Of a DNA stretch of 64,000 nucleotides, positions 1-64,000 are shown one piece after another. The stretch spans positions 12,358 to 76,357 of the forward strand of contig NZ_AOLI01000012.1 in the NCBI RefSeq assembly GCF_000336955.1. Reading direction: 5' to 3'. A program made the translations under genes and the position numbers. Positions within the stretch are counted from its first letter, which is position 1; each line of letters starts with the position of its first letter. Below the pieces are notes generated by a model. That model was not told the origin of the DNA. It saw only the letters and a program-made list of their open reading frames with translations, and searched no databases. Source of the stretch: Haloferax larsenii JCM 13917 (GTDB lineage: Archaea > Halobacteriota > Halobacteria > Halobacteriales > Haloferacaceae).

Positions 1-386
1 ACCCACCTGTTGCTCGATAGGTATGATTATACTATGTAGGGTTAAGTGGTTGTGAACTTAGTCAGCGTTTATTAAGTCTATGTCTCGGCATATTCAACTT
101 TAGACACGTGTTTTATTCATCAGTTACGCTGCTATCCCAGCGGTTGACCAATCAAATCAATTTGAGGGACAATCAAGGTAGGTTTGTTAGTTAAGGTGTT
201 CAGAGGATGATGCGGAGAACGAAGCAGGAACAAGACAGACTACTCTATCGACTGGTAGTTAACAACTGACGACCCGTGCATCAAAATGCGCAGGCTCTAC
301 TATCTCAATTGCTAGCTGACGCACCACTAGACAGTGTCGAGATGCCATCAGTTTATAATTTAAGGGTGTCATTTTCCAATCATTAT
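1..386. other. gene-free AT-rich stretch before the lipoprotein gene
   Basis: No convincing coding frame is visible. The stretch is clearly AT-richer than the rest of the window, as in haloarchaeal accessory islands. A perfect 6+6 palindrome with a 2-base spacer (tcaaat/atttga) lies at 152-165. It may hold the promoter of the downstream lipoprotein gene, but I cannot assign a TATA box with confidence. Confidence 0.5.
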
Positions 387-1358
387 ATGACAAACAGGCT
401 ACCGCGGAGAACGATTATCTCAGGTATTGCTTCCAGCTTCGCTGGTTGTCTTGGTAGCTCGTCATCCGGAGACACAGCATCGTCAAATGATACTAAAACG
501 CAGCGACCAACAGCTGCTCAGATACGAATAGGAACGCGAACAAACTCTAAGCCAACCACAAAGAGAGAAACCGAAGCGAAACACTATGACCTCTTCGCAG
601 TCGGTGGCCAATCAAACGCTTCTGGGCGCGGAGACTCATCGAATAGTCCCAACCCAACTGCAGGTAATGCTATTGAATATGTGAATGAATCAAACGAAAT
701 TAAGGACCCCCTCGACGACCCAGTCCAACAGAATAATGATGAATCTGACACTGGGTCTGCATGGCCATCGTTTTGTGTAACCTACTACGAAATTACAGGT
801 CGTCCAGTAGCTATCGTCGGTGCAGCGAAAGGAGCAACTTCCCAACATTCTGACGCCGACGCTGGGGTGGGGAATTGGGACTCATCTGGAGAACTCACTC
901 ATGACCTTATTACGTCTGTTAATAATGCAATTAGTGAAATAGAAAGTCGAGGCTACTCTGTAACGTTCCGGGGGATACTCTGGTCGCAAGGCGAGCGAGA
1001 TGCTCAGCAAATCAATGAAGGAGAGATTACGAAGTCAAACTATAAGACAGCACTCGAAAACATGATTGCCCGCTTTCGAACTGCGTTCGGGTCAGACATG
1101 CCGTTCTGGATTTTTGAGACTGGGTACTGGGATGGCCATAGGGAAACACAGGGCTTCCAAGATGTGCAAACTGTCCAACAAGAGGTTGCACTCTCGCAGA
1201 ACCACACTTGGATGGTCTCGGACAAACAGAAAACGTTCCCATCTTTGGGCTATACTGATGGAGGCCTTCACTACGATCAGAAGGGATACAATATCATGGG
1301 TGAAACTGGAGGCATAAACGTCGCTGCACGTCTCTGGCCAATTGAAATCTTCGGATGA
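387..1358 (+). CDS. Tat-type lipoprotein, CE6/sialate O-acetylesterase-like SGNH hydrolase
   Basis: A predicted exported esterase of 323 residues. The ATG at 387 is preferred over an upstream in-frame ATG at 276 because it directly opens a lipoprotein signal: an RR pair at residues 7-8, then FAGC with Cys21 as lipidation site, followed by a Ser/Thr-rich linker. The mature domain has the family signatures: GQSN near residues 74-77 (nucleophile Ser76), WSQGE near 198, and a C-terminal Asp-x-x-x-His (DGGLH, about 291-295) completing the triad. CE6/SASA enzymes remove O-acetyl groups from polysaccharides or acidic sugars; the actual substrate here is unknown. The gene is AT-rich and sits beside an IS remnant at the edge of the glycosylation block, which suggests horizontal acquisition. 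A role in trimming surface glycans is inference only. Confidence 0.75.
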   Translation: MTNRLPRRTIISGIASSFAGCLGSSSSGDTASSNDTKTQRPTAAQIRIGTRTNSKPTTKRETEAKHYDLFAVGGQSNASGRGDSSNSPNPTAGNAIEYVNESNEIKDPLDDPVQQNNDESDTGSAWPSFCVTYYEITGRPVAIVGAAKGATSQHSDADAGVGNWDSSGELTHDLITSVNNAISEIESRGYSVTFRGILWSQGERDAQQINEGEITKSNYKTALENMIARFRTAFGSDMPFWIFETGYWDGHRETQGFQDVQTVQQEVALSQNHTWMVSDKQKTFPSLGYTDGGLHYDQKGYNIMGETGGINVAARLWPIEIFG

Positions 1359-1535
1359 AACGCGGTGGTTCGACAGCAAACAACGGCTAATGCTTCGATT
1401 GACGACAACAGCTTATCTTCGGTTTCTGCACACCATCAGCATCAGTGGCAATACCGTCGTGAATGCACTGTAACCAGAAGTTTATCTCGGGAGGATGTCT
1501 ACTTATTGACCCACTCAATTGAAGGGCACTGTCTA
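1359..1535. other. short non-coding stretch between lipoprotein gene and IS remnant
   Basis: One short GTG-initiated open frame crosses this stretch, but it matches nothing I recognise and runs into the inverted repeat of the IS remnant. I see no supported gene here. Confidence 0.4.
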
Positions 1536-1539
1536 GTTA

Positions 1540-1561
1540 GGCCAGTTTAAGAAGTGAGCAG
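1540..1561 (+). repeat. left terminal inverted repeat of IS remnant
   Basis: Pairs with the reverse complement of 2113-2135, with about 16 of the first 20 positions identical. It marks the outer left end of the decayed IS6-like element. Confidence 0.65.
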
Positions 1562-1606
1562 TTCGTAGACATAGTACTTTGTCGACCTAAACTGCTCACA
1601 GAGTCT

Positions 1607-2104
1607 TTGCAAACGGCGAATTATGAATGTTGGCAGCGCGAGCGGACGGCGAACGTCCTGACGGGCGTCGCCGTCCGACTCCATGCTGCCGGTCTTTCAC
1701 TCAGAGAGACAGAAGCGATTCTCCGGCTCCTCGGCGTAGAACGCTCGTTTCAAGCGATCTTCCAGTGGGTACATCGGCTGACTGACAGCGTTGCAGACCC
1801 GCCGAAGGCGCAGCCGAGGCGGGTCGCAGTCGACGAGACCGCTGTCAAAATCAATGGCGAATGGTCTTGGTTGTACGCTGCAATAGATCTCGACACAAAA
1901 GTAATTCTTGACGTCGCGTTGTTCAAGCGTCACGGAACCAATCCGGCGGCTGCGTTTCTCCACGGAGTGTGCGAGAAACACAGTGTCCGAGGGATCGTGT
2001 TTCTCCGAGAAACTATGGAGAACGCAGCTGCTGGGCCAGTAGTTTCTCCTAAATCCGTCGAAAAGCACTCGCTGAGCAGGTCTGCGACATTCATTCCAAA
2101 CTAA
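1607..2104 (+). pseudogene. truncated IS6-family transposase
   Basis: The open frame gives 165 residues. Residues about 20-60 resemble the N-terminal part of haloarchaeal IS6 transposases (RLHAAGLSLRETEAILRLLG, then FQWVHRL). The first catalytic Asp is present in RVAVDETAVKINGEW, followed by the usual WLYAAIDLDT. The stretch that should carry the second Asp (normally FLVDG...) is degraded to FLRETMEN, and the third catalytic Glu region is absent. The true N-terminus is also unclear, since the frame opens on a non-ATG codon inside the family's N-terminal region. The protein is therefore almost certainly inactive. Its frame lies within the paired terminal repeats. Confidence 0.75.
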
Positions 2105-2112
2105 CACAGCGA

Positions 2113-2138
2113 CCTACTCATTCCTCAAACTGGCTTAA
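2113..2138 (-). repeat. right terminal inverted repeat of IS remnant
   Basis: Inverted partner of the left repeat at 1540-1561. It ends about 45 bases before the aglF TATA box, so the native aglF promoter appears to be intact. Confidence 0.65.
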
Positions 2139-2183
2139 TCAGCCGGTGTCCGGGACTGTTTCATTATCTGTGTGTCACTAATG

Positions 2184-2191
2184 TATTTAAA
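2184..2191 (+). promoter_or_regulatory. TATA box of aglF
   Basis: tatttaaa is centred about 26 bases before the chosen ATG at 2214. This spacing is typical of leaderless haloarchaeal transcripts and supports that start over an upstream ATG at 2181. Confidence 0.6.
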
Positions 2192-2213
2192 CAGAGCTTG
2201 TGAATACTGGTTT

Positions 2214-2945
2214 ATGCAAGCAGTCGTCCTCGCCGCTGGCAAAGGAACTCGACTCCGGCCACTCACAGAAGACAAACCGAAGGGAATGGTCGAAGTCGAC
2301 GGGAAGCCAATCCTGACACACTGTTTCGACCAACTCGTCGACCTCGGTGCGGAGAAACTCGTCGTCGTCGTCGGATACAAAAAAGAGGTCATCATCGAGC
2401 ACTACGACGACGAATACCGCGGTGTCCCTATCACGTATTCCCACCAGCGTGAACAGAAAGGACTCGCACACGCTCTCTTGACCGTCGAAGAGCACGTCGA
2501 CGAGGACTTCATGCTCATGCTCGGGGACAACATCTTCCAAGCGAACCTCGGCGACGTTGTCAAGCGTCAGCGAGAAGACCGGGCCGACGCCGCCTTCCTC
2601 GTCGAAGAGGTAGACTGGGACGAAGCGTCCCGCTACGGTGTCTGTGTGACCAACGACTACGGCGAGATTACCGAAGTCATCGAGAAACCGGAAGAGCCAC
2701 CGTCGAACCTGGTGATGACCGGCTTCTACACGTTCACCCCCGCAATCTTCCACGCGTGCCACCTCGTCCAACCGTCGAACCGCGGCGAGTACGAGATTAG
2801 CGAGGCAATCGACCTGTTGATTCGCTCAGGACGGACTATCGACGCGATTCGAATCGACGGCTGGCGGATGGACATCGGATACCCGGAAGACCGGGACGAG
2901 GCGGAGAACCGACTGCAAGGTAAAACAGAAGCGACATCTGAATAG
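2214..2945 (+). CDS. aglF: glucose-1-phosphate uridylyl/thymidylyltransferase AglF
   Basis: A cytoplasmic sugar-1-phosphate nucleotidyltransferase of 243 residues that makes the nucleotide-activated hexose for N-glycan assembly. The N-terminus has the nucleotide-binding signature [20 protein letters not shown] at residues 4-23, followed by the KPI/L loop. A conserved metal-binding region GDNIF lies near residue 103 and the sugar-binding EKPEEP near 150. Length and sequence fit the H. volcanii AglF that I recall, which acts as glucose-1-phosphate uridyltransferase upstream of AglM. The start at 2214 is chosen because the protein begins [11 protein letters not shown], as in the family, and because of the TATA spacing. 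The gene is followed on the same strand by aglI after about 47 bases, so they are probably co-transcribed. Naming rests on recall of family and gene order, not on a database search. Confidence 0.88.
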
Positions 2946-2992
2946 CAGCTAACCACCGCGCCTTTTTATTGGCGGGCGTCAACCGACTGCTA

Positions 2993-3883
2993 ATGTCGGG
3001 CTCCGACCGTCCCCGTGTCTCGGTCATCATCCCAGTCTACAACGACCCCGAGGGAATCGAGGATACGCTGACTGCACTCACCAACCAGACGTATCCAGCA
3101 GACAAGCTCGAACTCCTCCCCGTCGACAACGGGTCGACAGACAATACTCGTGAGGTCATCCGCCAGTTTGCTGCTGAAAACGAAACAGTCGAACTCGTCG
3201 TCGAAGATGAGATTCAAGGCTCGTATGCCGCTCGAAACACCGGGATTGAACGAGCCGACGGCGATGTGCTCGCCTTCGTCGACGCCGATATGTACATGGA
3301 CGAGACGTGGTTGGAGACAGCGGTCGAAGCCGTCCAAGACGCACCATACGTCGGGTGCAACGTTGAACTCGTCGTTGACGGCGACGAAACACTCGCGGCG
3401 AGGTTCGACTCCCGAACGGCGTTTCCCATCGAGCAGTACATCACCGAGCAACAGTACGCACCAACCTGCTGCCTTCTCGTCCACCGGTCGGTGTTCGAAG
3501 ACGTCGGACCGTTCGACGCGCTGTTAGTCTCTGGTGGCGATTCAGAGTTTGGAAACCGGGTCGCACAAGCAGGGTACGACCAGCAGTTCGCCGCCGAAGC
3601 GACGCTGTTCCATCCGGTTCGAGATTCGTTCTCGTCGCTCGTCAGGAAAGAACTACGCGTCGGACGGGGCCTGTGTCAGCGACAGGAGTTCTACCCAGAG
3701 CGGTTCGGACGACCCGGCATCCCACCGCGTCCGAGCGGTGCGAAATCACCCGATACGTCCTCGAATCGAGAGCGTTCGCCGGAGCAGATTCTGTTTGCGG
3801 TACTCTCGGTGGCGATGACCGGTGTTCGTGCACTCGGGTACTTCCGTGAGTACGTTCGCTACGTTCGCGGAAACGCGCGGTGA
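2993..3883 (+). CDS. aglI: GT2 glycosyltransferase AglI
   Basis: A family 2 glycosyltransferase of 296 residues that in H. volcanii adds the third sugar (a hexuronic acid) to the dolichol-phosphate-linked N-glycan. The GT-A fold signatures are visible: [10 protein letters not shown] near the N-terminus, DNGSTDNT near residue 45 and the metal-binding DxD as [10 protein letters not shown] near 98. I see no membrane segment; it is likely to work at the cytoplasmic face of the membrane. The ATG at 2993 ([11 protein letters not shown]) is preferred to an upstream TTG at 2969. It lies downstream of aglF and converges on aglG, with a 36-base gap between their stop codons. The assignment to AglI rather than another GT2 rests on position between aglF and aglG and on remembered similarity. 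Confidence 0.85.
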
Positions 3884-3919
3884 GTCACCGAGTCGTTCAG
3901 ACAGAGCTATTCGGTCGAG

Positions 3920-4861
3920 CTACGCGTTCGTCTTCTCCACTAGGTCCGGCGTCAACAACCCGTAGACGTAGCCAAAGCCGACAGCAGCGGTGAACACGAA
4001 GATAGCAATCAGTTGCTGGACCTTCGCCATCGACGGCTCTTTGACGAGTTTGACGAGGCGGTCGACGACGTAGACGAGCATCAGGTCTCGCAGGTAGTCG
4101 TTCTTGTCGCCCGAGGCCTCGGGGTACAAGAGGTCCATCACGCGCTTCGAGTAGCCCTGCCAGAACGACCGGAAGACGAGCCAGCGGAACTTGGTGCGGT
4201 ACTCGAAGAGCTTGTGGTCGACGCGGGCGCGCTTGTTGTAGATGACGCGCTTGCCGGTGTTGTTGTAGATGCGGATACAGACGGGTGCTTCGTGGGCTTG
4301 CACGTGCTTGTCGCCCTTCCGGCCGGTGTTCGTGTCGTAGCCACCGGCTTCGAGGAACACGTCGCGCTTGAACGAGATGTTCGAGCCGTAGGTGTTTCGG
4401 ACACGTTCCATGTGGTGTCCGAATCCGCGTTCGTCACAGCCGACGAGCCAGTAGAACTCCTCCGGGAAGAAGTCGGGCTTGCGAGCGACCCAGTCGGGGA
4501 CGACAGTGCCGCCGACGGCGACAGCCTCGGGATTCTCCTCGTAGGTCTCGACCAGCGTCTCGATCCAGTCTGGTCGGGCCGTCGCGTCGTCGTCGATCAT
4601 CGCGACGACGTCGCCCGAGGCGAGTTCGGCACCCTTCGTCCGACTGTAGGAGATACCTCGGTTTTCGTCGTTGCAGTGGAGGACGACGTTCTCTCTGTCG
4701 CCGAAGTCTTCCTCGACACGCGCAAACACTTCCTCGTTCCCGTCGACGACGAGGACCACTTCGAGGGGTTCGTAGGTCTGTTCGAGCACGCTCTCGACGG
4801 CTTCGGTAAACGGTTCGTACCGTTCCATCGAGTAGGTACAGACCACGACGGAGACTTTCAT
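3920..4861 (-). CDS. aglG: GT2 glycosyltransferase AglG
   Basis: A 313-residue family 2 glycosyltransferase. In H. volcanii AglG adds the second sugar, a hexuronic acid, to the lipid-linked N-glycan precursor. The protein starts MKVSVVVCTYSMERY, has DGNEEVF near residue 40 and the metal-binding motif MIDDDATARPDW near 90. A hydrophobic segment close to the C-terminus (about 285-305, AIFVFTAAVGFGYVYGL) could anchor it in the membrane. It is the only agl gene of the aglF-aglB stretch on the minus strand and diverges from aglB across 115 bases. That gap must hold both promoters. The donor should be UDP-glucuronic acid supplied by AglM nearby; this is known for the pathway, not visible in sequence. 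Confidence 0.86.
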   Translation of the reverse strand: MKVSVVVCTYSMERYEPFTEAVESVLEQTYEPLEVVLVVDGNEEVFARVEEDFGDRENVVLHCNDENRGISYSRTKGAELASGDVVAMIDDDATARPDWIETLVETYEENPEAVAVGGTVVPDWVARKPDFFPEEFYWLVGCDERGFGHHMERVRNTYGSNISFKRDVFLEAGGYDTNTGRKGDKHVQAHEAPVCIRIYNNTGKRVIYNKRARVDHKLFEYRTKFRWLVFRSFWQGYSKRVMDLLYPEASGDKNDYLRDLMLVYVVDRLVKLVKEPSMAKVQQLIAIFVFTAAVGFGYVYGLLTPDLVEKTNA

Positions 4862-4976
4862 CGCCCGGTGCTACCGAGGACGGCCGAATAAGCATTGTCC
4901 TTCGGTCGAATTCACCCAAATCGGTCGAAATCGCCTATCACAAGGCTTATGAAAGGCTTGACAGTTGTTGGGCACA

Positions 4977-7900
4977 ATGAGCGACGAGCAACGAGAGTAT
5001 TCGCCTTCCGTAGCGGATCTCGCTCGCGACTGGTATCACATACCGGTCCTCTCGGCTATCGTCCTCGTCATGCTGTGGATACGACTCCGCAGCTACGAGG
5101 CGTTTACCCGAGCGGGCTCGGTGTATTTCTCAGGAAACGACGCCTGGTATCATCTTCGCCAGGTCGAATACACGGTCAAGCACTGGCCTGCAACCATGCC
5201 GTTCGACCCGTGGACGGAGTTCCCGTTCGGAACGAGCGCGGGACAGTTCGGGACGATTTACGACCAACTCGTCGCGACCGCGGCACTCGTCGTCGGGCTC
5301 GGTAGCCCGTCGTCCGACTTGGTCGCCAAGACGCTGTTGGTCGCCCCACCCATCTTCGGTGCCCTGATTGCGATTCCGACGTACCTCATCGGCAAGCGTC
5401 TCGGTGGCCGACTTGCCGGTCTCTTCGGCGCGGCCGTCCTGATGCTCCTCCCCGGAACGTTCCTCCAGCGCGGTCTGGTCGGGTTCGCCGACCACAACAT
5501 TGTCGAGCCGCTGTTCCAGGGCTTCGCCGTCCTCGCTGTCATGATCGCCCTCACGGTCGCCGAGCGCGAGAAACCCGTCTGGGAACTCGTTCAAGCCCGC
5601 GACCTCGACGCCCTCCGTGAGCCACTGAAGTGGTCTGCACTCGCTGGCGTCGCGATTGCGCTGTACATGTGGTCGTGGCCGCCGGGCATCCTTCTGGTCG
5701 GTATCTTCGGTCTCTTCCTCGTCTTGAAGATGACTTCCGACTACGTTCGCGGACGCTCGCCGGAGCACGCCGCGTTCGTCGGAGCGGTGTCGATGCTCGT
5801 CACTGCAGTCCTGATGGTCGTCCCGTTCAACGAGCCGACGTTCGGTGTCACCGACTTCGGCTTCCTTCAGCCGCTTTTCTCCCTCGGTGTCGGTCTCGGT
5901 GCCGTGTTCCTCGCTGGCCTCGCCCGCTGGTGGGAGTCGAACGACGTCGACGACCGCGGCTACCCGGCTGCGGTCGGTGGTATCGCAGTCGTCGGACTCG
6001 TGCTGTTTTCGGTGGTTCTTCCGGACGTATTCGGAAGCATCGCACGGAACTTCCTCCGCACCGTTGGCTTCAGCGCCGGTGCGGCGACGCGAACCATCGG
6101 TGAGGCACAACCGTTCCTCGCCCAGAACACGCTGCAGGCAGCCGGTATCTCCGCCGTCGACCGCATCATGTCGGAGTACGGCTTCACGTTCTTCACCGGT
6201 GTTGCCGCTGCCATCTGGTTCGTCGCCAAACCGCTCGTCCGAGACGGCGAGACGCGCAAGATTGGCTACGCCGCAGGTGGTCTCGCAGGCATCGGCCTCC
6301 TCTTTTTGCTTCCGGTTATCCCGGACAGCATCGGCGGCCTCGTCGGTCTCGAATCCTCGCTTGTCAGTCTCGGTATCGTCACCGCCATCATCGTCGGTGC
6401 GGTGATGCAGGCTGACTACGAGAGCGAACACCTCTTCGTCCTCGTGTGGGCGGCCATCATGACGTCGGCCGCGTTCACGCAGGTTCGTTTCAACTACTAC
6501 CTCGCGGTCGTCGTCGCGGTCATGAACGCGTATCTCCTCCGCGAGGTGCTCGCCATCGACTTCGTCGGTCTCGCTGACATCGACCGACTCGACGACGTTT
6601 CGCCGGGACAGGTCGCCGCGGTCGCTATCGCGGTGCTCCTCGTCCTCACGCCGGTCCTCATCGTCCCGGTTCAACTCGGGAACGGACAGGCGACCAACAC
6701 TGCGTATCAGGCCGCCGAAACCGGCCCCGGCCCAGTCACGCAGTGGGACGGGACTCTCGGCTGGATGCAGAACAACACCCCGAAGGAGGGGTCCTTCGGC
6801 GGTGCATCGAACGAGATGGACTACTACGGGACGTACAAATACACGGACGACTTCGACTACCCTGACGGCGCCTACGGCGTGATGTCGTGGTGGGACTACG
6901 GTCACTGGATTACCCTCCTCGGCGAACGAATTCCGAACGCGAACCCGTTCCAGGGTGGTGCGACGGAGGCGGCGAACTTCCTGCTCGCCCCCGACGAGGA
7001 GCAGGCGTCTGACGTCCTCTCCTCGATGGGCGACGACGGTGAAGGCGAGAACACGCGCTACGTCATGGTCGACTGGCAGATGGCCTCGACCGAGTCGAAG
7101 TTCGGCGCACCGACCGTCTGGTACGACCAGTCGAACATCTCCACCTCGGACTTCTACAACCGCGTCTACCGCCTGCAGGAGCAGGACGGCCAGACGCGCC
7201 TCGTCTCCTCTGCGAACGTTCACGACCAGCGGTACTACGAGAGCCTCATGGTTCGGCTCTACAAGTTCCACGGGAGCGCAACGGCACCCTCGCCCATCGT
7301 CGTCGACTGGGAGGAACGCACCAACGCCGACGGTTCGGTGACGTTCCGCACGACACCCGCTGACGGCCAAGCGGTCAAGACGTTCGACAACATGAGCGCG
7401 GCCGAGGAGTACGTCGCCAACGACCCGACCTCGCAGATTGGCGGCATTGGCTCGTTCCCCGAAGAGCGCGTCGAGGCACTCGAACACTACCGCCTCGTGA
7501 AGTCGTCGAACAGTTCGTCGCTCCGCTCCGGTTCCTATCAGAACTCGCTCGTTCGCGCGCGCAGCACCTACGGCATCCAGCCACAGGCGCTGCTCGGTAA
7601 CAACCCGGCGTGGGTCAAGACGTTCGAGCGCGTCCCCGGTGCGACGGTCGAAGGCAGCGGTGCCCCGGCCAACACGACGGTGACTGCTCGCGTCCAGATG
7701 CGCGACCTGACGAAGGGTACGAACTTCACCTACACCCAGCAGGCGCAGACCGACGAGAACGGTGAGTTCACGATGACGCTGCCGTACTCGACGACCGGCT
7801 ACGACGACTACGGTCCCGAAAACGGCTACACGAACGTCAGCGTCCGCGCGACTGGTGACTACACCTTCGCCGGACCGACGTCGTTCGAAGGCAACAACAC

Positions 7901-8159
7901 CATCGTCAGATATCAAGCACAGAACGTCAGCGTGGACGAAGGCCTCGTCAACGGTGCTGAAGACGGCACCGTCGAGGTGACGCTCGAACGCGCCGAGTCC
8001 GAGCTCTCGTTCAACAACGACGAAGCGTCTTCGAACGAAACCGCCACGAACGAGACGGCAACGAACGAGTCGGCAACCAACGAAACTGCGACGAACGACA
8101 CGTCGACCAACGAGTCGGCCGCCATCGACGCCGGCGCGCTGACCGCGGTCGTCGCGTAA
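4977..8159 (+). CDS. aglB: oligosaccharyltransferase AglB
   Basis: The 1060-residue membrane enzyme that transfers the glycan from dolichol phosphate to Asn of secreted proteins. The N-terminal half is multispanning, from about residue 20 to 570. Metal-binding regions GNDAWYH (near 50) and FADHN (near 170) lie in the first external loops. The STT3/AglB catalytic signature WWDYG is at 638-642 in the external domain. The ATG at 4977 (MSDEQREYS) is chosen over a TTG four codons upstream. The C-terminus is unusual: six sequons of the form N-E/D-T/S repeat every five residues from 1020 to 1045, followed by a short hydrophobic tail. Other sequons lie in the external domain. It diverges from aglG and is followed by convergent aglM. 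Identity is secure from size and motifs. Confidence 0.95.
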   Translation: MSDEQREYSPSVADLARDWYHIPVLSAIVLVMLWIRLRSYEAFTRAGSVYFSGNDAWYHLRQVEYTVKHWPATMPFDPWTEFPFGTSAGQFGTIYDQLVATAALVVGLGSPSSDLVAKTLLVAPPIFGALIAIPTYLIGKRLGGRLAGLFGAAVLMLLPGTFLQRGLVGFADHNIVEPLFQGFAVLAVMIALTVAEREKPVWELVQARDLDALREPLKWSALAGVAIALYMWSWPPGILLVGIFGLFLVLKMTSDYVRGRSPEHAAFVGAVSMLVTAVLMVVPFNEPTFGVTDFGFLQPLFSLGVGLGAVFLAGLARWWESNDVDDRGYPAAVGGIAVVGLVLFSVVLPDVFGSIARNFLRTVGFSAGAATRTIGEAQPFLAQNTLQAAGISAVDRIMSEYGFTFFTGVAAAIWFVAKPLVRDGETRKIGYAAGGLAGIGLLFLLPVIPDSIGGLVGLESSLVSLGIVTAIIVGAVMQADYESEHLFVLVWAAIMTSAAFTQVRFNYYLAVVVAVMNAYLLREVLAIDFVGLADIDRLDDVSPGQVAAVAIAVLLVLTPVLIVPVQLGNGQATNTAYQAAETGPGPVTQWDGTLGWMQNNTPKEGSFGGASNEMDYYGTYKYTDDFDYPDGAYGVMSWWDYGHWITLLGERIPNANPFQGGATEAANFLLAPDEEQASDVLSSMGDDGEGENTRYVMVDWQMASTESKFGAPTVWYDQSNISTSDFYNRVYRLQEQDGQTRLVSSANVHDQRYYESLMVRLYKFHGSATAPSPIVVDWEERTNADGSVTFRTTPADGQAVKTFDNMSAAEEYVANDPTSQIGGIGSFPEERVEALEHYRLVKSSNSSSLRSGSYQNSLVRARSTYGIQPQALLGNNPAWVKTFERVPGATVEGSGAPANTTVTARVQMRDLTKGTNFTYTQQAQTDENGEFTMTLPYSTTGYDDYGPENGYTNVSVRATGDYTFAGPTSFEGNNTIVRYQAQNVSVDEGLVNGAEDGTVEVTLERAESELSFNNDEASSNETATNETATNESATNETATNDTSTNESAAIDAGALTAVVA
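8034..8120 (+). repeat. 15-base coding repeat encoding six N-glycosylation sequons
   Basis: Within the 3' end of aglB a degenerate 15-base unit repeats about six times and encodes N-E/D-T/S-A/S-T. Asn codons fall at residues 1020, 1025, 1030, 1035, 1040 and 1045 of the protein. Length could vary between strains by slippage. Confidence 0.85.
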
Positions 8160-8321
8160 GTTCGCTCGACGCGGTTCGCAGTCCGCAACTCGATTCGCCG
8201 TCCGAAACGCACTTCTTCCATTTTTCGACCCAGAAAGCGACAGCGCTCGCTTCGGACCCGAGCCGACGAGAAAACAGTGAAAGGGCTGAGTAGCTAGATT
8301 GGGGTTCGAGACTCCCGCACC

Positions 8322-8387
8322 CCTCAGGCGAGCGGTTCGTAGTCCTCAGGCGAGTGACTCGGAGTCCTCAGACCAACGACTCGTAGT
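8322..8387 (-). repeat. three tandem 22-base repeats at the aglM 3' end
   Basis: Copies lie at 8322-8343, 8344-8365 and 8366-8387. Each starts cctcag and ends with a close variant of gactcgtagt. The third copy contains the last codons and stop of aglM, so the other two look like duplications of the gene's 3' end beyond its stop. Confidence 0.75.
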
Positions 8388-9660
8388 CGATACCGTCGCG
8401 GCGAGTGACGATGCGGCGACCGTCGATGACGACGGGCTCGCGCATCTCGTCGAACTGCTCGTCGAGCGCGGCGAACTCGTCCCAGGCGGTTGCGACGAGC
8501 GCGGCGTCCGCATCGACGAGCGCGGCGGCCGCAGAGTCCGCGTAGTCGATGTCGGGGAACCGTTCGCGCATGTTCTCGGTCGCGACGGGGTCGTAGCCGA
8601 CGACGTCCGCGCCCGCGTCGAGCAGTGCCTCGACGAGCGGAATCGACCGCGACGAGCGAATGTCGTCGGTACCGGGCTTGAACGAGAGTCCGAGGACGGC
8701 GACGCGCTTGCCTTCGGGGTCGAACCGCTTTCGAAGGAGGTCGAGCATACGTTCTGGCTGGCCGTCGTTGACGTCGATAGCGGCTTGCAGGAGGCGTGGT
8801 TCGTAGCCGCGTTCGCGGGCAGCAGCGATGATTGCGGCGGTGTCTTTCGGGAAGCACGAGCCACCCCAGCCGAGACCCGCACCGAGGAACGCAGCGCCGA
8901 TACGGGAGTCGAGGCCGATAGCGTCGAGCACTTCCGCGGAGTCGACGTCGAACTCCTTGCAGATGTTCGCGAGGTCGTTCGCGAGACTTATTTTCGAAGC
9001 GAGGAAGGCGTTGTTCGCGTACTTAATCATCTCCGCTTCTCGGATACCGGTCTCGACGACCGGCGGGTCGTCCGCGTGGTCGACGAGCGGAGCGAAGATG
9101 TCGTCGAGGCGGTCGAACGCGCGGTCAGTGTGGGCACCGAGGACGACCTTGTCGGGGTCGAGGAAGTCCTCGACTGCGGTCCCTTCGCGCTGGAACTCGG
9201 GGTTCATCGCAATGTCGAACTCCTCGCCGACGGTCTTGCCGGCGGCTGCCGCGACGCGCGGGCCGACGACCTCCTCGGTCGTCGTCGGAACGACCGTACT
9301 CTTCGTGACGACGAGGTGGTAGTCGTCTTTGGTGGCGAGCGTCTCCCCGAGCGACGTGGACGCCGCTTTCACCGCACCGAGGTCGATGCTGCCGTCGTCG
9401 TTGGCAGGCGTCTGGAGGGCGAGGAACGTCGCGTCGGTGTCGAGAATCGCCTCGTAGTCGGTCGTCGCTCGGAGTCGGTCGCCGGCGTGTTCGGCGACGA
9501 GTTCGTCGAGGCCCGGTTCGTGAATCGGCGAGCGGCCATCGTTGAGTGTGTCGACGATGTCCTCGTCGATGTCGACGGTGACGACGTCGTGGCCCAACTC
9601 CGCGAAACACGCCGCGATTGTGGTGCCTACGTACCCACTCCCGATGATGCTGAGCTTCAT
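8368..9660 (-). CDS. aglM: UDP-glucose 6-dehydrogenase AglM
   Basis: A cytoplasmic enzyme of 430 residues that oxidises UDP-glucose to UDP-glucuronic acid with NAD, supplying hexuronic acid donors for AglG, AglI and others. The N-terminal Rossmann motif GSGYVGTTIAACFAELGHDV begins at residue 7. Catalytic residues typical of the family are visible: PEFQREGTA (Glu region, near 155), a Lys/Asn segment IKYANNAFLASKI (near 215), and the nucleophilic Cys in GWGGSCFPKD (near 258). A C-terminal UDP-binding domain follows, with LGLSFKPGTDDIRSSRS near 325. It converges on aglB and diverges from a DUF368 gene. The 3' end is embedded in a set of tandem 22-base repeats. Identity as AglM follows from the family and the position next to aglB. 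Confidence 0.92.
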   Translation of the reverse strand: MKLSIIGSGYVGTTIAACFAELGHDVVTVDIDEDIVDTLNDGRSPIHEPGLDELVAEHAGDRLRATTDYEAILDTDATFLALQTPANDDGSIDLGAVKAASTSLGETLATKDDYHLVVTKSTVVPTTTEEVVGPRVAAAAGKTVGEEFDIAMNPEFQREGTAVEDFLDPDKVVLGAHTDRAFDRLDDIFAPLVDHADDPPVVETGIREAEMIKYANNAFLASKISLANDLANICKEFDVDSAEVLDAIGLDSRIGAAFLGAGLGWGGSCFPKDTAAIIAAARERGYEPRLLQAAIDVNDGQPERMLDLLRKRFDPEGKRVAVLGLSFKPGTDDIRSSRSIPLVEALLDAGADVVGYDPVATENMRERFPDIDYADSAAAALVDADAALVATAWDEFAALDEQFDEMREPVVIDGRRIVTRRDGIDYESLV

Positions 9661-9765
9661 TACGTCACCTGTCGCTTCGGAGTGGTTTCATTCTTTCCGA
9701 CGGGCGCGTTCGGCAGCTCGGCGCGACGCACGCCGACCGAACAAAGTGGCGAAATAGCGTGTCTA

Positions 9766-9789
9766 AACGTACTTTCTGAACGTACTTTC
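9766..9789. repeat. 11-base direct repeat in the aglM/DUF368 divergent promoter region
   Basis: aacgtactttc occurs at 9766-9776 and again at 9779-9789, about 100 bases upstream of the aglM start codon and 55 upstream of the DUF368 start. It could be a regulator site serving either gene; no function can be read directly. Confidence 0.5.
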
Positions 9790-9842
9790 GCGGACACGAA
9801 CGGTGGACTCATATCCCTCGCGGAGAAGCTTCGGAACACGAA

Positions 9843-10811
9843 ATGACGACGGGAACCGACGAACGGTCCGCGCTCGTGCCCTGGGTAATCCTCTATCTGA
9901 AAGGCGTCTGTATGGGTACGGCCGACGCCGTTCCGGGCGTCTCCGGCGGTACAATCGCACTCATCACCGGCATCTACGAACGGCTTATCAGTGCGCTCAC
10001 TGCCATCACGCCGACGCGTATCCAGCGCGTTCTCTCGGGTATCGCATCGACCCGACGCGAAGATGCCCTCTCCGCGCTCCGCGAGATAGACGTCGGATTC
10101 CTGCTCGTCCTCGGTGCGGGTATCGCCACTGCCGTCATCACCGTGACGCGCGTCCTCCACACCGCTATCGACCAGTATCCGGTCATCACGTTCGGGTTCT
10201 TCTTCGGTCTCATCGGCGCGTCGGCCGTCGTGCTGTACGCGCAAGTCTCACTCGACGGCCCGCGGCAACTCGCTGCGGCCGCCGCCGGATTCCTCCTCGC
10301 CTTCGTCGCGTCGGGGACCGCCGGCACCGCACTCGGTCACTCGCCACCGGCGACCATGTTCGCGGGCGCAATCGCGGTGAGTGCGATGATTCTCCCCGGT
10401 ATCTCGGGGTCACTCCTCCTGCTGCTCCTCGGTCAGTACGAGTTCATGACGGAGGCACTCAAGACGTTCGTCGACGCGCTTTTGGACGTTGTGACGGGCG
10501 GCCCAGTCGCCGCACTCGTCGAACCGGGAGCCATCGTCGTCGCGTTCATCGGCGGCGCGCTCGTCGGCCTGTTCACCATCGCCCACGCCGTTCGCTGGGC
10601 GCTCGAACACTACCGACGTGCGACCCTCGCGTTCCTCGTGAGCCTCATCGTCGGCGCACTCCGCGCACCAATCGTCAAAGCCAGCGAAAAGCTCGCCGAA
10701 GGGAACCAGCCGTGGACCGCCGAACTCGTCGGCATCTTCGCCGTCACAGCGGTTATCGGAGCCGCAATCGTCCTCCTCGTTGACCGATACACGTCGGTCA
10801 TCGAGTCCTAA
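9843..10811 (+). CDS. DUF368 membrane protein, candidate polyprenyl-phosphate transporter
   Basis: A 322-residue integral membrane protein with roughly eight to ten hydrophobic segments. It carries the family hallmark in two inverted-type repeats: DAVPGVSGGTIALITGIYER near residue 30 and ILPGISGSLLLLLLGQYE near 185. In bacteria, members of the DUF368 family have been shown to move undecaprenyl phosphate back across the cytoplasmic membrane. In this archaeon the equivalent cargo would be dolichol phosphate released by AglB, which fits the divergent position beside aglM. That substrate is inference. The ATG at 9843 is the first codon of the coherent frame. Downstream it converges on a methyltransferase gene with a 33-base gap. 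Confidence 0.8.
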   Translation: MTTGTDERSALVPWVILYLKGVCMGTADAVPGVSGGTIALITGIYERLISALTAITPTRIQRVLSGIASTRREDALSALREIDVGFLLVLGAGIATAVITVTRVLHTAIDQYPVITFGFFFGLIGASAVVLYAQVSLDGPRQLAAAAAGFLLAFVASGTAGTALGHSPPATMFAGAIAVSAMILPGISGSLLLLLLGQYEFMTEALKTFVDALLDVVTGGPVAALVEPGAIVVAFIGGALVGLFTIAHAVRWALEHYRRATLAFLVSLIVGALRAPIVKASEKLAEGNQPWTAELVGIFAVTAVIGAAIVLLVDRYTSVIES

Positions 10812-10844
10812 GTCGGCAGGAAAGCAGCGTTTTCTGAGTTCGAT

Positions 10845-11399
10845 TTACCGCCGAGCCACGCAGACGAACGTCTCGCGTCGCGTCGCCCCGTGAGTGACGG
10901 TGAACCCGGCCGCTTCGAAGGCTTCGACGGCGTCTCCGAGTCCGAATCGTTCGTCAGTCGGTGGCCCAGCTTCTCCGTCGCCAGCGGTGGACCAGTCGAT
11001 GGTGACGACGTGACCGCCGGGCGCGACGACCCGCGCAATTTCGGTCAGCGCCTCGTCGGTGGCGAACTCGTGGTAGGTCATCGTCGAGAACGCGGCGTCG
11101 AGGTGGTCGTCGTCGAAGGGAAGCGAGGCGACGTCCGCGGTGACGAACTCCACGTTCTCCGGGGTGCCCTTGTCGCGGTAGAAGTCGTGCATCGCCTCCT
11201 GTACGTCCACGGCGTACATCGTGTCGACGAACGGCGCGACGTCGTCGGTGAAGAAGCCAGTTCCACTCCCGAGGTCGGCGACGACGTCCCCCGGACGCGG
11301 GTCGAGCAGGGAGAGTAATTCTTCACGAGAGACGAACCGGTATCGACTCGGGTCGTCGAGCTTCGCCGCAGAGTCGACGTCGAAGGTGTGAAATCCCAT
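10845..11399 (-). CDS. class I SAM-dependent methyltransferase
   Basis: A 184-residue soluble protein with the seven-stranded methyltransferase fold. Motif I is VADLGSGTGFFTDDV near residue 40, an acidic residue follows at MYAVDVQEAM, and motif II/III appear as EFVTADVASLPF and APGGHVVTIDW. The start MGFHTFDVDS at 11399 is chosen because it keeps the normal family length; an open frame continues far upstream but would add about 160 residues with no domain. It resembles UbiE/Methyltransf_11 members. The substrate cannot be told. It has no obvious partner; the next gene is divergent. Confidence 0.75.
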   Translation of the reverse strand: MGFHTFDVDSAAKLDDPSRYRFVSREELLSLLDPRPGDVVADLGSGTGFFTDDVAPFVDTMYAVDVQEAMHDFYRDKGTPENVEFVTADVASLPFDDDHLDAAFSTMTYHEFATDEALTEIARVVAPGGHVVTIDWSTAGDGEAGPPTDERFGLGDAVEAFEAAGFTVTHGATRRETFVCVARR

Positions 11400-11528
11400 A
11401 CGAGAGGTGTGTTCGGCAGGTGCTAAGTCCCATCGGTTACGTCTCGGTTGTGCCCGGTGAGCACACGATAAAGACCGAATATGCCGTCGGCGATGGGCTT
11501 TTGCGTGCCGACAGACACCATTGGAGAT

Positions 11529-11717
11529 ATGGAACCCCAACTTCGACGACCGACTCGACGCGCCTGCGAGCGCTGTGGTCGCGTGGAACGATGGGACGGC
11601 GACGCGGCGACGTGGCGTGTCGCGTCCGAAGACGGCGACAAGCAGGTCGGAAACCCCTACTGCATCCACGAGTGGGACATCAACGGCCGCTTTGCGCCCT
11701 TCGAAGAACCGGCGTAA
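11529..11717 (+). CDS. small HEWD-family protein, possible zinc finger
   Basis: A 62-residue protein typical of haloarchaea. It holds a CxxC pair at residues 13-16 (ACERCGR) and the sequence YCIHEWDING at 44-53, the hallmark of HEWD family proteins. Cys13, Cys16, Cys45 and His47 could bind zinc, which is inference. The ATG at 11529 is chosen over an upstream in-frame ATG at 11481 because the family begins shortly before the CxxC. The cutA gene starts 24 bases downstream on the same strand and may be co-transcribed. Function is unknown. Confidence 0.7.
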   Translation: MEPQLRRPTRRACERCGRVERWDGDAATWRVASEDGDKQVGNPYCIHEWDINGRFAPFEEPA

Positions 11718-11741
11718 CACGACGAGACGAGTTACACAGCG

Positions 11742-12053
11742 ATGCCGACAGCATACGTGACTGCACCGCCCGACGCGGCAGCCGAACTCGCCCGAACGCT
11801 CGTCGAGGAACGACTTGCGGCGTGCGTGAACCGCGTCCCCTGCCAGTCGGTGTATCGGTGGGACGGCGAGGTCCACGACGACGACGAGGTCATCCTACTC
11901 GCGAAGACGACCGACGACCGATACGACGAGTTCGCCTCGCGGGTGGTCGAACTCCACCCATACGACGTGCCCTGTGTCGAACGGTTCGACGAATCCCACG
12001 TCCTCGACGAGTACGCGACGTGGGTCTCGGACGAAGTATCGGACCAAAACTAG
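11742..12053 (+). CDS. cutA: CutA1-like divalent cation tolerance protein
   Basis: A 103-residue member of the CutA1 family, small trimeric cytosolic proteins with a ferredoxin-like fold linked to copper tolerance or signalling. The sequence follows the family from end to end: MPTAYVTAPPDAAAELARTL at the N-terminus, LAACVNRVPCQSVYRWDGEV at about 25-45, EVILLAKTTDDRY in the middle and HPYDVPCVE near 75. The Cys in AACVN is the conserved one. Length matches the family. It follows the HEWD gene by 24 bases and converges on the HAD phosphatase. Confidence 0.9.
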   Translation: MPTAYVTAPPDAAAELARTLVEERLAACVNRVPCQSVYRWDGEVHDDDEVILLAKTTDDRYDEFASRVVELHPYDVPCVERFDESHVLDEYATWVSDEVSDQN

Positions 12054-12083
12054 CCACAAACGACGGTTCCGTCGCTGGCGCTT

Positions 12084-12755
12084 CTACGACTCCTGTAGCG
12101 ACCGAAGGACCGAGAGCGTGCCGTCCATATACGAGTCTTCGAGGACCTCGTCTGCGGCCGCTTTCGCCACGTCGTCGGCGTTCGCGACGGCGTACGACTG
12201 CCCGGTGACGCCAAACGTGGAGGCGTCGTTTTCGCTGTCGCCGATGGCGACGAAGTCGGCGGGGTCGTAGTCGAGACGGTCACAGACGTGTTCGAGACCG
12301 ACCGCCTTCTCGACGCCCGGGCTTTTGACGTGGTACGCGAAGCCCGTATCGACGACTTCGAGGTCGAACTCGGCGGAGACCTCGCGAAGGAGCGCTTCGT
12401 CGGCGTCGAGGCTGATAGCAATCTCCGTCTCGCGCCAGCGGTTGACGGTGTCGGCGGGACCCCATCCGAGGTCGCCGCCGCGGGCGACGAACTCGTCTGC
12501 GGCGGCCTGTGCTGCCTCGCGGTCGCCCGCGAAGGTCACGTCGCCCTCGACGAGGACGACGCCGCCGTTTTCGGCGACGACCGTCTCGGGAAGTCCGAGG
12601 TAGTGACACAGAGAGACGGGGTACGGGAACGCCTTTCCAGTGGCCAAGACCACGGGGGCGTCCCACGAGGGGAGGACGTCGAAGGCGCGGGGGTCGAGGT
12701 GGCCGTCGGCGTCGGTGAGTGTTCCGTCGATATCGAGTACGAGCGGTGGAACCAT
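12084..12755 (-). CDS. phosphoglycolate phosphatase-like HAD hydrolase
   Basis: A 223-residue HAD hydrolase of the archaeal phosphoglycolate phosphatase (Cof/SPP-like) type. Motif I is LVLDIDGTLTDADG at residues 5-18, with the nucleophile and acid/base Asp. Motif II is LATGKAFPYP near 38, and motif III/IV is VAIGDSENDASTF near 168. The C2-type cap lies between. The enzyme would dephosphorylate 2-phosphoglycolate or a related sugar phosphate. It lies 30 bases downstream of the Orc-like ATPase gene on the same strand and may be transcribed with it. Confidence 0.85.
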   Translation of the reverse strand: MVPPLVLDIDGTLTDADGHLDPRAFDVLPSWDAPVVLATGKAFPYPVSLCHYLGLPETVVAENGGVVLVEGDVTFAGDREAAQAAADEFVARGGDLGWGPADTVNRWRETEIAISLDADEALLREVSAEFDLEVVDTGFAYHVKSPGVEKAVGLEHVCDRLDYDPADFVAIGDSENDASTFGVTGQSYAVANADDVAKAAADEVLEDSYMDGTLSVLRSLQES

Positions 12756-12785
12756 ACCACCGCTTGGGAGACGGGGGAAAAAGAG

Positions 12786-13955
12786 TCAGCGGTCGGAGCC
12801 GTCGATTCCGCGGAACACCAGCGTCGAGAAGTTCGGCACGGGACGCGTCGCGGGTCGCCCCGGCCCGTCTGTCGTCTCGGCGACCGCGACACGGCGGACG
12901 ATTCCGAGGTCCGACAGTTCGTAGAGGACGCGCCGGACAGTCGTCTGCGAGAGCGACACCGACGGGTGCGCGGCGATTGCCTCGGTCGCCGCCGTGACGG
13001 ACTCACACTCGTCGTCGTCGAGTTCGACGAACGCTCGAAGCACCTGTCGGCGGTTTTCGGAGAGGGCGAAGACGCGGCCGAGCGAGCACCCGTCTTCGGG
13101 GACGGCGTCGATGCCGGCGGTCACGTACTCCGGTTCGATAGCGTCCGCCTCGTCTGCCGCGGCGAGCGTCGCCGCACCGTAGAGTGCGGAGAGCGCGTCG
13201 TGTGCATCGCCGTCGGCCCAATCGGCGATGGTGTTCGTCACGTCGTGGGTGAGCGCGGTTCGCGTGATGGCGTCCGACCCGCGCTCGGCGAGTACGTCGG
13301 CGAGTGCGTGCCGCTCGTAGGCCGGAATCTCGATGTCCGTCACGTCCGCTTCCAGCGCCGGTCGGTCGTCTCGCCCAACTGTGACGACAGACACGTGCGG
13401 CGAGGCGTCGGCGAGCGTCTCGATAGCGGTTTCCGCGCTGTACGTCATCGGTTCGCCGACGTGGTCGACCGCGACGACCGCCCGGTTGTCGTGCGTGAGT
13501 CGGTCTGCCAGTCGGGTGCGGAGCGACTCGACGCCCACGCCTTGCGAGGGGACCTCCTCCTCGCTGAGGTCGTCGAGGACGGCGTGGAGGAGCGTAAACT
13601 CCGTCTGGGCCGCGCGGGCGTCGACGTACGAAAACGAGATGGTCGGCGGTTGCACCGCGCGCGTCGTCGTGTAAATCACCGACTGAGGGGATGGTATCGC
13701 CCGCGAAATGTGGTCGAACAGAGAGGTTACGAGTGCGGATTTCCCAGCGCCCTTCGGCCCGTGGACGTACGCGTGCGTCGGAAGCGACCCGTCGAAGACG
13801 GGGTCCAGATGGTCGAGAAGCATTTCGAGCGTTGGCCCGCGACCAGTCGGTTCGTCCGGGTGGACCGTCGGGTTCAACACGGTCACGTCGCGGACGATAC
13901 GGCGTCTCGACTCACCTCGGTTCCGGCGTCGCGCGATTCGGTCTTCGAGTCGCAT
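12786..13955 (-). CDS. Orc1/Cdc6-like AAA+ ATPase with altered Walker B
   Basis: A 389-residue protein laid out like archaeal Orc1/Cdc6. The start region resembles the ORC linker (NPTVHPDEPTGRGPTLEML), then comes Walker A GPKGAGKSALVTSL near residue 67. The Walker B position reads AVVAVDHVGEP near 160, so the usual Asp-Glu pair is Asp-His. The C-terminal part looks like a winged helix (SVSLSQTTVRRVLYELSDLG, about 338-357). The loss of the catalytic Glu suggests ATP binding with weak hydrolysis. It is shorter and more divergent than replication initiators and could be a paralog with a regulatory role. It diverges from glpA across a 367-base gap. I see no clear origin repeats there. Confidence 0.7.
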   Translation of the reverse strand: MRLEDRIARRRNRGESRRRIVRDVTVLNPTVHPDEPTGRGPTLEMLLDHLDPVFDGSLPTHAYVHGPKGAGKSALVTSLFDHISRAIPSPQSVIYTTTRAVQPPTISFSYVDARAAQTEFTLLHAVLDDLSEEEVPSQGVGVESLRTRLADRLTHDNRAVVAVDHVGEPMTYSAETAIETLADASPHVSVVTVGRDDRPALEADVTDIEIPAYERHALADVLAERGSDAITRTALTHDVTNTIADWADGDAHDALSALYGAATLAAADEADAIEPEYVTAGIDAVPEDGCSLGRVFALSENRRQVLRAFVELDDDECESVTAATEAIAAHPSVSLSQTTVRRVLYELSDLGIVRRVAVAETTDGPGRPATRPVPNFSTLVFRGIDGSDR

Positions 13956-14322
13956 GAGGAATTGTCTCTTACGTGGCTGATTTTCAGTGCATGGATAAAA
14001 ATGAACATACTGTCGTCTCGGGATTTTCCAGAGACCGCTGTCCCACCGGCAGTGTCACTCTCCGGCGCGGTGAGGGAGTACTGTGAGCCACTGTGAATGC
14101 CACTGGTTTGCCCGTAGATTCGGAGTACCAATAACTATTTTGAATGTTCATTTTGAAATCTTCCTGTCCTATGTGACCCACGGAGAAACCGCATACTCCG
14201 CTATTCTACGGGGTTGAACAGCGCACCGGGACTGGAAAAGCAGTCCAGAAGTTGAACTAAACCGCCTCGTTAGCCAGTGAAGGTAAAATAAAGTGCCCGC
14301 AGTTCTTCTTCACGAAAGACGG
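13956..14322. promoter_or_regulatory. divergent control region between Orc-like gene and glpA
   Basis: This 367-base gap is AT-richer than the flanking genes. A TATA-like taaaataaag lies at 14284-14293, about 35 bases before the glpA ATG. An inverted repeat ctgga/tccag with a 7-base loop lies at 14232-14248, and attttgaa is repeated directly near 14136-14155. These are candidate sites for a glycerol-responsive regulator. No gene or origin repeat is visible. Confidence 0.5.
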
Positions 14323-16050
14323 ATGAGTACATCGCCGAGCGTTCTCGTCATCGGCGGGGGGTCGACCGGAACCGGCATCGCGCGCGACCTCGCGATGCGC
14401 GGTCTTGACGTCACCCTCGTCGAGAAGGGGAACCTCACACACGGGACAACGGGGCGGATGCACGGGCTCCTCCACAGCGGTGGACGCTACGCGGTATCTG
14501 ACCAGGCGTCCGCAAAGGAGTGTATCGTGGAGAATCGCGTCCTGCGACGAATCGCCGGGCACTGCGTCGAAATGACCGGCGGGCTGTTCGTCCAGCGACC
14601 CGAAGACTCGGACGAATACTTCGAGAAGAAACTCGAAGGCTGTCGGGAGTGCGGCATTCCCGTCGAAGTCCTCTCGGCCGAAGAGGCACGCGAGCAAGAG
14701 CCGTACCTCGCGAAAGACATCAAACGCGCCATCAGAGTTCCTGACGGCGCTATCGACCCGTTCCGACTCTGTGTCGCGAACGCCGCGAGCGCGGTCGAAC
14801 ACGGCGCGCGCATCGAGACCCACTCGGAAGTCACAGACGTGCTCGTCGAGGACGGCGAAGTCGTCGGCGTCGAAGTCACACACAAGTCCGGAACCGGCCC
14901 GTACGTCCACGGGAATCCCGGTGAAGTCGAAGAGATTCGCGCCGACTACGTCGTCAACGCGACGGGTGCGTGGGCAGGCCAAATCGGCGACCTCGCGGGC
15001 GTGGACGTCGAAGTCCGCCCCTCGAAGGGCGTCATGACCATCATGAACACCCGGCAGGTCGATACGGTCGTCAACCGCTGTCGGCCGAAGGGCGACGCGG
15101 ACATCATCGTCCCCCACGAGACGACCTGTATCCTCGGCACGACCGACGAAGAGGTCGAAGACCCCGAAGATTACCCCGAAGAGGGCTGGGAAGTCGACCT
15201 CATGATAGACACGCTCTCCGAACTCGTTCCGATGCTGAAAGACGCGCGGACGATTCGGTCGTTCTGGGGCGTGCGACCGCTCTACGAACCGCCGGGAACC
15301 GGCACCGAGGACCCGACGGACATCACCCGCGAGTTCTTCTTGCTCGACCACGCCGACCGCGACGACCTCCCCGGCATGACGAGCATCGTCGGCGGCAAAC
15401 TCACCACCTACCGGATGATGGCCGAGAAGATTTCAGACCACGTCTGCGAGAAAGTCGGCGTCGACGCCGAGTGCCGCACCGCCGACGTGCCGCTTCCCGG
15501 AAGCGAGGACTTCAGCGTCCTCCGCGACTACATGGACGACTTCGGCCTGCGCTCGCCAATCGGCCGCCGCTCGGTGCAGCGCCTCGGCTCTCGCGCCGAC
15601 GACGTGCTGACCAGCGTCGACCCGAACCCGGTCGTCTGTGAGTGCGAGGCCGTCACCCGTGCGGAGATTCAAGACTCACTCGACACGGCCGGAACCGACC
15701 TCAACTCGGTTCGCATTCAGACGCGCGCCTCGATGGGGAACTGTCAGGGCGCGATTTGCTGTCACCGGATGGCGACCGAACTCGCCCCCGAATACGACGA
15801 AGACGTCGTCCGCGCCTCGCTCGACGACCTCTATCAGGAGCGTTGGAAGGGCGAGCGCCACGGTATGTGGGGCGAACAACTCTCGCAAGCCGCGCTCAAG
15901 CACATGCTCCACGCGACGACGATGAACCGCGATTCGGACCCGGCGGCAACGGAATCCGGCGTAGACTTCGCGGCGTTCGACGACGGGGCCGTCGCGGACG
16001 GCGACCGCGACGCACACGCTGTTTCGGAGGTGAACGATGGCGATTACTGA
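14323..16050 (+). CDS. glpA: anaerobic-type glycerol-3-phosphate dehydrogenase subunit A
   Basis: The 575-residue FAD-binding catalytic subunit of a membrane-associated GlpABC complex that oxidises sn-glycerol 3-phosphate to dihydroxyacetone phosphate and passes electrons to the quinone pool. The FAD motif [17 protein letters not shown] starts near residue 8, and the DAO fold runs to about 390. The C-terminal BFD-like [2Fe-2S] region has VCECEAV near 440 and [10 protein letters not shown] near 470. The ATG at 14323 gives [13 protein letters not shown]; an upstream TTG frame would add ten odd residues. glpB starts 14 bases before the glpA stop and glpC overlaps glpB, so the three form a tight operon. 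In H. volcanii this type of enzyme is the main route for glycerol. Confidence 0.93.
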
Positions 16051-17305
16051 CGACGTGCTCGTCATCGGCGGCGGTATCGCCGCCTGTACGGCCGCGCTCT
16101 CGGCCGCCGAGACCGGCGCGCAGGTTCGACTGCTCGCCCACAAGAAGAGCACGCTCCGGCAGGCCAGCGGCCTCGTGGACGTACTTGGATACGCGGGCGA
16201 CGACGGACCACTCGCAAACCCCTACGACGGCCTCGACGAACTCCCCGAAGGGCACCCCTACCGAATCGTCGGCGAAGACGGCATCCGCGACGGCCTGCGC
16301 CTCTTCGACGAAGCCGTGGGCGACGCCTACCGCGGCGGCCACACCGACGACAACGCCCTCGTGGCGACCTACGGCGGCACGATGAAACCGACCGCTCGGT
16401 ATCCCGAGTCGGTCGCGTCCGGTCTCGTGAGCGCGTCCGGCGACATGCTGCTCGTCGGCTTCGAGAGCCTCACTGACTTCGACGCGCCGGTCGCCGCAGA
16501 CCACCTCGAAGCTGCGGGCGTCCCATTCTCGGTTCGCGGCGTGAGCCTCCCGTTCCCCAAAACGTTCCGCGCGGACGCCAAACTGACGCGCTTCGCCAAG
16601 GCGCTCGACCGCGACGAGTCAGTCGAGAGCGGAACGGTTCGTTCGGCCCTCGCCGACGCCGTCGCCGACGAACTCGACGGTGAGACGCGGGTCGGCTTCC
16701 CGGCCATGCTCGGCGACGACCACGACACGGAAGTCCGCGACGAACTCGCCGACCGCCTCGGCGTTCCCGTCTTCGAAGTCCCCACCGGCCCGCCGAGTCT
16801 CCTCGGCCTGAAACTCGAAGACATGCTGTTCGACGCCCTCGACGAAGCGGGCGTCCGAATCTCGTCCGGCAATCCGGCCGTCGACTTCGAAGCCGACGGC
16901 GACCGAATCGAGACGGTTCTCGTCGACCAGAAGAGTCGGATGACACCCTACGAAGCCGACCAAATCGTCCTCGCGACGGGTGGTCTCGTCGGCAAGGGCC
17001 TCGACTCCGACAGAGCGCACGTGACCGAGCCAGTGTTCGGCTGTCACGTCCCGCATCCCGAGGACCGCTACGACTGGTCGGAACCCGAGGCCTTCGGTGA
17101 CCACGAGTTCGCTCGCTTCGGTGTCGTGCCGGACGACGAACTCCGGCCAACTGACGCGGACGGCGAATCGCACTTCGAAAACCTGCGTGCGGCGGGTGGC
17201 GTCGTCGGTGGCGCACACGTCGCACGCGAGAAATCCGCGAGCGGCGTCTCGCTGGCGACTGGTGCGGTTGCCGGCCGCCTCGCGGGGGAGGACGCAACCC
17301 AATGA
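16037..17305 (+). CDS. glpB: glycerol-3-phosphate dehydrogenase subunit B
   Basis: A 422-residue flavoprotein subunit of the GlpABC complex that links GlpA to GlpC. It begins [24 protein letters not shown] with a dinucleotide-binding fold in the first 35 residues. A second conserved GG motif ([12 protein letters not shown]) appears near 317, and a C-terminal [17 protein letters not shown] near 395 matches the GlpB family. Overlap of 14 bases with glpA and 4 bases with glpC indicates translational coupling. No membrane segment is seen; it probably docks on the membrane through GlpC. Confidence 0.92.
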
Positions 17306-18615
17306 GTGACGCAGAGACACCACCAGACACGACACCCACACCCGGCGAACAGGGCGAAGACGACTTCGAACCAGTAGAGGTGTTCCCCGAGAGCACCGAG
17401 ATGGACCTCCGACCCGGCGCGGACAACTGTTACAAGTGCACCTCGTGTGACGTGTCCTGTCCGGTCGCGGAAGTCGACGACGAGTTCCCCGGGCCGAAGT
17501 TCCAAGGCCCGGAACAGTGGCGCTTGAAGCGCAAAGAGGACGCCTCTGTCGACGACTCCATCATGTCGTGTTCGAACTGCATGCGCTGTGACGACGCCTG
17601 TCCGTCCGGCGTCCCGCTCAGCCAGATGCACAACACGGCCCGCGGCGAGTACGTCGACGAGGAGATGGACAAACTCTCCCGAGAGTACATCCGCAACCGC
17701 ATCCTCGCGAACTACGGGACGCTGGCCGAACTCGGCAGCATGTTCCCCCGCCTGACGAACGCCATCATGGGGAACTCGCTGGTCCAGCAGATAAACGAGA
17801 AAGTCCTCGGCATCACCGCCGAGCGTGAATTCCCGGACTTCGCCACGCAGACGTTCCGCGAGTGGTGGAACGAACGCGGCGGCCCCCAGGTCCGCTCCGA
17901 AGACAAGCGCGTCGCCTACTTCCACGGGTGTTATTCGAACTATAACACCCCGGAAGTCGGGAAGGCGATGGTCCGCGTCTTCGAGGAGTTCGGCTACGAA
18001 GTCGTCGTCCCCAAGCAGCGCTGTTCGGGGACGCCGATGTTCGCAAACGGCATGCTAGACGACGCGAAGCGCGCCGCGGGCATCAACGCCGAGAACTTCG
18101 CCGGACTCATCCCCGAGGGCTACGACATCATCGCTTCGTGTACCTCGTGTTCGATGTCGCTCAGACAGGAGTACCCCGAACTGTTCGACATCGACGGGCT
18201 GGAAGACATCTCCGAGCACACCTACGAGGCCATGGAGTATCTCCGCATCCACGAGGACCTCGACAGCGCCCTCGCCGACACCTCGGTCTCCGAGCAGTCC
18301 TTCGCGTACCACGCCCCGTGTCACGCCCGCAATCAGGGTCTCGACCGGCAGGCGGTCGAACTGTTCCGCGACCTCGACGGCGTCACTATCGAGGACGTGG
18401 GCGACTCCTGTTCCGGCATCTCCGGCACGTACGGCTGGAAAGAAGAGAAGTACGACAAGTCGATGCAAATCGGCGCGGACATGTTCGACCACATGGAGCA
18501 CGCCGACGGCAACGTCGGGATGACCGAGTGTCCGACCTGCTCGATGCAGATGGAACACGGCACCGGCTACGACATCAAACACCCGCTGCAACTGCTCGAA
18601 GAGGCGCTCGTCTGA
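17302..18615 (+). CDS. glpC: glycerol-3-phosphate dehydrogenase iron-sulfur subunit C
   Basis: A 437-residue iron-sulfur subunit that passes electrons from GlpAB to the membrane quinone pool. Two [4Fe-4S] motifs are visible: CYKCTSCDVSCP near residue 36-50 and CSNCMRCDDACP near 92-103. Two CCG-type cysteine-rich domains follow, with CYSNYNTP and RCSGTPMF near 210-250, CTSCSMS near 280, PCHARNQG near 335 and CPTCSMQ near 413, as in heterodisulfide-reductase-like subunits. It overlaps glpB by 4 bases (ATGA) and closes the operon. It converges on glmS, with 52 bases between stops. Confidence 0.93.
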   Translation: MSDAETPPDTTPTPGEQGEDDFEPVEVFPESTEMDLRPGADNCYKCTSCDVSCPVAEVDDEFPGPKFQGPEQWRLKRKEDASVDDSIMSCSNCMRCDDACPSGVPLSQMHNTARGEYVDEEMDKLSREYIRNRILANYGTLAELGSMFPRLTNAIMGNSLVQQINEKVLGITAEREFPDFATQTFREWWNERGGPQVRSEDKRVAYFHGCYSNYNTPEVGKAMVRVFEEFGYEVVVPKQRCSGTPMFANGMLDDAKRAAGINAENFAGLIPEGYDIIASCTSCSMSLRQEYPELFDIDGLEDISEHTYEAMEYLRIHEDLDSALADTSVSEQSFAYHAPCHARNQGLDRQAVELFRDLDGVTIEDVGDSCSGISGTYGWKEEKYDKSMQIGADMFDHMEHADGNVGMTECPTCSMQMEHGTGYDIKHPLQLLEEALV

Positions 18616-18667
18616 ATCGGAACGCCACCGCGCGGTGAGACCCGCGCACCGGCTTGCGGCCCCGCTT

Positions 18668-20479
18668 TTATTCCACGGTGACGCTTTTCGCGAGATTTCG
18701 CGGTTTGTCTATCGGTCGGCCGAGCGACGCCGCCATCTCGTAGGCGACGAGCTGGAGTTGGACGTTGGCGAGGAGCGACCCGAGATTGCCGTCAGTCTCT
18801 GGGACGCGAAGCACTTCGTCGGCGAAGCGCTCGACTTCGAGGACGCCGTCTGTGACTGCGACCACGGGCGCGCCGCGAGCCTGTACCTCTTTGATGTTGC
18901 CGAGGGTCTTTCGCGCCGCCTCGTCGTCGCCGGTGACGACGGCAAACACGGGCGTCTCGTCGGTGATGAGCGCGAGCGGGCCGTGTTTCAGTTCGCCCGC
19001 CGGGAAGCCCTCGGCGTGCTCGTACGTTATCTCCTTGAACTTCAGCGCGCCTTCGAGCGCGACGGGGGCGTTGTAGCCGCGGCCGATGAAGAAGTACGCA
19101 TCGGAACCGCCGAGTTCGTCGACGAGGTCTTCGATTTCGCCTTCGCTGTCGTCGAGGACCGACTGTACGTCGCCCGCGACGTCCCGCAGGGACTCCACGA
19201 GAGCGCGCGTCCGTCCGCTTCCGGTGTTCGAGGTGACGCTCTCGACGAAGAGCGACAGCGACACGAGTTGCGACGAGAACGTCTTCGTCGCGGCGACGCC
19301 GATTTCGGGGCCCGACCGGATGTACATCACGTGGTCGCACTCGCGAGAGGCCGTGCTTCCGACGACGTTCGTCACCGCGAGCGTCTCTGCACCCCGGCCC
19401 TGTGCCGTTCTGAGCGCCGAGAGCGTGTCGGCAGTCTCGCCGCTCTGTGTAACCCCGACGACGAGTTCGTCGTCGGCAATCGGCGGCGGCGCAGTCGCGT
19501 ACTCGCTGGCGAGGAACGCCTGCGCGGGGATGCCGACTTCCCTGAATCGCATCGCACCGTACAGTGCAGCGTGATACGAGGTGCCGCAGGCGACGAACTG
19601 GACCGCGCCCGGCGTGTCGAGGTCCGATAGTTCCTCGACGACCACGTCTCCTTCGAGCGGGTCGAGGCGGCCGCTCAGACACTGTCGAAGCGCGGTCGGC
19701 TGTTCGTGAATCTCCTTGAGCATGAAGTGCTCGTACCCGCTTTTGCCGGTCTGTTCGGCGTCCCACTCGACGGTGTTGACTGGCGGTTCGACGACCGCTC
19801 CATCGCCGTTTTTGACCTGCCACCCGTTCGGGCGGAGCGTCACGGACTGGCCGTCTTCGAGGTAGACGACGTTTCGCGTGTACGAGAGGAACGCCGGAAC
19901 GTCGCTTCCGAGGTAGTAGGCGTCGTCGCCGATGCCGAGGACGAGCGGCGAGTCCTGTCGCGTCGCGAAGATGGCGTCCTCGCCCGCGACGATGACGGCG
20001 AGCGCGTAGCTTCCCTCCAGACGCGAGACCGCTCGCGAGAAGCTCTCTGCGGCGTCGTACCCCTCGTCGAGGAACGACGCGACGAGGTTCGGAACGACTT
20101 CGGTGTCGGTGTCGCTCACGAACTCGTAGCCGTCCGCTTCGAGTTCGTCGCGGAGTTCCTGATAGTTCTCGATGATGCCGTTGTGAACGACGGCGACGCG
20201 GCCGTCAGCGTCCGTGTGAGGGTGTGCGTTCTCGTCCGTCGGCGGGCCGTGAGTACTCCAGCGCGTGTGTCCGATACCGAACGTTCCGGAGATAGGGTCG
20301 GCGTCGACCGCATCGCGGAGGTTGTCGAGTTCACCCTCGCGCTTTCGGACGTCGAGTTTTCCGTTGGAGACGGCGATACCGGCGGAGTCGTAGCCGCGGT
20401 ATTCGAGCGACGAGAGCCCCGACAACAGCACGTCCACGGTGTCGTCCGTGTGGCCGATACAGGCGATGATTCCACACAT
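18668..20479 (-). CDS. glmS: glutamine-fructose-6-phosphate aminotransferase (isomerizing)
   Basis: The 603-residue cytosolic enzyme that forms glucosamine 6-phosphate from fructose 6-phosphate and glutamine, the first step to UDP-GlcNAc. The protein starts MCGIIACIGH; Cys2 becomes the N-terminal nucleophile of the glutaminase domain. GIGHTRWSTHG (about 73-83) binds glutamine. Two SIS domains follow, with FVACGTSYHAALYG near 290 and GRGYNAPVALEGALKFKE near 470, and the typical C-terminal LAKSVTVE. It overlaps by one base with the GlmU-like gene upstream, so both are coupled. The pair sits between glpC and glpK. Confidence 0.94.
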   Translation of the reverse strand: MCGIIACIGHTDDTVDVLLSGLSSLEYRGYDSAGIAVSNGKLDVRKREGELDNLRDAVDADPISGTFGIGHTRWSTHGPPTDENAHPHTDADGRVAVVHNGIIENYQELRDELEADGYEFVSDTDTEVVPNLVASFLDEGYDAAESFSRAVSRLEGSYALAVIVAGEDAIFATRQDSPLVLGIGDDAYYLGSDVPAFLSYTRNVVYLEDGQSVTLRPNGWQVKNGDGAVVEPPVNTVEWDAEQTGKSGYEHFMLKEIHEQPTALRQCLSGRLDPLEGDVVVEELSDLDTPGAVQFVACGTSYHAALYGAMRFREVGIPAQAFLASEYATAPPPIADDELVVGVTQSGETADTLSALRTAQGRGAETLAVTNVVGSTASRECDHVMYIRSGPEIGVAATKTFSSQLVSLSLFVESVTSNTGSGRTRALVESLRDVAGDVQSVLDDSEGEIEDLVDELGGSDAYFFIGRGYNAPVALEGALKFKEITYEHAEGFPAGELKHGPLALITDETPVFAVVTGDDEAARKTLGNIKEVQARGAPVVAVTDGVLEVERFADEVLRVPETDGNLGSLLANVQLQLVAYEMAASLGRPIDKPRNLAKSVTVE

Positions 20480-21654
20480 TAGCGGACGACCTCCACACCG
20501 TCTTCGACGACACCATCGAGGACGACCCCAGTTGCGACGGAGGCTTCCGCGCCGACGATGGTTCCGGGTTCGGCCGAGACACCACCGCCGAGTTCGGTTC
20601 GGTCTGCGACGACCGCACCCAGTTCGACTTCCTCGTGGATTCGGTCGCCGATGCGAACGTCGCCGTCTCCGCCTTCGATAGTGACGCCAGCGGCGATATC
20701 GACCCCGCGGCCCGTGACGGAGTCGACGAGCGTCGCGTTCGGTCCGATGCGCGTGTCTTCGTCGACGATAGTGTGCTCGACGACGGCGTTACACCCGATA
20801 GAGGCGTTTCGGCCGACCGTCGTGTACGGACCGACGACAGCACCCGGTGCGACGACGGCGTCGGGACCGACGACGACCGGAGCGCGGACGATAGCCCCGT
20901 CTGCGACCGTCGCTGACGGGTCGATGGTAACCTCCTCGTCGCTTCGGTCGAGCATCTCGGCGCTGAGCGACAGCAGGTCCCACGGATACGTCGCGTCGCG
21001 CCACAGGCCTTCAGTTCGGACACCCGTGAGCGTCGAACCGGTTTCGATGGCCGACGTGAGCGCGGTCGTCAGCGAGCGCTCGCCGTCCTCTGCGGGGGTC
21101 GAAGCAATACGGTCGAAGATAGCTGGTTCGAACGCGTAGACACCGGCGTTGAGGAGGCGGTGGTGGCCCTCTCCCGGTTTTTCGACGAGGTCTGTGACCG
21201 TGTCGCCGTCGAGGGAGACCGCACCGTACCTCGAAGCTAACTCGGACTCGACGACGCTTATCGTCCCGAGTTGTTCGCCTGCGGCGTGGGCTTCGACGAC
21301 CGCATCGACGATTTCCGGCGACGTTAACTGGTCACCGTTGACGACCAAGAACGGGCCGTCGACGCCGGGTTGGGCCTGTAACACCGCGTGTCCAGAGCCG
21401 AGTTGCTGCTCTTGGACGTGGTAGGTGAGCGGGACGCCGTCGTACTCGAACCCGAAGTACTCCTGGACGCGGTCGCGTTTGTAGCCGACCACGACGTGTA
21501 TCTCGGAGATGCCGCTGGCGACGAGCGCGTCGAAGACGTGTTCCAAGATGGGTACGTTCGTCACCGGCAACATCGGTTTGGGCCGGTACTTGGTGAGCGG
21601 TCGAAGCCGCATCCCCTCCCCGGCGGCGAGGACCACGGCAGACTCGATGGGCAT
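20479..21654 (-). CDS. GlmU-like sugar-phosphate nucleotidyltransferase with acyltransferase repeats
   Basis: A 391-residue bifunctional-looking protein. The N-terminal domain (about 1-235) is a nucleotidyltransferase with VVLAAGEGMRLRPLTKYRPK, NGDQL near 105 and VEKPGEG near 150. The C-terminal half is a left-handed beta-helix of hexapeptide repeats (IVRAPVVVGPDAVVAPGAVV and onward), as in GlcN-1-P acetyltransferases. Archaeal proteins of this build can acetylate glucosamine 1-phosphate and attach UTP to give UDP-GlcNAc, which fits coupling to GlmS. A purely glucose-1-phosphate activity cannot be excluded. The first ATG of the operon is at 21654. Confidence 0.85.
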   Translation of the reverse strand: MPIESAVVLAAGEGMRLRPLTKYRPKPMLPVTNVPILEHVFDALVASGISEIHVVVGYKRDRVQEYFGFEYDGVPLTYHVQEQQLGSGHAVLQAQPGVDGPFLVVNGDQLTSPEIVDAVVEAHAAGEQLGTISVVESELASRYGAVSLDGDTVTDLVEKPGEGHHRLLNAGVYAFEPAIFDRIASTPAEDGERSLTTALTSAIETGSTLTGVRTEGLWRDATYPWDLLSLSAEMLDRSDEEVTIDPSATVADGAIVRAPVVVGPDAVVAPGAVVGPYTTVGRNASIGCNAVVEHTIVDEDTRIGPNATLVDSVTGRGVDIAAGVTIEGGDGDVRIGDRIHEEVELGAVVADRTELGGGVSAEPGTIVGAEASVATGVVLDGVVEDGVEVVR

Positions 21655-21829
21655 GCACAGTTCTCTACAGTTCGGAACCTAAATACTCACTATTTTATCC
21701 ACGTTTGTGAAAGAAGAATTCAATGACGAATCGACCACCAGTACAAAATACGGCAGCCGAAATACGGGCACAAGAGCGGTCTACTTAACATAATCATAAA
21801 TGGTGGCTAGTATCCAGTAGTAAAGAAAC

Positions 21830-21836
21830 ATTTATC
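21830..21836 (+). promoter_or_regulatory. TATA box of glpK
   Basis: atttatc, preceded by a purine-rich BRE-like agaaac. The expected transcription start is about 21860, giving a leader of roughly 44 bases before the ATG at 21904. Confidence 0.5.
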
Positions 21837-21853
21837 ATGGTTTTTCCACCATG
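21836..21853. promoter_or_regulatory. palindromic candidate operator at the glpK promoter
   Basis: catggt and accatg form a perfect 6+6 inverted repeat around a 6-base centre. It lies directly between the TATA box and the expected start of transcription, the usual place for a repressor site. A GlpR-type repressor is a plausible ligand, but no such gene is in this window. Confidence 0.55.
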
Positions 21854-21864
21854 TACTGACGTTC

Positions 21865-21885
21865 GGACTCTCACCGCGGGAGTCC
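21865..21885 (+). promoter_or_regulatory. hairpin in the glpK leader
   Basis: ggactc (21865-21870) pairs with gagtcc (21880-21885) across a 9-base loop and lies within the predicted short 5' leader. It could act at the DNA or RNA level. Confidence 0.4.
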
Positions 21886-21903
21886 ACCACGAGGTTGGTT
21901 AAA

Positions 21904-23442
21904 ATGTCAGTAGAAAAATACGTTGGTGCCATCGACCAAGGTACCACAGGCACGCGATTCATGGTGTTCGACCACGACGGTAAGGTGGTCGCTAACGCCT
22001 ACGAGAAGCACGAACAGATCTACCCCGAACCCGGTTGGGTCGAACACGACGCGAACGAGATTTGGGACAACACGAAGAAGGTCATCAACGAGGCGCTCGA
22101 CGACGCGCTTCTCGACGCCGACCAACTGGAAGCAATCGGTATCACGAACCAGCGCGAGACGACCATCGTCTGGGACCGCGAGACCGGACAGCCGATTCAC
22201 AACGCCATCGTCTGGCAGGACCGTCGGACGACCGACCGTATCGAGACGCTCGAAGCGGACGACAAGACCGACGACGTGCGCGCCAAGACGGGCCTCGAAC
22301 CCGACGCATACTTCTCTGCGACGAAGGCCGAGTGGCTGCTGGATAACTCTGACCCCATCAAGCTCCAGCGCTCGCGTCCGGAAGATATCCGCGACCGCGC
22401 CGAGGAAGGGGAACTCGCCTTCGGTACCATCGACACGTGGCTCATCTACAATCTGACGGGGAACCACATCACCGACGTGACCAACGCGTCGCGGACGATG
22501 TTGTTCAACATCCACGACATGGAGTGGGACGACGAACTCCTCGACGAGTTCAACGTGCCCCGCGAGATTCTGCCCGAAGTCCGCCCGTCGTCTGACGACG
22601 ACTACTACGGGACGACCGACGCAGACGGCTTCCTCGGTGCCGAGATTCCCGTCGCGGGTGCCCTCGGCGACCAGCAGGCCGCCCTGTTCGGTCAGACCTG
22701 TTTCGACGCCGGTGACGCCAAGAACACCTACGGAACCGGGTCGTTCATGCTCATGAACACTGGCGAAGAGGCCGTCATGTCCGAACACGGCCTTCTCACA
22801 ACCGTCGGCTTCCAGCGCTCCGGCGAACCCGTGCAGTACGCCCTCGAAGGCTCCATCTTCATCACGGGCGCGGCAATCGAGTGGCTCGAAGACATGACGC
22901 TCATCGAGAGCGCCGCCGAGTCCGAAAAGCTCGCCCGCTCGGTCGATTCGACCGACGGCGTCTACTTCGTGCCCGCCTTCGCCGGTCTCGGTGCCCCGCA
23001 CTGGGACCAGCGCGCACGCGGCACTATCGTCGGCATGACCCGCGGCACCCGCCGCGAGCACATCGTCCGCGCGACGCTCGAATCTATCGCGTTCCAGACG
23101 CGCGACGTCGCCGAAGCCATGCAGTCCGACAGCGACATCGACCTCGCCAGCCTCCGCGTCGACGGCGGGGCGGTCAAGAACAACTTCCTCTGTCAGCTTC
23201 AGTCGAACATCCTCGACACCGAAATCGTCCGCCCGCAGGTCGACGAGACGACGGCGCTCGGTTCCGCCTACGCCGCCGGTCTCGCAGTCGGCTACTGGGA
23301 GAACCTGGACGAACTCCGCGCGAACTGGCAGGTCGACCGCGAGTTCGAACCCTCGGACCCGCAGAACGTCGAACACCGCTACGGCCGCTGGAAGGAAGCA
23401 GTCGACCGCTCGCTCGACTGGGCGCGCGACACGGAGGAATAA
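21904..23442 (+). CDS. glpK: glycerol kinase
   Basis: A 512-residue FGGY-family kinase that phosphorylates glycerol to glycerol 3-phosphate, the substrate of GlpABC. The phosphate-binding N-terminus is [20 protein letters not shown] at about 5-24. [20 protein letters not shown] near 80-100 carries the glycerol-binding Arg/Glu, [13 protein letters not shown] lies near 255, and the FGGY C-terminal signature region is [10 protein letters not shown] near 399. The ATG at 21904 is chosen over an upstream in-frame GTG because the family begins just before the phosphate loop. The next gene starts 3 bases after the stop. The promoter carries a palindrome that looks like an operator. Confidence 0.95.
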
Positions 23443-23445
23443 CAC

Positions 23446-24459
23446 ATGGCACTGGACCAACTCTGGGCGCTCGAAATGCTCATCGCCGCCTTCGCTGGCG
23501 GTGCCTTCGGCGCAGCAATCGGTGCGCTTCCGGCCTTTATCTTCACCGGCTTCATGGTCATCGCTGGCGAGACGGCGAAGTACGTCGACGCCGACGCAGG
23601 CCAAATCACCGGCGCAATCGCCTTCGGCGTCCCGTTCTCCCCGGCAATCAGCTTCGCCGGTGGCGCGGCCGCCGCAGCCTACGCGGCGAACCGCGGCTAC
23701 ATGGAATCCGGATTCGACTACCACAACGCGAAGGACATCGGCTTCGCACTCGGTTCGAAGCCTGACGTGCTCGCGGTCGGTGGTATCTTCGGCATCATCG
23801 GCTACTGGCTGACCGTCCTCTCGGGGACGTTCAACATGCCGTACGACCACATCGCGATGGGTGTCGTGCTCTCGGCGCTCATCCACCGCGTCGCCTTCGG
23901 CTACGACATCATCGGTAAGGCACGCGGCAGCAGCCTCCTCGACATGACCCCGTTCGAGCGCGGCGAGACCCGCAGTAACGCGGTCGCCGACGGCGGCGAG
24001 ACCGCACGCATGAGCGTCGAACCGTGGCTGCCGAACATGTACAAGTGGGAAGAAGTGACGGCTATCGGCATCGTCGTCGGTCTCGTGGCCGCGTACATCG
24101 CGCTCTCGACCGGCAGCCCGTTCCTCGCGTTCGGTATCTCCGCGGCGAGCCTCATCTTCCTGAACCTCGGCGTCGAGCGCGTCCCCGTCACCCACCACAT
24201 GTCGCTGCCCGCATCGACGGCGGCACTCGCATTCACCGCGGGTGCGGCCGAACTCGGTGCTGCGGCGCTCCTCGTCGGTGGCGTCTTCGGTGGCATCTGT
24301 GCCATCTTCGGTGAAGCCTTCCAGCGCGTCTTCTACGCGCACGGCGACACCCACTGGGACCCGCCGGCCGCCGCAATCGTCTTCGGGACGTTCCTCGTCG
24401 CGGTGCTCGCCATCGCAGGCGTCTTCCCCGGTTCGTCTTGGGTCGCGATTCCGTTCTAA
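23446..24459 (+). CDS. multispanning membrane protein linked to glpK, candidate glycerol facilitator
   Basis: A 337-residue hydrophobic protein with about eight membrane segments, rich in Gly and Ala. Its ATG lies 3 bases after the glpK stop, so it is certainly in the same transcript. I recall that haloarchaeal genomes often keep such a membrane protein beside glpK and that it has been proposed as a glycerol transporter, but I see no aquaporin NPA motifs or other known transporter signature. The role in glycerol uptake is therefore inference from the operon. It converges on ileS. Confidence 0.65.
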   Translation: MALDQLWALEMLIAAFAGGAFGAAIGALPAFIFTGFMVIAGETAKYVDADAGQITGAIAFGVPFSPAISFAGGAAAAAYAANRGYMESGFDYHNAKDIGFALGSKPDVLAVGGIFGIIGYWLTVLSGTFNMPYDHIAMGVVLSALIHRVAFGYDIIGKARGSSLLDMTPFERGETRSNAVADGGETARMSVEPWLPNMYKWEEVTAIGIVVGLVAAYIALSTGSPFLAFGISAASLIFLNLGVERVPVTHHMSLPASTAALAFTAGAAELGAAALLVGGVFGGICAIFGEAFQRVFYAHGDTHWDPPAAAIVFGTFLVAVLAIAGVFPGSSWVAIPF

Positions 24460-24606
24460 CGCGACCTGACACGTCCCGCTGCTGACTCACGTCCCCACTC
24501 GTTTTCTCCGATTTACTCCGGTTCGAGAGACACGTCGACTGACAGCGGCGTCGCTCCGCGGTCTGAGACCGAGCAAAAATCAAAAAACCGGTGTGCAGCG
24601 TGTCGC

Positions 24607-27600
24607 TCAGTCGAGTTGCGTGACCGCGATGGTCACCGAGACGTCTTCGACGTCCCACTCTTCGACCGTCTCGCCCTCGGCGCGGCCGAGTTCGAGTTCG
24701 CGGGCGCGCACCTCGTCGGCGATGAGGTCGCGGTTCTCCTCGACGAATCCGGCGACCCGGTCGTCTTCGACGACGACGCCCACGTCGATTTCTTCCTCGA
24801 CGTCGAGTTCGAGTTGCTTGCGCATCTCCTGGATGCGGCGGATGACGTCGCGGGCGTAGCCCTCGGATTCGATGTCGTCAGTGAGGGTGGTGTCCACGTA
24901 GACGGTGCCGCCTTCGAACTCGGCACCCGAGACGTTCTCCGGCGGTTCGGCCGCGTAGGAGACCATCTCGTCTGTGAGTTCGTAGGTCTCACCGTCGACT
25001 TCGACACCGGATTCGACGTCGGCGCGGGTGCGCCCTTCGACAGCGCCCATGATTTTCTGGGCGTCAGCGCCGAACTCCGGCCCGATGACGCTCATCTGCG
25101 GTTCGGCCTTCTCGACGAGTTCGTCGAAGACCTCGACGACTTCGACCGACTGCGTGTTCACGCGCTCCGAGAGGAGGTCCGAGAGGGCGGTGACTGCTTC
25201 GGCCACGTCCTCATCGTCGGACTCGACGACGATGCGCGAGACGGGCCAGCGGAGTTTGCGACCGCCGAGTTGGCGGGCGTGGGCCGCGGCCTCCTCGACG
25301 TCGCGAAGGACCGCCATGTTGGTTTCGAGCGTCTCGTTGCGAAGGTCTTCGTCGACCTCGGGGTACGAGAGCATGTGGACGGTCGTCTCGCTGCCGTCGA
25401 GACGCTGGTACATCCGCTCGGCCATGTACGGCGTGTACGGCGCGATGAGTCGGAGCGACTCGGAGAGGACCGTCGAAAGCGTGGCGTACGCGCCGAGTTT
25501 CGACGCGGACTCCTCTTCGTCCCACATGCGCTCGCGGATGGCCTTCACGTAGAAGCGCGATACGTCTTCGGTGATGAAGTCCAGAAGCGTGTTGAGCGCG
25601 GTGGAGACCTCGTAGTCGTCCCACGCCTCGTGCATCTCAGCCTTGACGGTCTGGAGACGCGAGAGCACCCACTCGTCGACGACGGTGAGTTCGCCCTCCG
25701 AGAGGTCGGCCCCGGCGGGGTCGTAACCGTCCAGTTCCATGTACGGCAGCGGGAACCGGAAGACGTTCCAGAAGATGTTGAGCGTGGACTGCGTGTCCGC
25801 GAGTCCGTCCCAGTCGAACGAGAGGTCGACGCCCTGCTGGTCGTGGCTGAGCAGGTACGCGCGAAGCGGGTCACGACCGGCGCGGTCGATTGCTTCTTCG
25901 GGCGTGACGATGTTGCCGACGGACTTCGACATCTTGCGGCCGTCTTTGTCGTTGGCGAACCCGTGCATGAGAACCTCCTTGTACGGAGACTCGCCAGTCG
26001 CGGCAGTTCCCATGCCGAGTTGCGACCAGAACCAGCCGCGAGTCTGGTCGTGCGCCTCGATGATGAGGTCCGCGGGCCACAGTTCCTCGTAGGCCTCCGT
26101 CTCACCGGGGAAGTCGAGCGTTCCCCACGTGGCGACCGAGGAGTCGATCCAGACGTCGAACACGTCGGGGACGCGCTCATAGGTGACGCCGTCTTCGGTG
26201 ATGGTGATGGGGTCGACAGAGGGTCGGTGGAGGTCCACCGTCTCGGGGTCGATGTCCTGGTCGGCGCGCTCGGCGAGTTCCTCGCGCGTGCCCACGACAA
26301 TCATCTCTTTCGCGCCCTCGGCGTCGGGGTCCTGCGGGACCCAGATGGGAAGCGGGATGCCCCAGTAGCGCTGTCGGGAGATGTTCCAGTCGGGCGCGTC
26401 GCTCACGAAGTCGTGGAAGCGGTTGTCGCGCGCCCACTGCGGGTGCCACTCGGACTCCTCGATGTTGTCGAGCAGTTCCTCTTTGACGTCCGTGATGGTG
26501 ATGAACCACTGGTCGGTCGCGAGGAAGATGATGTCCGTGTCGCAGCGCCAACAGTGACCGTAGCGGTGGTCGTGTTCGCCTGCGTGGAGCAGGTGGCCGA
26601 GTTCGTCGAGGTCCTCGATGACCTGCGGGTTGGCGTCGCGGACGAAGGTGCCCGCGTAGTCGCCGCCCTGCGCTGTGAACTCGCCTTTGTCGTCCACGGG
26701 GACGAACACGTCGAGACCGAGTTCCTGCCCGCGGGCGAAGTCCTCTTGACCGTGGCCGGGCGCGGAGTGAACCAGACCCGTGCGGTCGGCTTCGACGTAC
26801 TCGGCGGTGTAGACCTGACCGGCACCCTCGAAGTCGGCGTACTCACCCAGCACGTCTTCGAGCGGGTGGTCGTACTCCCAGCCGACCATCTCTTCGCCGG
26901 TGACCTCGTCGAGCACTTCGAAGTCCTCGTAGCGACCCTTCTTCAGCACGTCCTCGACGCAGGGTTCGGCGAGGTACAGCACCTCGCTCTCGCCGTCTTT
27001 CTCGGCGCGGACGGCCTGATAGGTCATCTCGCCGTCGACGGCGACGAAGGTGTTCGCGGGGATGGTCCACGGCGTCGTCGTCCAGATGACGAGGTTGCCC
27101 TCGTGGCCCTTCAGGGGGAACTTGACGTAGATAGACGGCGACGTGATTTCGTCGTATTCGACCTCGTTGGCGGCGATTGCGGTCTGACAGCGCGGGCAGT
27201 AGTTGACCGAGCGCTTGCCCTGCTCGACGAGACCGTTTTCGGCGACCTTCGAGAACGCCCACCACGCCGACTCCATGTATTCGGGAGACAGCGTCTCGTA
27301 GGGGTTGTCCCAGTCCATCCACGTGCCGATAGACTGGAAGTCGTCGTCCATGGCCTTGCGGTTGCGGACGGCGAACTCCTTGCACTTCTGGATGAACTGC
27401 TCCATGCCGAACTCCTCGATGTCGCGCTTCGAGGTGAAGCCGAGTTCCTCCTCGACTTTGACCTCGATGGGGAGGCCGTGCATGTCGTAGCCGGGGCGGT
27501 CGGTGACGTGGTGCCCCGTCATGCGCTTGTGCCGGATGACGGCGTCTTTCAGCGTCTTGTTCCAGGCCGTCCCGAGGTGCATCTGGCCGGACGTGTACGG

Positions 27601-27738
27601 CGGGCCGTCGACGAAGAAGAACGACGGGTCGTCGGCGTGTGCCTCCTTCGTCGCCTCGTACGCGTCGTTCTCGTCCCAGTACTCGCTGACGGCGGACTCG
27701 ACGTCCCCCGGCGTGTACTGGTCTGCGATGTCTTCCAT
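24607..27738 (-). CDS. ileS: isoleucyl-tRNA synthetase
   Basis: A 1043-residue class Ia aminoacyl-tRNA synthetase. The nucleotide-binding HIGH-type motif appears as GQMHLGTAWNK near residue 57, the zinc-ribbon/editing insertion follows, and the second signature is GRKMSKSVGNIV near 605. The anticodon-binding and C-terminal domains complete the usual length of the archaeal type. The start MEDIADQYTPG at 27738 is chosen because a TATA box lies 24 bases upstream, while an in-frame ATG at 27822 would place the TATA box inside the gene and add 28 charged residues. The gene converges on the glpK operon, with a 147-base gap containing A/T runs. Confidence 0.93.
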   Translation of the reverse strand: MEDIADQYTPGDVESAVSEYWDENDAYEATKEAHADDPSFFFVDGPPYTSGQMHLGTAWNKTLKDAVIRHKRMTGHHVTDRPGYDMHGLPIEVKVEEELGFTSKRDIEEFGMEQFIQKCKEFAVRNRKAMDDDFQSIGTWMDWDNPYETLSPEYMESAWWAFSKVAENGLVEQGKRSVNYCPRCQTAIAANEVEYDEITSPSIYVKFPLKGHEGNLVIWTTTPWTIPANTFVAVDGEMTYQAVRAEKDGESEVLYLAEPCVEDVLKKGRYEDFEVLDEVTGEEMVGWEYDHPLEDVLGEYADFEGAGQVYTAEYVEADRTGLVHSAPGHGQEDFARGQELGLDVFVPVDDKGEFTAQGGDYAGTFVRDANPQVIEDLDELGHLLHAGEHDHRYGHCWRCDTDIIFLATDQWFITITDVKEELLDNIEESEWHPQWARDNRFHDFVSDAPDWNISRQRYWGIPLPIWVPQDPDAEGAKEMIVVGTREELAERADQDIDPETVDLHRPSVDPITITEDGVTYERVPDVFDVWIDSSVATWGTLDFPGETEAYEELWPADLIIEAHDQTRGWFWSQLGMGTAATGESPYKEVLMHGFANDKDGRKMSKSVGNIVTPEEAIDRAGRDPLRAYLLSHDQQGVDLSFDWDGLADTQSTLNIFWNVFRFPLPYMELDGYDPAGADLSEGELTVVDEWVLSRLQTVKAEMHEAWDDYEVSTALNTLLDFITEDVSRFYVKAIRERMWDEEESASKLGAYATLSTVLSESLRLIAPYTPYMAERMYQRLDGSETTVHMLSYPEVDEDLRNETLETNMAVLRDVEEAAAHARQLGGRKLRWPVSRIVVESDDEDVAEAVTALSDLLSERVNTQSVEVVEVFDELVEKAEPQMSVIGPEFGADAQKIMGAVEGRTRADVESGVEVDGETYELTDEMVSYAAEPPENVSGAEFEGGTVYVDTTLTDDIESEGYARDVIRRIQEMRKQLELDVEEEIDVGVVVEDDRVAGFVEENRDLIADEVRARELELGRAEGETVEEWDVEDVSVTIAVTQLD

Positions 27739-27756
27739 ACCCCGACGTTCTCGTGG

Positions 27757-27766
27757 ATATATATCA
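27757..27766 (-). promoter_or_regulatory. TATA box of ileS
   Basis: On the minus strand this reads tgatatatat, about 24 bases before the chosen start codon. It supports a leaderless ileS transcript starting at MEDIAD. Confidence 0.6.
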
Positions 27767-28170
27767 AAACGGCGGGTCTCGTCCGCGTCCGTCGGTCGTT
27801 CCGTCTGGTCGCTCTCAGACATGGCGTGCGCTCCGCTTTGCTGGGGTGGTGGCTCGTCGCCACCGCCCGGTGGCTGTCTGTCGTCGATACTGCTGTCGAG
27901 TGTAGTGTGTGGGTTGATTCATACGGTGTGCTGTGGGTCGGTTCACACGGCGTGCTGTCGGTACTCGGAAACGGTGCAAGCGCAGAGAACGAATGTAGAG
28001 ATGTGCGAGGCTACTGCCCCGCAATAATCAGCGAGTCGGAGACGACAGCGCGGGGTAGCGGCTGCTCGACCTCAGTCGGTCGGGTCGCAGCCGGTCCAAA
28101 GTGCCGCATCGTATGCGAAAGCAGACGCGCGGCGGACAAAACGTTTACTCCGGGGATAATCGTCGAACAC
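27767..28170. other. gene-free stretch upstream of ileS with a tandem repeat
   Basis: I see no supported gene between the ileS promoter and the stop of the next minus-strand gene. The notable content is a tandem pair of 24-base units at 27910-27957. Short antisense frames here are not convincing. Confidence 0.5.
27910..27957. repeat. tandem pair of 24-base repeats
   Basis: Copy 1 (27910-27933) and copy 2 (27934-27957) match at about 20 of 24 positions. Both begin tgggt and end cgtgctg or tgtgctg. No gene covers them. Confidence 0.75.
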
Positions 28171-28767
28171 TCACTGCGACGCCGCAGTCTCCTCGTTCGA
28201 CCACTCGCTGACGCGGTATTCCGCGACACGCGCATTGGACTCTCGCTCACGGACGGTGAGCGTCGCCTGCGACGGTGCTCCGCCACCCTCGACGTCGAAT
28301 TTCGAGATGTGCGTACAGACGAGTTCGTCGGCGTCGAAGTCGCGCTCCGAGGTGTCCGGCGAGCGGCGAATCGGTATCTCGGCGCCGCGCCAGCCACTCC
28401 ATCGCGGCGAGGTACCCACGTTGTAGAACGCAGCGTCTTCGGCGGCCATCCGTACTTCGAGCAGGAGGACGAACGAGTTGCCGTCGGCCCACAGGAGGTC
28501 GTTCGAGTACTGCCCCTGCATCGCTCTGTCTGTGAACACGGCAGTCTGGTCGTCCGGCGGCTCAGGAAACAGCCATCCACGGACGTTGCTCCCCTCCGAA
28601 AACGAGCCACGGACGTACTGCTCGTCGGCGGGGTGGAGCTTCGAGCTGCCGTGGTCGGGAGAGATGTCACCGCTCACAGTTCGTCGAACGTCGGCGAGAC
28701 ACCCACTCGTCGCGGCGAGCGAGAGGGTTGCAGTGCTGGCGAGGAGGGCGCGGCGGCGCATACGCAT
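28171..28767 (-). CDS. hypothetical haloarchaeal lipoprotein
   Basis: A 198-residue protein with an N-terminal export signal: basic MRMRRRALLAS, a hydrophobic stretch, and the lipobox SGC with Cys23 as lipidation site. The run of Arg before the hydrophobic part fits Tat export, as is common for haloarchaeal lipoproteins. The mature part (about 24-198) shows no motif that I can name; it is acidic and of mixed alpha/beta character. A second in-frame Met two codons in is an equally likely start. Downstream lies the gene-free stretch before ileS. Confidence 0.7.
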   Translation of the reverse strand: MRMRRRALLASTATLSLAATSGCLADVRRTVSGDISPDHGSSKLHPADEQYVRGSFSEGSNVRGWLFPEPPDDQTAVFTDRAMQGQYSNDLLWADGNSFVLLLEVRMAAEDAAFYNVGTSPRWSGWRGAEIPIRRSPDTSERDFDADELVCTHISKFDVEGGGAPSQATLTVRERESNARVAEYRVSEWSNEETAASQ

Positions 28768-28810
28768 ACCCGTGGCTGCTGCGGGATAATTTTGAGGGCG
28801 GCGGCCGCGA

Positions 28811-29266
28811 CTACCCGAAGTCCGGCAAGTCGTCCGGGGCTTCGTACTCGGATTCCCAGTCGATGTAGTCGTCTTTCAGCACGTCACACACCTCTTGGCC
28901 GAGTTCCGTGAGACCGGCATTGATAGACGACACCTGTCCCCACGAGGTCAACTCGGGGTGGAGTTGACGCTCTTTCCAGTCCTCGGGGATGCCCGGCGCG
29001 TGATAGCCGACGCGGTCCGCGAAGTCGTCCCAGAAGAAGTCGAAGTACGAAAGCAAGTCGAGTTCGACGACGACCTGCCACTGGTCTTCGGTGACGGGCG
29101 TCTCGGCCGCCCACGTCTCGAACGCGTCGGCCCACGCACCCTCGTGGAGGAACGCCTCCAGTTCGGTTCGCTTGAAGTCGGCGTCGGCCGCGATGTTCGC
29201 GTCGTCGTACTCGTTGGGGTCGACTGTCGGAAGCGTCGGCGGGTCGGGGACGGGTACGTCGAGCAT
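28811..29266 (-). CDS. hypothetical acidic protein
   Basis: A 151-residue soluble, acidic protein starting MLDVPVPDPPTLPTVDPNEY. The start at 29266 is chosen because upstream codons in the same frame are Arg- and Ser-rich and unlike the rest. Aromatic clusters (YFDFFWDDFADRVGYHAPG, about 78-96) and the C-terminal YIDWESEYEAPDDLPDFG are notable. I do not recognise a family. It lies 52 bases downstream of the thioesterase gene on the same strand and may be transcribed with it. Confidence 0.6.
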   Translation of the reverse strand: MLDVPVPDPPTLPTVDPNEYDDANIAADADFKRTELEAFLHEGAWADAFETWAAETPVTEDQWQVVVELDLLSYFDFFWDDFADRVGYHAPGIPEDWKERQLHPELTSWGQVSSINAGLTELGQEVCDVLKDDYIDWESEYEAPDDLPDFG

Positions 29267-29318
29267 ACTCTGGGGTGGGTCGCCGCGCCGGATAAGCGTT
29301 CGCCGCGACAGGTGGCGA

Positions 29319-29807
29319 TTACGCGTCGTCCATCCGCTGGATAACGTCTTCCAACTGGGAGGCTCGGGCTTCGACTGCCTCCTGTCGGAGCGCCTCTTCT
29401 TCGGGCGTCGGGCATTCGAGACGCGGGACCGGCGTGGTCTCACCGTCGTCGTCGAGCGCGACGAACGTCAGGAACGACGAGGTGGTCTTGCGTCGCTCGT
29501 CGGTCTTCGGGTTCTCTGCGTGAACGTCGACTTTTACGTCGACGCTCGTGTGGCCGACGTTGAATACGTAGGCCTCCATGACCGCCACTTCACCGAGGTC
29601 GATAGGGCTGATGAAGTCGACGTGGTCCATCGAGGCGGTGACACACTGGCGGTTCGAGAATCGCATCGCCGCGATTGCCCCGCAGATGTCCATCCAGTGG
29701 AGGACCGCCCCACCGAGCGCGCGGCCGAGATTGTTCGTGTCGTTCGGCAGGAGAAGCTCGGTCATCTCGGTTCGCGATTCGGCGAGCGTGGACGTTTTCT
29801 GGCTCAT
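29319..29807 (-). CDS. hotdog-fold acyl-CoA thioesterase
   Basis: A 162-residue cytosolic protein of the YciA/BACH-type acyl-CoA thioesterase family. The hotdog core is visible: MLLPNDTNNLGRALGG-like start (ELLLPNDTNNLGRALGG, about 18-34), the helix VLHWMDICGAIAA with the catalytic Asp, then SMDHVDFISPIDLGE near 60 and VEAYVF/VKVDVHAENP strands. Such enzymes hydrolyse acyl-CoA to free acid and CoA. Length fits the single-domain form. The C-terminal helix with many Glu is a usual feature. Substrate range is unknown. Confidence 0.85.
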   Translation of the reverse strand: MSQKTSTLAESRTEMTELLLPNDTNNLGRALGGAVLHWMDICGAIAAMRFSNRQCVTASMDHVDFISPIDLGEVAVMEAYVFNVGHTSVDVKVDVHAENPKTDERRKTTSSFLTFVALDDDGETTPVPRLECPTPEEEALRQEAVEARASQLEDVIQRMDDA

Positions 29808-29909
29808 GCGAGAGCCGTCGCACTGGGGGGGCTTGAAATCGTGGGACCTGCGGTCGGGGGAGAAACTGAGGTCCGAAAGCGAGACTGAGACCGTGGGCAG
29901 GGCGTCCTC

Positions 29910-30353
29910 TCACTCGTCGAAGTCGACGTCGAAGATTTCGGGTGGCTGTCCGGCCGCGTCGAGGACCTCGTCGGAGACGAGAATCGGACAATCGACGCGA
30001 ACGCCGAGCGCGATAGCGTCACTCGGACGGGCGTCGAAGACGAACGACCGCACCTCGCCGCCGTGATATCGCTCCGCGTCGACTTTCGCGAAGAACGTCC
30101 CCTCAGAGAGGTCGTCGATGCGGATGCTGTCGATTGCACCGCCGAACTCAGTCACCATCTCGACCAACAGGTCGTGGGTCAGCGGTCGCTCGAACTTGTC
30201 GCCGGACAGGCCGAGCTGAATCGCCTGCGCCTGGTCAGACGTGATGACGATGGGCAAAAACTCGTCTCGGGCTTCGAGAATCACTGCCGGGACGTTCGAA
30301 CCGTCCTCGCCGACACCGACCCCGATGCCACGGACCACGGCACGGTGTTCCAT
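29910..30353 (-). CDS. bifunctional-nuclease domain protein (DUF151/BFN)
   Basis: A 147-residue protein of the DUF151/BFN family, which has been reported to have RNase and DNase activity in some members. The family pattern is clear: VPAVILEARDEFLPIVITSDQAQAIQL at about 22-48, LTHDLLVEMVTEFGGAIDSI near 60-80, FFAKV, and SFVFDARPSDAIALGVRVDCPILV near 105-130. The invariant RPSDAIAL segment is intact. Length matches the single-domain type. Its role in this organism is unknown. It lies between the thioesterase and the winged-helix membrane regulator, all on the minus strand but with gaps near 100 bases. Confidence 0.85.
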   Translation of the reverse strand: MEHRAVVRGIGVGVGEDGSNVPAVILEARDEFLPIVITSDQAQAIQLGLSGDKFERPLTHDLLVEMVTEFGGAIDSIRIDDLSEGTFFAKVDAERYHGGEVRSFVFDARPSDAIALGVRVDCPILVSDEVLDAAGQPPEIFDVDFDE

Positions 30354-30436
30354 ACATACAATAGTTGGTGGGAGTACGAATAGTTACCCCAGCAAAGCGT
30401 CGCGGGCGAGAAACACGGCACCGACGACTGCCGACG

Positions 30437-31066
30437 TCAGCGGCGGTAGTACTGTACGACCGCGATGGCGAGCAGGATGAGAAGCCCACCCGCGAAGAAC
30501 GCGATACCGGGTGGAATCGCCTGTCCGACGACCGGAGCTGCTTCGGTGGCTGCCTCGGTCGTCGCGAGCGAGACGCTATCGGCTTCTGCGCCGCCAGTTT
30601 GCGCCGTGGGAACGAGCCAGTCCAACCCGCGGGTCGCGACCAACTGGACGAACGCCGCGAGGAGTCCCAAGACTGCGACGCCACCGAGGAGGCTCGTCAG
30701 GGCTGTCGCGAGCCCGGTTCGCGTCTCTTCGGTCGCCGCGACGACGACGAGCGGCCGGTCTGCGGGCGCGTAGACTTTCATCTCGCGGCCTTTCTCGGAG
30801 TAGACCGTATCGACGACTTCGATGAGTCCGGCCTCGTCGAGTTTGCCGAGGTGGTACTGGACGTTCTGGAGCGACGTTTCCACCCGGTCGGCGAGTTCGG
30901 CGGGGTTCGTCGGTTCGTCGTGGAGCGCGGCCAGCACGTGGCGGGCCGTCTCCGACGAGAGCGCCGACAGGAGGTTCGACGCCTCGTCGTCGTCGAGGCC
31001 GATAACGCGGGGGGAGGGCTCGTCGGCGGCGGAGGTGTCCGGTGCGGAGGGCAGCAAATCTGCCAT
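30437..31066 (-). CDS. membrane-anchored winged-helix regulator
   Basis: A 209-residue protein with an ArsR/HTH_20-like DNA-binding domain at about residues 25-100 (LLSALSSETARHVLAALHDE, then TSLQNVQYHLGKLDEAGLIE as the recognition helix and wing). Two hydrophobic segments follow, about 130-155 and 182-205, ending in a short basic tail RR. This places the DNA-binding part in the cytoplasm tied to the membrane, a design common in haloarchaea and proposed to sense envelope or membrane conditions. The targets are unknown. It converges, or nearly so, with no immediate partner; glycerate kinase lies upstream on the same strand. Confidence 0.8.
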   Translation of the reverse strand: MADLLPSAPDTSAADEPSPRVIGLDDDEASNLLSALSSETARHVLAALHDEPTNPAELADRVETSLQNVQYHLGKLDEAGLIEVVDTVYSEKGREMKVYAPADRPLVVVAATEETRTGLATALTSLLGGVAVLGLLAAFVQLVATRGLDWLVPTAQTGGAEADSVSLATTEAATEAAPVVGQAIPPGIAFFAGGLLILLAIAVVQYYRR

Positions 31067-31121
31067 ACGAGCCGTTACTACACCGAAGGATACAAACTTG
31101 TTGTCGGACGCGCGGGCAGAA

Positions 31122-32450
31122 TCAACAGAACTCGGCTGGCTCGACGACCAGCACCCGAAGGTCGTTGACGTTCGTGCCGGTCGGTCCCGTCTCTACGAGC
31201 GCGTCGGCGTCGCGGAGGACTGGAAGGGCGTCGTTGCGTGCCAACGACGCGTTTGCCTCACGGCGCTCGACCGTCTCAGCGTCCACGAGCGCGCCCGCGA
31301 CGTCGGTGCCGCCGTCTTTGCCGTCGCTGTCGATGCTCGCGAGCACGGACCCATCTGGAAGGTCCGGTGCGGCTTCGAGACAGAATTCGAGGTTTGGGCC
31401 GCCCTGCCCGTCGCCACGGACGGTCACGGTACACTCGCCACCGGAGAGAATCACTGCCGGAGCGTCCAGTGGGCTCCCTGTCGCGCGAATCTCTTCGGCG
31501 ACGGCGACGTGGGTCTTTGCGGCTTCGCGTGCCTCCCCGCGGACGCGCGACGAGAGAATGAGTGGGTCGTAGCCGCTGTCGCGGGCGACCGTGCGGGCGG
31601 CGTCGAGTGCAGTAAACGCGTCTGCGAGCACGTGGTTCGTCACCCGGTCGAAGACCGAGTCACCGGGTTTCGGCGTCTCGGGAATCTCGCCCGCAGACCC
31701 GCGCGCGAGTCGTGTCCGGACCGACCGCGGCACGTCGAGGTCGAATCGGTCGAGCACGTCCAGCGCGTCGTCGAACGTCGTCTCGTCGGGGGCTGTCGGG
31801 CCGGAGGCGATGACGCCGAGGTCGTTGCCGACGACGTCCGAGAGGACGAGGCCGACCACCGTCGCGGGCGCGGCGAGGCGGGCGAGACCGCCGCCCTTGA
31901 GGGTCGAGAGGTGCTTTCTGACCGCGTTCAGGTCGTCGATTTCCGCGCCGCTTTCCAGGAGCAGTTCGGTCGTTTCGCGGAGGTCCGACAGCGAGACGCC
32001 TGTCGCGGGCGCAGGGAGAATCGCGCTCGCGCCGCCCGTGACGGCGACGAGGACCAGCGTTCGTTCGTCGAGGTCCGAGACGAGGTCGATGAGTCGGCGC
32101 GTGCTCTCGACACCTCGGTCCGACGGGACGGGATGGTCGCCGGGAAGTCGCCGAATCCGAGTCCCGTCTCCGGGGTTAGGGGTGACGACGACGCCATCGT
32201 CGATTCGGTCGCCGAGGAGTTCTTCGAGTGCGTCGGCGACGCCGTCGCCCGCTTTCCCGCCGCCGACCACGAGAATCCGGTCGTAGTTCGAGCAGTCGTA
32301 CGTCGTCTCCGCGACGGTGAGTGTGTCGCCATCGAGCGCAACCGCGTCGCGGACGACGCGCTCGGGACGGACGGATTCGACGCCAGCGCGGAGGCAGTCG
32401 AGTGCCACCTCGTGGGTCGTCGTCGGGGTTCGCGCGTCGAACTCGTGCAT
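31122..32450 (-). CDS. glycerate 2-kinase (MOFRL family)
   Basis: A 442-residue cytosolic kinase of the GckA/TtuD family, which phosphorylates D-glycerate to 2-phosphoglycerate. The N-terminal part has YDRILVVGGGKAGDGVADAL near residue 78-97, the middle has VLVAVTGGASAILPAPATG near 165 (phosphate-binding Gly-rich loop), and the C-terminal MOFRL domain has AVILSGGECTVTVRGDGQGGPNLEFCL near 335. All core regions are intact and the length fits. The gene links serine, glycerate or sugar-acid breakdown to glycolysis. It diverges from the traB-like gene across only 53 bases. Confidence 0.88.
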   Translation of the reverse strand: MHEFDARTPTTTHEVALDCLRAGVESVRPERVVRDAVALDGDTLTVAETTYDCSNYDRILVVGGGKAGDGVADALEELLGDRIDDGVVVTPNPGDGTRIRRLPGDHPVPSDRGVESTRRLIDLVSDLDERTLVLVAVTGGASAILPAPATGVSLSDLRETTELLLESGAEIDDLNAVRKHLSTLKGGGLARLAAPATVVGLVLSDVVGNDLGVIASGPTAPDETTFDDALDVLDRFDLDVPRSVRTRLARGSAGEIPETPKPGDSVFDRVTNHVLADAFTALDAARTVARDSGYDPLILSSRVRGEAREAAKTHVAVAEEIRATGSPLDAPAVILSGGECTVTVRGDGQGGPNLEFCLEAAPDLPDGSVLASIDSDGKDGGTDVAGALVDAETVERREANASLARNDALPVLRDADALVETGPTGTNVNDLRVLVVEPAEFC

Positions 32451-32503
32451 GGTTCGTGGGTGATGCCGACACGGATAAAAACCGTGGGGCGGTAATCCCG
32501 GCG

Positions 32504-34174
32504 ATGAACGATTCGTCGCCCGGCGAGGGCCACGTCCACGTTGTCGGCACGGCCCACGTCTCGGCCGACAGCGTCCGAGAGGTCGAAGAGACCATCGAAG
32601 CGGAGCAACCGGACGTGGTCGCGGTCGAACTCGACGAAGGTCGATACCGGCAGTTGAAGGGCGGAACGCCCGACGACATCGAAGCGCGCGACCTCTTGCG
32701 CGGGAACACGGTCTTCCAGTTTATCGCCTACTGGATGCTCTCGTACGTCCAGTCGCGCATGGGAGACAAATTCGACGTGAAACCCGGCGCGGACATGCTC
32801 GCGGCCGTCGAGACGGCCGAAGACGAGGGAATCGACGTCGCGCTCGTCGACCGCGACATCCAGACGACCATCCAGCGCTTCTGGCGACGGATGGGTCTCG
32901 TCGAGAAGATGCGCATGGCGGGCGACCTCGCGTTCGGCGTGGCCGACGCGCGCGGCGTCGGAGCCGTCTTCGGCATCGCCGTCGGTGTCTTCCTCGGGCC
33001 GCTTATCGGCCTCTACGGAGATATCGTCGGAATCTCTGACGTAATTCTCGGTCGAACTGCGACCGGGGCCGTCGTCGGCGTCGTGGCTTCGTATCTCCTC
33101 TACACCGTCGCGACGTTCGTCCTCGACGGCGACGACGCGGTCCTCGCTGGCCTCGGCGGCGGTGCAGCAGTCGGCCTCGTCGGTGGGTTCGGTCTCGGAC
33201 TCGGCGCTGGCTTCGTCTCGTCCACGCTCGGGAGCCTCGGTGTTGCAATCCTCGGGAGCCTCGTTCTCGGCGTGCTCGCGGGAATCGTTGTGGGCGTCGC
33301 GGCCGGAAGCGTCCTGAACGTACTCGGCCTGTTCGCACCCGCGGAAGACGTCGAAGAGTTCGACATGGAAGAGCTGACCGACGGCGACGTCGTGTCGGCG
33401 ATGATGGAAGAGTTCCGCCGATTCAGTCCCGGCGGTGCGGAGGCGCTCATCGACGAGCGCGACGCTTTCATCGCGCACCAACTCGTCGCACTCCGCCAGT
33501 CCGGCCACCACGTCGTCGCCATCGTCGGCGCGGGCCACAAAGCCGGAATCGAGGGCTACCTCCGAGACCCATCGACGCTCCCGCCGATGGAATCGCTCGT
33601 GGGCGTCGCCGAGAAAGACGGCTTCCCGTGGGGGAAACTCATCGGCTTCGGTATCACCGTCATCTTCATCGCGTTCTTCGTCCTACTCGCGATGGCTGGC
33701 GTCGGCAACGAACGCCTGCTCACTATCTTCGGCGCGTGGTTCCTCATCAACGGCGTCTTCGCCGCCAGTCTCGCCAAACTCGCCGGTGCGCGCTGGACCT
33801 CGGCCCTCGTCGGCGGTCTCGTCGCGTGGATGACCTCTATCAACCCGCTTCTCGCACCGGGGTGGTTCACCGGCTACGTCGAACTTCGACACACGCCGGT
33901 CAACGTCGGCGACATCAGCACACTCAACCGCATCCTCTCGGACGAAGAGACCCCGATGCGGGAACTTATCGGACAACTGTTCGACGTCCCGCTTTTCAAG
34001 CTCATCATGGTCGTCGCGATGACGAACATCGGGAGCATGATTGCGAGTTTCCTCTTTGTCACCTACGTGCTCCCGGTCATCGCCGCCGACCTCGGCGGCA
34101 TCAGCGGCGTCGCAAACCTGATGTTCGAGGGAGCGCGAAATAGCGCCGAACTCCTCTGGAGGACGCTCGCATGA
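32504..34174 (+). CDS. TraB/Tiki-family membrane protein, putative metalloprotease
   Basis: A 556-residue protein. The N-terminal domain (about 1-130, continued at 310-360) carries TraB/GumN signatures: VHVVGTAHVSADSV at 10-23 and VVAVELDEGRYRQLKG at 40-55, with His and Glu that could bind metal in the Tiki-like protease fold. GAGHKAGIEGYL near 342 is the second family motif. Hydrophobic segments lie in a Gly-rich central insertion (about 150-275) and at the C-terminus (about 375-540), so it is a polytopic membrane protein. The ATG at 32504 is chosen because family similarity starts right there. It overlaps by 4 bases with the M50 protease gene, indicating translational coupling. Substrates are unknown. 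Confidence 0.85.
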   Translation: MNDSSPGEGHVHVVGTAHVSADSVREVEETIEAEQPDVVAVELDEGRYRQLKGGTPDDIEARDLLRGNTVFQFIAYWMLSYVQSRMGDKFDVKPGADMLAAVETAEDEGIDVALVDRDIQTTIQRFWRRMGLVEKMRMAGDLAFGVADARGVGAVFGIAVGVFLGPLIGLYGDIVGISDVILGRTATGAVVGVVASYLLYTVATFVLDGDDAVLAGLGGGAAVGLVGGFGLGLGAGFVSSTLGSLGVAILGSLVLGVLAGIVVGVAAGSVLNVLGLFAPAEDVEEFDMEELTDGDVVSAMMEEFRRFSPGGAEALIDERDAFIAHQLVALRQSGHHVVAIVGAGHKAGIEGYLRDPSTLPPMESLVGVAEKDGFPWGKLIGFGITVIFIAFFVLLAMAGVGNERLLTIFGAWFLINGVFAASLAKLAGARWTSALVGGLVAWMTSINPLLAPGWFTGYVELRHTPVNVGDISTLNRILSDEETPMRELIGQLFDVPLFKLIMVVAMTNIGSMIASFLFVTYVLPVIAADLGGISGVANLMFEGARNSAELLWRTLA

Positions 34175-34794
34175 ACATCACCTTCTCGTCGCGCGAGCTT
34201 CGTGACCTCGCAGTCGCGTGGCTCGCGCTCGGTCTCGCGTTCGCCATCTTCTTCGCCGGCGGCGGGCAGCGCGCTATCGGACTGCTCTTGAGCGGGTCGT
34301 TCGGGCTCGCACTCGTCGTGAGCCTGCTGACTGCGGGCATCGCGTTTCTGTTCCACGAAGTCGCGCACAAAGTCGTCGCCGTCAGATTCGGACAGGTCGC
34401 CGAGTTCCGCGCCGACTACGGCATGCTCGGCATCGCCATCATGAGCGCACTCATCGGATTCATCTTCGCGGCACCCGGTGCGGTCCACCACCGCGGGATG
34501 CTCACGAAGCGCGAACACGGGCTTATCGCGCTCGCAGGGCCGGCGATGAACCTCGTGCTCGTCGTCGCCTTCGTGCCGATATTCGTCGCCGGTCTCGCCG
34601 TCAATTCGGGGCTCGTCGAACTTGTCGGCGCGCGGGGACTCGTCATCAACGCCTTCCTCGCGGCGTTCAACATGCTCCCGTTCGCCTCGCTGGACGGGCG
34701 GACCGTCAAGGCGTGGAGCACACCCGTCTTCGCCGGGTTCTTCGCCCTCTCGGCGGTCCTGACAGTCGCCTTGCTCCTGTTCGTCGGCTTCTAA
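34171..34794 (+). CDS. M50/site-2-type membrane metalloprotease
   Basis: A 207-residue polytopic membrane protein with the zinc-binding HExxH as FHEVAHK near residue 67 and the second ligand motif NMLPFASLDG near 168-177, where Asp completes the metal site. About six membrane segments are predicted. No PDZ or CBS domain is present, so it belongs to the compact archaeal form. It starts inside the last codons of the TraB-like gene (ATGA overlap). Intramembrane cleavage of a membrane-bound regulator or partner is the family role; the target here is unknown, though the membrane-anchored winged-helix protein nearby is a conceivable one. Confidence 0.88.
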   Translation: MNITFSSRELRDLAVAWLALGLAFAIFFAGGGQRAIGLLLSGSFGLALVVSLLTAGIAFLFHEVAHKVVAVRFGQVAEFRADYGMLGIAIMSALIGFIFAAPGAVHHRGMLTKREHGLIALAGPAMNLVLVVAFVPIFVAGLAVNSGLVELVGARGLVINAFLAAFNMLPFASLDGRTVKAWSTPVFAGFFALSAVLTVALLLFVGF

Positions 34795-35198
34795 CGCCGA
34801 CGGTAGGGACGGCAGAGACGACAGGCAATTCGCAATTCGCCTTCTGACGCCGAGGACCGGTTCTTCGCGCACTCGCTGTCACTCTCAAGTGAGAATCCCG
34901 AGTGAAAGCTGTAGAGCGTCAGGTACGAGGTGAAGGAGTAGTACGGACGAGGAGAACCGGTACAATTGGTACGGACGAGGAGAGGCGGTACGAACGAGGG
35001 AAGGAGGTGGCACGGGCGGAAAGGGAGTGCCACGAACCAGGGAGGATGGGGAAGGGAGTGTGCCACCGTTGGGTAGGAGTGGAGGTGGGCGCCACGAGGG
35101 GTAAGGAACGAGGGGGCAGGCAGGGACCAATCGACGCACTTTGGAGGGGAGACGCCGGCGGGAACTGAGGGACGACGCCGGAGTGATGCGTCCGAGAC
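34795..35198. other. purine-rich gene-free stretch with imperfect repeats
   Basis: The + strand is strongly A/G-rich for more than 200 bases. The segment ggtacggacgaggag recurs near 34931-34945 and 34970-34984, with a looser copy (ggtacgaacgaggga) near 34987-35001. No gene is supported. The asymmetry could favour unusual DNA structure or be a remnant of repeat growth. Confidence 0.55.
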
Positions 35199-35435
35199 TC
35201 AGTCCTGTGCGTGGTCGCGGCCGAGGACCAGTGCCGCCACGTGGAGTGCCAGCAAGCCGACGAACAGGGGCAGGTTGCTGCCGCCGAGTCCCTCTGCGAG
35301 CAGGGGCAGGTACGCGAGGGGAAGGGCGATTGCTGACCAGAACGCTATCGTCTCGAACGGTGCGAGCGCAACTCGGCCAAGCGTCGCCGCGAGGTCGAGT
35401 GCGACCGAATCTGTCGTGGAGGGGATTCCGGACAT
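35199..35435 (-). CDS. small two-helix membrane protein
   Basis: A 78-residue hydrophobic protein starting MSGIPSTTDSVALD; an in-frame ATG two codons earlier is also possible. Two membrane segments are visible, about 25-45 (IAFWSAIALPLAYLPLLA) and 55-72 (FVGLLALHVAALVLG), ending in a short charged tail. I recognise no family. It stands alone between gene-free stretches. Confidence 0.55.
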   Translation of the reverse strand: MSGIPSTTDSVALDLAATLGRVALAPFETIAFWSAIALPLAYLPLLAEGLGGSNLPLFVGLLALHVAALVLGRDHAQD

Positions 35436-35824
35436 CGTCACTTCTGCGTATGACCGGGACCATCATATAAGGGGTCGAGCGTTGGCGCGATTTCGCTCGG
35501 TTTTCTAACGCTTTAGGGAATCCCGGACTCTTCACGACCGCTCGATTTGGTATTTCAAACCTTTTACGAAGCTCTTAAAACCGCCTAGACAGTTCATAGA
35601 GGATTCTGAGTCGATAGCTCCCAAATGAACCATTTGCAACTACAGATGATTGATTTTTGTATATCTAATTTCCAAATTAACGTCTGACGCGACAGTCGCG
35701 GCTCACTTTCCTGCCCGGGAACCAGTCCGCGTCGAGACGCGTGGGCAGTGGAACGGGACGTGCTGACCGACGCGGTCCGGGTGACGACCGACGGAACTGG
35801 CCGAGATAGTTCGACACGACTCAT

Positions 35825-35851
35825 CGAAATATACGAGAATGTGTATATTCG
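35825..35851. promoter_or_regulatory. inverted repeat upstream of the purM TATA box
   Basis: cgaaatatac (35825-35834) pairs with gtatattcg (35843-35851), with one base missing. It ends about 11 bases before the purM TATA box, so it is a candidate activator or repressor site. Confidence 0.5.
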
Positions 35852-35862
35852 ATACCCATTGA

Positions 35863-35870
35863 TTTTATAT
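35863..35870 (+). promoter_or_regulatory. TATA box of purM
   Basis: ttttatat is centred about 27 bases before the purM ATG, indicating a leaderless transcript. Confidence 0.6.
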
Positions 35871-35893
35871 TTCGGCCAAACTCGTACACGAAC

Positions 35894-36868
35894 ATGACGA
35901 AGGACGATTCCGAGGGGATGACCTACGCGGACGCGGGCGTCGATATCGAAGCCAGTGAAGCCGCGACGGCCGCACTCGTCGCGCAAGTTGGCGGCGGGTC
36001 GGGCGACTACGCCGGCCTCCTCGACATCGGCGACCGGTATCTGGGCCTCGCTACCGACGGCGTCGGGACGAAACTACTCGTCGCGGAGGCGCTCGGAGAC
36101 TACTCGACAGTCGGTATCGACTGCATCGCGATGAACGCGAACGACCTCGTCGCCGCGGGCGTCCGGCCTGTCGCGTTCGTTGACTACCTCGCGGTGGACG
36201 AACCCGACGAGACCTTCGCCGAGCAGGTCGGACAGGGCCTCTCCGCAGGTGCCGAAGAGGCAGACATCGAACTCGTCGGCGGTGAGACGGCCGTGATGCC
36301 GGAGGTCATCAACGGTCTCGACCTCGCCGGCACCTGTGCCGGGCTTGCGAAGAAAGACGCCATCTTCCCGGGCGAGGCCGAACCGGGCGACGCGCTCGTC
36401 GGCTTCCCGTCGTCGGGCATTCACTCGAACGGGCTGACGCTCGCGCGAAAGGCCGCGACCAGCGACGGCGAGTACACAGACGAGTGGGACGGCGACGAGT
36501 ACGACACCGTCGGCGAGGCGCTTCTCGAACCGACGCGCCTCTACACCTACCTGTTGGACGACCTGCGCACGGCCGAAACCCGCGCAGCAGCCCACGTCAC
36601 CGGCGGGGGGTGGACCAATCTCGAACGCATGGGCGAGTTCCGCTACGTCGTCGACGACGCCTTCGAACCCCACGCAGTCTTCGACTTCGTCCAAGAGAAA
36701 GGCGGCGTCTCCGACGAAGAGATGCACACGACGTTCAACATGGGAACTGGATTCGTCGCAGCGGTTCCCGAAGAAAACGCCGCGGCTCTCGTCGAAGCCA
36801 CAGACGGCCGTATTATCGGCCACGTCGAGGAAGGCGACGGCGTCGCGATTCGTGGCCTCGACCTGTAA
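35894..36868 (+). CDS. purM: phosphoribosylformylglycinamidine cyclo-ligase
   Basis: A 324-residue cytosolic enzyme of purine synthesis that closes the imidazole ring, turning FGAM into AIR with ATP. The AIRS signatures are visible: DSEGMTYADAGVDIEA at the start, DGVGTKLLVAEALGDYSTVG near 55-75, DCIAMNANDLVAAGVRPV near 76-93, GGETAVMPEV near 130 and MGTGFVAAVP near 283. Length is normal. The ATG at 35894 is leaderless behind a good TATA box. It stands alone; the next gene on the same strand is a P450 43 bases on. Confidence 0.94.
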   Translation: MTKDDSEGMTYADAGVDIEASEAATAALVAQVGGGSGDYAGLLDIGDRYLGLATDGVGTKLLVAEALGDYSTVGIDCIAMNANDLVAAGVRPVAFVDYLAVDEPDETFAEQVGQGLSAGAEEADIELVGGETAVMPEVINGLDLAGTCAGLAKKDAIFPGEAEPGDALVGFPSSGIHSNGLTLARKAATSDGEYTDEWDGDEYDTVGEALLEPTRLYTYLLDDLRTAETRAAAHVTGGGWTNLERMGEFRYVVDDAFEPHAVFDFVQEKGGVSDEEMHTTFNMGTGFVAAVPEENAAALVEATDGRIIGHVEEGDGVAIRGLDL

Positions 36869-36911
36869 CAGGGCCGAATAATTCATCACCGTTCTGTGAA
36901 TTGTAACGTGT

Positions 36912-38210
36912 GTGACGCGTACACCACCGACACCCGCAGGCTGGCCACTTCTCGGACACACCGTCGGGTTCGCGGCCGAACCATTCCAGTTCGTAGCCGA
37001 CATGCTGGCTAACCACGGTGTGGACAGTACGGTCGGTCTCGACCTCCTCGGAATCGGCCGGTTGTACATTCTCGCGCATCCGGACCACTTCGAGCGGGCG
37101 TTCGTGACCGAACCGGACGCTATCTCGAAAGGAAACGAGTTCGACGCGGCATTCCATGACGCCATCATCGCGGTCGAAGGAGAAGAGTGGCGAAAGCAGC
37201 GAAACGAGTTGGACCCGTTTTTCCACTGGGACCGCGTGACCGAGTACGCCCCAGTCATGCGCGACCAAGTCGAGCGCAGACTCGCTGAGTGGCCCGACGA
37301 GGGGACGGTGTCGGCGGAAGGAGAGATGAAGAACCTCACCTTGGACGTCATCTTCGCGACCATCCTCGGGCGCGAACTCGAACTCGACGGCGACGACCGG
37401 ATGCGGACCGCTGCCGACGGCCTCAACGGCCGCTTCGCACCGCAGTCGTGGGTACTTCCCTCGTGGGTACCGACGCCGAGTCGCCGACGCTTCGACAAGT
37501 CAGAGCAGATTCTCCGCGAAGAGGTCCGAAAGCTCGTCGAGACGGCGGACCGAGAGAGCCTCACTGCCCGCCTCGCCGAGGCCCTCGGGACCGAGTATCC
37601 GAAGACGGTCGAATCGATGGAGAACCAGCTCGTCGGGATGATTTTCGCCGGCCACGAGACGACGGCGCTCGCACTCACGTTCGCGCTCTACGCGCTGGCG
37701 ACGAATCCGGAACCGTACGAGCGCGCCGTCGAAGAGGTGTCTCGCGTCGTCGGCGACGGCCCGGTGAGTACAGCGGCGCTCGAAAATCTGCCCGTTCTCG
37801 AACGAATCATCAAAGAGACGCTTCGGCTCTACCCGCCGGTTCACACGCTGCCACGCGAGACGACGCGGCCGTTTTCGGTTGGCGACCGAACGATTCCCGC
37901 GGAGACGGACATCCACCTCTCGATCATCCGCGTGCAGCGTGACGAACGCTGGTACGACGACCCCGAGGAGTTCCGTCCGGAGCGATGGGAGAAAGAAAGA
38001 GACCGCCCGCGGTACGCGTACGTGCCGTTCGGCGCGGGACCGCGAAGTTGTCTCGGGCGCGCGTTCGCACTTACCGAGGCCAAAATCGTCCTCGCGAGCG
38101 TGCTCCGGGACTTCCACCTCGAGTGGGACCGAGACGGACCGCTGGATATCACGCCGGAGATGACGACCCAACCGGTCGGTGACACACCGCTCGTCGTCCG
38201 CCGTCGCTGA
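36912..38210 (+). CDS. cytochrome P450
   Basis: A 432-residue heme mono-oxygenase, soluble bacterial type. Conserved features: the I-helix oxygen-binding AGHETT near residue 245, the ExxR of the K-helix in KETLRLYPP near 300, the PERF-like FRPERWEKE near 355, and the heme loop FGAGPRSCLGRAF with the axial Cys at about 380. The start is a GTG at 36912 (MTRTPPTPAGWPLLGH); no suitable ATG lies upstream in frame. An AT-rich aataattcat about 25 bases upstream could be its TATA box. Substrate and redox partner are unknown; no ferredoxin gene is adjacent. Confidence 0.92.
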   Translation: MTRTPPTPAGWPLLGHTVGFAAEPFQFVADMLANHGVDSTVGLDLLGIGRLYILAHPDHFERAFVTEPDAISKGNEFDAAFHDAIIAVEGEEWRKQRNELDPFFHWDRVTEYAPVMRDQVERRLAEWPDEGTVSAEGEMKNLTLDVIFATILGRELELDGDDRMRTAADGLNGRFAPQSWVLPSWVPTPSRRRFDKSEQILREEVRKLVETADRESLTARLAEALGTEYPKTVESMENQLVGMIFAGHETTALALTFALYALATNPEPYERAVEEVSRVVGDGPVSTAALENLPVLERIIKETLRLYPPVHTLPRETTRPFSVGDRTIPAETDIHLSIIRVQRDERWYDDPEEFRPERWEKERDRPRYAYVPFGAGPRSCLGRAFALTEAKIVLASVLRDFHLEWDRDGPLDITPEMTTQPVGDTPLVVRRR

Positions 38211-38220
38211 CGTCGGTCGT

Positions 38221-38256
38221 ACTGGTGTCTCTGTTGTGACTGGTGTCTCTGTTGTG
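38221..38256. repeat. perfect tandem 18-base duplication
   Basis: actggtgtctctgttgtg occurs twice in a row, at 38221-38238 and 38239-38256. It lies between the convergent stops of the P450 and HTH-CBS genes, so it has no coding role. Confidence 0.85.
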
Positions 38257-38267
38257 ACCGCCGCGGC

Positions 38268-38807
38268 TCAGATGTGCGCGGCGATGTCGGCGTCGGTGAT
38301 GATACCGACCGTCTCGCCGCCCTCGACGACGAGGATAGCCGAGTTGTGGTCGAGACCGCTGCTCACCTCGTCGAGCGTCGTGTCCAGTTCGACCGTCGTG
38401 AGGCCCTCGGACATGACTTCGCTCACGGGGCGCTGTGTCACGTCGTCTTCCTGTACGTGGCGGATGTCGCTGTTCGAGATGAACCCCAGCGGCATCCCGC
38501 CTTCGATGACCGGAAGCTGAGAGAACCCGGCGTCCAACATCAGGTCGCGGGCTTCGCGGACCGAATCGTCGGGCGCGACGCTCCGAACGTTGGTGTTCAT
38601 CACGTCTTCTGCGCGAACGATGCGGCCTTCCGCCTCGTCCAGTGCCTCGACGATACGGCGGAGCGTCGAGAGACGGGGGTCTACGTCGCCACCCTCGATA
38701 CGGGCGATGAGGGGCTGTGAGACGCCCGCCATGTCGGCGAGTTTGCTCTGAGTCAGTTCTAACGACTTCCGACGTTCCCGGAGGTCGTTCGGCGTGGGGA
38801 GTTCCAT
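38268..38807 (-). CDS. HTH-CBS transcriptional regulator
   Basis: A 179-residue protein joining an N-terminal XRE-type helix-turn-helix (LRERRKSLELTQSKLADMAG, then VSQPLIARIEGG; about 5-60) to two CBS domains (about 65-120 and 125-179; VMNTNVRSVAPDD and VMSEGLTTVELDT open them). CBS pairs usually bind adenine nucleotides or SAM, so the protein may sense energy state. The start MELPTPNDLRERR at 38807 is chosen over a codon six residues earlier because it opens the conserved region. The UPF0212 gene lies 43 bases upstream on the same strand. Confidence 0.88.
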   Translation of the reverse strand: MELPTPNDLRERRKSLELTQSKLADMAGVSQPLIARIEGGDVDPRLSTLRRIVEALDEAEGRIVRAEDVMNTNVRSVAPDDSVREARDLMLDAGFSQLPVIEGGMPLGFISNSDIRHVQEDDVTQRPVSEVMSEGLTTVELDTTLDEVSSGLDHNSAILVVEGGETVGIITDADIAAHI

Positions 38808-38850
38808 ACCGATGGAATAACCCACGGTTATGAAAAAAGCTTCTGGTCGC

Positions 38851-39207
38851 TTAGGCGTCGTCGTCCTCGAACTCCATCACGTCGATGACGTCGAGGGGAA
38901 CGTCGCGGAGCGCGCCGCCGACTTCGCTCTTTGCGATGCGCGAGGCGTGCTTTTCACCGTCTGCGTTGAAGACCTTGATTTCGAGAAGCAGGCCCACGAG
39001 CGCGGTGTTAGCGGCGATGAAGGCCGAGTCGAACGGTTCGCCACAGGCGGGACACGGGGGCGCACCGACTTCGACTTCGACGTACTCTTTGTCCTTTTCG
39101 TTGAGACGCTTTCCGGCTTCGCTGACGGCGACGCCGATGGCGTCGTCGATGTCCTCGACGTCCCGGACGAGCCAGGCCGCCTCCATCGCGACGAGATAGT
39201 TGCTCAT
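38851..39207 (-). CDS. UPF0212/DUF555 family protein
   Basis: A 118-residue archaeal protein of unknown function. It begins MSNYLVAMEAAWLVRDVED and carries a CPACG metal-binding pair near residue 53-56, followed by FDSAFIAANTALVGLLLEIK; the whole sequence follows the DUF555 pattern. The CxxC without a second pair could bind zinc between subunits. It lies upstream of the HTH-CBS regulator, with a 43-base gap, and may share a transcript with it. Confidence 0.88.
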   Translation of the reverse strand: MSNYLVAMEAAWLVRDVEDIDDAIGVAVSEAGKRLNEKDKEYVEVEVGAPPCPACGEPFDSAFIAANTALVGLLLEIKVFNADGEKHASRIAKSEVGGALRDVPLDVIDVMEFEDDDA

Positions 39208-39584
39208 AGTGGACGTACGAGACGAGGGGGTTTCGTGCTTTGTGGTTCGTGCGCGCGAGTGCCAGAGAGTTCCACACGGGATTCCACTGGTGTACACGGA
39301 GTTCCATTGGTGTCGGAGACGAGTCACCGCGAGTGACCGTCGCGGCTGACCGAGAGTCACACCGCTCGAAATGAATACGGAACTCCGGCGCACGCCACTT
39401 CGATAATCGTCATAACTTATGCGAAAGCTGTCAGCACGTCATGTAATACGCACGGCGAATAGTCGCGCTCAGCGGGACAGAGACAAGTAGAGTTGAATCG
39501 CACGACAGCGTCGGGGTGGTGGTTCGGTCTCGGAGGGAAAGCTTATCACTGGAGGCGTCTCGACCCACGACTGAGGACACGGCA
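39208..39584. other. gene-free stretch with short repeats
   Basis: No gene is supported in these 377 bases. Near 39280-39315 the unit ttccactggtgt / ttccattggtgt occurs twice, and a looser ttccacacgg precedes it. The region must hold the promoters of the UPF0212 gene and the small protein at 39585. Confidence 0.5.
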
Positions 39585-39758
39585 ATGTTCCATCGCTTGC
39601 AGAAGACCGCGCTATTCGCCGCCTACCAGCTCACAGTCGCGACCGGCATCGCGCTGCTTCCGGTCGCACTCGCCGCCCGCCGCATGGGCGTGACCCTCCC
39701 AGTTCACCGTCTCGTCAAGACCACCGGCGACGCCTACGAGCGCGCCGCGACCCGCTAA
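39585..39758 (+). CDS. small membrane-associated protein
   Basis: A 57-residue protein starting MFHRLQKTALFAAYQL with one hydrophobic segment, about 7-31, then a basic amphipathic tail ending RAATR. The codon pattern matches its neighbours, which supports it as a real gene. I recognise no family. It precedes psmB on the same strand with a 138-base gap, so it is probably not in one operon. Confidence 0.5.
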   Translation: MFHRLQKTALFAAYQLTVATGIALLPVALAARRMGVTLPVHRLVKTTGDAYERAATR

Positions 39759-39864
39759 GACAGGGAATACATCGCTCGTTTTGTCTCGCAGCCGACTCGT
39801 GAGCGACTGCGCCGCCGACGCGCGTCAGACACCACGACACCGGCAACGGCGAGGTGAAGGGTTG

Positions 39865-39872
39865 CATTTATC
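39865..39872 (+). promoter_or_regulatory. TATA box of psmB
   Basis: catttatc is centred about 29 bases before the psmB ATG at 39897 and supports that start as (nearly) leaderless. Confidence 0.55.
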
Positions 39873-39896
39873 AGCGCCGAAGTGCAATCGCTGACA

Positions 39897-40628
39897 ATGC
39901 GTACCCCGACTCACGACGAGTTCTCTGGCCGTCTCGACTCGCTCAACGGCGACCACTCGAACGTGTTCGGCCCGGAACTCGGCGAGTTCTCTCACGCCGA
40001 GCGACGCGCCACCGAACTCGGCGACAAAGAGACGAAGACCGGAACGACGACGGTCGGTATCAAGACCGAAGACGGCGTCGTCCTCGCGACTGACATGCGC
40101 GCGAGCATGGGCTACATGGTCTCCTCGAAGGACGTCCAGAAGGTCGAAGAGATTCACCCGACGGCCGCCCTGACCATCGCTGGCTCTGTCTCCGCCGCAC
40201 AGTCGCTCATCAGCAACCTCAAAGCAGAGGTCCGCCTCTACGAGGCCCGCCGCGGCGAGGACATGAGCATGCAGGCGCTCTCGACGCTCGTCGGCAACTT
40301 CCTCCGCTCGGGCGCGTTCTTCGTCGTCCAGCCCATCCTCGGCGGCGTCGACGAAGACGGCGGTCACATCTACAGCATCGACCCCGCCGGGTCGATTCTC
40401 GAAGAAGAGTACACCGTCACGGGCTCCGGCAGCCAGTACGCCCTCGGTGTCCTCGAACGCGAATACAGCGACGACCTGAGTGTCGACGAAGCGAAGCAGG
40501 TCGCCACGAACGCTATCCGCGCCGCAGTCGAGCGTGACCTCGCTTCGGGTAACGGTATCAACATCGCCGTCGTCACCGACGAGGGTGTCGACGTCCAGCG
40601 TCACCAGAACTTCGAAGGCCTCGAATAG
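39897..40628 (+). CDS. psmB: 20S proteasome beta subunit
   Basis: The 243-residue catalytic beta subunit of the archaeal 20S proteasome. A 49-residue propeptide ends at ETKTG, with Thr50 as the N-terminal nucleophile after self-processing (TTTVGIKTEDGVV follows). The active-site Asp and Lys regions are visible as ATDMRAS (Asp near 66) and SSKDVQKVEE (Lys near 82), with GSGSQYALG near 180. The propeptide length is the same as I recall for H. volcanii. The ATG at 39897 (MRTPTHDEFSG) is chosen over an upstream in-frame codon because of the TATA spacing. It converges on the GCS2-family ligase. Confidence 0.95.
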   Translation: MRTPTHDEFSGRLDSLNGDHSNVFGPELGEFSHAERRATELGDKETKTGTTTVGIKTEDGVVLATDMRASMGYMVSSKDVQKVEEIHPTAALTIAGSVSAAQSLISNLKAEVRLYEARRGEDMSMQALSTLVGNFLRSGAFFVVQPILGGVDEDGGHIYSIDPAGSILEEEYTVTGSGSQYALGVLEREYSDDLSVDEAKQVATNAIRAAVERDLASGNGINIAVVTDEGVDVQRHQNFEGLE

Positions 40629-40724
40629 GGCTTCGGCCGTTTCTCTCCGTTTCCACACCGGCACAGCAACAGCTCTCTCGGGCGTCGCGGACAGAAACGA
40701 ACGAGAAGCGGGAGAAGTGGAGTC

Positions 40725-42254
40725 TTAGAACCAGTCAGAGAACGCCCCTTCGAGGAGCGTCTCAGACTGCTTTTCGACGTACTCACGTTGCATCTCCTGG
40801 AGTGCCGTCTCGAAGTCTGCGCCGTCGTCGAGGTGGTCGCGGACGCGGTGGCGCTTCCAGTCGGCCGGGGTTACGCCCGTTTCGACGCGCTTTCGCAGGG
40901 GTTCGAGGTAGTAGTTGGCCTGTTCTTCGGAACAACCAGCCAACCGGAGGCCGTCGCGGGCGTGGACGAGCAGGTCTTCGTACAGTTCTGCACCGGCGAC
41001 CGCGTCGCCATCGGCGTCCAGCCAGTGGATATCGCCGTGCGGCCCCTCGCGCATCGCGGTGTAGAAGTTCTCTTTGGCCGTCTCCCACTCGATGTTGATG
41101 GCGGGGTGTTCTTGTCGCGGCAGTCGCTCCATCAGTCCCGCGAATGCGGCCTGGAACGCCAGCGAGTCCCGGACTGTCGGCTGGGCGGCTATCGGCCGGA
41201 ACTCGATGCGGGCGTTCGCGGACGACCTGGTCGCGCCGTCGAACACCGGACGGACCCATCGCCAGTAGGTGCCGTGTTTTCGGCGGAGCGTCGCGAATTC
41301 GTCGTCGAAGCGGTCGCCGCGTGTGACCGACATCGGGACCATCGTCGAGTCGTCGGCGACGCGGTCGACGGCGTCCTCGACGGTTCCGAGGTCGTTCGGG
41401 AAGCGAACTTTCTCGTGGTCGCCAGCGTTGAGAACCGTCTCAAACACCGCGATACGGTTTTCGTCCCAGCCGTCTGCGAGTATCTCGTCCGGCGTCGCGT
41501 CGTCGTCGTAGAGGTCGGCGGGGAAGAACGGCGAGTTGACGCCGAGAGCGAGCAGCGGCCCGGCAGCGCGGAGCGCGTAGTTGAAAAACAACGGCAGGTC
41601 AACCGCGTGGGAGACCTGATAGTGCGGTTGAATCGACGTGATAAGCGACTCGGGCATCACGGTGTCGGCTTCGAGCGTGACGTGCGGCGCTTCGAGCGTC
41701 CGCGACGGCGGGGCCGTCGGCCCGTTGGCCATCGCGTGGTAGCGAACCGAGCCAGACATGTTGGTCGCGAGTCGGACGCGCTTGTCCGAGATGGAGTCAG
41801 TGAGGTACTCCGTGGCGGTTTCGCCAACCGGCGGAATCGTCCACATGCCATCCGAGACGAGACGCATCCCCTCGGAACCGGCGCAGTCGAGTGCGGCGGA
41901 AAGACGGGCACGAACCTCGGAACTCTGTGCGCGAAGTCCGTGTGGGTTCAACGGCTGAGGGCTCGTCGTCATCTCGGCGTTGTGAAGCCCCAATTCCTTC
42001 TCGAAGCCCATGAGCTCGAGCAACCGACGTGGGACGCGCATGAGCGCGTTGGTCCCCTCGCCGTTTACGGACCACCGGCCGTCTGAGACGGCGTAGAACT
42101 CGTATTCGAGACCGATAATCGACTGGTGGTTGTCGAAGGTTCCTTCGCGCAGTTCGCGCTTTACGACCTCCGCATCAGCCTTCGCTTGCGCTTCGAACTC
42201 GTCCGCGTCGACCGCGAGCACGTCTTGCACACGCTCCGCGAGGTCGTCGCTCAT
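40725..42254 (-). CDS. GCS2-family (glutamate-cysteine ligase-like) ATP-dependent ligase
   Basis: A 509-residue soluble protein resembling carboxylate-amine ligases of the glutamate-cysteine ligase 2 family. Characteristic stretches include SIIGLEYEFYAVSDGRWSV near 45-63 (Glu residues for metal and ATP), LHNAEMTTSPQPLNP near 90, and RIEFRPIAAQPTVRDSLAF near 360-378. Haloarchaea make gamma-glutamylcysteine as their main thiol, but the dedicated GshA enzyme I recall is shorter, so this may be a paralog with another amine substrate. The name is therefore kept general. It diverges from the DNA ligase gene across 118 bases. Confidence 0.7.
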   Translation of the reverse strand: MSDDLAERVQDVLAVDADEFEAQAKADAEVVKRELREGTFDNHQSIIGLEYEFYAVSDGRWSVNGEGTNALMRVPRRLLELMGFEKELGLHNAEMTTSPQPLNPHGLRAQSSEVRARLSAALDCAGSEGMRLVSDGMWTIPPVGETATEYLTDSISDKRVRLATNMSGSVRYHAMANGPTAPPSRTLEAPHVTLEADTVMPESLITSIQPHYQVSHAVDLPLFFNYALRAAGPLLALGVNSPFFPADLYDDDATPDEILADGWDENRIAVFETVLNAGDHEKVRFPNDLGTVEDAVDRVADDSTMVPMSVTRGDRFDDEFATLRRKHGTYWRWVRPVFDGATRSSANARIEFRPIAAQPTVRDSLAFQAAFAGLMERLPRQEHPAINIEWETAKENFYTAMREGPHGDIHWLDADGDAVAGAELYEDLLVHARDGLRLAGCSEEQANYYLEPLRKRVETGVTPADWKRHRVRDHLDDGADFETALQEMQREYVEKQSETLLEGAFSDWF

Positions 42255-42372
42255 ACCCGCCGTTCAGACCCCAATCCCCTTTAAGTCCCCGGCAATTCCC
42301 TCGTTCGTCAGCGTCTCACACCACCGACGCTTGTCGAGACCCTTTTTGTGCGGGCGGCGATACTCACGCCCA

Positions 42373-44130
42373 ATGGAGTTCGCCGAGTTCGCCGAGCGCG
42401 CGGCCGAAATCGAAGCCGAGAGCGCGGACCTCACTATCGTCTCATATCTCGCCGACCTGTTTCGTGATGCCGACGACGACCTCGCAACGGTCACCCGCTT
42501 CGTCCAAGGGCGAGTGTTCCCCGCGTGGGATTCGACCACGCTGGATATCGGACCACGCCTCTGTCACGAGGCCATCGCTCGCGCCGCCGGGCCAAACGTC
42601 TCTGCCGACGACGTCGAAGACAGACTGGCCGAGCAGGGCGAAATCGGCGCGGTCGCCGCGAGTTACGACTTCGGCGGCCAACGCGGTCTCGCCGCCTTCG
42701 GTGCGGGCGGGCAAGACGGGCTGACCGTCGCCGAGGTCGATTCCGAACTTCGTTCCCTCGCCGCCGCGTCCGGGGTCGGGAGCGAAGATACGAAGCTGAA
42801 GACGCTCTACGGGCTGTTCAACCGCACCGACCCCGACGAAGCTTGCTTCCTCGCACGGCTCGTCCTCTCGGAGATGCGCATCGGCGTCGGCGAAGGCAGC
42901 GTCCGCGACGCGATTGCAGAGGCGTTCCTCGTCGCCGACGCCGACGCGGCCGCCACCCGCGACGACGATGCGGACACGGACACCGAGGCGGCGGCCCGCG
43001 AGCGCCGAGACGAGAACATCGCGACTGTCGCCCGCGCCCTGCAGGTCTCGAACGATTACGGCATGGTCGCCGAAGTCGCCCGCGACGACGGAGAAGCCGG
43101 TCTCGACGACGTGCACCTCGAAGTCGGCCGGCCGATTCAGGCGATGCTCGCGCAGGCGGGGACCGCCGCAGACGCCCTCGACGAGTGGGAAACCGCCGCT
43201 GTCGAGACGAAGTTCGACGGGGCGCGCGTGCAGGTCCACCGCGACGAGTCCGGCGAGGTGTCGCTGTACTCGCGGAATATGGAGGACGTGACGGGCGCAC
43301 TCCCCGAGGTGGTCGAATTCGTCGAAGACGCGGTCGACTGCCCGGTCATCCTCGACGGTGAAGTCGTCGCGATGGACGACGCGGGCGACCCGCTGCCGTT
43401 TCAGGAGATTCTGCGTCGCTTCCGCCGCAAACACGACGTCGACCAGATGCGCGAGGAGGTCCGGGTCGAACTTCGGGCGTTCGACTGCCTCCACGCCGAC
43501 GGCGACGACCTGCTGAACGCCCCGCTTACGACGCGCCACGACCGGCTTGCGACCGTGCTCGGACAGGACTCGGAGGCCGTCTCCGACCTCCTCATTTCGG
43601 ACGACCCCGACGAAATTGCCGACTACGAGGCGGACGCTCTCGACGCGGGCCACGAGGGAATCATGCTCAAGAACCCCGACGCGGCCTACTCGCCGGGCGA
43701 CCGCGGGAAGAACTGGCTGAAGCGCAAACCCGACGTGGAGACGCTGGACCTCGTCGTCACAGGAGCCGAGTGGGGTGAAGGCCGCCGGGCGAAGTTCCTC
43801 GGCACGTTCCTGCTTTCGGCCCGCGTCGAGGACGCCTCCGGCGACGACGAGTTCGAGACAATCGGGAAGGTCGCCACGGGAATCACAGACGAGCAGTTGG
43901 TCGAACTCACCGACCTGCTCGAACCCGAAATCGAACGCGAGTCCGGGAAAGAAGTGGATATCCGCCCCTCGGTCGTCTTCGAAGTCGGCTACGAGGAGAT
44001 TCAGGAGTCGCCGACGTACTCGTCTGGCTACGCGCTTCGATTCCCGCGGTTCGTCACCGTCCGCGAAGACAAGACGCCCGAGACGGCCGATTCGCTGACG
44101 CGCGTCGAACGGTTGGTCGAGTCGCAGTAA
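42373..44130 (+). CDS. ligA: ATP-dependent DNA ligase
   Basis: A 585-residue replicative DNA ligase that seals nicks with ATP. The N-terminal DNA-binding domain runs to about residue 240. The adenylation motif is VETKFDGARVQ with Lys280 as the AMP-carrying residue, followed by EVSLYSRNMEDVT (motif Ia/III), DGEVVAMD near 338, and GIMLKNPDAAYSPGDRGKNWLKRKPD (motifs IV-V; about 425-450). The OB fold completes the C-terminus. An acidic insertion DADTDTEAAARERRDE near 196-211 is typical of halophiles. The ATG at 42373 (MEFAEFAERAAEIEAES) is selected; a longer in-frame extension upstream reads as Ser/Arg-rich noise. Confidence 0.95.
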   Translation: MEFAEFAERAAEIEAESADLTIVSYLADLFRDADDDLATVTRFVQGRVFPAWDSTTLDIGPRLCHEAIARAAGPNVSADDVEDRLAEQGEIGAVAASYDFGGQRGLAAFGAGGQDGLTVAEVDSELRSLAAASGVGSEDTKLKTLYGLFNRTDPDEACFLARLVLSEMRIGVGEGSVRDAIAEAFLVADADAAATRDDDADTDTEAAARERRDENIATVARALQVSNDYGMVAEVARDDGEAGLDDVHLEVGRPIQAMLAQAGTAADALDEWETAAVETKFDGARVQVHRDESGEVSLYSRNMEDVTGALPEVVEFVEDAVDCPVILDGEVVAMDDAGDPLPFQEILRRFRRKHDVDQMREEVRVELRAFDCLHADGDDLLNAPLTTRHDRLATVLGQDSEAVSDLLISDDPDEIADYEADALDAGHEGIMLKNPDAAYSPGDRGKNWLKRKPDVETLDLVVTGAEWGEGRRAKFLGTFLLSARVEDASGDDEFETIGKVATGITDEQLVELTDLLEPEIERESGKEVDIRPSVVFEVGYEEIQESPTYSSGYALRFPRFVTVREDKTPETADSLTRVERLVESQ

Positions 44131-44222
44131 ACCGGAGAACAGTCAACCGAACCCCAGTAAACGGTACTCGCAGCCGAGTTGCAGTAGTCGCGTTTTTCAG
44201 CCGCCGGGCCCTCGTCTGAGGT

Positions 44223-44933
44223 ATGACCATCAAACACGACGGCCTCGACGTCTCGTGGCTCGGCTACGCCACGGTCCGAATCGAGTCTCCCGACGGCTAC
44301 GTCGTCTACTTCGACCCCGGGCGGTACGGCGTCCTCGACGACTACTACGCCCGCGACGGCGACCTGATTCTCGTTACGCACGACCACCACTACGACTCTG
44401 ACGCAATCGAGCAGGTTGCCGACGAGGATGCCACCGTCGTCGCCTACGAGGGCGTGAACGCCGCGAACATCGACCGCGACGTGACGCCCGTCGAGGACCT
44501 GTCGTACGAGACGATTCGCGTGAACGACGAGGACTTCCTCACTGTCGGCGAGGTGGACGTGTGGACCCTGCCGGCGTTCAACGACCCGGACGGGCCGCAC
44601 CTCCGCGACAACGGCGAACCCTACCATCCGCGCGGACTCGGATGTGCCTACCACATCTCTATCGGCGACCGAACCGTCTTCTGGCCCGGCGACTCGGACG
44701 TGCTCGAAGGCTTCCGTCACCTCGAAGTGTCGTTGTTCCTCGCCAATATCGGCGGAACCGTCGTGATGGACCGACACGAGGCGGCCGACCTCGCGGAGAC
44801 ACTCGACCCCGACCTCGTGCTTCCCATCCACTACGACACCATCCCGATTCTCGAAGCCGACGACGAAGCCTTCGTCGTGGACGTGGCGAGCCGGGGTATT
44901 CCGGTCGTCCTCGACGACCCCGAACAGGTCTGA
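44223..44933 (+). CDS. metallo-beta-lactamase-fold hydrolase (UlaG-like)
   Basis: A 236-residue cytosolic MBL-fold protein of the UlaG/UPF0173 kind. It opens with VSWLGYATVRIESPDGYVVY and DPGRYGVLDDYYARDGDLIL. The metal motif reads VTHDHHYDSDAIE near residue 57, so the canonical HxHxDH is altered to HxHHxD. GCAYHISIGDRTVFWPGDSD near 140-160 supplies the further His and Asp ligands, and VLPIHYDTIP near 200 the last His. The DNA ligase gene lies 92 bases upstream on the same strand. Substrate is unknown. Confidence 0.82.
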   Translation: MTIKHDGLDVSWLGYATVRIESPDGYVVYFDPGRYGVLDDYYARDGDLILVTHDHHYDSDAIEQVADEDATVVAYEGVNAANIDRDVTPVEDLSYETIRVNDEDFLTVGEVDVWTLPAFNDPDGPHLRDNGEPYHPRGLGCAYHISIGDRTVFWPGDSDVLEGFRHLEVSLFLANIGGTVVMDRHEAADLAETLDPDLVLPIHYDTIPILEADDEAFVVDVASRGIPVVLDDPEQV

Positions 44934-45047
44934 GCGGCGCGGGACACCTCCCGTAACGCCCAGCAGTGCAGAGCGCGCACCGTAACGCCCGTCCAGAGAT
45001 GTAACCAGACGGAACGGTTTTTCTCGGCCCGCACCGTACCGCCGTGT

Positions 45048-45881
45048 ATGACACTCGACTACGGGATGCTCGACGGTCGGCGGCCGTACTATCGCGTTGG
45101 TGACCCGGACGGCGACCCGCTTTTCGTCCTCCCGGGAGTCTCGGACGCCTTCCAGCGAGGTGCACCCTCCCGCGCGACTGCAGCGGTTCTGTCCAGACTC
45201 TACAGCGGCGTCTCAGACCGCGACGTGTGGGTCGTCGGACGCCGACGGCACATCCCAGTCGGGTCGTCCACCCGGGATATGGCTGCCGAGTACGCGACCG
45301 TAATCGACGAGCAAGGCCTGTGGCCGGCGGACGTTGTCGGCGTGTCGATGGGGGGGTTCATCGCCCAGCACCTCGCTTCGGACTACGCCGACTACGTGGA
45401 TTCGCTCGCACTCGTGTCGTCGGCGACGCGACTCGGCGGCCACGGCGAACAGGTCATCCGAGACTGGCGGACGCTCGCCGGGAAGGGCAAGTGGGCCGAA
45501 CTCGCCGCAGACGCAGAGCGTGAATCGGCGACCGGAGTCAAACAGACGGTCGGACCGCTACTCGTCGAGTTGGCGGGCACGTTCGCCGACCTCCGCCCGG
45601 CGGTTCCCGCCGACGTGGTCGTCTCACTCTCTGCCTGTCTCGAACACGACTCCCGAAATGTGCTCGACGATATCGACGCGCCGACGCTCGTCGCTGCGGG
45701 CGACGCCGACCACTTCTTCCCCGAACCGCGCCTCCGCGAGACGAAAGACGGCATCGACGACGCGACGCTGGCACTGTTCAAGGGAGCGGGACACGACCTC
45801 GCAGTGAGCGAAGCCGACGAACTCAACGGTATCGTCCGGCGCTTCTTCGACGGCTTCCGCGGCGACGGACTCTATCCCTGA
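45048..45881 (+). CDS. alpha/beta-fold hydrolase
   Basis: A 277-residue soluble hydrolase. The nucleophile elbow is VVGVSMGGFIAQHLA with Ser near residue 102, the acid is in AAGDADHFFPEPR near 225 and the His in GAGHDLAVSEADE near 250, completing the catalytic triad. The oxyanion region DPLFVLPGVSDAFQRG lies near 25-40. Cap helices lie between strands 6 and 7. It could act on esters, lactones or epoxides; nothing in the context fixes the substrate. It converges on top6A with a 30-base gap. Confidence 0.82.
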   Translation: MTLDYGMLDGRRPYYRVGDPDGDPLFVLPGVSDAFQRGAPSRATAAVLSRLYSGVSDRDVWVVGRRRHIPVGSSTRDMAAEYATVIDEQGLWPADVVGVSMGGFIAQHLASDYADYVDSLALVSSATRLGGHGEQVIRDWRTLAGKGKWAELAADAERESATGVKQTVGPLLVELAGTFADLRPAVPADVVVSLSACLEHDSRNVLDDIDAPTLVAAGDADHFFPEPRLRETKDGIDDATLALFKGAGHDLAVSEADELNGIVRRFFDGFRGDGLYP

Positions 45882-45911
45882 AAATCGAGAGCCGACTGCG
45901 AGTCGGGCGGG

Positions 45912-47012
45912 TTAGATGACGCCCATCTCGTCGAGACGGGTTGGCAGGTACTCGTCGGTCACGAAGTCGAGACCGCGGGCCGCGAGTGCCTGCTGTTCTG
46001 CCTTCTTGCCGATGTCGAGTTGGAGTTCGATTTGTTCGGTCCAGTAGTCGCTCATGAAGCGCGGGTCGTCGAGTTCAGACTCCAAGGCGTTGATGTCGGA
46101 GTCCGAAAGCGGGTCGGTCGGCAGGTCGTAATCGACGATGTCCTGCGGTTGGATGCCGACGAATCGGGCGTCCGGCGTGGCGAGGTACTCCGAGAGGTGT
46201 GCGGACTTAATCGACCCGTACGCGACAGAGCCGAAGATGCGGTAGGACCACGGGTCACCGTCTGTGAAGACCACAACCGGTAGGTCGAGTTCGTTGCGCA
46301 GGCGCTTCGTGATGCGCCGCGTCGCTCGGGCCGGCTGTCCCTTCAAGTGGACGATGAGGGCGTTGTAGTCGTCGTCGAACCCGTTTTCGATGAGGCGGTC
46401 GCGCATACCACCGGTCTCGACGCACATCACGAAGTCGATGTCGTGGTCGAGGAACTCGATGGTGTCGGGGTTGTTCGGAATCTGGTAGCCGCCTTCGCCG
46501 ACGTCCTTCTGGCAGTGAATCTCGCGCTCGCCGCGGCGGGTCTGCTCGCGGAGTTCGAGCGGGCCCATGAGCGTCGCACCCGACTCCTCCGGGCGCATGT
46601 GGAAGTCCTCACGAGTGACTTCGGAGACGATTTCGAGGTCCTCGATGAGTTGGTTGGACTCGTCTTGGCCCGAGAAGTGAGCCTCTTCTGCGTCCCACGA
46701 TTCGGAGAGGTAGTAGAGTTCACGCAGGGTGGACGAGCGGTCTTCTTCCAGCTGTCGAGCGAGGAACTCGATGGTGTAGGCGGCCTTCAGGAGTTTCCGC
46801 GCGCCGCGGACACTGTTGGCCGACCGGGTCGAGGTTCGGTCGCCGTAGACCCAAACGTTCGAGTCCTCGTCGTATTCGATGTTGCTCTTCGTCCGCGTGG
46901 GGAGCGTCATCGTCGGAATCTCCCCGTTGTCGAACTGGTCGTAGAACTCCGCCGCGAGGTCGATGAGTCGTTCGCGGGCGAGTTCCTCTGCGGTTTTTGA
47001 ATCGGATGCCAT
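45912..47012 (-). CDS. top6A: DNA topoisomerase VI subunit A
   Basis: The 366-residue Spo11-like subunit that cleaves DNA. The 5Y-CAP domain holds the catalytic region [13 protein letters not shown]; Tyr101 is the likely nucleophile. The Toprim fold has the acidic residues in [16 protein letters not shown] near 208 and [20 protein letters not shown] near 252-271. Length is usual. Its start codon overlaps the stop of top6B by one base, so translation is coupled and subunits are made together. Topo VI decatenates and relaxes DNA. Confidence 0.94.
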
Positions 47013-49408
47013 TATGCGTTCACCGTGAGTTTCTCCGTCTCGACGCCGTCGACGTTGATGTCGAACGACGCGTCCTGTTCGACCGAGTAGGTAAGCGTCT
47101 CGGACTCACCCGCGGCCACCGTCGGGTTCCACTTGACGAACCACTCGCCGTCGAGGTCGACGACGTTCGCCTCGCCGTTCAGCCCCAACGGCTCGACGTC
47201 GAGGATGTCGGTGATATCCGGCGACTCGTTCGTGCTGGAGTAGTTCGTGACCGTGAGCGTGACCGTCCCGTCTTCGATAGTCCGCTCGACGCTGACGTTG
47301 TTCATGATGCGGGCGAGCGCGCCATCGATTTTCGGCTCTTCGCGGCCGGTAACCTCCGAGAGCTTCGTCGCCATCTGCGGGAGGATGCGGCCGATAACGT
47401 CCTGTTTCTGGCGGCGCTTCTGGAGCGAGCGACGCTTCGAGAGGTACGACTTGAGTTCGCGGGCGGCCTCGCGGATAGCGAGTTCGACTTCGTCTTGAAT
47501 CGCCGGCACGTCGGCGAGCGCGTCCTTGGACTCGCTCGTGAAGGGGACGTTCGTGGACGCGACGTGGACCATAAGCACGGCCGGTCCTTTCGGCATCCCG
47601 CTGCCGCCGGGTTGGTCGAGACCGTAGTTCCGCCAGCCGATGTCCTTCACGACGTGCGTGATGGTACACGCGCCGCGCTGGTAGACGAGCGGGACGCGGT
47701 TCGCAAAGCGCAACAGGTCGATGCTGCCGTCGGATTTGATGTCGCCGCCGTAGGCGATACCGGCCTCGACGATGAACGGGTCGCCGCCGTGGACTTCCGC
47801 GTCGCGGGTCGCGGCCGCGTAGAAGTCGGCGTCGAACTCCTTTTTGAGCCCGGCTTCGACGAGTTCGGACGTGATGGGCGACAGACAGTCCGTCGGCGGC
47901 GCGAGGATGTCCGTCTCGCGCATCGCTTCGAGCAGGTCGCGGGCGATGTTCCGGTCGTCGGCGATGTCGCGGACCTTCGGAACGTCGTCTTCGACCGTGC
48001 GCATCCGTGACCAGACGGCGTCCGCAATCTTCTCTCGGGCCGTCTCGCCGTAGGTCTCGTCTTCGCGTTCCTTGGTTCGCTCGGCCGCCCACGAGACGAA
48101 GTCCTCCACGTCGTCGTAGGTAGCGCGGTCGGTCGGGCCGGTCGTCTCGGCGAACTGCGTGGCGATGGAACGCGCCATCGACACCTTGCCGGCGTCGTCC
48201 TTCTGGGTCGTGGTTACGTCGTCGACGATGGCGTAGACGTCGCTTTCGCGGTCCTCGGTGAGGACGGGCCAGACCGCCTCGACGATGTTTTCCTGGACCG
48301 TGTCGCCGAAGGTCTTGCCCGTGTCGTCGCCGACCGACTCGGCGACGTTGCCGACGATGGTGAGCAGTTCACCGTGTGCGATTCGGTCCTTTCCGGTGAC
48401 GATATCGACCAGTTCCTCGGCGAATGCGGTCGTCGCCTCCTGTCCCTTGTTGGCGACGGCGTCTTCGATGGTTTCGACGAGTTCGTCCGCCTCGCGGGAC
48501 GACGGCGTCTTCCACGTCATCTCGCGGCCGAAGTGCCGGTCGCGGAACGAGTCGATGATTTTCTCGGTCGTCTTCGCGCCGACACGAGTGAACTCTTCCT
48601 GTAAGAAGCCGGAGACAGAGTACGACTCGGTCGCACCGAGCATCTTCAGGAGCGTCCCGAGTTCGACGCCGTGGGGGTGCGGGCGAATCTCCTCTGTCTG
48701 CTGGGGGAGTTGGTCGGTCGCCCGCTCGAACTTCATCGGTTCGTCGAGCCCGGGTTCGCGGAGTTCGAGGCGCGCGTGCGGGTTGACGACCGCCGTGTGC
48801 TGGATGTAGTCGTGGAGTTGCTGGCGGGCGCGCATGTTGGCCTCCATCTCCAGTTCGATGCGAGTGCCGTGGGGGCGGTCCCACGAAGTGGTCTTCTCGT
48901 CGCGAATCTCCGGTTCGTTCTTGTCGGTGTCGATGACGAGTTCGAAGTATTCGGCGTCGGCGGACCCCTGCGTGCGACTGGTAATCTTGGCGGGCTTCCC
49001 GCTTGTCAGTTGGGAGTAGAGAACCGCCGCAGAGATACCGATACCCTGCTGACCACGGGACTGTTCGCGTGCGTGGAAACGAGAACCGTAGAGGAGTTTC
49101 CCGAACACTTTGGGCACCTGTTCCTTCGTGATGCCCGGCCCGTTGTCTTCGATGACGAGGCGATAGTAGTCGTCTACTTCGCTGATTTCGACGTAGATGT
49201 CGGGCTGAATACCCGCCTCTTCGGTGGCGTCGAGCGCGTTGTCCACAGCCTCCTTGACGGCGGTCACCAACCCTCGGGCTCCGCTGTCGAAGCCCAGCAT
49301 GTGCTTGTTCTTCTCGAAGAACTCGGCGATGGAGATCTCTCGCTGGCCTTTCGCCAGCTCCTCTGCAATCCCCGATTCGTCGCCGAGTGTCGACTGGAAC
49401 GAGGTCAT
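47012..49408 (-). CDS. top6B: DNA topoisomerase VI subunit B
   Basis: The 798-residue ATPase subunit of topoisomerase VI. The GHKL motifs are [17 protein letters not shown] near 45-61, VIEDNGPGI near 82 and [15 protein letters not shown] near 115. The transducer domain follows. A large acidic helical insertion at about 330-500 ([17 protein letters not shown] and neighbours) makes it longer than crenarchaeal Top6B, as in other haloarchaea, and it ends in an Ig-like C-terminal domain. The start [13 protein letters not shown] at 49408 is chosen; upstream codons up to 49555 read poorly, and a TATA-like tacttaac lies about 30 bases before this start. It diverges from gyrB across 220 bases. Confidence 0.94.
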
Positions 49409-51548
<2,140 letters not shown>

Positions 51549-51549
51549 T

Positions 51550-54126
51550 ATGAGTTCTGACGCACCAGATTCTTTCGAACCCGACGCGGGCATCGCGGCG
51601 GAAGTAAAGAACGCTCGCATCGAAGACGAGATGGAACAGTCGTACATCGACTACGCGATGTCGGTCATCGCGGGTCGCGCGCTCCCCGACGTGCGCGACG
51701 GTCTCAAGCCGGTTCACCGGCGTATCCTCTATGCGATGAACGAGGCGGGCGTGACCGCCCACTCCTCGCACCGCAAGTCCTCGTCCATCGTGGGCGAGAC
51801 GATGGGTGACTACCACCCGCACGGTGACTCCGCTATCTACGACGCCCTCGCGCGTATGGCGCAGGACTTCTCCATGCGCTACCCGCTCGTCGATGGTCAG
51901 GGGAACTTCGGTTCGGTCGACGGCGACCCGCCGGCCGCCATGCGTTATACGGAAGCCCGCATGGCCCCCATCGCGGAGGAACTCCTCGCTGACATCGACA
52001 AGGACACCGTCGATTTCCAGTCCAACTACGACGACCGCAAGCAGGAACCGACGGTACTCCCGTCGTCGTTCCCGAACCTGCTCGTCAACGGGTCCTCCGG
52101 TATCGCGGTCGGGATGTCCACGAACATCCCGCCGCACAACCTCGGTGAAGTCATCGACGCGACCGTCGAACTCATTGAGAACCCCGACGCGACCGTCTCG
52201 GACCTGATGGAGCACGTCAAGGGTCCCGACTTCCCGACCGGTGCGAACATCGTCGGCCGCAACGCAGTCCACAAGGCGTACAAGACGGGTCGCGGGCGAA
52301 TCCGCGTCCGCGCCGACTACGAGGTCGACGAAGAGGAAGGCCGAATCGTCGTCAACGAACTCCCGTATCAGGAGAACAAGGCCCGCCTCATCGAGCGCAT
52401 CGCTGACGACGTCAACGCCGGGAAAATCGAAGGCATCCGCGACATCCGCGACGAGTCCGACCGCGACGGCATCCGCGTCGTCATCGAACTCAAGCGCGGC
52501 GCGATGGCCGAAGTCGTCAAGAATCAGCTTCTCGACAACCACCTCGAATCCACCTTCGGCGTCATCAACCTCGCGCTCGTCGACGGCCAACCGCAGGTCC
52601 TCACGCTGAAGGAGACGCTGGAGCACTATCTCGACCACCGCCGCGAGGTCGTTCGCCGCCGCTCCGAGTACGAACTCGCCGAGGCCGAAGACCGCGCGCA
52701 CATCCTCGAAGGCCGGTTGAAGGCCCTCGAAAACATCGACGCCGTGGTCGAGACGATTCGGAACTCCGAGAGCCGCGACGACGCGAAAGCCGCCCTCCGC
52801 GGTGACGTCGTCGTCGAAGTCGACGGCGAACCGCTCCCGTCGTTCGACTTCTCGGAAGACCAGGCGAACCACATCGTCGCGATGCAGCTCGGCTCGCTCA
52901 CTTCGATGGAAGCGGCCGAAATCGAAGACGAGTACGAAGAGGTCCAAGCGACCATCGAGCGCTTAGAGACCATCCTCGCCGACCAAGACGAGCTCGACGC
53001 CGTCATCGAGGACGAACTCCTCGACATCAAAGACGAGTACGCCGACGACCGGCGCACCTCGTTCGTCGCCAACACGGGCGAAGTCACCCGCGCCGACCTC
53101 ATTGCCGAGGAAGACGTGGTCGTCGTCGTCAGCGAAGACGACTACATCAAGCGCATGCCCGTCTCGCGCTTCCGCGCCCAGCGACGCGGTGGGAAGGGTA
53201 TCATCGGCACGGACCTGAAGGAAGGCGACAGCGTCTCGTCGGTGTTCGTCGCGAACACCCACGACGACCTGTTGTGCTTCACCAACCACGGACAGGTCTA
53301 CCAACTCAAGGCCTACCAAGTGCCGGAGATGTCCCGCACGGCCCGCGGGAAGTCCGCGGTCAACCTCTTGGACTTCGACGATGGCGAGGAGATTACGGCC
53401 GTCGTCAACTGCGACGACCTCGAAGAAATCGAAGGCTACCTGACGATGGTGACGCGAAACGGCTACATCAAGCGCACCCACGTCGACAAGTTCCAGAACA
53501 TCCTCTCGACGGGTATCATCGCCACCAAACTCGACGAGGACGACGAACTCGTCGACGTGGAGGTCACAGACGGCACCCGCGACCTCGTCATCGGCAGCGA
53601 GCAGGGGATGTCCATCCGCTTCCACGAGGACGAAGTCCGGGCGATGGGCCGCTCGGCCCGCGGCGTTCGCGGCATCAAACTCGAAGGCGACGACAAGGTC
53701 GCCGGTGTCGCCGCCATCGACCAGGACCACCACAGTTGGATTCTGACCGTCACCGAAAACGGGTACGGCAAGCGCACCGATCTCGACGCCTACCGCGCCC
53801 AATCGCGGAACGGGAAGGGCCTCATCGACATCAAGGCCAACGAGCGCAACGGTCCCGTCTGCGCCATCAACACGGTCGGCGAGGGCGACCACCTCGTCGT
53901 CATGTCCGACGAGGGGCAAATCGTCCGGACGCCCGTCGAAGATATCTCGACGGTCGGCCGCAACACGATGGGTGTCATCGTCATGGACCTCGACGCGGGC
54001 GACGCCGTCGCCTCCGTGGACGTGATTCCACCGAAGATGACGACCGAAGACGAAGAACTCGAAGACGACGCGGAAGCCGAGGCTGACGCCGACGCCGAAG
54101 TCGAAGCAGTCGCGGACGAAGAGTAA
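51550..54126 (+). CDS. gyrA: DNA gyrase subunit A
   Basis: The 858-residue DNA-cleaving subunit of gyrase. The breakage-reunion domain has [18 protein letters not shown] near 41-58, [20 protein letters not shown] near 90, and the active-site Tyr133 in MRYTEARM. The QRRGGKGI GyrA-box, needed for DNA wrapping, appears at about 541-548 ([11 protein letters not shown]). Six beta-pinwheel repeats follow, and the protein ends in a very acidic tail of about 35 residues, longer than in bacterial GyrA. It forms an operon with gyrB; a stem plus T-run terminator lies just after the stop. Confidence 0.96.
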
Positions 54127-54133
54127 TTCGAGC

Positions 54134-54158
54134 CCCGGAGACGCCGGGATTTTCTTTT
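54134..54158 (+). terminator. hairpin plus T-run after gyrA
   Basis: cccgg (54134-54138) pairs with ccggg (54144-54148) across a 5-base loop, followed by a T-rich run to about 54158. It probably ends the gyrBA transcript. The following genes are on the other strand. Confidence 0.6.
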
Positions 54159-54191
54159 AGTATCTGTTTCGTGAGTGGCGACGACGCAGTC

Positions 54192-54560
54192 TCACGCCGT
54201 GTTTCGTTCTATCTCTGCCATGGTGGCCGCCGTGTAGCCGACGAACCCGACGCCGACGACGAGAAAGCCGAGGCCGAGACGTAGTTCCGACCGGACGGGG
54301 AGCGTCGGACTCACGCCGATTGTCGCAGCGAGCGTGACGAGACCGGTACTGAGTCCAGTCCACCGTTTGTCTCCCCACTCGTCTCCCGTGGTGTAAGATG
54401 GATAGTGCCATCCGATGTGCAGTATGGTTGCGACCCCGGTTCCCCAAACCAGCCCCGTCGCCACCGCCAACCCGATAGTATTCGCAAACCAGTAGAGTCC
54501 ACTACTCACGAGCATCGCCACGAGAAGGCCGACGAGCCAAACGAGAGACGTGCGCTCCAT
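54192..54560 (-). CDS. small four-helix membrane protein, paralog 1
   Basis: A 122-residue hydrophobic protein starting MERTSLVWLVGLLVAMLV. About four membrane segments are visible (8-28, 31-50, 67-85, 92-115), with the C-terminal EIERNTA. It is the same length as the next gene, and more than a third of aligned residues are identical (GLYWFA, ATG, GVA, FVG, AE/IERNTA). I recognise no named family. It is probably a tandem duplicate with its neighbour. Confidence 0.65.
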   Translation of the reverse strand: MERTSLVWLVGLLVAMLVSSGLYWFANTIGLAVATGLVWGTGVATILHIGWHYPSYTTGDEWGDKRWTGLSTGLVTLAATIGVSPTLPVRSELRLGLGFLVVGVGFVGYTAATMAEIERNTA

Positions 54561-54691
54561 ACGGCCAGTAACCCTAATTCGATGATAAATAACTGCCTCC
54601 TTTCGAGGAGAAGCCTACCGTGAGAGCGACTTCGCGGCCAGCTATTCCCACACCCCAACGTGCGACAGTTCAAATACTCGGTCCCTCAGTC

Positions 54692-55060
54692 TCACGCCGT
54701 GTTTCGCTCCAGTTCCGCGACCGTCGCAACCGCGATTCCGACGAATCCAGTGCCGATAACGAGAAACTGGAGTCCGACACGGAGGTCGAACGGGAGGGGA
54801 AACGACGAACCGAGACCGACGGTCGCGGGGACAGTAAGGAGTACAGTACCGAGTACGAGCCATCGTGTATTGTCACTCGTGTCTCTGGCGTACAGAGACG
54901 GAAAGCGCCGCGCAGTGTACAGCATGATGGCGACCCCGCCACCCCATGTAATCCCCGTGGCAAGCGCCAAGCCAAGGTTTTCGGCGAACCAGTAGAGCCC
55001 ACCACCGACAAGCACCGTCACGAGAAGACCGACGAGCGACGGGAGCGTCCTGTGACTCAT
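54692..55060 (-). CDS. small four-helix membrane protein, paralog 2
   Basis: A 122-residue hydrophobic protein starting MSHRTLPSLVGLLVTVLVGG, which is aligned along its length with the neighbour at 54192-54560. It shows four similar membrane segments, and both end with ERNTA. The start at 55060 is preferred to a longer frame that runs into Arg-rich noise. It lies on the same strand as its paralog with a 131-base gap and could have its own promoter. Function is unknown. Confidence 0.65.
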   Translation of the reverse strand: MSHRTLPSLVGLLVTVLVGGGLYWFAENLGLALATGITWGGGVAIMLYTARRFPSLYARDTSDNTRWLVLGTVLLTVPATVGLGSSFPLPFDLRVGLQFLVIGTGFVGIAVATVAELERNTA

Positions 55061-55122
55061 CACCAAAAAGTGACAACCGAATTGTAAATATGTGCCGTCT
55101 CGCCGGACGACACGGTGCCCAC

Positions 55123-55590
55123 CTACTCGTCGACGTGCGACGGTTCGCTCGTCAGGTCGTAGGTGTAGTGTCGTGGTTTGCGGTCTCTGAGCCACTCGCG
55201 GAGGGGTTCGACCCGCGGGCGGTAGGTGAGCGTCGTCCCGAGTTCCGAAAGCGGGAGGTACGCCGCCTCCTCGATTTCGTCGTCCGGGTCGCTCGGGGCG
55301 GGTTCGACGTTCTCGGTGGGGGTCGCGTGGTAGAACCGCTGGAGATAGATACGGCGGTCCGGACCGCGAATCTCACTCGTGAACGCGAGCGACTGCACCT
55401 CGACGGGGACGCCGGTCTCCTCTTCAGCCTCGCGCGAGGCCGTTTCGAAGAAGAACTCCCCGGGTTCGGACCCTCCTTTCGGCAATCCCCAGCGTCCTTT
55501 CTCGTACACCGCGAGGATGCCATCGTCCTGAATGACGACGACGCCCGCGGCGAGGTCGTGGGGTGCCGGCGCTTCTCGGGGTGCTGCCAT
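55123..55590 (-). CDS. Nudix hydrolase
   Basis: A 155-residue cytosolic hydrolase of nucleoside diphosphate derivatives. The Nudix box is intact in GGSEPGEFFFETASREAEEE (about 41-60) followed by TGV, giving the GX5EX7REUXEEXGU pattern. The protein starts [19 protein letters not shown]; an open frame continues upstream but belongs to the shadow of the arginase gene. Its ATG overlaps the arginase stop by one base, so the two are coupled. The substrate (for example a nucleotide sugar or dinucleoside polyphosphate) is not visible. Confidence 0.88.
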   Translation of the reverse strand: MAAPREAPAPHDLAAGVVVIQDDGILAVYEKGRWGLPKGGSEPGEFFFETASREAEEETGVPVEVQSLAFTSEIRGPDRRIYLQRFYHATPTENVEPAPSDPDDEIEEAAYLPLSELGTTLTYRPRVEPLREWLRDRKPRHYTYDLTSEPSHVDE

Positions 55591-56489
55591 CAGAGGATGC
55601 TCTTGCCGAAGGCGCTGGCGGCGAGTTCGGTCGCGAGCGTAGCCGTCTCGTTGTGCTCGTCGAGAATGGGGTTGACTTCGACGAGTTCGAGCGAGCGCAT
55701 CGCCCCCGAGTCGGCGACGAGTTCCATCGCCGCGTGGGCCTCGCGGTAGGTCGCACCGCCCCGAACGGGCGTTCCGACACCGGGTGCCTCTCGGGGGTCG
55801 AGCCAATCGAGGTCGAGACTGACGTGGATGCCGTCGGTGCCGTCCGTGGCGATGTCGAGTGCTTCCTGCGTAATCTCGGTGATGCCGCGTTCGTCGATAT
55901 CGGACATCGTGTAGGCGGTCACGTCGCTGTCGTGAATCGCTGCGGTCTCGTTTTCGTCGACGTCGCGGAGGCCGACGATAGCGACGTTTTCCTCCTTGAG
56001 GCCGTCGGCGTTCGCCCACTCGACGCCCTCGAAGTCACCGATACCGAGCGCGGCGGCCAGCGGCATGCCGTGGACGTTGCCCGACGGAGAGGTCTCCGGC
56101 GTGTTGAAGTCGCCGTGGGCGTCGAACCAGACGACACCGATGTCGGCGTCACGGGCGCTTCCGACCATCGAGCCGATTGCGATGGAGTGGTCGCCACCGA
56201 TAGCGAGCGGTGTCGCACCTTCAGCGAGGGCACCCGAGACGGCGTCGGCGAGCGCCGTACAGACTTCCTCGACTTCGTTGATGTGCTTCGCGTTCTCTCC
56301 GCCCGCATCTGCGTCGTGAATCGCGTGGTGGGGGACCGCGAGGTCACCCGCGTCGGTCGGGATTACACCGGCGGCTTCGAGCTGCTTCGCCAATCCGGCG
56401 TAGCGGATGGCAGACGGACCCATGTCGACGCCGCGTCGATTCGCTCCGTAGTCGGTCGGAACACCGATAATCCGGGTCTGCTGGTTCAT
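55590..56489 (-). CDS. rocF: arginase
   Basis: A 299-residue ureohydrolase that converts arginine to ornithine and urea. It closely follows the Bacillus RocF pattern: [17 protein letters not shown] near 17-33, the metal-binding [13 protein letters not shown] near 96-108, [20 protein letters not shown] near 119-138, and [19 protein letters not shown] near 223-241. The manganese ligands (His and Asp in [19 protein letters not shown]) are all present. [11 protein letters not shown] near 272 is typical of arginase rather than agmatinase. The Nudix gene overlaps its end by one base. Confidence 0.88.
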
Positions 56490-56628
56490 GGTTGAAGCTA
56501 TCGGGCACGTGATTTAGTGGCATCGGAATACTAAACAATTGTATCTACTATTCGCCTCCTTCCGCACGTCTACGTGTGGATTAGAAGAGACCGCGAGGCA
56601 GTATTGGTGAGGCAGCGGGTCCGAGAAC

Positions 56629-57549
56629 TTAGTCGTCGAGGTACGGTTCGCACACCCGGCGGACACCCTCTTCGAACGAAATCTGGGGTTCCCAGCCGGT
56701 CGATTCGCGAATCTTCGTGCTGTCGGCCATCGTGTCGTGGACGTACACGTCGAGTGGGTTCTCGATGTACTTCGGGTCCACGTCGGTGCCGAGTGTCTCG
56801 TTTATCATCCGAACCATCTCGTTGAACGTGTAGCTCTCGCCCGTTCCGAGGTTGTAGATACCCTGCAGACGGTGCTCGGCGGCGAGTTCGATGCCGCGAA
56901 CGATGTCGTCGACGTGGGTGAAGTCGCGAGTCTGTGTTCCGTCGCCGAACAGTTCGGGACGCTCGCCGTTGGCGATTTTGTCGGCGAACTGCGCGATGGT
57001 GTTGGCGTACTCGCCTTTGTGTTCTTCTGCCCCACCGAAGCCCTGATAGACGGAGAAGAATCGCAGGCCGGCGAGGTGCATGTCGTAGTGGTTGTGGAAG
57101 TATTCGGCGTAGCGCTCGCGGGCGAGTTTCGACGCCTCGTACCCGGTTCGTGCCTCGACGGGCATGTCTTCGGGAGACGGCTCGGTTCGCGACCCGTAAA
57201 TCGAAGACGTGGAGGCGTAGACGACGGTGTCACAGCCGTCGTCACGAGCCTGTTCGACCGTGTTCACGAAGCCTTCGACGTTGACACGAGCACCCTTCGT
57301 CGGGTTCTCTTCGTGCATCGTGTACGACGAGAGGGCCGCGAGGTGGAACACCACGTCGACACCCTCGGTCGGCAGGTCGTCGTCGAGGACGCTCACGTCG
57401 TGGAACTCGACGCCGTCGTCGAGATTCTCCGGCGTACCGAGATAGAGGTCGTCGACGGCGACGACCTCGTTGTCCTCCGCGAGGTGGTTCGCGAGGTTCG
57501 ATCCAATGAAGCCAGCACCACCAGTGACGAGGACTCGCTTTCCGTTCAT
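56629..57549 (-). CDS. NAD-dependent sugar nucleotide epimerase/dehydratase
   Basis: A 306-residue short-chain dehydrogenase-type enzyme of the UDP-glucose 4-epimerase family. The NAD motif is VLVTGGAGFIGSNLA at about 5-19, and the active-site Tyr/Lys pair is TGYEASKLARE near 145. VYASTSSIYGSRTEPSPE near 115 carries the catalytic Ser/Thr. The start MNGKRVLVTGG at 57549 keeps the family length; the open frame continues upstream to 57627, but that part is not conserved. It likely acts on UDP-sugars and could feed surface glycan synthesis, but it is far from the agl block and the link is inference. Confidence 0.88.
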   Translation of the reverse strand: MNGKRVLVTGGAGFIGSNLANHLAEDNEVVAVDDLYLGTPENLDDGVEFHDVSVLDDDLPTEGVDVVFHLAALSSYTMHEENPTKGARVNVEGFVNTVEQARDDGCDTVVYASTSSIYGSRTEPSPEDMPVEARTGYEASKLARERYAEYFHNHYDMHLAGLRFFSVYQGFGGAEEHKGEYANTIAQFADKIANGERPELFGDGTQTRDFTHVDDIVRGIELAAEHRLQGIYNLGTGESYTFNEMVRMINETLGTDVDPKYIENPLDVYVHDTMADSTKIRESTGWEPQISFEEGVRRVCEPYLDD

Positions 57550-57714
57550 GGTCGACTCAACACTCGTCTGACGTAAAGTGCTATCGTCATCCCACCACCG
57601 AATCGTCAGACCAAAATAAACATTCATGAGTGTATAATGGTTGTAAATTAGACAAACGGTAGATTCGACCCCTCATCCATCGCATTTAAGGACGTATGTC
57701 GCCAACCACTCTCC

Positions 57715-58248
57715 ATGTCATCAATCGAACTGACATCGAGTCAGAAAACAATCCTCACGGCACTCATCAATCTCTACCGCGAGTCGGAAGATGCGGTCAA
57801 GGGCGAGGACATCGCCGAAGAGGTAAACCGTAACCCCGGGACGATTCGAAACCAGATGCAGAGCCTGAAAGCACTGCAGCTCGTCGAAGGTGTACCAGGT
57901 CCGAAAGGCGGCTACAAGCCGACTGCGAACGCATACGAAGCACTCGACGTCGAGAAGATGGACGAGCCGGCGTCCGTCCCGCTGTTCCACAACGACGAAC
58001 TCGTCGAAGGCGCAAACGTCGACGAAGTCGACCTGTCGAGCGTTCACCACCCCGAACTCTGCCGCGCCGAGATTCACGTTCAGGGCTCCGTCCGCGACTT
58101 CCACGAAGGCGACAAGGTCCGCGTCGGCCCGACGCCGCTTTCGAGGCTCGTCGTCGACGGTACTCTCGACGGAAAGGACGACACCAGCAATATCCTCATC
58201 CTGCGCATCGACGACATGAAGGCTCCTGTCGGCGACGCACAGCACTAA
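57715..58248 (+). CDS. winged-helix regulator with C-terminal TrmB-like/unknown domain
   Basis: A 177-residue soluble protein. Residues about 5-75 form a winged helix-turn-helix (SSQKTILTALINLYRESEDA, then GEDIAEEVNRNPGTIRNQMQ as recognition part, and KGGYKPT as wing). The rest is a beta-rich domain with GSVRDFHEGDKVRVGPTPLS. It is widely kept in haloarchaea and has been annotated as an Rrf2-like or unnamed regulator. I see no Fe-S cysteines, so an Rrf2-type sensor is doubtful. A catttaag about 28 bases before the ATG is a likely TATA box, so the gene is probably leaderless. Confidence 0.75.
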   Translation: MSSIELTSSQKTILTALINLYRESEDAVKGEDIAEEVNRNPGTIRNQMQSLKALQLVEGVPGPKGGYKPTANAYEALDVEKMDEPASVPLFHNDELVEGANVDEVDLSSVHHPELCRAEIHVQGSVRDFHEGDKVRVGPTPLSRLVVDGTLDGKDDTSNILILRIDDMKAPVGDAQH

Positions 58249-58402
58249 CTGTCGTCTTTCTTTCTCTCTTTTCTCCGCTCCGAGCCACTGCTCAATCCGA
58301 GTCGTCGTCGGGTCGAATCAGTGCTTCGCTGGCTGGATAAATAATCAAACGTTCGTTAAAAAACAGTCCGATACGTGAGACCGCGTGGTTGGGAGGGGCT
58401 GC

Positions 58403-59596
58403 TTAGAGGTCGCTCCACGCAGAGAGTGCGTGGTTGACCGTCGTCACGTCGGCAATCCAGTTCGCGGCGATACCCTTCTTCAGGACGCGAGCGAGCGGGC
58501 CGCCGAAGACGTTGACGGGGAACTCGCCGACGACCGGGAACTTGACCGCGTGAGCGACGGCGTCGTGACCGATGGAGATGACCGTCCCCTTGTCGGTGAA
58601 CGACCAGCGCTTGAGCGGGCGGCCGTCCATGGCGCGAGAGACGTTCTCGCCAGCGACGTCAGCAGCGTCCCAGGCGGCCTGTGCCGTCGGGGGCGCGACG
58701 TTGTCGGCACCCTGCTCGACGAGAGCACAGTCACCGACCGCGAAGATGCGGTCGTCGCTCGTCTGGAAGTCGTCTTCCGCGTAGAAGCGGTGCGAGCGCT
58801 CGTCCTGTTCGAGGTCGACGTCCTGTGCTTCGGGCTGGCCGGTGATACCGCCGGTCCAGACGAGCACGTCGTAGGCGAGTTCGTCGGGGTCTTCGTCCTC
58901 GCCGCCGCCGATGTAGACCGTCTCCTCGTCGACGTTCGAGATGAAGTCGCCCGTCAGAATCTCGATGTCGAGCGCTTCGAGGCGCTTCCGGAGTGCACCC
59001 TGTAGCTCTGGGTCGTTGCCCGGGAAGATTTCGTCCATCCCTTCGACGAGTTGGATGTCGATGGGTGCGCGGTTCTGGTCGCGGTACTCGGCGACCTCGG
59101 CGGCCGTCTGGATACCGGAGAGGCCGGCACCGCCGATGACGACTTTCGCGGGGTCATCACGGGAGGCGTCGGCCGACGCCTGTTTGATGTCCTGGTGAAT
59201 CTCGCGGGCGTCGTCGAGGCCCTTGAGCTGGTGGGCGTACTTTTTGAGGCCATCGATGCCGAAGAACGCGGTCGAAGAGCCGATAGCGACCAGCAGATAG
59301 TCGTAGTCGACCGTGTCGCCACCTTCGAGTTCGACGACGCGCTCGTCGACGTCGACGTTCGTGGCGCGACCCTTGACGAAGTTCGTCTCGGGCGATTTCA
59401 CGTCGTCGATGGGAATTGCGATGCTCGATTCGACGCTCGGGTCGCGAATGCAACGGTGGACCTCGTGCAGCACGAGGTGGTAGTCGTGTTCGGCGACCCA
59501 CGTCAGTTCCGCGTCGTACCCGAGTTCTTCTTCGAGGCGCTTTACGGCACCGGCACCGGCGTACCCGGAGCCGAGAACGACGACCTGTGTACTCAT
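58403..59596 (-). CDS. NADH dehydrogenase type II (FAD/NAD disulfide-family)
   Basis: A 397-residue single-subunit flavoprotein that oxidises NADH and passes electrons to quinone without pumping protons. The FAD motif is VVLGSGYAGAGAVKRLEEEL at the N-terminus, the NAD motif is VVIGGAGLSGIQTAAEVAEY near 155-174, and the second FAD motif is IFAVGDCALVEQG near 285. The start MSTQVVVLGSG at 59596 fits the family better than an upstream in-frame ATG at 59647. The C-terminal hydrophobic/amphipathic part (about 360-397) may attach it to the membrane. It lies alone between a regulator and the uridine phosphorylase gene. Confidence 0.88.
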   Translation of the reverse strand: MSTQVVVLGSGYAGAGAVKRLEEELGYDAELTWVAEHDYHLVLHEVHRCIRDPSVESSIAIPIDDVKSPETNFVKGRATNVDVDERVVELEGGDTVDYDYLLVAIGSSTAFFGIDGLKKYAHQLKGLDDAREIHQDIKQASADASRDDPAKVVIGGAGLSGIQTAAEVAEYRDQNRAPIDIQLVEGMDEIFPGNDPELQGALRKRLEALDIEILTGDFISNVDEETVYIGGGEDEDPDELAYDVLVWTGGITGQPEAQDVDLEQDERSHRFYAEDDFQTSDDRIFAVGDCALVEQGADNVAPPTAQAAWDAADVAGENVSRAMDGRPLKRWSFTDKGTVISIGHDAVAHAVKFPVVGEFPVNVFGGPLARVLKKGIAANWIADVTTVNHALSAWSDL

Positions 59597-59730
59597 GTCG
59601 TCGTCTGTGTAGTCATTAGATAAAGGGGCTTTGAAACGCGCTCCCAATTCGCGCCGATTTGACGGCTACACCGCCCGAGTCGTCGAAATTCTACTTCGAC
59701 GGTTGTCGATTTACTCGGATTCGTGTGTGT

Positions 59731-60549
59731 TCACTCCAGCGACAGGCCCGGATGCCACTGTTCGACGCCAGCCTCGCGTTTCACCTCGTCCATCTTTGCG
59801 AGGAGGTGGACGGCGAGACTCCCGACTTCGGCCGCGCGAGACTCGCCTTCGGTTCGGAACTCGCCGGTGACGCGGTTCGCGTAGACAGAACAGACCGCAC
59901 CGGCGCGGAGTCCGTAGACGTTGGCGATGGTGAGCAGTGCAGAGGCCTCCATCTCGATGTTCTTCACGTTCGCGTTCTGGAGTTCCTCGACGAGCGAGTC
60001 CGACCCTGCGGCGCGGAACTCCTCGAATCCGGGACGACCCTGTCCGGCGTAGAACGAGTCGGCGCTCATCGTCAGTCCGACGTGGTAGTCGTAGCCGAGA
60101 CGCTCGGCGGCGGCGACGAGGGCGGAGACAACTTCGTGGTCGGCGACGGCGGGGTAGTCCTCGCGGACGTACTCTTTCGAGGTTCCTTCCTGTCGGACGG
60201 CACCGGACGTGATGACGAGGTCGCCGACGTCCATCTCGGGCTGAATCGCACCGCACGAACCGACGCGGATGAAGGTATCGACACCGACGCGAGCGAGTTC
60301 TTCGACGGCGATAGCTGCGGAGGGACTTCCGATACCCGTCGAGGTGACGGAGATAGGCGTCCCGTCGTAAGTGCCCGTCGCGGTTCGGTACTCGCGGTGG
60401 TAGGCCTTCTCCTCGGAATCCTCCCAGAGGGCAGTTACTTTGTCGACACGCTCCGGGTTCCCGGGGAGCAACACGGCGTCTGCGAGGTCCTCGGGACCGA
60501 CTTCGAGGTGGTACTGGACCTCTGCGTTCGGGTCCTCACTGTCGTTCAT
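59731..60549 (-). CDS. udp: uridine phosphorylase
   Basis: A 272-residue nucleoside phosphorylase that splits uridine into uracil and ribose 1-phosphate. The PNP/UDP type I signatures are VLLPGNPERVDKV near 28, GIGSPSAAIAVEELARVGVD near 73 and RVGSCGAIQPEMDVGDLVI near 95-113. The C-terminal NVKNIEMEASALLTIANVYG near 195-214 carries the ribose-binding Met/Glu. The specificity for uridine over purines is assigned from family resemblance and from cytidine deaminase just upstream (45 bases), which would feed it. In haloarchaea such genes link nucleoside breakdown to central metabolism. Confidence 0.85.
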   Translation of the reverse strand: MNDSEDPNAEVQYHLEVGPEDLADAVLLPGNPERVDKVTALWEDSEEKAYHREYRTATGTYDGTPISVTSTGIGSPSAAIAVEELARVGVDTFIRVGSCGAIQPEMDVGDLVITSGAVRQEGTSKEYVREDYPAVADHEVVSALVAAAERLGYDYHVGLTMSADSFYAGQGRPGFEEFRAAGSDSLVEELQNANVKNIEMEASALLTIANVYGLRAGAVCSVYANRVTGEFRTEGESRAAEVGSLAVHLLAKMDEVKREAGVEQWHPGLSLE

Positions 60550-60594
60550 GTGGGTACTCCCGGGGGGACGGTGGAAATTCTTGCGTTCCGCAGT

Positions 60595-61017
60595 CTACTC
60601 CTCAGCGTCGCGCTGTTCGGCGGCCGCTTCGAGCGTGTCGAGTGAGATGGTGTTCGGGAGCAGTTCGCCAAGGGTGTACTCGGCCGTCTCCTCGCCGCCG
60701 AGGTCGCAGACGATTTCGAGGTCTTCGTCGGCGAACTCCGCGAGCGTCTGGCGACACATCCCACAGGGGGTGACGCCGTCTCGCGCCCCCGAGGTGACGA
60801 CGATACGGTCGAACTCCGTGTGGCCGTTTTTGACGGCTTCGGCGATGGCGACTTCCTCGGCGTGGAGACTGTTCGAGTAGTTCGCGTTCTCGATATTACA
60901 GCCAACGAAGACGGTGCCGTCGGCGGTTCGGAGGGCCGCACCGACGGTGTACTCGGAGTACGGGGTGTAGGCGTTGTCGAGAGCGTCGCGGGCGCGTTCG
61001 ACGAGTGCTTCGGGCAT
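60595..61017 (-). CDS. cdd: cytidine deaminase
   Basis: A 140-residue zinc enzyme that turns cytidine into uridine and ammonia. The catalytic motif is LHAEEVAIAE (zinc-bound His52 and proton-shuttle Glu54), with the second zinc site TPCGMCRQTL (Cys85, Cys88). YTPYSEYTVGAALRTADG near 18-35 matches the family start. The length is that of the short, homotetrameric type. It is 45 bases upstream of udp on the same strand, and together they would break cytidine down to uracil and ribose 1-phosphate. Confidence 0.93.
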   Translation of the reverse strand: MPEALVERARDALDNAYTPYSEYTVGAALRTADGTVFVGCNIENANYSNSLHAEEVAIAEAVKNGHTEFDRIVVTSGARDGVTPCGMCRQTLAEFADEDLEIVCDLGGEETAEYTLGELLPNTISLDTLEAAAEQRDAEE

Positions 61018-61130
61018 CGTGTCGCGGAATTCGTGCGGTGTCGCTTATGTGGTTCGTCTCGTGGGCAGTCTCGTTACGTGGGCTACCCAATCCCGCAAGG
61101 GACTATACGGTTCGGCCACTAGCCCGCGTC

Positions 61131-61382
61131 GTGAGCGATAGAATGGGCGGTCGGCGGGTCTTCCTCGTCATCGGTGTGAGTGTCGTCCTCATCTCGGGTA
61201 TCCTCGGCGTGTTTATCGGAGAAAACGGCGGGCAAGTCACCGAGTCGATACAACTGTTCGGCGTGCTGTCGCTGCCGACGACGCCCGTCGCGTTCGCCCT
61301 CTACGGGATGGTCGTCTCGGTGTTCGCCCTCGGTGCGCTGTTCGGTCTCGTCGAGTTCGCGTCGCGTCTCGAAGAGGCCTGA
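61131..61382 (+). CDS. small two-helix membrane protein
   Basis: An 83-residue protein. A GTG at 61131 is preferred because a TATA-like actata sits about 26 bases upstream, which fits a leaderless transcript; an in-frame ATG four codons later at 61143 is the alternative. Two hydrophobic segments, about 10-28 (VFLVIGVSVVLISGILGVFI) and 48-75 (VAFALYGMVVSVFALGALFG), are visible. No family is recognised. The next small membrane gene starts 75 bases on. Confidence 0.6.
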   Translation: MSDRMGGRRVFLVIGVSVVLISGILGVFIGENGGQVTESIQLFGVLSLPTTPVAFALYGMVVSVFALGALFGLVEFASRLEEA

Positions 61383-61457
61383 GACGAACTGACCGAATCG
61401 AACACGTCGCAGAACGAAAGGGCACTGCTTTTTTCCATCCACGCCCGAGGGACGAGC

Positions 61458-61724
61458 ATGGACGCGCCCTCGTCGACCTCGACGCCGACTTCGTCCGATG
61501 AGTCCGGGCCCGGTCCGCTCCCGGAAGAAGAGGGCGGAAAAAACCGAAAACGCGCTGCGCTGGCGACAGCACCGTTTCTGGCGCTCGGGCTCGCAGACGT
61601 GGTCCTCATCTTACTTCAGGGACTCGAACCCCTGTGGGGCTTCGCTATCCTCCCGCCGATTCTGTTCTGTAGCGTGCTGTCGTGGATTGTCTTCAGCACC
61701 GACTTCCTCGAAGACCGGACCTGA
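61458..61724 (+). CDS. small two-helix membrane protein with acidic N-terminal tail
   Basis: An 88-residue protein. The first 30 residues are Ser/Thr/Pro- and Glu-rich, followed by KNRKRAA and two membrane segments, about 36-54 and 58-79, and the charged end DFLEDRT. No family is recognised. It is on the same strand as the previous small membrane protein and converges on the GNAT gene, with only 9 bases between stops. Confidence 0.6.
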   Translation: MDAPSSTSTPTSSDESGPGPLPEEEGGKNRKRAALATAPFLALGLADVVLILLQGLEPLWGFAILPPILFCSVLSWIVFSTDFLEDRT

Positions 61725-61733
61725 AATCCGGGT

Positions 61734-62318
61734 TCACCGTCGGAGGTTCGTCGAATACTTCGTCGGCGTCTCCTCGTCGTAGCCGAAGTCTTCCGCCGAG
61801 AGTTCAGACTCTCCGGCACCGGAGTCGGCCATCGGCGCCGCCGACTTGAATCGCTCTCGGAGTCGCTCCGGCATGGCGAACTCGTCGCGGTCGAGGCGCA
61901 CCGCGATGGCGTCTGAGTCGTCCGCTTTGACCTGTTCGAGGCGCTCGTGCACCTCGTCCGGAAGGTCACGAGCGTCCACGGGGTCGAATCCCAACTGCGT
62001 GCAGTACCGATACGCCGACGAAAAGCCGTAGACCGTGTCGAATCCTTCGGCGCTGGCCCGGTCGACGAGGCGTTCGATGACGTGTGCGCCGACGCCCTGC
62101 CGTCGCCATCGCTCGGGCACGCCGACACACGTTATCTCGCAGAACGGCTCGTCGCCCTTGTGGACGCGAATCCTGCCGAATCCGGCCTTCTCGTTGGTTT
62201 CTTCGTCGAGCGCGATGACGTAGTCGCGGGACCGAAACGCGCCATCGTCGAACCCCAGTTCCTCGAGCGCGTCGAGCAACCAGACCTCGTCTCGGTTCTT
62301 GGCATCCCGGACGTACAT
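61734..62318 (-). CDS. GNAT-family N-acetyltransferase
   Basis: A 194-residue cytosolic acetyltransferase. The acetyl-CoA motif A is VPERWRRQGVGAHVIERLVD near 84-103, preceded by EPFCEITCVGV. YGFSSAYRYCTQLGFDPVD near 115 is the C-terminal part of the fold. About 50 C-terminal residues (FKSAAPMADSGAGESELSAE and onward) form an acidic tail outside the core. The start at 62318 is chosen because family similarity begins there. The acceptor is unknown. Confidence 0.82.
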   Translation of the reverse strand: MYVRDAKNRDEVWLLDALEELGFDDGAFRSRDYVIALDEETNEKAGFGRIRVHKGDEPFCEITCVGVPERWRRQGVGAHVIERLVDRASAEGFDTVYGFSSAYRYCTQLGFDPVDARDLPDEVHERLEQVKADDSDAIAVRLDRDEFAMPERLRERFKSAAPMADSGAGESELSAEDFGYDEETPTKYSTNLRR

Positions 62319-62441
62319 AGTGCAGTATAGCTGACGGGCCGACAAAAACACCCCGGGCGAACCACCCAATCGTCGGTTGCCGCCCGGATTCCAAATGAAA
62401 GACAGTAAAGATTCTTGGTTGCCGTCGCGGTATGTCGGTTT

Positions 62442-64000
62442 ATGGACGTACCCGATACCGACACGGTGGTGCACGAACCGGACCCGGAATTCGTCGACGA
62501 CGCCAACGTGACGAAGTTCATGCGGGCGTACGACATCGACGACTACGACGAACTCATCGAGCGGACCACGACCGAGATGCCGGGTGTGGGGGCCTCCGGC
62601 GTCGAGTGGTTCTGGGACGAACTCGTCGACTATCTCGGCATCGACTTCTACGAAGACTACGACGAGGTGCGCGATAACAGCGAGGGACCACAGTTCACAG
62701 ACTGGTACCCCGGCGGCGAAATCAACATCGCCCACAACGTGCTGGACCGCCACGCCGCAGTCGACTCGCCGGACCGAAACCGCGTCGCCTGCATCTGGGA
62801 AGGCGAAGACGGTGAGGTCGTCGAACAGACCTACCACGACCTCTACCGGGAAGCAAACCGCGTCGCCAACGTCCTCGAATCCTACGGCATCGGTACTGGT
62901 GACACGGTCGGGCTCTACATGCCGATGGTTCCCGAAGTCATCTCCATCCTCTATGGGTGTTTCAAAGTCGGCGCTATCGCCGTCCCCATCTTCTCCGGGT
63001 TCGGCGTCGACGCCACGGCGACCCGTCTCGAAGACCCCGAGTGCTCGGTGCTCTTTACCGCAGACGGCTTCTACCGCCGTGGCTCGGAGGTCCGCCTGAA
63101 GGAGACCGCCGACGAAGCCATCGAGGAAGCCGGGTGCGTCGAACACACGGTCGTCTACCAGCGGTTCGAAGACGGCGAAGGCGGCGAAACCGACATCCCG
63201 TGGCACGACGAGCGCGACGAGTGGTGGGACGACACCGTCGGCGAGGCTGCTGCGGAGTACGAGACGAAGCGACTCCCCTCGGACGCCGAGTCGATGCTCC
63301 TGTACTCCTCGGGGACGACCGGCAAGCCGAAAGGCATCGTCCACACTCACGCGGGCGTCCAGATGCAGACGGCCAAAGAGATTCACTTCGGCTTCGACCA
63401 GAAACCCGAAGACCGCTTCTTCTGGGTCTCCGATATCGGCTGGATGATGGGACCGTGGACGCTCATCGGGAACCACACCTTCGCCGGAACCATCTTCATG
63501 TACGAGGGCGCGCCCGACTACCCGGAACCGGACCGCTTCTGGGAGATGATAGAGCGCCACCGTCTCACGACCTTCGGCATCTCGCCGACGGCAATCCGCG
63601 CGCTCCGCAAGTACGGCGACGAGCACGTCGAGAAGCACGACCTGTCGAGCCTCCGGCTCCTCGGGTCCACCGGCGAGCCGTGGGACCCCGAATCGTGGGT
63701 GTGGTTCTACGAGAACGTCGGCGGAGGCGAGGCACCCATCATCAACATCTCCGGTGGGACCGAAATTTGTGGGTGCTTCCTCATGCCGATGCCGACCCAA
63801 CCCCTCAAACCGTGCAGTCTGGGCGGTCCGGGTCTCGGGATGGACATCGACATCGTGGACTCCTCGGGCGAATCTATCGCCGACACTCACGAACGCGGTT
63901 TCCTCGTCGCCCGCGACTCCTGTCCGTCGATGACCAAGAGCCTCTGGTCCGGCGACGAGCGCTACCTCGATACCTACTGGTCGTCGTGGGACGACCTCTG
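62442..64000 (+). CDS. acyl/acetyl-CoA synthetase, AMP-forming (cut by window end)
   Basis: An adenylate-forming enzyme that activates acetate or another short acid to the acyl-CoA through acyl-AMP. The visible 519 residues, cut by the window edge, lack the C-terminal domain. The phosphate-binding loop YSSGTTGKPKG begins at residue 288 and FWVSDIGWMMGPW follows near 328; NISGGTEICGCF near 430 is the A5-type motif. The N-terminal region FVDDANVTKFMRAY matches haloarchaeal ACS-like proteins. The ATG at 62442 starts the coherent frame. Chain-length preference cannot be stated from this part. Confidence 0.88.
   Translation, partial: MDVPDTDTVVHEPDPEFVDDANVTKFMRAYDIDDYDELIERTTTEMPGVGASGVEWFWDELVDYLGIDFYEDYDEVRDNSEGPQFTDWYPGGEINIAHNVLDRHAAVDSPDRNRVACIWEGEDGEVVEQTYHDLYREANRVANVLESYGIGTGDTVGLYMPMVPEVISILYGCFKVGAIAVPIFSGFGVDATATRLEDPECSVLFTADGFYRRGSEVRLKETADEAIEEAGCVEHTVVYQRFEDGEGGETDIPWHDERDEWWDDTVGEAAAEYETKRLPSDAESMLLYSSGTTGKPKGIVHTHAGVQMQTAKEIHFGFDQKPEDRFFWVSDIGWMMGPWTLIGNHTFAGTIFMYEGAPDYPEPDRFWEMIERHRLTTFGISPTAIRALRKYGDEHVEKHDLSSLRLLGSTGEPWDPESWVWFYENVGGGEAPIINISGGTEICGCFLMPMPTQPLKPCSLGGPGLGMDIDIVDSSGESIADTHERGFLVARDSCPSMTKSLWSGDERYLDTYWSSWDDL

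Follow-up and report, generated by a model that had tools for sequence, protein, structure and literature searches.

A DUF368-family gene paired with aglB across Halobacteria, the best candidate for returning the used sugar-carrier lipid in haloarchaea

DUF368 proteins have been described as undecaprenyl-phosphate translocases (Sit et al. 2022, PMC9876793). V. cholerae needs its family member vca0040 chiefly when the pH is alkaline and sodium is high, and the H. volcanii protein HVO_RS12060 partly complements the delta-vca0040 mutant by restoring alkaline growth, in a bacterial host and with undecaprenyl phosphate as the lipid (PMC9876793). The same study reports an enrichment of the family in Halobacteria and remarks on a possible bearing on dolichyl phosphate; the words glycosylation and neighbourhood are absent from its main text (PMC9876793). 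The current Pfam description of the family, PF04018, reads undecaprenyl phosphate translocase-like. The name PopT is said to have been given to the family in concurrent work by Roney and Rudner in 2023.

The lipid expected in archaea is a different one. Archaeal N-glycans characterised so far are carried on dolichol monophosphate (PMC4476749), and AglB of H. volcanii transfers the glycan after a flipping step has brought the loaded carrier to the other side of the membrane (PMC3871713). Since the carrier is a monophosphate and the transfer follows flipping, AglB would leave dolichyl monophosphate behind in the outer leaflet; this lipid is the dolichol counterpart of the known substrate of the DUF368 family and would need no pyrophosphatase before transport. 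AglR and Agl15, candidate flippases in these glycosylation pathways (PMC3871713), are proposed to move the sugar-loaded carrier outward, whereas a DUF368 protein would bring the empty carrier back. The literature searched contained no assignment of the return of dolichyl phosphate to the inner leaflet in archaea, and no assay of transport, glycosylation or carrier pool in an archaeal DUF368 mutant. A sequence-only reading of the DNA studied here had called this archaeal step poorly assigned. It is less open than that, because the H. volcanii DUF368 protein has already been tested in V. cholerae (PMC9876793); with the DUF368/PopT family and this partial complementation already known, the gene can no longer be counted as unassigned.

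The window, i.e. the whole 64,000-nucleotide stretch of Haloferax larsenii JCM 13917 that was analysed, contains the DUF368 gene within a block of glycosylation genes (Table 1). AglF, AglG, AglB and AglM all score above the cut-offs of the curated NCBIfam models, so the glycosylation block recognised in the sequence-only reading is real, and its head-to-head arrangement of the DUF368 gene with aglM is likewise borne out by the start-to-start spacing on opposite strands. The GT2 gene of the block may be named AglI, judging from its position. That reading did not mention, however, that aglB itself lies two genes from the DUF368 gene on the same strand. HVO_RS12060 is also two locus tags after aglB of H. 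volcanii, HVO_RS12050 (PMC7749143). Although from another species, it belongs to the same genus and its place matches the order aglB-aglM-DUF368; the tag numbering and the gene order in the sister species lead us to infer that it is the direct ortholog of the window gene.

Table 1. Features of the window at and around the DUF368 gene (positions in the window).
Feature	Coordinates	Strand	Details
aglF, UTP-glucose-1-phosphate uridylyltransferase	2172..2945	+	NF041313 448 bits, cut-off 400
GT2 glycosyltransferase of agl block	2969..3883	+	PF00535; AglI-like by position
aglG glycosyltransferase	3920..4861	-	NF041394 523 bits, cut-off 440
aglB, oligosaccharyltransferase	4965..8159	+	PF02516, PF22627, PF18079; TIGR04154 997 bits, cut-off 450
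aglM, UDP-glucose 6-dehydrogenase, between aglB and DUF368	8368..9660	-	NF041297 746 bits, cut-off 670
Divergent intergenic region aglM/DUF368, 182 nt	9661..9842		genes head to head
DUF368/PopT-family gene	9843..10811	+	322 aa; PF04018 E=9e-66; AlphaFold2 mean pLDDT 90.9
Signature repeat 1, GVCMGTADAVPGVSGGTIALITGIYERLI	9903..9989	+	residues 21-49; invariant columns in alignment
Signature repeat 2, GAIAVSAMILPGISGSLLLLLLGQYE	10365..10442	+	residues 175-200; invariant columns in alignment
SAM-methyltransferase-domain protein, convergent with DUF368	10845..11876	-	Pfam match

The window gene is an unbroken ORF with an ATG start, and its translation matches PF04018 over residues 24-278 (profile positions 1-230 of 246) with a score of 222 bits (cut-off 26). 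A profile search of its own 3.7-Mb genome found PF04018 once, so DUF368 is single copy there. The two signature repeats had been read as intact from the letters, and the alignment agrees: the PG, S and G of both PGxSG motifs are unchanged in all 58 aligned relatives, in which G21, M24, G25, P31, G32, S34, G35, T37, A39, G43 and Y45 of repeat 1 and G175, P185, G186, S188 and G189 of repeat 2 are invariant. The protein thus shares with the bacterial PopT/DUF368 members, VCA0040 of V. cholerae and SAOUHSC_00846 of S. aureus, both its Pfam family and its two repeats; unlike them, it is encoded next to the genes of AglB-dependent glycosylation, with dolichyl rather than undecaprenyl phosphate as the expected substrate. 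A profile-profile alignment of the N-terminal half with the C-terminal half (probability 97.4%, E=1.5e-11) confirms an internal duplication. In the AlphaFold2 model, which is all-helical, a helix is interrupted at each PGxSG motif, in keeping with a predicted polytopic helical membrane protein.

PopT-type models are the sole NCBIfam matches of the window protein, but the two PopT equivalogs NF052563 and NF052564 score 90 and 188 bits, far under their 400-bit cut-off; the protein is a member of the DUF368 family that lies outside the NCBIfam definitions of PopT. The nearest named relative, from H. elongans, is 98% identical, and the relatives that share the gene order are approximately 70-77% identical. 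The PDB contains no sequence relative, and a Foldseek search returned nothing below E=0.1. A likeness to ZIP transporters in VIA-align (best Z 9.4, rmsd 4.2, 162 residues) was set aside, as it falls within the common range of that tool for helical proteins.

To describe the surroundings of aglB across Halobacteria, we tabulated the genes in the 20 kb around it in one genome from each of 67 genera. DUF368 is the commonest conserved neighbour (48/67 genera), with aglG in second place (37/67), followed by glpA (25/67) and cdc6 (18/67). The sugar genes also rank below DUF368, and aglM occurs in just 9/67. Since these genomes share ancestry, the linkage counts are not independent, and the fair control is the other neighbours of aglB. 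The DUF368 gene lies directly downstream on the same strand with a gap of at most 60 nt in 36 of the 48 linked genera, and in 13 of the 48 the two genes overlap or abut. Such short gaps and overlaps suggest co-transcription and coupled translation of the pair. In the course of these comparisons no gene that fuses AglB with DUF368 came to notice.

The pairing is most regular in the family to which the window belongs, where DUF368 is found in 116/119 genomes and both DUF368 and AglB in all 104 genomes of good quality. Among the 109 genomes that have the two genes on a single contig, 102 place DUF368 behind aglB, on the same strand and no more than 3.5 kb away. Throughout the class, DUF368 occurs in 144/145 genomes and follows aglB on the same strand within 3.6 kb in 159 of the 206 genomes that list both genes; linked genomes are known from 50 of 64 genera, with nine families represented. 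AglB without DUF368 was seen in one complete Halobacteria genome. The pairing with aglB is a strong genomic link of DUF368 to N-glycosylation. The literature searched contained no earlier report of this pairing, although Roney and Rudner 2023 may describe one.

The sequence-only reading had named aglM as the partner, and this part of it does not hold. The neighbour table speaks for DUF368 beside aglB rather than beside aglM, and aglM is missing from the vicinity of aglB in four of the nine named Haloferax species with aglB in view: five of them have the order aglB-aglM-DUF368, and four have DUF368 directly behind aglB. Judged against these species, the window shows a local variant in which aglM lies between the two genes on the other strand, and since aglM splits aglB from DUF368, the pair cannot be one simple operon here.

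We conclude, with fair confidence, that the window gene encodes a polyprenyl-phosphate transporter of the PopT type, which would move dolichyl monophosphate back into the inner leaflet. This retains the recycling transporter proposed from the sequence, in that PF04018 is a polyprenyl-phosphate translocase family, and replaces its partner aglM with aglB. The DUF368 protein is the best candidate for returning the used sugar-carrier lipid to the cell inside in haloarchaea; we infer that dolichyl phosphate is its substrate, that transport is inward and that it serves glycosylation. At the cell surface, AglB transfers the glycan from dolichyl phosphate to asparagine, and the freed dolichyl phosphate is left in the outer leaflet. 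The DUF368 protein, built of two related halves with a helix break at each PGxSG, would then bind the phosphate head group and return the lipid to the cytoplasmic side, to be reloaded there by AglJ and AglD-type glycosyltransferases. In a stronger form, which we regard as rather improbable, aglB and popT would be an old haloarchaeal module with coupled translation, and AglB would hand dolichyl phosphate straight to a physically paired transporter; if so, carrier supply would be tied to the rate of glycosylation.

A near-universal haloarchaeal gene that is tied by position to aglB, and whose family has been shown to translocate polyprenyl phosphate in bacteria, makes the carrier-return question testable by deletion in H. 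volcanii, where mass spectrometry of glycans and dolichyl phosphate is already routine. The aglB setting also offers a natural context for the DUF368 family outside peptidoglycan. The six matches to PF09335, the DedA/VTT domain, in the genome of the window make redundancy likely, however, so that a single DUF368 deletion may show little.

DedA proteins can do the same carrier-return job in bacteria. The DedA/UptA (VTT) undecaprenyl-phosphate transporters thus share the proposed task of the window protein while belonging to another Pfam family; the Pfam search of the window protein gave PF04018 only, without PF09335. It is a possible but less likely account that DedA proteins are the main recyclers of dolichyl phosphate in Haloferax and that DUF368 is a conditional, partly redundant transporter for high pH or high sodium. 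The six DedA matches, the presence of DedA in every Halobacteria genome of the sample searched and the similarly conditional need for vca0040 described above agree with such a division of labour, as does the finding that several non-halophilic members of the phylum possess DedA and lack DUF368. Against a secondary role stand the presence of DUF368 in nearly all Halobacteria genomes and its close pairing with aglB.

Explanations that place the gene outside the AglB cycle seem less probable still. DUF368 might move polyprenyl phosphate chiefly for another pathway, such as the AglD/AglS mannosyl-dolichyl-phosphate branch or the low-salt glycan, its place then reflecting a general clustering of surface-glycan genes. 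AglS likewise uses a dolichyl-phosphate mannose donor outside the cell (PMC3871713), and a few genomes have glycosyltransferase or methyltransferase genes near unlinked DUF368 copies; we nevertheless consider this unlikely, as the partner is specifically aglB, with genes that overlap, and not the cluster as a whole. If all branches draw on one common pool, moreover, it would not be a true alternative. Finally, the pairing could be inherited synteny devoid of functional meaning, given that glpA and cdc6, which are not glycosylation genes, are likewise kept roughly 10 kb or less from aglB. Yet DUF368 is kept in far more genera than either, immediately adjacent and with start and stop codons that overlap or abut in over a quarter of the linked genera, and the pairing spans nine families whose other neighbours have changed, which leaves mere synteny very improbable.

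Most exceptions to the linkage trace to a paralogue, since the unlinked copies mostly form one separate clade. In a tree of 79 DUF368 proteins, the aglB-linked copies from nine families stand apart from a clade of unlinked copies (support 100/97) that holds 15 of the 20 unlinked copies examined. This clade comes mainly from two families, which we take to be Haloarculaceae and Natrialbaceae; some genomes carry it alongside a linked copy, others have it as their sole DUF368. Fourteen genera contain no linked genome, and for 11 of them the tree includes proteins of the unlinked clade only, a paralogue that has possibly replaced the linked gene. Rarely has the aglB-type gene itself become separated: this is seen in part of one genus of the window's own family and in single cases in three other genera. 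No clear conserved neighbourhood emerged around the unlinked copies, for which methyltransferase domains (6/113) and GT2 (5/113) were counted among the flanking ORFs. A copy of the unlinked clade is also present as an extra DUF368 in a Haloferax genome.

Beyond Halobacteria the association fades. DUF368 was found in 21 of 124 sampled genomes from the rest of the phylum, all 21 of which carry an STT3-type oligosaccharyltransferase; among those tested, DUF368 was never directly beside STT3/AglB. Only in three genomes of one non-halophilic family do the two genes come close, about 13-15 kb apart, and at six other loci AglB was not among the commonest neighbour families. The neighbourhood link proposed for archaeal DUF368 genes is thus present across Halobacteria and loose or absent elsewhere. 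With a link of this kind and with many members of the phylum lacking DUF368, the gene is unlikely to be a general archaeal solution, and its partnership with AglB is therefore haloarchaeal and not general to archaea. Mutual exclusion of DUF368 and DedA in the same 124 genomes, in which they occur 21 and 53 times, was too weak to rely on, with 6 genomes having both against about 9 by chance. In the non-halophilic family, the genes around the DUF368/AglB region include a chaperonin, TiaS, a CAAX-protease-like gene and a glycosyltransferase.

Several minor features of the window may be recorded. The SAM-methyltransferase-domain gene is separated from DUF368 by a 33-nt gap and is kept nearby in 13/67 genera. 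A carbohydrate esterase of the SASA family (PF03629; 276-1358, + strand) lies immediately before the agl block; among the 67 genera, this genome alone has it near aglB. The ORF between it and aglF (1607-2104, + strand) has, by eye, the look of a truncated transposase. The intergenic region between aglM and DUF368 contains two direct copies of aacgtactttc at about 9765-9795, which may be a regulatory site or a chance repeat.
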